From positions 1 through 35,025 of the forward strand of contig NZ_JAPYVU010000017.1 in assembly GCF_028276765.1 (NCBI RefSeq): DNA of 35,025 nt, read 5' to 3'. This document shows positions 1 to 35,025 of this stretch, piece after piece. The translations under genes and the position numbers were made by a program. The notes below the pieces were generated by a model, which made no database searches, was not told the DNA's origin, and saw nothing but the letters and a program-made list of their open reading frames with translations. The number at the start of each line of letters is the position of its first letter. The first letter of the stretch is position 1. The DNA comes from Sulfurihydrogenibium sp. (GTDB lineage Bacteria; Aquificota; Aquificia; Aquificales; Hydrogenothermaceae).

Positions 1-508
1 TTAAAATTTCTCTATTTTCTTTTGCATACTCTATGTTTTCTATTGCATCTAAGATTGGTTTATCATATTCGTCTACTAAAACCACCACTTGTTGGTTATA
101 TTTCTTATACAAAGAATAAATAAGCTCACCGAGTTTACCGCTAAATGTCTGAAAAGTAATCTCAACGTCAAACTCTCTCTGTAGGCTAATAAACATTTCT
201 GTTAGTTTGATTTTTAAATCTTCCGGTGTCTTAATATTTCCTTCTGTAAAATCGATTTTTATAACCGGATGCTTTTTACTCCAATCCCATTTGTCATAGA
301 TATACAAACCTTCAAATAACTCTTTATTTCCCGAGAATGCTTCTTTGACTGTATCTAAAAATAGAGATTTTCCAAATCTTCTTGGTCTGCTAAGAAAATA
401 ATATCCACCCTGTTCTAATTTCTTTATGAAAGGTGTTTTATCTACATAGTAGCAGTTTTCATTTATAATCTTTTCAAAAGTTTGAATGCCTATTGGTAGG
501 TTTTTCAT
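1..508 (-). CDS. AAA-ATPase-like protein (PF09820/DUF1703 type), truncated by the window edge
   Basis: This is the N-terminal 169 residues of a gene that runs off the left edge. The start is the ATG at 506-508, reading MKNLPIGIQTFEKI. A basic P-loop-like segment RPRRFGKS lies at residues 41-48 and a Walker B-like strand ending VDEYDKP at about 141-151. Both are hallmarks of the AAA-ATPase-like family that usually ends in a PD-(D/E)XK nuclease-like domain, which is out of view here. The gene begins 4 nt after the purL stop with no strong ribosome-binding site, so it may be translated by coupling. Family members are often multicopy in thermophiles and their role is not established; a mobile or defence link is only a guess. 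Confidence 0.8.
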   Translation of the reverse strand, partial: MKNLPIGIQTFEKIINENCYYVDKTPFIKKLEQGGYYFLSRPRRFGKSLFLDTVKEAFSGNKELFEGLYIYDKWDWSKKHPVIKIDFTEGNIKTPEDLKIKLTEMFISLQREFDVEITFQTFSGKLGELIYSLYKKYNQQVVVLVDEYDKPILDAIENIEYAKENREIL

Positions 509-512
509 AAAG

Positions 513-2771
513 CTAAACCATTAATTTACTAAGCCCATTTTCATGCAAATTTTTCAAATTGCTTAAAGGTTCTTCAAGTATGACTTTTTCATTAACTTTT
601 AATAAAATTTTATCTTCTTCTAAAACTTTACCGACAACTTTGAAGCCCAATCCTAATTTTTTAGCCTCTTCTTCTAATATTCTCAAATCATCTTCTTTTA
701 ATGATATAACTACTATAGACCTAAGCTCGTCAAAGAGTTCAAAATCCGGTCTGTATTTTGTTTCTATGTTTAGCTCTAAACCAAGTTTTTGACTTTCTCC
801 AAATGCTGGCTCTAATAAAGCTGTGATTAGTCCACCATCGCTAACATCATGGGCTGATTTGATTTTGTCTTTATTTTTATGAATAAACTCCATCAGCTTT
901 TTTTCTGTTTCAAGACAAATTTGTCCGATACTTCCCGCTACTGTATCAAAAATTTCTTTTAAATACTCACTTCCTGCTATGTTTGGCTCTTTTTCTGTTT
1001 CTCCAACGATTGCTATCAAGTCTCCTGCTGATTGATAGAATGACGGTATTGCGTCTTCTACTTTATCTAATACTCCTACTGCAACCACTATCGGTGTTGG
1101 ATATATGTTTATTCTCTTATCTGATAATACTGTTTCGTTGTATAAAGAGACATTTCCGCTGATAACCGGTGTATTTAGCTCTTTACATGCATCAGCCATT
1201 CCTTTTGTAGCTTGTTCAAACTGCCACATGATTTCTGGATTTTCTGGATTTCCCCAATTTAAGCAATCCGTTATTGCAAGTGGTTTTGCTCCTGTTATAT
1301 AAACATTTCTAATCGCCTCTGCTACAACTCTTTTTCCGCCTTCGTATGGGTCTAAGTAGACGATTTTGCCATTTCCATCAGAAGATATTGCTATTCCTTT
1401 CTCTGTTTTTACTTCCGGTCTAACAACCCATTTTAATCTTAAAACTGCACTATCATGACCGGGTTTAAAGACTGTATTTGTTCCTACTTCATGGTCATAT
1501 TGAGAGTATACCCAAGATTTTTTAGCAACTGTTGGAGATGATAAAACTTTTTTTATAGCTTCAGCTAAATCTACTTCAGGTAGGTTGTTTTGATTAAATG
1601 ATTTGACTTGTTTTAAATACTCAGGTTCTTTTCTTGGTCTGTTGTACACAGGTGCATCATCTACAATAGCTGAGATTGGAAGGTCTGCAACCTTTTCTCC
1701 TTTGTAGAATACTTCCATTCTTTTTGTATCCGTTATTTCTCCAATTACTGCCGCTTCAAGACCATGTTTTTTGGCTATTTTTATGACTTCTTCTACATTT
1801 TCATCATTTACTGCATAAAGCATTCTTTCTTGAGATTCTGATAATAATATCTCGTAAGGCGTCATTCCTTCTTCTCTAAGTGGAACATTTTCAAGATAAA
1901 CCTTAACACCCATTCCGGATTTTGCTCCAAATTCCGAAGTCGAACCTGCAAGTCCCGCAGCTCCAAAGTCTTGACATCCTTCTATCAATCCTTTTTCCAT
2001 AACTTCTAACGTACATTCAATTAATCTTTTTCCAAAGAATGGGTCGCCGATTTGAACGTTTGGTCTTTTTGATTCACTTTCTTCGCTAAATTCCGCCGAT
2101 GCCATCGTCGCACCATGGATGCCATCCCTTCCGGTAGAAGACCCTACCATTACCATTTTTTGACCTATTTTTGTAGCTCTTGCTCTAAACATTTTGTCTT
2201 TTTCTAAAACTCCAAGACAGAAGGCATTTACAAGCGGATTTCCTGCATAAACTTCATCAAATACGACCTCACCGCCTACGGTAGGAACTCCTATACAGTT
2301 GCCATAAAATCCAATTCCTTCAACAACTCTTTTAACAATAGGCTTAGCATCTTTTATTCCTTTTCTTGTGCCGTCTTTTCTTATATCTCCAAATCTTAAA
2401 CTATCCATTAAAGCTATTGGTCTTGCACCCATTGATAATATATCTCTGATAATTCCACCAACACCTGTTGCTGCTCCATGAAATGGCTCAATATATGATG
2501 GGTGGTTATGAGACTCTATCTTAAAAGCAACTGCATATTTATCATCAATTTCAACAACTCCGGCGTTTTCACCCGGTCCTTGAATAACCCAGTCAGCTTT
2601 AGTTGGAAATACTTTTAAAAATGGTTTTGAAGATTTATACGAACAATGCTCACTCCATAAAGCTCCAAAAATTCCAAGCTCTATTTCGTTTGGCTCTCTA
2701 CCTATCAACTCTACAATTCTTTTATATTCTTCAACATTTAATCCATGGGCTTTTAAAATTTTTTCTTCCAT
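513..2771 (-). CDS. purL: Phosphoribosylformylglycinamidine synthase subunit PurL
   Basis: 752 residues, the length of the small, separate-subunit PurL. It catalyses ATP- and glutamine-dependent conversion of FGAR to FGAM in cytoplasmic purine synthesis, working with PurQ and PurS, which are not in this window. Recognisable blocks include WSEHCSYK near residue 39, the IESHNHPS segment near residue 86 with the following glycine-rich ATGVGG stretch, a DFGAAGL block, and the C-terminal AHDVSDGG block of the PurM-like fold. The ATG at 2771 follows a good AGGAG site. A TATAAT lies at 2803-2808 on the same strand. A truncated AAA-ATPase-like gene follows directly. Confidence 0.97.
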
Positions 2772-2887
2772 TGATTGCTCCTGACTTTAGTAATTGAAAA
2801 TTATTATAACATTTATGGAGTTATAGGACGGGACTGTAAAAATTATTAAAAAATTTTGAAATGGTAAATAAGGGTAATTTTAATCTG

Positions 2888-2918
2888 TTGTCTAAAAGAG
2901 TTTGGATTTATGTATAAT
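2888..2918 (+). promoter_or_regulatory. Possible sigma-70 promoter for the TPR protein gene
   Basis: TTGTCT at 2888-2893 and TATAAT at 2913-2918 are separated by 19 bp, longer than ideal. The leader to the gene is about 125 nt and contains an inverted repeat TTAAGCA (2951-2957) / TGCTTAA (2974-2980). Inferred from motif matches only. Confidence 0.3.
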
Positions 2919-3052
2919 TTTTTGTACGTTGTTGTTAGAAGTTTATATATTTAAGCAGAATGGATTGATGAATTGCTTAAGTTTATGTCAGAAAATGAGG
3001 GGAAAGCAAGTTTTCTTAAGTATAAAACAAAAATTTTTGGAGGCATGAAATC

Positions 3053-4069
3053 ATGGAAAAAGCTTTAGGTTCTTTTGTTTTATTTGGTCTTTTGTTGTCT
3101 GGAAGTATTGCTTATGCTCAGCCGGAAATTGAAACATGCGAGTATTACAATGCAAGAAGTCTTTGTGAAAGTGCTATAGAAAATGGCAAATTAGCTGTCA
3201 AAAAATATCCTAAGAATTTAAATGCATATTATTGTTTAGCAGAAGCTTATAGTTGTACTGAAGATTTTAAGCTTGCTATTGAAACTATGAAGAAAGCAGA
3301 AAGTGTAGTAAAAAACAAAAAAGATCTGATAGATATTTATATAAAAATTGGAGATCTTTTTAAAGATGCTGGCAAATTTGATGATGCACTGCTATATTAC
3401 AATAAAAGCTTAAACTTAGCAGCAGATTTAAAAAATCTAAGTAAGCAAGTTCAAATACTAAATGTTATTGCTAGTATGTATGAAAGTAAAGGAGAATTAG
3501 ATAAGGCTTTAAGTTATTATGAGAAATCTTTGGATTTACCAATAAGCGGAAAAGAAAAGGCATCTATTTATAACGAAATTGCTGATATGTATGATAGAAA
3601 AAATCAATTAGATAAAGCCTTGAGTTATTTAGAGAAGTCTTTGGATTTGCAAATAGATGAAAAAGAAAAGGCATTTATTTGTAGAAGAATAGCTGATATA
3701 TATGACAAAAAAGGTGATTATCAAAAAGCTGCTAATTGCTATCAAAAAGCTATCAAAATACTTGAGAAATACAGAGATAATCTTAAGTTTTTTATGTATA
3801 AGTTAAGCCTTGGAAATATCTATAGAAAAATGAAAGATTACAGAAATGCAGAAAAGTACATTACTGAAGGTCTTGAAGATGCTAAAAAGCTTCGAGATAA
3901 ATATGGGGAAGCTTATGGCTATAAATATTTTGGGGATCTTTTTAAAGATAATGGAGATAAAAAAACAGCAAGAGAATATTATACTCGTGCATACAATCTT
4001 TATAAATCTATGTATTTGGAAAAAGATGCGCAAGATGTTTTAAATGAGATAAAAGAATTAGATAAATGA
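3053..4069 (+). CDS. Exported tetratricopeptide (TPR) repeat protein
   Basis: 338 residues. The N-terminus has a signal peptide: a hydrophobic run in the first 20 residues followed by AYA and then QPE, a likely signal peptidase I cut near residue 22. The rest is a chain of roughly six to seven TPR-like helical pairs of the form A-x-x-Y-x-K-A, running to the C-terminus. Two neighbouring units, starting LDKALSY at residues 149 and 186, are nearly identical at both protein and DNA level with a 111-bp period, so the array grew recently by tandem duplication. TPR proteins scaffold protein complexes; here the location would be periplasm or envelope. The start has GGAGG at a good distance. It stands alone and ends at a strong terminator. 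No specific function can be read. Confidence 0.85.
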   Translation: MEKALGSFVLFGLLLSGSIAYAQPEIETCEYYNARSLCESAIENGKLAVKKYPKNLNAYYCLAEAYSCTEDFKLAIETMKKAESVVKNKKDLIDIYIKIGDLFKDAGKFDDALLYYNKSLNLAADLKNLSKQVQILNVIASMYESKGELDKALSYYEKSLDLPISGKEKASIYNEIADMYDRKNQLDKALSYLEKSLDLQIDEKEKAFICRRIADIYDKKGDYQKAANCYQKAIKILEKYRDNLKFFMYKLSLGNIYRKMKDYRNAEKYITEGLEDAKKLRDKYGEAYGYKYFGDLFKDNGDKKTAREYYTRAYNLYKSMYLEKDAQDVLNEIKELDK

Positions 4070-4084
4070 AACTAACCATTTCAT

Positions 4085-4108
4085 CCCTGCCATCTGGCAG
4101 GGTTTTCT
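4085..4108 (+). terminator. Rho-independent terminator of the TPR gene
   Basis: A perfect 7-bp GC-rich stem, CCCTGCC (4085-4091) and GGCAGGG (4096-4102), has a 4-nt loop and is followed by TTTTCTT. It begins 16 nt after the TPR gene stop. There is no T-run on the opposite side, so it acts only on the plus strand. Confidence 0.85.
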
Positions 4109-4179
4109 TGAATATACACAAGAACTTCTTAATTTCTATCCAAAATACTTAAAAAATTTTTAATAGTAATCTCGTGACC

Positions 4180-5061
4180 TCACTTTATTAACGAATGTTT
4201 TCTGAGAACTTCCTTTAATTTCTCTTCGTTAGATTTAGACATTGTATAAAGTGGAAGTCTTAATTCTAAGCTTTCTATTAAGCCCATGAGATATGCAGCT
4301 GTTTTTACAGGAATTGGATTTGTCTCAATGAATAGAACTTTAAATAAATCCCAATACTGATTGTGAATTTTTTTAGCCTCTTCAAACTTTCCTTCTAATG
4401 CAAGCTTGCACATCTGAGATATTTCTTTTGGAATTATGTTGTTAGCTACAGAAATAACGCCCTTTGCACCTACTGCCATCATTGGTAATGTTAATGCATC
4501 ATCTCCGGATAATATTAAAACATCTTCATTTGTCAAAGATATAGTTTCTGAAACTCTTGCTACATTACCTGTTGCTTCTTTTATTCCAATGACGTTTGGA
4601 AAGTCACCATACAATCTTGCAAATGTTTCAGGTAGCATATCAACACCGGTTCTTGATGGTATGTTGTATAAAATTAGTGGTATGTTTGTTTCTTCTGCAA
4701 TTGCTTTGAAATGTTGATATATACCTTCTTGTGTTGGCTTGTTGTAGTACGGAACAACTTGCAATGAAGCATCAGCTCCTACTTTTTCTGCAAACTTTGT
4801 AAGAGTAATGGCTTCATGAGTTGAGTTTGCACCGGTTCCGGCAATTATTGGAATTCTTTTGTTTGCATACTCAACTGCAAGCTCTATTAACAATTCATGT
4901 TCTTCGTATGTTAAAGTAGGAGATTCTCCTGTTGTTCCTGCTACAACTATAGCATCTGTTCCATTTTCTATATGAAATTCTATTAATCTTTTTAACCCTT
5001 GTCTATCGAGTGTACCATCTTTAAATGGAGTAATTAAAGCAACAATAGAGCCATAAAACAT
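4180..5061 (-). CDS. dapA: 4-hydroxy-tetrahydrodipicolinate synthase
   Basis: 293 residues, normal length. It condenses pyruvate with aspartate semialdehyde at the entry to lysine and diaminopimelate synthesis, in the cytoplasm. The Schiff-base lysine is K161 in IGIKEATG, the catalytic tyrosine Y132 in LYNIPSRTG, and the conserved GTTGES block is at 42-47. All key residues are present. The start has a strong AGGAGG site, and a TATAAT is at 5097-5102. The gene diverges from tsaE and appears monocistronic; no clear terminator was seen after it. Confidence 0.97.
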   Translation of the reverse strand: MFYGSIVALITPFKDGTLDRQGLKRLIEFHIENGTDAIVVAGTTGESPTLTYEEHELLIELAVEYANKRIPIIAGTGANSTHEAITLTKFAEKVGADASLQVVPYYNKPTQEGIYQHFKAIAEETNIPLILYNIPSRTGVDMLPETFARLYGDFPNVIGIKEATGNVARVSETISLTNEDVLILSGDDALTLPMMAVGAKGVISVANNIIPKEISQMCKLALEGKFEEAKKIHNQYWDLFKVLFIETNPIPVKTAAYLMGLIESLELRLPLYTMSKSNEEKLKEVLRKHSLIK

Positions 5062-5135
5062 AATAAAAAAGCCTCCTGGTTTGAAATGTTAAAATAATTA
5101 TAACTTATTCTATAAATATTTTTTAAGGTTTTTTA

Positions 5136-5531
5136 ATGGAAAGAATCATAATAAAGAATTTAGAAGAATTAGATAAGCTAACAAAAGAGATTGCCAAAAA
5201 TCTAAAAGGAAATGAGATAATACTCCTGGAAGGAGACCTTGGAGCCGGCAAAACTACATTTACAAAGCATTTACTAAAAAATCTTGGAGTTGATGAAGAT
5301 ATAACCTCTCCAACCTTTACAGTCATGAATCAATACGAAAGTCCAAATTTTGATATCTATCACATCGATATGTTTAGAGTTAATGATATCGATATTTCTG
5401 ATTTAATTGGCAATGGTTTAATTATAATTGAATGGCCAAAATTTGAAGTAAGATGCGATGATTGTAAAGTTATTAAAATAAAAATTGAGACATTAGAAGA
5501 TGATTCTCGTATTTTTGAGATTAATCAATAG
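5136..5531 (+). CDS. tsaE: tRNA threonylcarbamoyladenosine biosynthesis ATPase TsaE
   Basis: 131 residues, typical for TsaE (YjeE). TsaE is the ATPase that works with TsaB and TsaD to make t6A at position 37 of ANN-decoding tRNAs. Walker A GDLGAGKTT is at residues 33-41, followed by the family blocks SPTFTVMNQYE, HIDMFRV and IIEWPKF. The gene diverges from dapA with 74 bp between the starts. It is followed by a repeat-bearing gap and is not in an obvious operon. Confidence 0.95.
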   Translation: MERIIIKNLEELDKLTKEIAKNLKGNEIILLEGDLGAGKTTFTKHLLKNLGVDEDITSPTFTVMNQYESPNFDIYHIDMFRVNDIDISDLIGNGLIIIEWPKFEVRCDDCKVIKIKIETLEDDSRIFEINQ

Positions 5532-5572
5532 AGCTTGGGGGGTAAAATCAAAAAATTTTTTAAAGCCAGCTT

Positions 5573-5719
5573 GAGACTGCTTATAAAAATCCACATCGTC
5601 ATTCTGCAACCGCCGAAGAATCTTGACCTCAAGGATGCCATTCTGAGCAAAGCAAAAAATCTCATGTTTTTCTTTTAAAATCAAAAAAGAGATACTTCAG
5701 CCTTCGGCCCCTAGAATGT
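5573..5719. repeat. Family B hairpin repeat (degenerate copy)
   Basis: It starts with the family B end GACTGCTTATAAAAATCC and contains three hairpin cassettes of the CATTCTG...GAAGAATC type, near 5597-5625, 5636-5663 and 5690-5719, the last inverted. The far terminal repeat is not recognisable. This is the main content of the 299-bp gap between tsaE and the broken transposase; the rest of the gap has TGTCAAGTAC and TGTACAAGC motifs at 5731 and 5761 that could be remains of an IS left end. Confidence 0.7.
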
Positions 5720-5830
5720 TCTATGTTAAATGTCAAGTACAAAAATTTTCATCAAATGAGTGTACAAGCTAAAAGAAACATGGGAAAATATTATATAAGA
5801 ATTTAAAATTATGAAAATCGGAGGATAAAG

Positions 5831-6436
5831 ATGAGAAAGAAAGTAGGAACATCTACCTACATTCAGAGAATTAATACACTTGAAAGAAAGCTTTTAAAAC
5901 AAGTAAAAGAATTAGATGATGTTATGGAAAAACATCCAGAAATAATCTTTAGATTACAAGTTGTAGAATTTGCTTTAAAACATTCAGTGAAGGTTGCAGT
6001 GGAAGCTTTTGGTGTATCAAAATCTACTATATACAGATGGATTAAAAATTATAAAAGCAGTAATAACAATCCTTTATCTTTAAAAAATCGTTATGTATCA
6101 AAAAAAGGAATGAAATTAGAAAAATTACAAAAAATAACAGAAAAACATAAACAGTTAGTTTTAGAAATAAGAAAAAAACATCCTAAGCTTGGAAAAGAAA
6201 AAATAAAGGTTTTACTTGATGAGCTTTGTAAGCAGTCAAGGTGGTTTGTGATAAAAATGATATGATTTATGATATATGAATTCATCCAGCAAGCTATCAT
6301 GAAGTAAAGTCGTTAAGAATAAGACATAAAACGAGTAAATGGTTTAGATTTTTGTTGCTTGTCTATATGCATATGCTATTGGTTATAGCTTTTTTAGAAA
6401 AAGTAAACTATGGAGGTAATTTTTCACCCCAAGGTA
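5831..6436 (+). pseudogene. Broken IS transposase (helix-turn-helix plus integrase-like remnant)
   Basis: An intact 144-codon frame runs 5831-6265. It holds a helix-turn-helix, with VAVEAFGVSKSTIYRWIKNY around residues 54-73, and a basic linker with the KLGKEKIKVLL motif, the usual N-terminal part of IS481/IS3-like DDE transposases. The frame then stops. Up to about 6415 only scraps of an integrase-like core remain in other frames, for example a stretch reading FVACLYAYAIGYSFF. The DDE catalytic core is missing, so the gene is dead. The region ends at 6416-6436 with a family A terminal inverted repeat. Whether that end belonged to this transposase or to a separate insertion is not settled by the sequence. 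The start has a GGAGG site. Confidence 0.7.
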
Positions 6437-6460
6437 TTAAATACTTTTTAACTTAATTCT

Positions 6461-6490
6461 TAAAAAGCAAAGGGAGCCTTTATAGCCCCC
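6461..6490 (-). terminator. Terminator of the rhodanese gene
   Basis: Read on the minus strand, GGGGGC (from 6490) pairs with GCTCCC (ending 6472), including one G-T wobble, around a short AT-rich loop. TTTGCTTTTT follows. It begins about 10 nt beyond the rhodanese stop codon. Confidence 0.65.
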
Positions 6491-6500
6491 ATCAATTTAA

Positions 6501-6887
6501 TTAATTATTTTGTGCTAAAGCTTCCATTAATTCTTGTGTAGATCCATCAAAAGCATAAACGTTTGTGTATCCAAGAGCTTCCAAATATCCCATAACTCTG
6601 TTTGCAAATTTTACTAAATTGCAAGTAGTTATAATAACAGCATCTTTATTTTGTGGAAGTCTGTCTAAATGTTTTGTAAATTCTACTACTGGCACATAAA
6701 GAGCATTTTTAATGCCTGCTTCTTCCATAGTTTTTCCGCTTACTTTTGCCGGTGGTCTAACATCTAAAATAATTGCACCGTTATTGTAGAGTTCTTTTGC
6801 CTTTTCAAGGTCAATCATTCCAAGATTTGGCTTTTGTTTGTCAGCCTCAATCGCTTTTTCAATGTTTTGAATCAAGTTTTCTACCAT
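6501..6887 (-). CDS. Rhodanese-like domain protein
   Basis: 128 residues. A single rhodanese domain begins at about residue 24. It has the entry strand IILDVRPP and a candidate catalytic cysteine, C89, in a loop CNLVKFANR that ends in arginine. In family members the cysteine carries a persulfide in sulfur transfer. The loop is longer than the common CxxGxR pattern, so substrate cannot be inferred. The protein has no signal peptide and should be cytoplasmic. Such proteins are frequent in sulfur-oxidising thermophiles. The gene has its own AGGAGG site and its own terminator, and a 68-bp gap separates it from the comEC-like stop. Confidence 0.85.
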   Translation of the reverse strand: MVENLIQNIEKAIEADKQKPNLGMIDLEKAKELYNNGAIILDVRPPAKVSGKTMEEAGIKNALYVPVVEFTKHLDRLPQNKDAVIITTCNLVKFANRVMGYLEALGYTNVYAFDGSTQELMEALAQNN

Positions 6888-6955
6888 CTTACAGCCTCCT
6901 TATAAAGTTTTTTATAATTTTATAATATCAATGTTAAACTTTTATTAAAATGGGG

Positions 6956-8677
6956 TTAATCATCATTAACCATTATAACTAAATCTTGATTTTTAAGTTC
7001 AAAAACTTTTCCGTCAACAGTCAAAATTGGATTTATCCACCTTTTATAATGAATATTTTCAAAGCTAATTTGATAAGTAAAGTCTTTTACAATGTCAAAC
7101 TCTGACAAAAACTCATCTGAAAACTTCTCTCTTTTTTCTGTAAGTAAAACTTTATATTCACAACCTTCTTTATTCATTATATTTAAAATCTTTTTTGATT
7201 CAAAATCTGCAAAAAGATAGCACTTTCCATTGTCTGTAAATAAAACTACTGGATAAGCTTTATTTTCAAACACATAGATTTTTGGAGATAAATCAGACTT
7301 ACTAAAAATTAAAAATACAACTGCTAAAGTTGTAGATAATATAATCTTTTGAGTTTTGGTGAGGTCATAAATTAAAATAAAAATTAGTATAGCAAGATAG
7401 ATAAAAATGAGCCATATACTTGGACTAAATCCTGTAAAGTAAAGTCCTAAGCCACCGAAAAATTTCACTATCTGGATAAATACTAACGTGAAAAAGTCCA
7501 TAATCTTAACTAAAAAAGAAATTTCAAATCCTGTAAGTAAGTTAAAAACTGAAATTGTAAGCAGCGGATAAAGAGGCAAGGAGGCTATCGGCGTTGCAAA
7601 GATTGTTGTAGGTGAGAAATTGCCAAAGTAGTAAAGTATTACCGGCAGAGTAAACAGCGTTGCAAAAAGTGAAGAAATTAAAACTTTTTGCCAATTTCCT
7701 AAATCTTTAAAAACTTCAAAAGTTAGTATTATTCCAAACACTGCCAAGAAAGAAAGCTGAAAAGATACAGAAAATAAACTTTCTGGACTTAAGAAAACAA
7801 AAATAAAAGCAGTAAAAAACAGAATGTTTAAACTGTTGTTTTTTAGATAAAAAAGCTTAGAAATTATGTAAAATAAACTCATAAAAACAGCACGGACAAC
7901 CGGAATGCCAAGTCCTGTTAAAACTCCATAAACAGGCAAAATTAAGCCAAGAGCCATAAGTCTTTTTCTTTCAGATAAAAAGAAAAGCATAAAGCTTAAA
8001 GATAAGAATAATATTGCAATATGGGAGCCTGAGATAGCTATCAGATGAGCTAATCCTGTTTGATAAAACGGCTTTTTAGCCTGTAAATCTAAATATCTGC
8101 TTTCACCAAAAATTAGAGCCGAGCCAACCTGAAATGTTTCATAGCTAATTGCATTTTGTCTGTAATTACTGATACAGTTTTCACGATATTTTAAAATCGG
8201 ATATAGAAAGTTGTCAGAGTTGTCAACTTTTAAAAAGTATCTGGTAGGTATTAAAACCAAATTTCCATCTTTTTCTTTAGCTTTTCCTAAGAATGCTGTC
8301 CTTGATAAAAAGTATATATTCTCTTCATACTTTGCAAAAACTGGAAAAGTTTTACCTATAAGCTGCTTCTCCGATGAGTTTATTACTTTGCAGTCAAATT
8401 TACTTCCAAGCCTTGTGTAATCAGGAAAAGAACTTACTACACATTCTACAAAAATTGGTTGATTTGTCTGCAATACTGGTTTTTCTTTGTAAGAAATGCT
8501 AATTCCAAGTAAAAATATTGCAAGGTTTAAGACTAAAAATCTTATAATGCCACTAAAAGCAAAGGATAAGATTACTGCTAAAATTGGTATTAGAATGGAA
8601 ATGTTTAAATTCAGATATTTGTTTAAAACTACAGCTAAGGACAAATTTATAAATAAAACTGCCCAAGGGTAAATCAT
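6956..8677 (-). CDS. ComEC/Rec2 family membrane protein
   Basis: 573 residues with many hydrophobic segments. The ComEC competence domain is marked by HLIAISGSH (residues 211-219) and the long multi-helix region after it. ComEC forms the inner-membrane channel through which single-stranded DNA enters in natural transformation. The N-terminal part matches the usual ComEC N-terminal and OB-like region. The C-terminal soluble part is short, about 115 residues, and shows no HxHxDH motif, so the metallo-beta-lactamase-like nuclease domain of long ComEC proteins is absent. It overlaps the upstream dedA-like gene by 4 bp (ATGA), so the two are translationally coupled. Confidence 0.88.
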   Translation of the reverse strand: MIYPWAVLFINLSLAVVLNKYLNLNISILIPILAVILSFAFSGIIRFLVLNLAIFLLGISISYKEKPVLQTNQPIFVECVVSSFPDYTRLGSKFDCKVINSSEKQLIGKTFPVFAKYEENIYFLSRTAFLGKAKEKDGNLVLIPTRYFLKVDNSDNFLYPILKYRENCISNYRQNAISYETFQVGSALIFGESRYLDLQAKKPFYQTGLAHLIAISGSHIAILFLSLSFMLFFLSERKRLMALGLILPVYGVLTGLGIPVVRAVFMSLFYIISKLFYLKNNSLNILFFTAFIFVFLSPESLFSVSFQLSFLAVFGIILTFEVFKDLGNWQKVLISSLFATLFTLPVILYYFGNFSPTTIFATPIASLPLYPLLTISVFNLLTGFEISFLVKIMDFFTLVFIQIVKFFGGLGLYFTGFSPSIWLIFIYLAILIFILIYDLTKTQKIILSTTLAVVFLIFSKSDLSPKIYVFENKAYPVVLFTDNGKCYLFADFESKKILNIMNKEGCEYKVLLTEKREKFSDEFLSEFDIVKDFTYQISFENIHYKRWINPILTVDGKVFELKNQDLVIMVNDD

Positions 8678-9279
8678 TTTTTAATTGCTTTTACAACCGC
8701 CGGTAAGATCGAGATTATGATAATTCCGTATATAAATAAGCTGAAGTTTTCTTTTACAAATGGTAAATTACCTGTAAAGTATCCAAGAGTTAAAAACAAT
8801 GTAATCCACGAAAAACCGCCAATAAAGTTATAGATAAAAAATTCTCTTTTATCCATCTTTCCAATTCCTGCAACAAAAGGAACAAAAGTTCTAAAAATTG
8901 GTAAAAATCTTGAGATGATTACAGCCTTTCCGCCATGCTTTTGAAAAAACTTTTCAGTTTGAATTATGTATTCTTTTTTAACAAGATTTTTCTCTATAAG
9001 CTTATTTCCAAAATAGTAGCCTATATGAAAATTAGCTAAATTTCCTAAGATAGCTGCAATTAATAGTAAAAAATAAACAGTCCAAAAATTTAAACTTCCC
9101 TTTCCTGCAAAACTTCCAACTACAAACAAGAGAGAGTCTCCAGGTAAAAATGGAGTGATCACAAAGCCTGTCTCAGCAAAGATTATAAAAAACAAAATCA
9201 GATAAACTAAACTGCCGTAATTTTGTATGATTAAGTCTAAATATTTGTCTATATGAAAAATAAAGTCTAAAATTTCCAA
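8674..9279 (-). CDS. DedA family membrane protein
   Basis: 201 residues with several transmembrane segments. DedA/VTT hallmarks are FLPGDSLLF in the first re-entrant region and RFLPIFRTFVPFVAG in the second. DedA proteins are inner-membrane transporters, and some flip undecaprenyl phosphate or phosphatidylethanolamine. The start is TTG at 9277-9279, with AAGGAG five nt upstream. It is followed by the comEC-like gene with a 4-bp overlap. Confidence 0.92.
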   Translation of the reverse strand: MEILDFIFHIDKYLDLIIQNYGSLVYLILFFIIFAETGFVITPFLPGDSLLFVVGSFAGKGSLNFWTVYFLLLIAAILGNLANFHIGYYFGNKLIEKNLVKKEYIIQTEKFFQKHGGKAVIISRFLPIFRTFVPFVAGIGKMDKREFFIYNFIGGFSWITLFLTLGYFTGNLPFVKENFSLFIYGIIIISILPAVVKAIKK

Positions 9280-9329
9280 ATTGACTCCTTAAACTTTAAA
9301 ATTTTAAATTTTTTATAACTTTACCAATA

Positions 9330-9510
9330 TACGTCGGGGCGAGAAATTGGGTAAAAGTATGAGATTCTTCGCCGGCTGCAGAATGACAAATAAGATTATC
9401 TTTTCTTTGATCCTTATCATTCAACCTTTCCATGTCATCCTAAGGACGCAAGTCCGAAGATTCTCCTTTTTAAATTTCATTAAAACCGCTAATTCCTCAC
9501 CTAAGGCATA
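9330..9510. repeat. Family A repeat (MITE-like), 181 bp
   Basis: The ends are TACGTCGGGGCGAGAAATT (from 9330) and, inverted, GCCTTAGGTGAGGAATT (ending 9510). Inside are two hairpin cassettes, GATTCTTCGCCGGCTGCAGA near 9362 and the GGAC/GTCC hairpin near 9450-9470. The halves are inverted with respect to each other, so one strand can fold end to end. No convincing target duplication was seen. It fills most of the 396-bp gap upstream of the oxidoreductase gene. Confidence 0.8.
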
Positions 9511-9633
9511 ATAAGATATTGTAGCATGAAAATTAAAAGTTATTAATTCAATATTCTAAAAATTTCTCTCAATTTTGCAAAAATCAAAATAGGTTTTTCT
9601 GAGTTTTCAAATGATTTTATCTAAAATTTTAGG

Positions 9634-9639
9634 TATAAT
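9634..9639 (+). promoter_or_regulatory. Possible -10 element for the oxidoreductase-nusB operon
   Basis: TATAAT lies 37 nt before the TTG start of the oxidoreductase gene, within an AT-rich stretch downstream of the repeat. No good -35 was found at the usual spacing, so this rests on the -10 alone. Confidence 0.3.
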
Positions 9640-9675
9640 TTTTGCATATTTTTTAACAAAAAACTGGAGACGGTC

Positions 9676-10488
9676 TTGAAGGTAGGAATAGTTGGCATTG
9701 GAAATATGGGAAGTAAGTATGTTAATAAATTCAAAGAGCTAAATCTGGATTATGTTCTTATAGATTCAAATCCTGAACAACTTTCAAAATTTCCTGACGA
9801 CGTTAAAAAATTTCAAGATATAGAAAAGGCTTTAAGTGAGGATTTAGACGCTGTTTTTGTAGCAACATCTCCACAATCACATCTACCAATAGCAAGAAAA
9901 TTTTTAGATGCTGGTATTAATGTAATGGTAGAAAAACCACCATCTTTAAGCAGAAAAGAGCTTGAAGAAACACTTGAATTAGCATACAAAAAAAATGTTT
10001 ATCTGTCAGTTTCAGAAATTGAGTTAAAATCAAGCACAGTTAGAAACCTTTCCTTAGATAAAAACGTTAGCTTTGTAGAAGGATACAGATTAAACCTTGG
10101 TAAAGGTTATATAAATCCATTTTTTGACCTTGCTTGGCATGACCTTTACATCTTTCATTACCTATTTGGGAATTTTAAAATAAAAGATGTGAAAGTAGAG
10201 AACAATATAGCAAAAGTTAAAGCAGAATCCGAAAATACTGAATTTGACCTACAGGTAGCATGGCTAAACCCATTTACGAGAAGAGAGTGGATATTAAAAA
10301 CAAAGGATGGAGATTTAGTCTTAAATTTTGCGGAGGATAAAATTATATATCCTTCCGGAGAGGTAAAAGAAAAGGATAATAAAGACAAGCTCAAGCTTAT
10401 GATAGAAGAATTTTTAAATAAACCATCGTATGATAGCACATTAAGGTCTATTAATATTCTTAAAGAAATAGAAAAAATTAAAATATAA
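9676..10488 (+). CDS. Gfo/Idh/MocA-family NAD(P)-dependent oxidoreductase
   Basis: 270 residues, shorter than the usual 320-350. The N-terminal Rossmann fold has GIVGIGNMG (G7, G9, G12) and the family EKP block at 86-88 (VEKPPS). The start is TTG at 9676, preceded by GGAG. A PLP-dependent sugar aminotransferase gene follows 10 bp later. In several bacteria such a pair oxidises the 3-position of UDP-GlcNAc and then transaminates it, for example GnnA/GnnB in making amide-linked lipid A. That role is plausible here, since 2,3-diamino sugars have been described in Aquifex lipid A, but it is an inference. The exact substrate cannot be read from sequence. Confidence 0.85.
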   Translation: MKVGIVGIGNMGSKYVNKFKELNLDYVLIDSNPEQLSKFPDDVKKFQDIEKALSEDLDAVFVATSPQSHLPIARKFLDAGINVMVEKPPSLSRKELEETLELAYKKNVYLSVSEIELKSSTVRNLSLDKNVSFVEGYRLNLGKGYINPFFDLAWHDLYIFHYLFGNFKIKDVKVENNIAKVKAESENTEFDLQVAWLNPFTRREWILKTKDGDLVLNFAEDKIIYPSGEVKEKDNKDKLKLMIEEFLNKPSYDSTLRSINILKEIEKIKI

Positions 10489-10498
10489 AGGAGTTGGA

Positions 10499-11554
10499 AT
10501 GATACCGATAATTAAACCTTACTTTGGAAAAGAAGAAGAAAAAACAGTCCTTGATATCATGAAAAGTGGACAAATTACAAGAGGTCAGTGGACTTTAAAA
10601 TTTAGAGAGGAGTTTAAAAAGTATATAGGTGTAGGCTTTTGTCATACTGTATGTAGTGGAACCGCTGCGTTATATATTGCATTAAAAGCCATAGGTATAT
10701 CCAAAAAAGAAGATATTGTTATTGTCCCGTCACTTAGTTTTATGGCTACTATTGATGCAGTTATTTTAGCCGGTGGTACGCCGGTAGTTATAGATGTGGA
10801 TGAAAGTTATACTATGGATCCTGTATGGTTAGAAGAGGCTATTAAAAAATACAAACCAAAGGCAGTCATACCTGTTCATCTCTTTGGTCAAACTGCTGAT
10901 ATGGATAAAATAAAAGCTTTATGTAAAGAAAATAATGTTTTAATTTTGGAAGATGCAGCACAAGCTCACGGAGCTGAGTTTAAAGGAAAAAAAGCCGGAA
11001 GTCTTGGAGATATATCAGCATTTAGTTTTTACGCATCTAAAAACGTTGCAATGGGCGAAGGTGGAGCAATTTTAACAAACAACCCTGAAATTGATGAAAA
11101 AATATCAAACTGGATAGAATTTGGAGACCATCCTGCTTTAAATCTAAGAATAACAGAATTTCAAGCAGGAATAGGATACTGGCAGTTAAAACGCTTAGAC
11201 GAAACAAATGAAAAAAGAAGAAAAATAGCAAAAATCTATAACGAAGAGTTTAAAGACTTGCCTGGATTAGTCCTTCCACAAGAATTACCAGACAGAAAGC
11301 ATGTATATCATATATACGCGTTAAGACATCCGGAAAGAAATAAAATTGTTGAAAAGCTTATCGAAAATGGTATTGGAGCAAGAGTGTACTATGAATATAC
11401 ACTTCATCAGTTAAGAAATGCTGAACATCTAAATTGTGAATTTGGAGAGCTTTGCACAAAAGAGTTATTTGCAGTTCCTGTTCATGCATCTTTAACAGAA
11501 AGCGAAGTAGATTATATTGTAAGTACTGTTAAAAAAATTGTTAAAGAGGTTTAA
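10499..11554 (+). CDS. DegT/DnrJ/EryC1/StrS-family sugar aminotransferase
   Basis: 351 residues, normal length. It is a PLP enzyme with SGTAAL at 53-58 (phosphate binding), ILEDAAQAHGA with D152 (pyridine nitrogen), and the Schiff-base lysine K181 in SFYASKN. The family transfers an amino group from glutamate to a keto-sugar nucleotide. It sits 10 bp after the Gfo/Idh oxidoreductase with a GGAG site, which supports the two acting in sequence on one sugar nucleotide, probably for envelope glycans or lipid A. The ribH gene follows after 31 bp and is functionally unrelated. Confidence 0.9.
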   Translation: MIPIIKPYFGKEEEKTVLDIMKSGQITRGQWTLKFREEFKKYIGVGFCHTVCSGTAALYIALKAIGISKKEDIVIVPSLSFMATIDAVILAGGTPVVIDVDESYTMDPVWLEEAIKKYKPKAVIPVHLFGQTADMDKIKALCKENNVLILEDAAQAHGAEFKGKKAGSLGDISAFSFYASKNVAMGEGGAILTNNPEIDEKISNWIEFGDHPALNLRITEFQAGIGYWQLKRLDETNEKRRKIAKIYNEEFKDLPGLVLPQELPDRKHVYHIYALRHPERNKIVEKLIENGIGARVYYEYTLHQLRNAEHLNCEFGELCTKELFAVPVHASLTESEVDYIVSTVKKIVKEV

Positions 11555-11585
11555 CGTAAATGACTAAGTTTATAATGGAGGTATT

Positions 11586-12050
11586 ATGAATATTATAGAA
11601 GGCAAACTATCAGCTGAAGGTTTAAAATTTGGCATTGTGGTTGGCAGGTTTAATAGCTTTATCACTGAAAGATTATTAGAAGGAGCTATTGACTGTATTT
11701 TAAGACATGGTGGTAGTAAAGAGAATATAGAAATTGTAAAAGTTCCTGGTTCTTTTGAAATTCCGTTAACAGCTAAAAAGCTTGCAAAATCTGGCAAGTA
11801 TGATGCTGTTATATGCTTAGGTGCGGTTATTAGAGGTTCTACACCTCATTTTGATTATGTAGCAAATGAGGTAACAAAAGGAATAGCACAAGTTAGCTTA
11901 GAGACAGAAGTGCCAATAAGCTATGGAATCTTGACGACAGACACAATAGAGCAAGCAGTTGAGAGAGCTGGAACAAAAATGGGAAATAAAGGATTTGACG
12001 CAGCCATGGTTGCAATAGAAATGGCAAATGTTTTAAAAAGTATAGGATGA
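11586..12050 (+). CDS. ribH: 6,7-dimethyl-8-ribityllumazine synthase
   Basis: 154 residues, typical. It condenses the ribityl-diaminouracil intermediate with dihydroxybutanone phosphate in the penultimate step of riboflavin synthesis. Family members assemble into hollow capsids; the Aquifex enzyme is a known 60-mer. Motifs are PGSFEIP near 54-60 and [14 protein letters not shown], containing the catalytic H88. It has a GGAGG site, and its stop lies 4 bp before nusB, a classic ribH-nusB pair. Confidence 0.97.
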
Positions 12051-12054
12051 TAAA

Positions 12055-12564
12055 ATGAAGAAGAAAAAAAATAAGAGTCTAAAATTTTTAAGAAAAAGAC
12101 TGTTAAAAGCAGCAAGAGATTTATCTATGAGAATTTTTTTTGCATATGATTTTAGAAAAGAAGATCTATTCAATGTTTTAGAAGAATTTCTAAACACTAA
12201 AAAATTTTCTCCGGATATAAAAGAGTATGTATTAAAAGTTATAAACTTTTACAATGAAAACTCTCAAGAAGTAGATGACATTATTAAGAGTCATCTTAAA
12301 AATTGGCGTTTTGAGAGGATTGGATACATCGAAAGGGCAGTATTGAGGCTTGGTGTTTCTGAGCTTTTAATCATACATTCAAAAGAAGAAAGCAAAGAGC
12401 TAAAAGATAAAGAAATAAGGATACTATTCTTAGATTTACTTGATTTAGTAGAATGTTATACAAACTCTAAGTTATCTGTTAAATTTGTAAACGGTATTTT
12501 AGGAAAAATAAATAAGGAATTGGAGCAAAATGAGAATAGTATTCATATCGGACTTACACAGTAA
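12055..12564 (+). CDS. nusB: Transcription antitermination factor NusB
   Basis: 169 residues, slightly longer than the usual 130-160, with a lysine-rich N-terminus. The all-helical NusB fold is suggested by the spaced blocks FFAYDF near the start and RIGYIERAVLRLGVSELL, the conserved second-half helix. NusB binds boxA RNA with NusE (S10) to prevent termination in rRNA operons. It follows ribH after 4 bp. Its last 35 nt overlap the phosphoesterase gene in another frame, so its C-terminal tail is encoded in shared DNA. Confidence 0.93.
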   Translation: MKKKKNKSLKFLRKRLLKAARDLSMRIFFAYDFRKEDLFNVLEEFLNTKKFSPDIKEYVLKVINFYNENSQEVDDIIKSHLKNWRFERIGYIERAVLRLGVSELLIIHSKEESKELKDKEIRILFLDLLDLVECYTNSKLSVKFVNGILGKINKELEQNENSIHIGLTQ

Positions 12565-13255
12565 TATCTATGCTGTTGAAGCCTTAGATAAAGAGCTTAA
12601 AAATAAAAGTTATGATTACATATACTGCTTAGGCGATATTGTAGGATATGGAGCAAATCCAAAAGAAGTTGTTGATTGGGTAATAGAAAATGTAGATTTT
12701 TCACTAAGAGGAAATCATGACACCTTAATTTCAAATGCAGAACCAATAGATATGCACAATCCATACGTTCTAAAAGCTGCGTATTACAACATGGAAGTTT
12801 TAGAAGATAGACATAAGGATTATCTAAGATCTCTTCCAAAAGATTTTGAAAACGACTCGATGGTTTTGACTCATGATGAACCATGCATTCCCGGTAGTAT
12901 GGAGTATATAACCAAAATCAAAGAAGCTTATGATACGTTTTCAGCTTTTCGTCAAAGTTTGTGTTTTTATGGTCATACACACTTGCCTGGTATTTTTGAG
13001 AAAGAAAATAATGAAGTTTTTTATAAAAGAGATAATAAGATATTTTTAAAAGAAGGAAATAAATATCTGATCAATCCTGGGAGTGTAGGTCAGCCACGAG
13101 ATAAAGACCCAAGATTATCTTATATTATATTTGATTCTGAAAATAATGTTGTTGAATTTTATAGAGCAGAGTATGATGTTGAAAAGGCTGCAAGAGATAT
13201 ATTGAACGCAGGACTTCCGACAATATTTGCAAACAGATTGTTTAGAGGAGTTTAG
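12530..13255 (+). CDS. Calcineurin-like metallophosphoesterase
   Basis: 241 residues with the complete metal-site set: SDLHSN (D8, H10), GDIVGYG (D36), GNHD (61-64), THDE (114-117), GHTH (148-151) and a C-terminal INPGSVGQPRD. This matches the YfcE/MJ0936-like phosphodiesterase group. The ATG at 12530 with GGAG upstream is the natural start because SDLH must be near the N-terminus, and it forces a 35-nt overlap with nusB. Substrate is unknown; cyclic nucleotides and phosphodiesters are typical for the group. It is the last gene of the operon that begins at 9676. Confidence 0.9.
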   Translation: MRIVFISDLHSNIYAVEALDKELKNKSYDYIYCLGDIVGYGANPKEVVDWVIENVDFSLRGNHDTLISNAEPIDMHNPYVLKAAYYNMEVLEDRHKDYLRSLPKDFENDSMVLTHDEPCIPGSMEYITKIKEAYDTFSAFRQSLCFYGHTHLPGIFEKENNEVFYKRDNKIFLKEGNKYLINPGSVGQPRDKDPRLSYIIFDSENNVVEFYRAEYDVEKAARDILNAGLPTIFANRLFRGV

Positions 13256-13263
13256 AGAAATAA

Positions 13264-13333
13264 GGATAGATTGGTAAACCTACTTTCCGTGTCATCACTC
13301 AGAATGACGATTTGGATTTTTACAGTAGCCTCA
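13264..13333. repeat. Short family B repeat (internally deleted)
   Basis: Both ends of a family B element are present in inverse orientation: GGATAGATTGGTAAACC at the left and TTTTTACAGTAGCCTCA at the right, around one CATTCTGAG-type half cassette. At about 70 bp it has lost its middle. It sits between the convergent phosphoesterase and valS genes. The rest of that gap, to 13464, shows nothing recognisable. Confidence 0.55.
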
Positions 13334-13464
13334 TAACAGCACTGACTTTTGGAAAAGTTTCACTACTTTTTGCATTCATAGTTAACGAAGAGGTTTATCC
13401 CTTTTTAATTCTAACTCATTTGATGTGCGAGACTATTTATGAACTACCTCTACCTTCTTGTTTT

Positions 13465-16398
13465 TCAAACCCTACTACTTTCAAGCATTTTTATAAGATT
13501 TAAAATCTTTTCTCTTTTTTCTTTCAATTCTTGATAAAGCTGTCTTTCTTTTTCTACAACATGTGGAGGTGCTTTGTTTACAAAATTTTCATTAGACAGT
13601 TTACCTTCTGCTATTCTTATAGACTTTTCAATGTCAGTCAAAGCTTTTTTCTGTCTTTCTATTTCTTTTTCTATGTCAACGATACCTTGAAGGTCTACAA
13701 AGACTTCCCCCAGGTCGCTTACAACAGCTATTTCTGTAGATGTTTTTTCTATATCAGTGCTAACTTCTAAGCTTTCAGCTCTAATGAGTGCTTTTATCTG
13801 ATTTTGTAGTTGGTTTAGTTTTTCTTTTACTGATACATCTTTTGCTTTTATTCTGATGTTTAATTTTCTTGTTGGTTCTATTGAAAAGTCACTTCTAACA
13901 TTTCTCACAGAAGATATAAGATTTTTTAAGTCTTCGATGAATTGATAATTTTCTTCATTGTTAAAACTCTCTAAAACTTTTGGATATGGTGCTACTGCTA
14001 AAACTTCAGAGTCTTTATTTTTTAAGTAGCTGTAAATTTCCTCTGTTATGTATGGCATTATAGGATGAAGAAGTTTTAAAGATTCTCTTAATACAAAGTT
14101 TAAAACTGTTAAAGCTGTTTTTTTCTCTTCTGAGCTACCTTTATAAATTCTTTCTTTTGAAAGTTCAATATACCAGTCGCAGTAGTCGTGCCAGAAAAAG
14201 TCGTAAAGAATATTTGCATACTCATTGTATCTATAATTCTCAAGCTCTTTTGTAGAGTTTTCGATAGTTTTGTTTAATTTTGTTAAAATCCAGTAGTCTT
14301 CTATTGACAAGCTTAAACTTTCTAAATTTGTCTTTCCGTCGTAATCTTCACTGTTAATTAAAACAAACTTAGATGCGTTCCAGATTTTGTTTGAGAAATG
14401 TTTATATCCTTCTATTCTCTTTTCAGAAAGTCTTATATCTCTACCTTGTGCAGCCAATGATGCTAAGGTAAATCTTAAAGCGTCTGAACCGTATTTTTCA
14501 GACATTTCAAGCGGGTCTATCACATTACCCTTTGTTTTAGACATTTTTTCGCCTTTTTCATCTCTAACAAGTGCATGAATGTAAACATCTTTAAATGGAA
14601 CATCGTTTGTAAACTTAGTACCCATCATTATCATTCTTGCAACCCAGAAGAATATGATGTCAAACCCTGTCACTAAAAGGGATGTTGGATAGAAGACTGT
14701 TAAATCATCTTTTCTTGATGGCCAGCCAAGGGTACCAAATGGCCACAATGCAGAAGAAAACCAAGTATCCAGCACATCCTCTTCTTGATGAAGATTTTCA
14801 GACCCGCATTTTTCACATTTTAGCTTGATTTTATATCTTTCGTTGTACACTTTTTCAAACTTATTTGAATTTTCCAATAGCTTAATTAAACTATCTTTAC
14901 TTTCAAACTGACTTGTTTTTTCTCCAAATACTACTTTTTCATAAAATTCTAAATTTGTTTTTTCTGGATGTGTAAAGTTTTTGTCTTTTAGTATGTTTAA
15001 TACGTCATCTACGCAGAAGATTTGCCCAATCTTTCCATCCGCATAAAGATTAAATATTATTTTTTCTTCTAAAGAATTATAGCTGTCATCGTTAAATGGG
15101 TTTGTATGATTGCAGTCTCTACAATACCAGATTGGTATTCTGTGTCCCCACCAGATTTGGCGAGATATACACCATTCCCTTATGTTATACATCCAGTTTA
15201 GATAAGTTTTTAACCATCCTTCCGGAATAAATTTTATCTGACCATCTTCTACAACTTTAATAGCCTTATCTGCAAGTTTTTTAGTATCTACAAACCATTG
15301 ATTTGAAAGGTATGGCTCTACTATTTCCTTAGACCTTTGAGAATGTCCTACATTATGAATATGGTCTTCTTCTTTTTCTAACAGTCCAAGTTCTTTTAAC
15401 TTTTCTACAATTTTTTGACGTGCTTCGTATCTGTATAAACCTTTAAACTCTCCGCCGTTTTCATTTATGTGTGCAGATTCATCCATAACAATAACCATTG
15501 GAAGGTTATGTCTTTTTCCAACTTCAAAGTCATTTGGGTCGTGGGCAGGAGTGATTTTTACAGCTCCGGAACCAAAGGCTGGGTCTACATACTCATCAGC
15601 AATTATTGGAATTAGATTAGAGACTTCATTACCGTTGATATCTATTCTTTTTTCAGGTGCAAGTGGCAGCCTTACTCTTTTGCCTATTAAATCTTTATAT
15701 CTTTCATCGTTTGGATTGACTGCTACAGCTGTATCTCCAAGCATTGTCTCAGGCCTTGTTGTTGCTACTACTATATAACCAGAACCATCTTCCAGTGGGT
15801 ATTTAATATGCCAGATTTTGCCTTTATGCTCCTGGTACTCAACTTCTAAGTCTGATATTGCTGTTTTCTCTTTTGGATCCCAGTTTACTATGTAAGGTGC
15901 TTTAAAGATTAAACCTTCTTTATAAAGATTTACAAATGCATATCTAACCGCTCTTGAAAATCCTTCATCTAAGGTAAACCTTTGTCTTGACCAATCACAA
16001 GATGCACCTATTCTTATAAGCTGATTTTTTATACTATCTCTTGATTTTGGAACCCACTGCCACACTTTTTCTATAAATTTTTCTCTTCCAAGGTCAAATC
16101 TACTTATTCCTTCTTTTTGAAGCTCCCTTACTACCACCCATTGAGTTGCAATGCCGGCATGGTCAAATCCCGGAAGCCATAAAACATTGTATCCTTGCAT
16201 TCTTTTGTATCTGACCATTATATCTTGTAAAGTCACGTTCAAGGCATGTCCTATGTGTAGACTTCCGGTTACGTTTGGCGGAGGCATCACAACAGAAAAA
16301 TAAGGTTCTTTGCCTGTTTGTGCTTTAAAATATTCAGAATTTTTGTATATATCAGCCCATTTATTTTCTATTTCTTGGTAATTGTACTCTTTTAGCAT
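13465..16398 (-). CDS. valS: Valyl-tRNA synthetase
   Basis: 977 residues; class I aminoacyl-tRNA synthetase that charges tRNA-Val and edits threonine. HIGH-type HIGH is at 48-51 in NVTGSLHIGHAL, the editing-domain ATTRPETMLGD near 212, and KMSKT at 618-622 in place of the usual KMSKS. The C-terminal coiled coil is at about 905-970. Two Cys pairs, C426/C429 and C528/C531, are far apart with an extra stretch of roughly 80-90 residues between them (see findings). The gene begins 3 bp after argG, so both are probably on one transcript. No terminator was seen after it. Confidence 0.97.
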   Translation of the reverse strand: MLKEYNYQEIENKWADIYKNSEYFKAQTGKEPYFSVVMPPPNVTGSLHIGHALNVTLQDIMVRYKRMQGYNVLWLPGFDHAGIATQWVVVRELQKEGISRFDLGREKFIEKVWQWVPKSRDSIKNQLIRIGASCDWSRQRFTLDEGFSRAVRYAFVNLYKEGLIFKAPYIVNWDPKEKTAISDLEVEYQEHKGKIWHIKYPLEDGSGYIVVATTRPETMLGDTAVAVNPNDERYKDLIGKRVRLPLAPEKRIDINGNEVSNLIPIIADEYVDPAFGSGAVKITPAHDPNDFEVGKRHNLPMVIVMDESAHINENGGEFKGLYRYEARQKIVEKLKELGLLEKEEDHIHNVGHSQRSKEIVEPYLSNQWFVDTKKLADKAIKVVEDGQIKFIPEGWLKTYLNWMYNIREWCISRQIWWGHRIPIWYCRDCNHTNPFNDDSYNSLEEKIIFNLYADGKIGQIFCVDDVLNILKDKNFTHPEKTNLEFYEKVVFGEKTSQFESKDSLIKLLENSNKFEKVYNERYKIKLKCEKCGSENLHQEEDVLDTWFSSALWPFGTLGWPSRKDDLTVFYPTSLLVTGFDIIFFWVARMIMMGTKFTNDVPFKDVYIHALVRDEKGEKMSKTKGNVIDPLEMSEKYGSDALRFTLASLAAQGRDIRLSEKRIEGYKHFSNKIWNASKFVLINSEDYDGKTNLESLSLSIEDYWILTKLNKTIENSTKELENYRYNEYANILYDFFWHDYCDWYIELSKERIYKGSSEEKKTALTVLNFVLRESLKLLHPIMPYITEEIYSYLKNKDSEVLAVAPYPKVLESFNNEENYQFIEDLKNLISSVRNVRSDFSIEPTRKLNIRIKAKDVSVKEKLNQLQNQIKALIRAESLEVSTDIEKTSTEIAVVSDLGEVFVDLQGIVDIEKEIERQKKALTDIEKSIRIAEGKLSNENFVNKAPPHVVEKERQLYQELKEKREKILNLIKMLESSRV

Positions 16399-16401
16399 AT
16401 T

Positions 16402-17601
16402 TTACCTCTTGTTTGCTCTTGCAAACACTTTTAATGGTAAAGCCCAAACTTTTGTAAATGCTCCACCTGCTTTATGGTCAAATGCATCTTTTGGACTGTA
16501 AGTTGCTAAATCTTCACTGTAAAGTGAGTTTGGAGACTTTCTTCCAACAATCTTAAATGAACCTTTATATAATTTTATTCTCACTGTACCGTTTACTATT
16601 TTTGCAATTTCATTGTTAAATGCATCTAAGGACTCTCTTAGTTTTGAAAACCATAAACCTTCATAAACAAGCTCAGCATAAGGATGTGAGACATGGTCTT
16701 TCTTATAATGGTAGGTAAATCTATCTAAAACAATGCTTTCTATCTCATCGTAAGCTGAAATTAAAATTAGTCCGGCCGGTGATTCGTAAACTTCTCTCGT
16801 TTTAATTCCAACAAGCCTGTTTTCAATCATATCAACTCTTCCAACGCCATGTTTACCTGCAACCTCATTTAAATCCCAAATTAGCCTCCAAAGTTGATCA
16901 TATTCTTTACCATTAAGTTTCACCGGCGTTCCTTCTTTAAATTCTATTTCTATATACTCTGGTGTGTCTGGTGCTTTTTCTGGAGAAACCGTAATCTCAA
17001 AAGCATCCTCCGGTGGCTCAGTCCATGGATCTTCAAGTGGTCCTGCTTCTATTGCAACTCCCCAAAGGTTTCTATCATAAGAGTAAGGTTTTTCTTTTGT
17101 TGCTTTAACTGGTATATTGTGTTTTAAAGCATAGTCTATCTCTTCTTCTCTTGATTTAAATTCCCATTCTCTAACCGGTGCAAGGACCTCAATATCCGGG
17201 TCTAATGCCCAAACAGATGCTTCAAATCTTACTTGGTCGTTTCCTTTTCCTGTTGAACCGTGAGCTACATAATGGGCATTTTCTTTATGTGCAACTTCTA
17301 CTAATTTTTTTGCAATCAATGGTCTTGATAAAGAAGAGATTAACGGATACTTTCCTTCATACAAAGCTCCTGCTCTCATAAGTGGCATACAGTAATCTCT
17401 TGCAAACTCTTCCTTTATATCATCAATTATAGCTTTTACAGCTCCGGCTCTTTTGGCTTTTTCTTCAATTTCAGAAAGCTCTTCTCCTTGACCAACATCA
17501 GCTGTATAGGTTATTACTTCAAAACCTCTATCAGTTAGCCATCTAACAATAACAGACGTATCAAGCCCACCAGAGTAAGCCAAAATAACTCTTTTCTTCA
17601 T
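16402..17601 (-). CDS. argG: Argininosuccinate synthase
   Basis: About 399 residues. It joins citrulline and aspartate with ATP in arginine synthesis. The N-terminal pyrophosphatase P-loop is AYSGGLDTSV, followed by YTADVGQGEE; the GSTGKGNDQVRFE block and the later GRVDMIENRLVG stretch also fit the family. A TTG codon lies directly before the chosen ATG. ATG 17599-17601 is preferred because it is 6 nt from AAGGAG, whereas the TTG would be 3 nt closer to the site. It leads into valS with a 3-bp gap. Confidence 0.97.
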   Translation of the reverse strand: MKKRVILAYSGGLDTSVIVRWLTDRGFEVITYTADVGQGEELSEIEEKAKRAGAVKAIIDDIKEEFARDYCMPLMRAGALYEGKYPLISSLSRPLIAKKLVEVAHKENAHYVAHGSTGKGNDQVRFEASVWALDPDIEVLAPVREWEFKSREEEIDYALKHNIPVKATKEKPYSYDRNLWGVAIEAGPLEDPWTEPPEDAFEITVSPEKAPDTPEYIEIEFKEGTPVKLNGKEYDQLWRLIWDLNEVAGKHGVGRVDMIENRLVGIKTREVYESPAGLILISAYDEIESIVLDRFTYHYKKDHVSHPYAELVYEGLWFSKLRESLDAFNNEIAKIVNGTVRIKLYKGSFKIVGRKSPNSLYSEDLATYSPKDAFDHKAGGAFTKVWALPLKVFARANKR

Positions 17602-17680
17602 CAAACTCTCCTTAATTTATTAAGAAATGTTAAAAAAATATTATATCATTTTGGATAAGGCAGAAACAGATAAAGGCGAA

Positions 17681-17860
17681 AGGCTGTTTCAAAAATTCTT
17701 GCAAGCTTAACCTTAGATTCTTCGCCTGCAGAATGGCAAATAAGTTTACCCATTTCTCTGATGCCAATCAATCAACTCTTTCCTGTCATCGTGAGGCAGT
17801 TAGGCCGAAGGATCTCATTTTTAAATTTTATAAAAACTGCTAATTTTTCATCCCAAGGTA
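17681..17860. repeat. Chimeric family A/B repeat
   Basis: The right half is family A: a hairpin around AGGCAGTTAGGCC near 17793-17810 and a terminal repeat ending CCCAAGGTA at 17860. The left border, AGGCTGTTTCAAAAATTC, resembles a family B end instead, and no family A left end is present. It fills most of the 279-bp gap between argG and the DUF445 gene. Confidence 0.6.
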
Positions 17861-17883
17861 TAAAAATTTAGTATTATAAAACT

Positions 17884-18726
17884 TTACCAAACCAAATTTA
17901 AAATTCCCAAGAATATCCCAATTACAAAGCCTAAAACTGCCCCATTGAATCTTATCCACTGTAATTCATCCCAAGAAGCTTTTTTAACTGCATCTATAAA
18001 CTCTTTATCTGATATGCTTTCAAGTCTTTTCTTTACTAAATCAATAATAAAATCGTGATTCTCCAATATAATTTTTGTTATTTCTTCTTTAAGCTCGCTA
18101 TTTAAAGATTTTTTTATATTCTCATCATCTTTAATCTTTTTTAAAAGCTCATCAACTATACTTTCTAAATTTTTGTCTAAATACTTAGCTAAAAACTTTT
18201 CTGCAAAATCATAAAAAGCGGTCTTTACAAAAGCTCCCAATGGAAGCTCTTTAAACTCTTCAAGATAATCTTTTTTTTCTTTTATTTTTTTCTCAATTAC
18301 AGACTTTAAAAAAACAACAACTTTCTTTTTTGCTTCTGGATTTTCTATTTTTGAGATTATATCTACATCAAACCTAACGTTGCTGAGTTCTTTTTCTATT
18401 ACTTCTTTGCTTAATAAAAAGTTGGCTACAAAATCAATAACTTTGTTTTCTATACTTTTTCTTTTTCTTAAAATTATATTTGTGTGTGGTCCAAGCTTGT
18501 AGAATAGTCCATAGATGGCATAAGAATCTGCAATGAATCCAACAAAAGACGCCTCAAGCCCAAACTTTAATATTTTCAAGATGGCAATTTCTGGATATTT
18601 ACTACTTAAATAAATAACTCCAATCAAAACAAAAAACAAAATCAAAAAAGTGATATTTAACTTTTTCTCCATTTTATTTGATGGTAGTAAATAAGAAGCA
18701 ATGAAATAGGTTTTTCGTTTACTCAC
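17884..18726 (-). CDS. DUF445 family membrane protein
   Basis: 280 residues as drawn. It has a hydrophobic segment near residues 25-45, a second at the very C-terminus (AVLGFVIGIFLGILNLVW), and a long charged helical middle. The segment FGLEASFVGFIADSYAI is the family signature near the N-terminus. DUF445 proteins are membrane-associated with unknown function. Start uncertain: the GTG at 18724-18726 has GGGAG too close upstream, while an ATG at 18672 (MEKKLNITF) also lacks a clear site; starting at the ATG removes 18 residues and leaves the first helix intact. It stands between two repeat-filled gaps. Confidence 0.8.
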   Translation of the reverse strand: MSKRKTYFIASYLLPSNKMEKKLNITFLILFFVLIGVIYLSSKYPEIAILKILKFGLEASFVGFIADSYAIYGLFYKLGPHTNIILRKRKSIENKVIDFVANFLLSKEVIEKELSNVRFDVDIISKIENPEAKKKVVVFLKSVIEKKIKEKKDYLEEFKELPLGAFVKTAFYDFAEKFLAKYLDKNLESIVDELLKKIKDDENIKKSLNSELKEEITKIILENHDFIIDLVKKRLESISDKEFIDAVKKASWDELQWIRFNGAVLGFVIGIFLGILNLVW

Positions 18727-18785
18727 TCCCGATCCATCGTGCTTTAAAATTTTAACTAAGTTTAAAAATTAATTAATCCTTTGAT

Positions 18786-19017
18786 CGTCATTCTGCAACT
18801 ATGGTGAAGAATCTTCTGTTTTTTCATGCTCTAATCTGTCATTCTACAGCCGTGGGAAGAATCTCCACCTCAAAGATGTCATTCTGAGCGAAGCGAAGAA
18901 TCTCCTTTTTTACCCTCTTCCCTATAAAAACCTATAAAAAAGACATCAAAAGATGAGATCCTTCAGTCTTCGGCTTCAGGATGACGGCCAAAGGCAAACT
19001 TATAAAAATTTTAACAG
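18786..19017. repeat. Compound cluster of hairpin repeats
   Basis: Four cassettes lie in a row, near 18786-18813, 18838-18864, 18878-18905 and, inverted, 18954-18985. The third has the canonical GCGAAGC core between arms ATTCT and AGAAT. The right border AAACTTATAAAAATTTTAAC resembles the family B right end. The cluster is the whole content of the 314-bp gap between the secA stop and the DUF445 start. Confidence 0.7.
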
Positions 19018-19040
19018 GATTCTCAATCTCTTTTTCTCAC

Positions 19041-21836
19041 TTACTTATTCTTTCTTCTTTCCATTCTGTTTTTATACTTTATTACTTTCTTTTTCTTCTC
19101 TTCTGGCTGAATATTTGTTTCTGCTTTTTTGAGTATTTTCTCAGCTTCTTTTTCTTTTTTAGCTCTTTCTTCTTCTATCTCTTCTTCAGATTGAACTTGG
19201 AGTTTGTATAAGTATTCAAGTGTGTTGTATTTTAGTTTAAACATCATATCTTCAAACAGGTCAAATGCTTCTTTTTTGTATTCAACCAGTGGGTCTCTTT
19301 GTGCATAGCCTCTCAAATATACGCTTTCTCTTAGTCTGTCTAAGTTGTATAAATGTTCTTTCCAAAGGTTATCTAATACTTGAAGAGTCATGTATCTTTC
19401 AAACTCTCTCATTAAAGAACTGCCAAGTTTTTCTTCTTTTTGATTGTAAAACTCTTCAAGTTGTTTTAGTATGTATTCTTCTAATTCTTTTCTGTCCCAT
19501 TCTTTGTCTGTTGGAATATCTATGTCTACCCCAAGCCATTCTTTAAATGTTTTCTTTAGCTCTTCTAAATCCCATTTTTCTTGATATTCTTCAGCCGGTG
19601 CATATTTATCTAAAAAGTATAAAACTACATCAGTTAGCCAAAGTTTTACTTCATCTTTTAAGTTTATTCCTTCTAAGATATCTCTTCTTAGAGAGTATAT
19701 AACTTGACGTTGTTTGTTCATTACATCGTCAAACTCTAAAAGTCTTTTTCTTATTTGGAAGTTTTGACCTTCCACTCTTTTTTGTGCGTTTTCTATTGCT
19801 TTTGATACCATCGTACTTTCTATTGGCTCGTTTTCCGGTATTTTTAACCTATCCATCAATGCAATCAATCTATCTCCGCCAAAAAGTCTTAGTAGATCAT
19901 CTTCAAGAGATAGGAAAAATCTTGAACTTCCTGGGTCTCCTTGTCTTCCTGCTCTACCTCTAAGCTGGTTGTCTATTCTTCTGCTTTCATGTCTTTCTGT
20001 TCCTATTACAGCAAGACCACCAAGTTCTATTACCTTTTGCTTTTCTTCAAGCGTAATTCTTTGTGCTTCTTTTAAAGCTTCGCTGTACTGCTCTTCTGTT
20101 GCAGTTTCCGGAGTTAACCCTTTTTTCTTTAATATCTCTTTTGCCAAAAAGTCTGGGTTTCCACCAAGTAAAATATCCGTTCCTCTACCTGCCATGTTTG
20201 TAGATATTGTTACAGCCCCTAACCTTCCAGCCTGAGCTATAATCTCTGCTTCTCTTTCGTGATTTTTTGCGTTTAATACGTTATGTGGAATGCCTTTCTT
20301 TTTCAAAAGTCCTGATAAAAATTCAGAAGTTTCTACAGAAACCGTTCCGACAAGAACAGGTCTTCCTTGTTTGTGTAGTCTTTCTATCTCTTCAACTACT
20401 TGATTGAATTTTTCTTTTTTGGTTTTATATACAAGGTCAGGATAGTCAATTCTTTTTACAGGTTTGTTTGTTGGTATTACAAGCACATCAAGGTTGTAAA
20501 TCTCTTTAAACTCTAATGCTTCCGTTTCTGCCGTACCTGTCATGCCGGCAAGTTTTTTATACATTCTAAAATAGTTTTGGAATGTAATAGATGCTAAGGT
20601 TTGGTTTTCTGCTTGAATTTTTACACCTTCTTTTGCTTCAATTGCTTGATGTAATCCATCAGACCATCTTCTGCCGGGCATAAGTCTACCGGTAAATTCA
20701 TCAACGATTATAACCTCTCCATCTTTTACAACATAATCCCTGTCTCTATGATAAAGATAGTTAGCTCTTAAAGACTGATTTATTGCGTGCAGGATTTCTA
20801 TATTTTTCGGGTCATACAGGTTTTCAAGGTTAAAATATTTCTCTGCTTTTTCTACACCTTTTTCTGTTAAAACTGCGTTTTTATTTTTTTCATCTACGAT
20901 AAAATCTTCATCTTTTGTGAGTGTTTTAACAAAATTATCTGTAGCGTAATAGATAGAAACATCTTCGCCGGATGGTCCAGAAATAATAAGCGGTGTTCTT
21001 GCTTCGTCTATTAAAATAGAGTCTACTTCGTCTATGATAGCGTAGTGATGCCCTTTTACCTGCACCATTTGGTCTTTTGAAAATACCATATTGTCTCTAA
21101 GATAATCAAATCCAAACTCATTATTTGTTCCGTATGTAATATCTGCTTCGTAAGCTGACCTTCTGTCTGAATCTACAGCAACAGTGAAATAATCTTTTTT
21201 TGCTTCTACGTCATACTTTTCTGGTGGTAAAAGCTCTCCAAAAAATCCTTTCTCCCAAACTCTTTTGTCAAGCTCTACTGCTTTTTTGAATTTTTCTTCA
21301 TCAGCCCACTGAATAAGATAAGAAGCGTTGTTTGTATTTATTACTCCAACAGATAAGCCAAGGAATTTATAGATAGAACCCATTTGAGTTGCATCTCTTT
21401 TTGCAAGATAATCGTTAACTGTTACAAGATGTACACCTTTTCCTGTAAGAGCATTAAGATATATTGCTATTGCTGCAACAAGCGTTTTACCTTCACCGGT
21501 TTTCATTTCTGCAATCATTCCTTTATGTAAAGCCAAGGCACCAATAAGCTGAACATCAAAAGGTCTAAGACCAAGAGTCCTTTTTGCTGCTTCTCTGACA
21601 ATGGCAAAGGCTAAAGGAAGTTCTTCAATGATTTCTCCTTCTGTAATTGCCTCGGAAAGGTGTGGATTACCTCTAATTTTTTCTTTTAATTTATTACTTT
21701 CTTCTATAAGCTCTTTATTACTTAAAGCATCAAGCTCAGGCTCTAACTTGTTTATTTTATTTACAATTTCTCTTAATCTTTTAATTTCTCTTTCGTTTTT
21801 TGTTCCAAAGATTTTTTTAACTAAGTATCCTATCAA
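19041..21836 (-). CDS. secA: Preprotein translocase ATPase SecA
   Basis: 931 residues. It is the motor that pushes preproteins through SecYEG at the inner membrane. Walker A is MKTGEGKT at 111-118, the Walker B region AIIDEVDSILIDEARTPL; the TYGTNNEFGFDYLRDNM and STNMAGRGTDI blocks are intact. Between VGVI and the RRSAYEADITYGT block lies an extra segment of about 50 residues (roughly 167-224) that E. coli SecA lacks. The C-terminus is lysine-rich and has no zinc-binding CxC...HC tail. No neighbour is co-transcribed; repeat-filled gaps lie on both sides. Confidence 0.98.
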   Translation of the reverse strand: MIGYLVKKIFGTKNEREIKRLREIVNKINKLEPELDALSNKELIEESNKLKEKIRGNPHLSEAITEGEIIEELPLAFAIVREAAKRTLGLRPFDVQLIGALALHKGMIAEMKTGEGKTLVAAIAIYLNALTGKGVHLVTVNDYLAKRDATQMGSIYKFLGLSVGVINTNNASYLIQWADEEKFKKAVELDKRVWEKGFFGELLPPEKYDVEAKKDYFTVAVDSDRRSAYEADITYGTNNEFGFDYLRDNMVFSKDQMVQVKGHHYAIIDEVDSILIDEARTPLIISGPSGEDVSIYYATDNFVKTLTKDEDFIVDEKNKNAVLTEKGVEKAEKYFNLENLYDPKNIEILHAINQSLRANYLYHRDRDYVVKDGEVIIVDEFTGRLMPGRRWSDGLHQAIEAKEGVKIQAENQTLASITFQNYFRMYKKLAGMTGTAETEALEFKEIYNLDVLVIPTNKPVKRIDYPDLVYKTKKEKFNQVVEEIERLHKQGRPVLVGTVSVETSEFLSGLLKKKGIPHNVLNAKNHEREAEIIAQAGRLGAVTISTNMAGRGTDILLGGNPDFLAKEILKKKGLTPETATEEQYSEALKEAQRITLEEKQKVIELGGLAVIGTERHESRRIDNQLRGRAGRQGDPGSSRFFLSLEDDLLRLFGGDRLIALMDRLKIPENEPIESTMVSKAIENAQKRVEGQNFQIRKRLLEFDDVMNKQRQVIYSLRRDILEGINLKDEVKLWLTDVVLYFLDKYAPAEEYQEKWDLEELKKTFKEWLGVDIDIPTDKEWDRKELEEYILKQLEEFYNQKEEKLGSSLMREFERYMTLQVLDNLWKEHLYNLDRLRESVYLRGYAQRDPLVEYKKEAFDLFEDMMFKLKYNTLEYLYKLQVQSEEEIEEERAKKEKEAEKILKKAETNIQPEEKKKKVIKYKNRMERRKNK

Positions 21837-21881
21837 TTTTAAAACCTCTTTAAGTTATTCTAATATTCTTATTATATATTA

Positions 21882-22182
21882 TACACATCAGGTTAGAAAT
21901 TCAATAAAAGTAGAGACTGCTTATAAAAATCCAAACCGTCATTCTGAGCGAAGCGAAGAATCTCCTTTTTACTCAATTTTTAAAAGAAGGAGATCCTTCG
22001 ACTTACAACCTCTGGATGACAAAGATAGGTAAACTTACAAAAATTTTTGCAGTACCCTCAAAAAGTAGGATATTCTTTGCCAGCTACAGAATGACAAATA
22101 AGATGACTGTTAACGTGCTTTCACTTTCCTCGTCATTCCGAGGGTTTTAGTCCGAAAAATTCCTAATTTCTCATCCAAGGTA
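21882..22182. repeat. Family A repeat carrying a nested family B element
   Basis: The left end TACACATCAGGTTAGAAATTC is a decayed family A terminus. The right end, inverted, is TACCTTGGATGAGAAATTAG at 22182. The family A body is split after ATAAAAGTAG and resumes at AAAAGTAGGATATTC, with a family B element between. It accounts for nearly all of the 356-bp gap between secA and lspA. Confidence 0.78.
21914..22060. repeat. Family B element (147 bp) inserted in a family A copy
   Basis: It begins AGACTGCTTATAAAAATCC and ends AAATTTTTGCAGTACCCTCA, partly inverted ends sharing ACTGC and AAAAAT. It carries a canonical GCGAAGC-core cassette (21937-21963) and an inverted one near 21991-22019. AAAAGTAG occurs on both sides (21906-21913 and 22061-22068), as expected of a target-site duplication. 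Exact borders may shift by 1-3 bp. Confidence 0.7.
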
Positions 22183-22192
22183 TTAGATATTT

Positions 22193-22684
22193 CTAATTTG
22201 TAATTTTTCTTTTCTTCCAAAAAAGCTCATACCCAATAAATAAAGCTATACCTATCGTAATAGAAGCATCTGCCACATTGAACGCCGGCCAGTGATGGTT
22301 GTTTATATGAAAATCTAAAAAATCTCTTACCTGACCCAACATAAACCTATCATAAAGATTTCCAACAGACCCACCGCAGATTAAAGCCAAACTTAAGACC
22401 TCTAAATTAGATAGCTTTGCATTTGACTTTAAAACATATCCAGCAGTGATAACTGCAGCAATGATTGAAGAGCCTACAAGCATTAATTTCCTTATAGTCT
22501 CCGGAGCTTCTGCCAACATTCCAAAAGCAGCGCCTTTATTCCAAACCAAAACCAAATTAAAAAGTCCGGGTATAATCTCAATAACCTTATCAGCTAAATA
22601 CTTTTCTGCCAAGCTTTTAGTTATTAAATCCAAAACTACGATAACAAAAGAAATGCCTAAAAATGTTAAAACTTTCTTATTCAT
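22193..22684 (-). CDS. lspA: Lipoprotein signal peptidase (signal peptidase II)
   Basis: 163 residues with four predicted membrane segments. It removes signal peptides from diacylglyceryl-prolipoproteins at the inner membrane. The catalytic aspartates are D112 in GNLYDRF and D139 in FNVADASI; the WNKGAAFG block is also conserved. It begins 4 bp after the stop of the DksA/TraR-like gene and so belongs to its transcript. Confidence 0.97.
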   Translation of the reverse strand: MNKKVLTFLGISFVIVVLDLITKSLAEKYLADKVIEIIPGLFNLVLVWNKGAAFGMLAEAPETIRKLMLVGSSIIAAVITAGYVLKSNAKLSNLEVLSLALICGGSVGNLYDRFMLGQVRDFLDFHINNHHWPAFNVADASITIGIALFIGYELFWKKRKITN

Positions 22685-22688
22685 TTAA

Positions 22689-23123
22689 TTACTCAGAAGG
22701 TACAGCTTTGTTTTCTTCTTCCTCTCCACCAAGAGCAGGAGGTATGATGTTGTATAACATCTCTTCTTCGTTTCTTTGTTGGAAAGCTCTAACGATTTCT
22801 TCATTTTGACTACAATCAATACAGAGTCTTACCCATGGAATTGCTTCAAGTCTTTTTTCTCCAATAACTGCACCGCACTCTTCGCATATTCCATATGTTC
22901 CGTTTTCTATTTTTCTTAAAGCCAGGTCTATTAAAAATAAAGTTTCTCTGTCTGCTTGGTTTAATCTATAAAAGGTTTCTCTACTAAGCTCTTCTGTTAC
23001 GCTGTCTGCATCATCACCAACACCAGTTTTTTCATTTAAATCATTTTTTGATGATTCTTCCATAGATTTTAATATCTGCTCTCTTTTTTCTAAAAGTTGT
23101 TTTTTTATTTTTTCTAAATCCAT
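22689..23123 (-). CDS. DksA/TraR-family zinc-finger regulator
   Basis: 144 residues. A long helical hairpin fills the first 75 residues, followed by a four-cysteine zinc finger: C80 and C83 in GICEECG, C101 and C104 in CIDCS. Proteins of this type bind the RNA polymerase secondary channel and modulate promoters together with ppGpp. The coiled-coil tip here reads GDDADSV, close to the DxxDxA pattern of DksA, so a DksA-like action is possible, but the protein could be one of several paralogues. It has a strong GGAGG site and is followed by lspA. Its upstream region has been split by a family A repeat that duplicated the promoter segment (see findings). Confidence 0.88.
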   Translation of the reverse strand: MDLEKIKKQLLEKREQILKSMEESSKNDLNEKTGVGDDADSVTEELSRETFYRLNQADRETLFLIDLALRKIENGTYGICEECGAVIGEKRLEAIPWVRLCIDCSQNEEIVRAFQQRNEEEMLYNIIPPALGGEEEENKAVPSE

Positions 23124-23143
23124 TCAAAAAACCTCCTTTAAAA

Positions 23144-23174
23144 TAAGTCAACATAATATGAAAAAAATATATTA
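23144..23174. repeat. 31-bp direct repeat, left copy, flanking a family A element
   Basis: Matches 23354-23384 at 30 of 31 positions (C at 23152 versus T at 23362) with an exact 210-bp offset. It abuts the left end of the family A element and looks like a long target-site duplication. It contains the -10-like TATTAT (minus strand, 23153-23158) but not the -35. Confidence 0.85.
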
Positions 23175-23353
23175 TACGTCGGGTGAGAAATTCATTAAAA
23201 ACATGAGATTCTTCGCCGGCTGCAGAATGACGAATAAGGTTATCCTTCCTTTAACACTTATTAATCAACCTTTTCCTTGTCATCCTGAGGCCTTAAGGCC
23301 GAAGGATCTCATTTTTAAATTCTATAAAAACCGCTAATTTCTCACCCAAGGTA
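23175..23353. repeat. Family A repeat (MITE-like), 179 bp, best-preserved copy
   Basis: The ends are TACGTCGGGTGAGAAATT (23175-23192) and AATTTCTCACCCAAGGTA (23336-23353), an 18-bp inverted repeat with two mismatches. Inside are a GCCGGC-core cassette (23206-23232) and a second, inverted, with GGCCTTAAGGCC flanked by tandem GA and arms ATCCT/AGGAT (23282-23307). No ORF is present, so it cannot move by itself. It lies between the DksA-like and PilZ genes. Confidence 0.88.
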
Positions 23354-23384
23354 TAAGTCAATATAATATGAAAAAAATATATTA
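23354..23384. repeat. 31-bp direct repeat, right copy, flanking a family A element
   Basis: Second copy of the 23144-23174 sequence, next to the right end of the family A element. On the minus strand this copy retains a complete promoter because the -35 lies just beyond it. Confidence 0.85.
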
Positions 23385-23390
23385 TTTCAA
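23363..23390 (-). promoter_or_regulatory. Candidate sigma-70 promoter for the DksA-like gene and lspA
   Basis: On the minus strand TTGAAA (RC of 23385-23390), a 16-bp spacer and TATTAT (RC of 23363-23368). The -35 overlaps the stop codon of the PilZ gene. From here transcription would pass through the family A repeat before reaching the DksA-like gene. The proximal copy at 23153-23158 keeps the -10, but its -35 position now reads GACGTA, from the repeat end. Motif-based inference. Confidence 0.5.
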
Positions 23391-24448
23391 GCTTGCTTTT
23401 TATATAAGCTCAACATTTTTTGTTGCTCTTTTCTTACATAGCTAAATATATCCCTTTGGACACTTTCTTTAATTCCTTTAAATTTAATACCGTAACAAAT
23501 AATCTTTTGCTTTTCATAAATATTTACAACCTCGCCTGTCAACTGAAAATCCTTTTCCTCTAATGTGAATGTCAATATAATTTCATCCCCAATTCTTAGG
23601 CTTAATGTATTTTTTTCTTCTATGTTTACACAAAATCTTGCACCAGATGGGCTTATATCAAGAATTCTACCAATATACCACTTTATGATTTCTTTATTAT
23701 CTTCCTTTGTTTTTTTGCCCAGCACAGCTTCTATATCCGTATCTACCCTTGGATATTCTCTTCTTTGAGTTCTTAAAATTTCAAATGTATGTGGAATTTT
23801 TAATATAACAGTTCCACTTTCTTTCAAGATATCCTCTATTTGCCCCTCAATAATATAAACACCATCTGATTTTCTTGTAAAAGATATTTTTACTCTATCT
23901 CCAACATTTAAATTCGGTATATTTTTATCTGTTATAGCCCAGTACATATATAATTCATCTTTGTCATATAAGACAACATTAAAACTTCTTCCATCTTCTA
24001 ATTTAATCCTTCCTTCTTGGAAAATGTCAATATCTTTTGTAACAGTAATTGGAACAAAAGATGGTACGACATCAAATCCAAGCTTTTCTCTCATATCTTT
24101 GATTAAATTTTCATCAAAATTTGGATTATCTTTTATATAAAGGTCAATAACTTTTTCAAATGGTGATTTAAATTCTAAAGCTAAAAATGGGTCTCTACCC
24201 ATCTTTTTAGAATAATTCCAAAGAATAGATATTTGCTCATCGCTCAACTCTTTCTCTTTAGCATATTTTACAAATTCTGAATATTGGTATTTTGCTTTAA
24301 GTTTTTTACTTAAATTATTTAAGAATAAAACAGCGAGAATAATAATTAAAATTAAAAAAAGTAAAAAAACTATTGCATTTATATCAACACCGGATAATTT
24401 TTCTACGGCCTTCTGATAACCTTCTAAAGCTGGTTTTGTTTCAGGCAT
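23387..24448 (-). CDS. PilZ-domain protein with N-terminal membrane anchor
   Basis: 353 residues. One transmembrane helix lies at about residues 25-45, followed by a cytoplasmic region of about 180 residues and a C-terminal PilZ domain. The c-di-GMP-binding signature is complete: R230-x-x-x-R234 in RREYPR and DISPSGA (D264, S266, G269). The region before it (about 130-225) looks like the YcgR-N type beta domain that precedes PilZ in flagellar brake proteins. The protein probably senses c-di-GMP at the membrane; motility or surface-behaviour control is inference. It diverges from alr. Its stop codon overlaps the -35 of the downstream promoter. Confidence 0.88.
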   Translation of the reverse strand: MPETKPALEGYQKAVEKLSGVDINAIVFLLFLILIIILAVLFLNNLSKKLKAKYQYSEFVKYAKEKELSDEQISILWNYSKKMGRDPFLALEFKSPFEKVIDLYIKDNPNFDENLIKDMREKLGFDVVPSFVPITVTKDIDIFQEGRIKLEDGRSFNVVLYDKDELYMYWAITDKNIPNLNVGDRVKISFTRKSDGVYIIEGQIEDILKESGTVILKIPHTFEILRTQRREYPRVDTDIEAVLGKKTKEDNKEIIKWYIGRILDISPSGARFCVNIEEKNTLSLRIGDEIILTFTLEEKDFQLTGEVVNIYEKQKIICYGIKFKGIKESVQRDIFSYVRKEQQKMLSLYKKQA

Positions 24449-24522
24449 TTTTAACCCATCCCTTCATTTTATTCTAAGTTTTTTGTTAAACTATAATATC
24501 ACAATTTTATGGAGGATTTAAA

Positions 24523-25593
24523 ATTAGTTTTTACAGAAGTTTTGCCGAAATAAATTTAGAAAATTTAAAGCATAATGTAAAAAGTTTATACTCTTATTCA
24601 AAGAAAAAAATTTTTGCAGTGGTAAAAGCGGATGCATACGGTCATAACGCAGTTTTAGTATCTAAATATCTACAAGAATTAGATTTTGTAGAATCTTTCT
24701 GTGTTGCTACTCCTTTAGAAGGGAAAGAATTAAGAGAAAATGGAATTTTTAAAGATATTCTTATTCTTGGTGGGGTTTTAAAAGAAGAGATCGAGATTTT
24801 AAATCGGTATAACTTAATTCCAGTGATTTCAGACTTTAACCAGTTAGAAATTGCAAGAAAGCTTAAAAATAGGAAAATACATCTAAAATTTGATACCGGA
24901 ATGAGAAGGCTTGGGTTTTATTTAGAGAATGTGGATAAAATAAAACCGCTTTTAAAAGAGTTTGAGATAGAAGGAGTATTAACCCATCTATCAAGTGCTG
25001 ATACTGATAGAGAGTATACAATAAATCAGATTAAAGAGTTTAAAGAGATTTTAAATCTTCTTGATGTTAAGCCAAAATACATACACGTTCAAAACTCAGC
25101 CGGTGTTGTTTATGAGTGTGATTTTTGCAATGTTATAAGAGTTGGTCTTGCTATGTATGGAGAAAAGCCTTTTGAAGGTTATCCGATAAAGTTAAAACAA
25201 GTGATGAGTGTAAAATCTAAAATTATTTCTATTAAAGATATAAAATCAGGTGATAGAGTTTCTTATAATGGAAACTTTGTAGCCAAAAAACCTATGAAGG
25301 TTGCCATAGTACCATTTGGTTATGCAGACGGTCTTCCAAGAAGTTTATCCAATAGATGGTTTTTTTTAGTAAACGGTAAAGAAGCTCCAATTCTTGGTAA
25401 AATAACGATGGATATGACGATAGTTGATGTTTCTGAAATTGAGAATATAAATATTGGTGATGAGGTTGTGATAATTGGAGAAAGTGGCAATAAAAGAATA
25501 ACCTTTGGAGATATTGCTAACATTGTAGGAACCATTTCATACGAAATCATGTGCGGTATTTCAAAAAGGGTTGCAAGGTGTGAAAAATGTTAA
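24523..25593 (+). CDS. alr: Alanine racemase, with apparent ATT start codon
   Basis: 356 residues if started at the ATT at 24523. It makes D-alanine for peptidoglycan, with PLP. The PLP lysine is K35 in VVKADAYGH and the catalytic tyrosine is about Y248 in GDRVSYNG. No ATG, GTG or TTG exists in frame between the upstream stop (24487) and the GTG at 24619, which would remove the conserved first strand (FAEINLENLKHN) and leave K35 as residue 3. A perfect GGAGG (24511-24515) sits 7 nt before ATT 24523, so ATT is the most likely start. A TATAAT is at 24492-24497. The gene overlaps the following regulator by 7 bp. Confidence 0.92.
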   Translation: MSFYRSFAEINLENLKHNVKSLYSYSKKKIFAVVKADAYGHNAVLVSKYLQELDFVESFCVATPLEGKELRENGIFKDILILGGVLKEEIEILNRYNLIPVISDFNQLEIARKLKNRKIHLKFDTGMRRLGFYLENVDKIKPLLKEFEIEGVLTHLSSADTDREYTINQIKEFKEILNLLDVKPKYIHVQNSAGVVYECDFCNVIRVGLAMYGEKPFEGYPIKLKQVMSVKSKIISIKDIKSGDRVSYNGNFVAKKPMKVAIVPFGYADGLPRSLSNRWFFLVNGKEAPILGKITMDMTIVDVSEIENINIGDEVVIIGESGNKRITFGDIANIVGTISYEIMCGISKRVARCEKC

Positions 25594-26942
25594 ATATTTT
25601 GGTTGTAGATGATGAAAAAAATATTCAAAGTTTGATTAAAGATATTCTCAGCGATGAAGGTCATTCTGTAAGCGTTGCCGGAAGCCTGACATCTGCAAAA
25701 GATTTAATAAAAAAAGAAGTTTTTGATTTGATATTCTTAGATGTATGGCTACCTGATGGAGATGGTATATCTTTGATTTCTTTTATAAAAGAGCATCAGC
25801 CAAACAGCTTTATAGTTATGATCTCTGGTCATGCAAACATACCTATAGCCGTTCAAGCAATAAAGGAAGGTGCTTTCGACTTTTTAGAAAAACCACTATC
25901 TACAGACACGATTTTTGCAGTAATAGAAAAAATAGAAAAAGAAATAAAATTGAGACAAAGTCTTTGGTATTATAAAGAAAAAGAAGAAAGTCAGATTGAA
26001 ATCATCGGAAATAGTGAAAAGATAGTCCAGTTAAAAAAACAGATAGAAAAAGTAGCAAAAACAAATGCATGGGTAATAATTCTTGGAGAAAACGGAACCG
26101 GTAAAGAACTTGTAGCAAAATCCATCCATTATCAATCTAGCAGAAAAGATTATCCATTTGTAGATATAAACTGTGCTGCAATACCTGACGAGCTTTTTGA
26201 GGCAGAATTTTTTGGATACGAAAAAGGAGCATTTACAAATGCTTTCACAAGAAAGATAGGAAAGTTAGAGCTTGCAGACAAAGGAACGTTATTTTTAGAT
26301 GAAGTGGCAGACATGAGCCTATCTGCCCAAGCCAAGCTTTTAAGAGTTTTAGAAGAAAAAGAATTTTCAAGACTTGGAAGTAATACGAAAATAAAGGTCG
26401 ATTTAAGGGTAATCTCAGCGACAAACAAAGATATACAAAAAGAAGTAGAAAAAGGCACTTTCAGACAGGACTTAGCGTTTAGACTATCAGTAATCCCATT
26501 AACCGTGCCACCACTGAGAGAAAGAGGAGAAGATATAATCTTGCTTGCAGAATACTTTATCAAGAAATTTTCAATAGAAAATAAGGTAGAACCACCAATA
26601 CTGACTGATGAAGTAAAAAGAACTTTTTTGAACTATTCTTGGCCCGGAAATGTAAGAGAATTGAAAAATCTAATGGAAAGAATTGTTATTTTTAACAATG
26701 GCGATTATGTTTATAACAAAGACCTACCCCCAAACATGTTTGGTAAAGCTGCTGTCCATGAAGAAAAAAGCATTCCAATTACAATAAGACCATTGAAAGA
26801 TGCAAAAGAAGAGCTTGAAAGAGAGATGATTAAGAAAGCCTTGGAAGTATACAATAAAAATTTAAAAGAAGTTGCAAAGGCTCTTGATATTGATTTATCG
26901 TCTTTGTATAGAAAAATAAAACAGTACCAATTGGAGGATTAA
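25587..26942 (+). CDS. NtrC/NtrX-family sigma-54-dependent response regulator
   Basis: 451 residues in three domains. A receiver spans 1-120 with phosphoacceptor D52 in FLDVWLPDGDG. A sigma-54 AAA+ domain spans about 140-370 with Walker A GENGTGKE (167-174), Walker B GTLFLDEV (233-240) and the sigma-54 contact loop GAFTNA (214-219). A Fis-type helix-turn-helix is at 425-450, ending SLYRKIKQY. The C-terminal pattern is closest to NtrX. It activates transcription by remodelling sigma-54 RNA polymerase after phosphorylation. No histidine kinase is in the window, so its partner is unknown. It overlaps alr by 7 bp and precedes a tautomerase gene by 2 bp. The GAFTGA loop has N in place of its second G. 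Confidence 0.93.
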   Translation: MLNILVVDDEKNIQSLIKDILSDEGHSVSVAGSLTSAKDLIKKEVFDLIFLDVWLPDGDGISLISFIKEHQPNSFIVMISGHANIPIAVQAIKEGAFDFLEKPLSTDTIFAVIEKIEKEIKLRQSLWYYKEKEESQIEIIGNSEKIVQLKKQIEKVAKTNAWVIILGENGTGKELVAKSIHYQSSRKDYPFVDINCAAIPDELFEAEFFGYEKGAFTNAFTRKIGKLELADKGTLFLDEVADMSLSAQAKLLRVLEEKEFSRLGSNTKIKVDLRVISATNKDIQKEVEKGTFRQDLAFRLSVIPLTVPPLRERGEDIILLAEYFIKKFSIENKVEPPILTDEVKRTFLNYSWPGNVRELKNLMERIVIFNNGDYVYNKDLPPNMFGKAAVHEEKSIPITIRPLKDAKEELEREMIKKALEVYNKNLKEVAKALDIDLSSLYRKIKQYQLED

Positions 26943-26944
26943 AA

Positions 26945-27130
26945 ATGCCATACGTTGAAGTTAAGGTAGCCGGAAAGCTAACAAAAGAACAGAAAGAAAA
27001 AATCGCAGAAGGTATTACAAAAGTATTAGAAGAGGTTGCGAACAAGCCGCCACAATCTACTTATATAGTAATTACAGAAGTAGACAGAGAAAACTGGGCA
27101 AAGGGTGGAAAATTATTGTCTGATTTATAG
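26945..27130 (+). CDS. 4-oxalocrotonate tautomerase family protein
   Basis: 61 residues, the standard size of this family, starting MPYVEVKVAG so that Pro becomes the N-terminal catalytic base after Met removal. The KPPQSTYIVI and NWAKGGKLLSDL segments match the family's second half. Family enzymes move protons between keto and enol forms; the physiological substrate is often unknown outside aromatic degradation, and none of that pathway is here. It follows the sigma-54 regulator by 2 bp with a GGAGG site inside that gene's end. Confidence 0.88.
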   Translation: MPYVEVKVAGKLTKEQKEKIAEGITKVLEEVANKPPQSTYIVITEVDRENWAKGGKLLSDL

Positions 27131-27136
27131 GTTAGA

Positions 27137-27472
27137 ATAAGATTCTTCGCCGGCTTTCGGAATGACACTGTTGCATAATACTTGCATCCTTGAGCTGTAA
27201 GCTGAAGTATTTTCTCTTTAAAAGATGAGAAAGTAAGTAGAGGCAATTCATGAATTATCCTTACATAATTAGGTAAAAGTGCAAAAATTCTTTGCCGTCA
27301 CAGAATTACGAATGAGGTTATCCTTCTCTTAAAACTTATTGGTCAACCTTTCGTCGTTATCCTTAGGACTTTAGTCCGAAGGGTCTTCTCTTTTAAATAA
27401 GGTGAGAAAGTGAAAAAGGAGATTCTTCACTGGCTGCAGAATGACAATTTTGATTTTTGGAACAGTCTTTCT
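27137..27472. repeat. Compound family A/B repeat cluster
   Basis: Cassettes occur near 27141-27166, 27281-27310, 27355-27390 (GGACTTTAGTCC core) and 27420-27445. Family A-like ends appear only as fragments (GATGAGAAAGT, GGTGAGAAAG). The right edge, with TTTTGATTTTTGGAACAGTC, is an inverted family B end. This cluster is the only content seen in the 355-bp gap between the convergent tautomerase and trpG genes. Confidence 0.65.
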
Positions 27473-27485
27473 TGTTTTTTGATAC

Positions 27486-29095
<1,610 letters not shown>

Positions 29096-29113
29096 TTAAC
29101 CAAACTGTACAAA

Positions 29114-29565
29114 ACTGTAAAAACGTGAAACGTTCAACGTTCAACGTGAAACGTGAAAAAGTGTATCAGTTTGCACAGTTTGGGTTGGGGTATTTGTATT
29201 CCGCCATTTCAGACACTTCCGACCCCAACAGGCGGTATTTTGGAAGTGTCATAGTCCCTGCCGCCAAGCACAGGAACTAACCTATTAGCCACTGCTATCC
29301 AATCCTTTGAAGCGTGTAATCGTTTCAAAGGAGAAAGGTCTCTATACGACCTTTCAAGACAGCAGAAGGCTAAGGCTATGGAAAGAACTTGCCAGCTTTT
29401 ATGTCTACCTGTAGGCAGACCCCTCACCTGCTCCTTCCGTTGGTTGACAGTTTGTTGGGTAGCTGTCTTGCTCTTTCCACTTTCTACAGGAACTATCAAT
29501 CTTTTTTTCATAATTAATCAATGATATTCTACTGATTCCGTATATTTCTTCACACTTTTTACAGT
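29114..29565. other. GC-rich structured island; candidate non-coding RNA or mobile-element remnant
   Basis: The stretch is bounded by an inverted repeat: ACTGTAAAAACGTGAA (29114-29129), and on the other strand the same with GT for C (29549-29565). 29161-29500 is about 47% G+C by my count, against an AT-rich surround. It contains many inverted repeats: AAAGGTC/GACCTTT (29335-29355), CCTTTGAAGCG/CGTTTCAAAGG (29304-29331), CAAGACAGC (29355-29363) / GCTGTCTTG (29462-29470), GTCTACCT/AGGCAGAC (29403-29420), and three interleaved pairs at 29184-29250. The strand of any RNA is unresolved: wobble pairs favour plus in one stem and minus in others. This fills most of the 571-bp gap between gapA and murF. 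Interpretation as an IS200/IS605-type remnant or as a free-standing RNA is inference. Confidence 0.55.
29123..29157. repeat. Five tandem 7-bp units
   Basis: ACGTGAA, ACGTTCA, ACGTTCA, ACGTGAA, ACGTGAA in direct succession. They lie within an inverted repeat, CCAAACTGT (29100-29108) / ACAGTTTGG (29175-29183). The place is upstream of gapA, so they could be binding sites or an element end. Confidence 0.75.
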
Positions 29566-29594
29566 TAATAGTTTTCTACTCATAATAATTTGTT

Positions 29595-29623
29595 ATTTTA
29601 CACTTTTTTACAGAAAATAGCAA
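29595..29623 (-). promoter_or_regulatory. Possible promoter reading into the structured island
   Basis: On the minus strand, TTGCTA (RC of 29618-29623), a 17-bp spacer and TAAAAT (RC of 29595-29600). A transcript from here would cross the whole island and then enter gapA. A near-copy of the spacer region (CTGTAAAAA plus GTG) recurs at the island's edge. Motif inference. Confidence 0.35.
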
Positions 29624-29654
29624 CTGTTGTACACCTTCTCGATTTTTTCAAAAT

Positions 29655-30965
29655 CTATTTTAACATAACTCTAAGCTTTAAAATCACGTCTTCCATTTTC
29701 ATGCCACGAGAACCTTTAACCAAAACAACCGGTTGATAATTAGAAAATTTCAAAATATCCTCTGCTATGTTATCTTTGTTATCAAAATGTTTAACCCTTG
29801 ACTTATCGTCAATCTCTTCAAAAATATACTTTGTTTCATTGCCATAAAGCATTATATAATCAATATAAGAAGCATTTAAAAGCTTTCCAATCTCTCTATG
29901 AAGCTCCTGAGAATACTCTCCAAGCTCAAGCATATCTCCCAAAACAAAAATCTTAAAGCCTTCCATACTGTTTAAAATATCAATTGCATTTTTTACAGAT
30001 AAAGGATTTGCATTGTAAGAGTCATCAATGATTGTAAAATTACCCATCTTTATGATTTCTCCTCTTTGGGAAGAAGATTTAAAATCTTTTAAAACTTCAA
30101 GGTTTTTTATTGGGTCATAACCAAGATGGTACAAAACACCGGCAACCGCTCCAATATTTTTAAATACGCCAATATTGTAAACCGGTATTTTAAGCTCTAT
30201 TTTATCATTTTTATATTTAATAACTCCAACTGTCCCATCTTCGACAATCTTTATATCTCTTATTTCAATATCTCCATCTTCTCCGTATGTTATTGGATTT
30301 TTTGGATTATAGAATTTTTTTAATTCAGATGGCAACACTGAATAATCCCCGTAATTAAATATTTCTCCTTTTCCTTTTATAACGTTCTCAAAAGAGCCAA
30401 ACTTTCCAACATGTCCATGTCCTACGGACACTAAAACACTAATGTCTTGATTTACTATCTTGCCAAGGTAATCAATATCTCCTACCTTTCCTGCTCCCAT
30501 TTCAATGATTGCAAAATCTATGTTTTCTGGAGTGTTGGCAAGAGTTATAGGAACGCCGATTTCGTTGTTGTAATTCCCCTGGGTTGCGTAGGTGCTTGCA
30601 AGATTAGATAATACATAATTCATAAGTTCTTTTGTTGATGTTTTTCCGCTTGTCCCTGTGATGCCAATGACTGCTTTAACTTGATTTCTTTTATGTTTTC
30701 CAACTTCTACCAATGCTTGATAGGTATCTTTAACTAAAATTCCGTTTTTAAAATTTAAAGGCTTTTCAGAAAAATAGCCAACCGCCCCTTTTTCTATTGC
30801 ATCTTCTATGTATTGATGACCATCTGCATTTTGACCTTTAAGCGGTATGAAAAAATCCCCTTCTTTTACTCTTCTACTGTCAATCTCAAATCTGTTTATT
30901 TTTTTATTTTCTACAAGATTTAAAAACTCGCCGTTTACAATCTTTTTAAGCTGGGCTAAATCCAT
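29655..30965 (-). CDS. murF: UDP-N-acetylmuramoyl-tripeptide--D-alanyl-D-alanine ligase
   Basis: 436 residues. It adds D-Ala-D-Ala to UDP-MurNAc-tripeptide in the cytoplasm, the last soluble peptidoglycan precursor step. The Mur ligase P-loop is GTSGKTST at 104-111; the central IEMGAGKVGDI and the DDSYNANPLS block, which is specific to MurF, are present. Its ATG overlaps the methyltransferase stop by one base (TAATG). It is the last gene of the hemA-led set, and no clear terminator was found after it. Confidence 0.96.
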   Translation of the reverse strand: MDLAQLKKIVNGEFLNLVENKKINRFEIDSRRVKEGDFFIPLKGQNADGHQYIEDAIEKGAVGYFSEKPLNFKNGILVKDTYQALVEVGKHKRNQVKAVIGITGTSGKTSTKELMNYVLSNLASTYATQGNYNNEIGVPITLANTPENIDFAIIEMGAGKVGDIDYLGKIVNQDISVLVSVGHGHVGKFGSFENVIKGKGEIFNYGDYSVLPSELKKFYNPKNPITYGEDGDIEIRDIKIVEDGTVGVIKYKNDKIELKIPVYNIGVFKNIGAVAGVLYHLGYDPIKNLEVLKDFKSSSQRGEIIKMGNFTIIDDSYNANPLSVKNAIDILNSMEGFKIFVLGDMLELGEYSQELHREIGKLLNASYIDYIMLYGNETKYIFEEIDDKSRVKHFDNKDNIAEDILKFSNYQPVVLVKGSRGMKMEDVILKLRVMLK

Positions 30966-31576
30966 TACTTTCTTCCTACAACTAAAAAAATTGGATACTC
31001 TCTTTCTGTGTTCTCTTTTTGTTTTTTAACTATATGTGCTATTTCAGTTTTGATTTCTTTAAATCCGGCTTCTTTAAGTTTGTTTTCCATCTCTTGTATT
31101 TCAAACCCAAAATGTTCAACCCCTTCATTATCATCATGAAAGCTGCCATCTTCTTTAACAAGGTCAGCTATCGCAATATAACCACCTTCATTTAGATAAT
31201 TGTAAAGAATTTTTAATATCTGACTTATATCTTTTATATGATGAAAAACCATGGAGCTAACAATTAAGTCGTACTTTTCTGGCAGTTTATCTGTATAAAT
31301 GTCTAAATTAAAACATTTCATATTTTCAATTTGATTTTCTTTAATTTTTTTATCAAAAACCTCTATCATTCCTTTTGACGTATCAATTCCTGTAATTTCT
31401 CCCACGTAAGGCTGTAAGAAAAAAGACAATAATCCGGTTCCACATCCAAAGTCTAAAACTTTCATGTTTTGATTTAATGGAACCAGCTCTTTTATTTTTT
31501 CAGCTACATTTTTTACTATATTAACCCTTGCAGGTTTTTCATCCCATGTTAACGCTGCCATATCAAATCTATTCAT
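30965..31576 (-). CDS. Class I SAM-dependent methyltransferase
   Basis: 203 residues. Motif I is VLDFGCGTG at 40-48, with an acidic residue at the end of strand 2 (ITGID) and a later VSSMVFHHI loop, as in the Methyltransf_11/UbiE-like group. The substrate is unknown. It lies between an ExeA-like ATPase and murF with 1-3 nt junctions, which suggests co-expression and perhaps an envelope-related or quinone-like substrate, but nothing in the sequence decides this. Confidence 0.85.
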   Translation of the reverse strand: MNRFDMAALTWDEKPARVNIVKNVAEKIKELVPLNQNMKVLDFGCGTGLLSFFLQPYVGEITGIDTSKGMIEVFDKKIKENQIENMKCFNLDIYTDKLPEKYDLIVSSMVFHHIKDISQILKILYNYLNEGGYIAIADLVKEDGSFHDDNEGVEHFGFEIQEMENKLKEAGFKEIKTEIAHIVKKQKENTEREYPIFLVVGRK

Positions 31577-31578
31577 AT

Positions 31579-32493
31579 TTAAAATCCTCCGGTTTGAAGT
31601 AAAATATATGCTAAAACTATTATAATGCCTAAAAATAGAATAAAAATCAATAAATAATGATAAAAACCAACATTTGATTCTAATTCTTTGTTCGAAAGTG
31701 ATTTTACAGCTGAATTTATATGTATAGGTTTGATTTCTAAGCTTCTGTCCAAGAAAGCAATCATTAAAGCTTTAGACATTATTACGTTAATCAACCTTGG
31801 AATGCCTTTTGAATGGTTATAAACTAATTCATAAACTTCCAGGTCGATTTTTATTTTTTCTCCCCCTGCCAATCGTAATCTATGGTTTATGTATTTTTCT
31901 ACTTCTTTTGGACTTAATCGTTCTAAAAACATTTTATTTGTAATTCTGTCATTTAGTTGTTTAAGCTCCGGAAGTTTTAACTTTTCTTCCAACTCTGGCT
32001 GACCAACCAAGATAATCTGAATTAATTTTTCTTTTTCTGTCTCTAAATTAGAAAGTAATCTTAGCTCTTCTAAAGTTTCTACTGGCATAAGCTGTGCTTC
32101 ATCTATTATGATTAATGTTTTTATGCCTTTTGATATATTTTTTAAAAGAAAAATTTTTAAAATCTTTAGAATTTCATTTTTGGATATATCTTTATCATAA
32201 GGTAGCATAAACTCATCTAATAGTGTTTTTAAAAACTCCTCTGGTGTTAAATTTGGATTTAAAATTAATGCGTATATATAATTTTCCGGTAATTCGGATA
32301 GAAATTTTCTCAAAATGGTGGTTTTTCCTGTTCCGGGTTCTCCTATAATAACACAAAAACCTTCTCCATTTTCAACAACGTATTTTAATAAATTCTTGGC
32401 GGTTATATGAGTTAAAGATTCGTAGAAAAAACTTGGGTCGGGTGTTATTTTAAATGGGTCTTCTTTTAAGCCAAAAAAATCTAAATAACTCAT
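31579..32493 (-). CDS. ExeA/MshM-like AAA ATPase with C-terminal membrane segment
   Basis: 304 residues. It begins MSYLDFFGLKEDPFKITPDP, the signature start of ExeA-type ATPases. Walker A is GEPGTGKTT (51-59), Walker B TLIIIDEAQ (126-134), followed by a sensor-1-like QIILVGQPE. A single transmembrane helix lies at the C-terminus (about 277-298). ExeA with ExeB helps assemble the type II secretin through peptidoglycan; MshM is a pilus relative. No ExeB-like or secretin gene is here. The gene starts one nt after the lptA-like stop, inside an LPS-export operon. Confidence 0.85.
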   Translation of the reverse strand: MSYLDFFGLKEDPFKITPDPSFFYESLTHITAKNLLKYVVENGEGFCVIIGEPGTGKTTILRKFLSELPENYIYALILNPNLTPEEFLKTLLDEFMLPYDKDISKNEILKILKIFLLKNISKGIKTLIIIDEAQLMPVETLEELRLLSNLETEKEKLIQIILVGQPELEEKLKLPELKQLNDRITNKMFLERLSPKEVEKYINHRLRLAGGEKIKIDLEVYELVYNHSKGIPRLINVIMSKALMIAFLDRSLEIKPIHINSAVKSLSNKELESNVGFYHYLLIFILFLGIIIVLAYILLQTGGF

Positions 32494-33033
32494 CTACTGT
32501 TGCTTTTCCTTTGGAAAGATTATACTTCTTACTCTCTTAGTTTTTGATGTTGCTATAGCTTTTTCTTCATCTATGTAATAGTAAATTTCATCACCTTCTA
32601 CAACGTTTTTATCTTGATGAACTTCTGCATCCTTTCTAAGAATTATTAAATTTTTGTCTTTATAGTATTCTGCTTCTTTACCTTTACCCCATTTGTTTTC
32701 TTGCTCAAAATAAACATTACCTGTAGCTATTATTTTAGAGACATCACCTTTATCGTCTAAAAATATTTTCATCATATCTGCATTTAATTTAATATTTCCC
32801 TTTATAGCTTCAACTTTTCCTGTATATATAGCTATTTTATCTTTGTTAGAGTATTCTAATTTATCCGCCGTTATTACCACAGGCTCTTTTTTATTTGTTT
32901 CTTTTTTTTCCTGACTGTATGCAACCAACACAAAACATAAAATAATAAAAAATGCTATTTTATAAATACGGCTGGCAAAAAATTCAAGGAAAGTTGGAGA
33001 TTCTTTGTTAATTAAAAAATTTATATCACACAT
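32494..33033 (-). CDS. lptA: LptA-like periplasmic LPS transport protein (OstA-like)
   Basis: 179 residues. An N-terminal signal/anchor segment (about residues 24-41, FFIILCFVLVAYSQ) is preceded by an unusually long 23-residue cytoplasmic start. The mature part reads ADKLEYSNKDKIAIYTGKVEA, the typical OstA beta-jellyroll repeat with a GNV strand (ATGNVYFEQ). LptA bridges the periplasm between LptC and LptD for lipopolysaccharide. The ATG at 33033 has GAGG at a good distance and overlaps lptC by 8 bp. The neighbouring lptC supports the assignment. Confidence 0.85.
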   Translation of the reverse strand: MCDINFLINKESPTFLEFFASRIYKIAFFIILCFVLVAYSQEKKETNKKEPVVITADKLEYSNKDKIAIYTGKVEAIKGNIKLNADMMKIFLDDKGDVSKIIATGNVYFEQENKWGKGKEAEYYKDKNLIILRKDAEVHQDKNVVEGDEIYYYIDEEKAIATSKTKRVRSIIFPKEKQQ

Positions 33034-33553
33034 CTTTTCCTCTTACTGTTGTTTTCACATTTTGTAATCTTATGTTTTCTTCTTCAAAATTAAAAAACAG
33101 ATTTCTTCCTATGGTTTGCATTTTTTCAGAACTAATATAATTTTGACTATAGTTGTACGCAATCTTTCTTTCTGTATCTATAAATAATTTATCGGTCGTA
33201 AGTTGGAAATTTTTAGAAAGAACTTTTACATTATTGTAAATACCAATTATTTTTTGCCCTCCATAATATGTTGCCGATACTCCTGTTAAATCGAAAGACC
33301 TGTCATTGCTTTTATAAATTAAGTAAGGCTTTTCTATATAAACGTCTTCTTTAACTTTTATCATCTTTTGTCCTGTCAGTTTATACTCTTTATCTGACTT
33401 AGATATGTATATAAAGTTTTCTATTGTGTTATTTGTATATCTCAATTTATTTAGATTTTCTCTTTCTATATAGTCGTTAATTTGATTAAAAATGTAAGAA
33501 ATGGCAAGAAAAATCAAGATTAATAAGAAGATTCTACTACTTTTCTCTAACAA
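33026..33553 (-). CDS. lptC: LptC-like LPS export protein
   Basis: 175 residues with one N-terminal transmembrane helix (about 8-26) and a periplasmic beta-rich domain. The [16 protein letters not shown] and [22 protein letters not shown] strands fit the LptC/OstA-related jellyroll. LptC receives LPS from LptBFG and passes it to LptA. Sequence conservation in this family is weak, so the call relies on topology, length and position directly before lptA. It overlaps hemA by 17 bp and lptA by 8 bp. Confidence 0.8.
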
Positions 33554-34859
33554 TATCTTCTATCTCCTCTAAATTCTTACCTTTTTTTCTGAAATCCCAT
33601 TTTGAGCTGAACATATCTTCAAAAATTTTAACTACTTCTGTGTTTCCTTCTTTTGCAGCTTTATCTTTGATATACATAGTTGGTCTGTGAAGTAGTTTGT
33701 TTATCAAAGACCTCATTGCCAAATCAATGGTTTCCCTTTCTTTTTCATTTAGATAAGGCATTTGTTTAAATAATTTTTCCAACTGCTGTTGTCTAAGCTT
33801 ATCTGCATAATCTCTAACGCTTGAAATAATAGGACTAACTTTTAGAGTATTTAACCATTTGACAAACTTCTCTACTTCTTCGTCGATTATAAATTCAGCT
33901 CTTTGAGCTTCTATCTTTCTTTCCTCTAAGTTTGAATTTACTACCTGTTTTAAATCGTCAATGTTGTATAAATAAACACCCTCAAGCTCGTTAACACTCT
34001 CTTCAACGTTTCTTGGCACAGAGATATCTATTATAAAAAGTGGGTCTTTTCTGCTTTTTATTGCTCTTTTAACATCTTCTTTTTTTAGTATTGGTTCTTT
34101 TGCACCTGTTGAAACGATTATAATATCTGCCTCTGGTAAAAATTCTTGAATTTTTTCAAATCTAATTGCACTTCCGCCGAATTTGTCTGCAAGTTCAACA
34201 GCTTTTTCAAATGTTCTATTTGATACAAAAATATGTTTTACATTTAGAGAATGAAGATGCTTAGCTGCAAGCTCAGCCATCTCGCCAGCACCAATTATAA
34301 GCACATTTTTATCTTTCAAATCTCCAAAAATCTTCTTTGCAAGCAAAACAGCCGCATAGCTTATAGATACAGCCCTTCTTGATATCCCGGTAGAAGTTCT
34401 AATTTTTTTTGATACGTTTAAAGCTTTATCAAATAGTCTTGTAAGAATATGACGGACGGCTTTATACTCTTTTGCCTTTGTAAACGAATCTTTAAATTGA
34501 CAAACAATCTGTGGTTCGCCTATTACCATAGAATCTAAGCTTGAAGAAACTCTAAATATATGTCTGATTGCTTCTTTGTTTGTATAGAAAAATAAATAAT
34601 CTTTTAAAGTATTGACAGGAACAGCAGAATATTGAGATAGAATTCTTAAAATCTCTTCTTTTACTTTTTCAACATTATCGTTAGCTACTCCGTAAAGCTC
34701 AACTCTGTTGCAAGTAGAAATTACGCAGATTTCATATATATCTTCAATAGAATTTAATTTTTCAAGAATTAAGCCGTAATTGTTCTCTGTTATGGCTAAC
34801 TTCTCTCTAATCTCTACCGGTGCTGTTTTGTAGTTAAAACCTGTTGAGAATATAACCAT
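33537..34859 (-). CDS. hemA: Glutamyl-tRNA reductase
   Basis: 440 residues. It reduces glutamyl-tRNA to glutamate-1-semialdehyde, the first committed step of C5 haem synthesis. The nucleophilic cysteine is C50 in [12 protein letters not shown]; the NADPH-binding segment is [17 protein letters not shown]; the C-terminal dimerisation helices are present. The start has GGAG 5 nt upstream. It leads a tight run hemA-lptC-lptA-exeA-like-methyltransferase-murF in which every junction overlaps or has at most 2 nt between genes. Confidence 0.97.
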
Positions 34860-34886
34860 CTTTACTCCAAAAATATGATTAAAAAT

Positions 34887-34915
34887 ATTATAGCATCTTA
34901 TACCTCGGGTGAGAA
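34887..34915 (-). promoter_or_regulatory. hemA: Candidate hemA promoter using the repeat end as -35
   Basis: On the minus strand, TTCTCA (RC of 34910-34915), 17 bp, TATAAT (RC of 34887-34892). The TTCTCA lies inside the family A terminal repeat, so the element may supply part of this promoter. The -10 is a perfect match, the -35 4 of 6. Inference from motifs. Confidence 0.45.
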
Positions 34916-35025
34916 ATTCAAATATAAATAAAACATCTAAAAAAGCTCCTTGGTGGCAGTTAAAATTGTAATAGCAAAAATTCCACCAAGGAGGTAAAAA
35001 TGCAAAACTCTAATCTTTATTTTAC
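34901..35025 (+). mobile_element. Left end of an IS-like element with a family A terminal repeat
   Basis: TACCTCGGGTGAGAAATT at 34901-34918 is a family A terminal repeat. What follows differs from the short repeats: an 11-bp inverted repeat, CTCCTTGGTGG (34946-34956) and CCACCAAGGAG (34983-34993), and then a start codon. The element continues beyond the window. It may be the full-length relative of the family A repeats; this needs the sequence to the right. Confidence 0.5.
35000..35025 (+). CDS. Start of a truncated ORF, possibly the element's transposase
   Basis: The ATG at 35000 opens a frame reading MQNSNLYF before the window ends. It has a strong AAGGAGG 5-6 nt upstream, partly within the hairpin arm. 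Only eight codons are visible, so nothing about the product can be shown. A transposase is guessed from its position 99 bp inside a terminal inverted repeat. Confidence 0.4.

Follow-up and report, generated by a model that had tools for sequence, protein, structure and literature searches.

A 543-bp non-autonomous IS607-family element with a probable TnpB guide RNA at the Shine-Dalgarno site of gapA in Sulfurihydrogenibium sp.

The window, i.e. the whole stretch of 35,025 nucleotides of Sulfurihydrogenibium sp. that was analysed (contig NZ_JAPYVU010000017.1), carries gapA and murF with an island between them. G+C content is 0.44-0.48 across 29100-29500 versus 0.27-0.38 in the flanks. A sequence-only reading of this DNA had pointed to a GC rise in a non-coding island packed with inverted repeats; both are borne out, and five of the repeats were located with 79-100% match. 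Single-strand folding compared with 100 shuffles gave z-scores of -6.4 for the minus strand and -5.2 for the plus strand. The limits first drawn for the island had to be revised: composition and hairpins are real, but the true unit is 29091-29633, whose ends follow from the other copies and from the empty site of sister genomes, and its RNA core spans about 29486-29100 on the minus strand. None of the long-range repeats once taken to bound the island marks a transposon end; among them, the pair 29183-29175/29108-29100 forms the RNA's terminal hairpin. The features of the locus are summarized in Table 1.

Table 1. Features of the gapA-murF region; positions are those of the window.
Feature	Position	Strand	Remarks
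gapA, target gene	28085..29083	minus	Gp_dh_N and Gp_dh_C; start codon 7 nt after element
Predicted guide, first 20 nt of flank, AATATTTATGAGAGTAGCTA (gapA start)	29071..29090	minus	predicted from IS607 reRNA architecture (PMC10711439, PMC11061315)
Non-autonomous IS607-family element (very probable)	29091..29633	minus	543 bp; own-genome copies; precise empty site in two sister genomes
Right terminus CCAGG	29091..29095	minus	at gapA ribosome-binding position (AGGA; 7 nt from terminal GG to ATG)
omegaRNA/reRNA scaffold (almost certain)	29100..29486	minus (5' at 29486)	11 helices including 3' pseudoknot; alignment, covariation, RNAalifold, single-strand fold
Terminal hairpin D, CCAAACTGT/ACAGTTTGG	29183-29175/29108-29100; span 29100..29183	minus	98.5% paired
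Pseudoknot region	29184..29250	minus	three mutually crossing helices A, B and C
Helix A, GACACTTCC/GGAAGTGTC	29250-29242 with 29220-29212	minus	93% of cells paired; 8 pairs with double changes
Helix B, CCGCC/GGCGG	29235-29231 with 29205-29201	minus	100% paired; 1 pair with double changes
Helix C, GTTGGGGT/ACCCCAAC	29229-29222 with 29191-29184	minus	94% paired; 6 pairs with double changes
100-codon open frame	29209..29511	minus	relic of tnpB C-terminal tail joined to tnpA scrap, frameshifted near end; not a gene
Decayed tnpA 5' end (MerR-like HTH)	29495..29583	minus	frameshifted in window copy; 28-aa match to TnpA of L126
Left end, TGTACAACAGTTGCTATTTTCTGTAAAAAAGTGTAAAA	29596..29633	minus	query positions 22-65 conserved in ten other own-genome copies
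Left half of split target, AGAAGG	29634..29639	minus	former gapA Shine-Dalgarno (AGGAGG in sister genomes)
murF, upstream neighbour	29655..30965	minus	Mur ligase domains
Inverted repeat	29303-29314/29321-29332		92%
Inverted repeat	29379-29397/29461-29479		79% over 19 nt
Inverted repeat	29100-29113/29170-29183		93% over 14 nt
Inverted repeat	29113-29123/29556-29566		100% over 11 nt
Inverted repeat	29105-29122/29596-29613		89% over 18 nt

A search of the own genome with 29090-29660 returned 43 matches, and the GC-rich part is present at 18 or more dispersed places, so that the island is one member of a repeat family. In the longer copies, taken in the minus sense, a left end (29633-29596 in the window) is followed by an open frame of some 555 codons, then by the island and finally by a right end terminating in ...GTTTGGTTGACCAGG. 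Copies beside tnpB, which had been named as a sign of a mobile element, were thus found; the full-length copies carry this gene. The own genome (G000) holds roughly a dozen tnpB copies, full-length or partial, and in some of them tnpB is intact. The window copy and three others (L035, L036 and L037) have lost tnpA and tnpB and kept the start of tnpA, which in L036 is still readable as MNRKLLTTKKCEEIYGISRIPLINYEKK and shares 64% identity with L126 TnpA across 28 residues. These miniature copies stand at different loci and have one common deletion junction between tnpA and the RNA, from which it follows that the miniature form itself moved after the genes were lost. Two insertions are common to G000 and G005, L037/L125 before atpC and L041/L123 before the MEELKKLILEAWENRELL gene; some copies therefore predate the split of these species.

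In the sister genomes G002-G006 murF also lies directly upstream of gapA. The empty site is preserved in G004 and G005 (gapA 97% identical), where ...AGGAGGAATATTT-ATG follows right after murF. Aligned, the window reads AGAAGG[element..ACCAGG]AATATTT-ATG versus AGGAGG|AATATTT-ATG in the sister genomes: the insertion lies at a GG dinucleotide between the Shine-Dalgarno GG and AATATTT, the target is not duplicated, and the length of 543 bp includes only one GG of the two. Recombination took place at the GG of the gapA Shine-Dalgarno sequence, and the end of the element itself, ACCAGG, is now in the ribosome-binding position. Exchange at GG without doubling of the target is known for IS607 (PMC6188088). 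Comparison with G003-G006 revealed like empty sites at nine more loci, with (A)GGAG(G) a few nt before the start codon, i.e. ten loci in all with gapA included; for L032, one of the nine, the occupied and the sister site differ by an AGG, which leaves the exact ancestral target uncertain.

The 554-aa product of the frame in full copies scores 71.8 bits with TIGR01765 (cut-off 47.25) and 59.5 bits with TIGR01766 (cut-off 32), and with NF040570 'guided_TnpB' the TnpBs of full-length copies reach 47.6-60.9 bits, below the cut-off of 100 bits. The D-E-D motifs read GIDVN, SIENIN and NIDKDIAGAY; in this clade zinc-finger cysteines were not seen at the place usual for TnpB. An AlphaFold model built from 14 relatives (mean pLDDT 71.6) is folded from residue 1 to about 443, with pLDDT <50 for 444-554, and Foldseek matched it to Cas12k (E 1.8e-7), Cas12f and the TnpB of ISFba1 (E 4.3e-5). 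TIGR01766, the D-E-D motifs and Foldseek agree on a RuvC-type tnpB gene in full copies, which is deleted in the window copy, and the protein is a divergent TnpB clade of the TIGR01765 (tengcongensis) type. Since the guided_TnpB score is below cut-off and the usual cysteines are missing, nuclease activity in this clade is assumed. A serine recombinase gene, tnpA, precedes this tnpB in G028, G011 and G078. The TnpA of G028 (L126:876-1469), which adjoins this tnpB, has an N-terminal HTH and scores 223.7 bits with the IS607 model NF033518 (cut-off 110); the window copy has only the frameshifted N-terminal scrap.

The serine-recombinase TnpA (NF033518) together with the GG-GG exchange without target duplication places the family in IS607. 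Membership in IS200/IS605, with its Y1 transposase, hairpin ends and AT-rich target, is ruled out by GG exchange and serine recombinase. The sequence-only reading had offered, among other options, the 3' RNA-coding end of an IS200/IS605-type element whose gene is gone: it was right about the RNA of a gene-less TnpB element and wrong about the family, and the window copy is also more than a 3' end, as both transposon ends and the tnpA scrap remain. The island very probably encodes the RNA of a non-autonomous IS607-family element of 543 bp that lost its protein genes, kept a complete TnpB guide RNA and is seated at the gapA Shine-Dalgarno sequence.

A structure with 83 pairs in 11 helices was assessed on 44 aligned copies. 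Of the alignment cells 92.4% are paired, versus 37-47% when the pairing is slid, and double changes occur at 52 of the 83 pairs in 479 cells versus 165 +/- 11 after shuffling (0/500 reach the observed value). Although the copies are related to one another and one of them served to draw the structure, the margin over both controls is very large. Covariation is strong in the pseudoknot helices A and C, where for helix C GTTGGGG/CCCCAAC in the window copy stands against GCAGACC/GGTCTGC in L093. RNAalifold recovers most of the non-crossing helices unaided and adds one. The RNA fold is maintained by selection. Covariation thus gives strong support to the structured RNA suspected earlier; compensatory changes, on which that suspicion had been staked, are abundant.

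A covariance model built on the final 134 positions detected this RNA 3' of tnpB in Caldanaerobacter, Thermoanaerobacter, Fervidicola, Thermovorax, Caldicoprobacter, Carboxydothermus and others; E-values go down to 1e-22 among the first three of these genera and Carboxydothermus. It lies on the tnpB strand, overlaps the tnpB 3' end and reaches the right end, the position by which an omegaRNA/reRNA is recognized. In characterised IS607 systems the reRNA extends beyond the right end (PMC11061315, PMC10711439). The island RNA is almost certainly a TnpB guide RNA (omegaRNA/reRNA); from the architecture of those systems, it would end in the flank and have its guide read from gapA. The proposed check against Rfam matched no family, neither for the island (gathering score, E up to 5) nor for ten relatives (E up to 0.5); RAGATH-18, whose presence in Rfam is unconfirmed, gave no match at E <= 5 for the window and E <= 0.5 for the ten relatives.

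The loop of hairpin D holds a variable AT-rich insert that differs in size between copies and in the window copy contains ACGTTTCACGTTGAACG repeats. The AACGTGAAACGTTCAACGTTCAACGTGAAACGTG repeats at 29122-29158 fill this loop; similar short repeats stand in varying number beside the element in other copies and at least once apparently elsewhere (G000:C46:12805-12842). Possibly, then, a small repeat of separate origin has nested in the element. An extra hairpin of about 50 nt inside the RNA (AAATCGTGTTTCAAA...TTTGAAACACGATTT; alignment columns 208-258), an expansion segment, was observed in L118, L117 and L097, which are copies of G003 and G006.

Right junctions were scored for a start codon 3-13 nt downstream that opens a frame of at least 40 codons. 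Such a start codon follows 46 of 53 distinct junctions and 17 of 18 in the own genome, versus 191 of all 1963 GG dinucleotides in the window (9.7%); GGAGG (8/20) and AGGAGG (3/6) were counted in the window only and are small samples. In a wider set from other phyla, which in part contains the same records as the first, 27 of 42 junctions pass. Judging by eye from the translations, we take the downstream frames to be trpS, lexA, rpsM, ftsH, rplU, infB, atpC, secG and gapA. At the left end, GGAG(G) precedes the element in 26 of 30 copies read. Exceptions are the window copy (AGAAGG), L118 (AAAGAGG) and the miniature copies L036 and L037, whose left ends have no GGAGG flank and were counted against the main reading. 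The seating in Shine-Dalgarno sites may reflect either target preference or survival of harmless insertions. Ren et al. (2024, PMC11061315) reported the motif 5'-AGGAG in 18 of 22 strains with IS607 TnpBs and do not mention ribosome-binding sites; in the literature searched, with many subscription papers outside, no report joins the IS607/TnpB motif to Shine-Dalgarno or ribosome-binding sites.

The window copy could be dead debris, inert itself, with structure and junction inherited from active relatives. We regard this as possible, if somewhat doubtful. It has neither tnpA nor tnpB, its tnpA scrap is frameshifted, and no PF00239 serine recombinase was matched in the own genome (84-contig assembly); from the last point, movement of the element there is probably past, the source of transposase being gone, diverged or missing from the assembly. 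Against inertness, 82 of the 83 helix pairs are standard in the window copy while its protein frames are broken, the common junction of the miniature copies indicates movement without genes, and intact TnpB genes exist elsewhere in the genome.

That the folded RNA is a regulatory 5' leader which tunes gapA translation or mRNA stability is unlikely. The long gapA leader considered by the sequence-only reading agrees with the position, in the gapA 5' region and in the same direction, 7 nt from the start codon and with an AGG from the element in the ribosome-binding position, but with nothing further: sister species have a plain AGGAGG leader without the element, the same RNA stands before unrelated genes, and no cis-regulatory family of Rfam was matched.

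It is very improbable that the 100-codon frame (29209-29511) is a genuine gene for a protein and that coding accounts for the GC rise. In full copies the tnpB frame does continue through the RNA for about 105 codons, and codons ~448-554 (L031 and relatives) stay open as the tnpB tail in most full-length copies across genera, so that stops are avoided in spite of near-non-coding evolution. However, substitutions by codon position number 658:631:935 in the tail versus 3475:2083:7460 in the tnpB body, and synonymous to nonsynonymous changes 556:872 versus 5622:2705; no protein fold is predicted for residues 444-554 (pLDDT <50), and the miniature copies are frameshifted. By tblastn the frame matches TnpB residues 432-521 at 71%, with a stop, and a Pfam search with it found no family. 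The earlier statement that there is no credible gene holds in that the frame exists as a decayed tnpB tail without Pfam match; in place of an uninterrupted conserved protein frame, the relatives show changes nearly blind to codon position. A free-standing host ncRNA gene unrelated to a mobile element, also proposed earlier and agreeing with the strong covariation and with the G+C rise within an AT-rich genome, is more improbable still, being refuted by the clean empty sites in sister genomes, the position that varies from copy to copy and the fusion to tnpB in full copies.

For the guide-RNA-bearing IS607 element the following mechanism is proposed. A minus-strand transcript would be processed to an omegaRNA with a guide of about 20 nt that equals the beginning of gapA. 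The empty allele of the sister genomes reads AGGAG, G and the exact guide sequence, and the occupied allele ACCAG and G, which agrees with guided cutting of the former and sparing of the latter. Bound by TnpB from other copies, the guide RNA might direct cutting of element-free gapA alleles (AGGAG, G, matching target), by which loss of the element would be disfavoured; the occupied allele would be spared because the motif before the target changed from AGGAG to ACCAG. Transposition with TnpA in trans would tend to settle in Shine-Dalgarno sites because these supply the G-rich motif and because the element end leaves a usable AGG, so that host genes would survive. Chances are about even that this IS607/TnpB clade is specialised on ribosome-binding sites, with a nuclease motif that is the Shine-Dalgarno sequence, copies that nest in such sites of housekeeping genes and replace them with their own end, and gene-less copies that maintain themselves by supplying TnpB produced elsewhere with a guide RNA that targets the empty allele.

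The Cas12 and Fanzor nucleases count IS607 TnpBs among their relatives. If the AGGAG motif is the Shine-Dalgarno sequence in nature, this would explain both the spread in small gene-dense genomes without host death and guides aimed at gene starts. The work yields a well-aligned guide-RNA family of thermophiles, absent from Rfam in these searches, and the gene-less copies are a natural set for asking whether guide RNAs alone hold a transposon in place.

Among known systems, ISDra2 of the IS200/IS605 family has a Y1 transposase and a TTGAT target, whereas the element described here uses a serine recombinase and a GG target. Common to both would be an RNA-guided TnpB with an RNA from the right end (PMC8612924). 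IStrons are likewise mobile elements that limit damage to host genes, but they splice out of RNA (PMC4227781), whereas the present element puts its own end in the ribosome-binding position. ISXfa1/IS607 reRNA resembles the present one in the GG-GG exchange and in the fixed right-flanking G, a predicted part of the scaffold with the guide next to it; its motif is GGG, in contrast to (A)GGAG(G) at Shine-Dalgarno positions (PMC10711439). The ISFba1/RAGATH-18-derived TnpB-reRNA systems (PMC11061315) are alike in the IS607 transposon, the TnpB fold, a pseudoknotted structured RNA at the tnpB 3' end that passes the right end, and the motif 5'-AGGAG, equal to the left flank of the element here. They differ in their scaffold of 187 nt versus about 300 nt or more for the present RNA, which has no Rfam match, and in their TnpB; the present TnpB belongs to the TIGR01765 type, has about 440 residues predicted to fold and carries no zinc-finger cysteines. 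As a kind, the element is already known; what sets it apart is an RNA family that matched nothing in Rfam, a divergent TnpB, copies reduced to a guide RNA and the position in Shine-Dalgarno sites.
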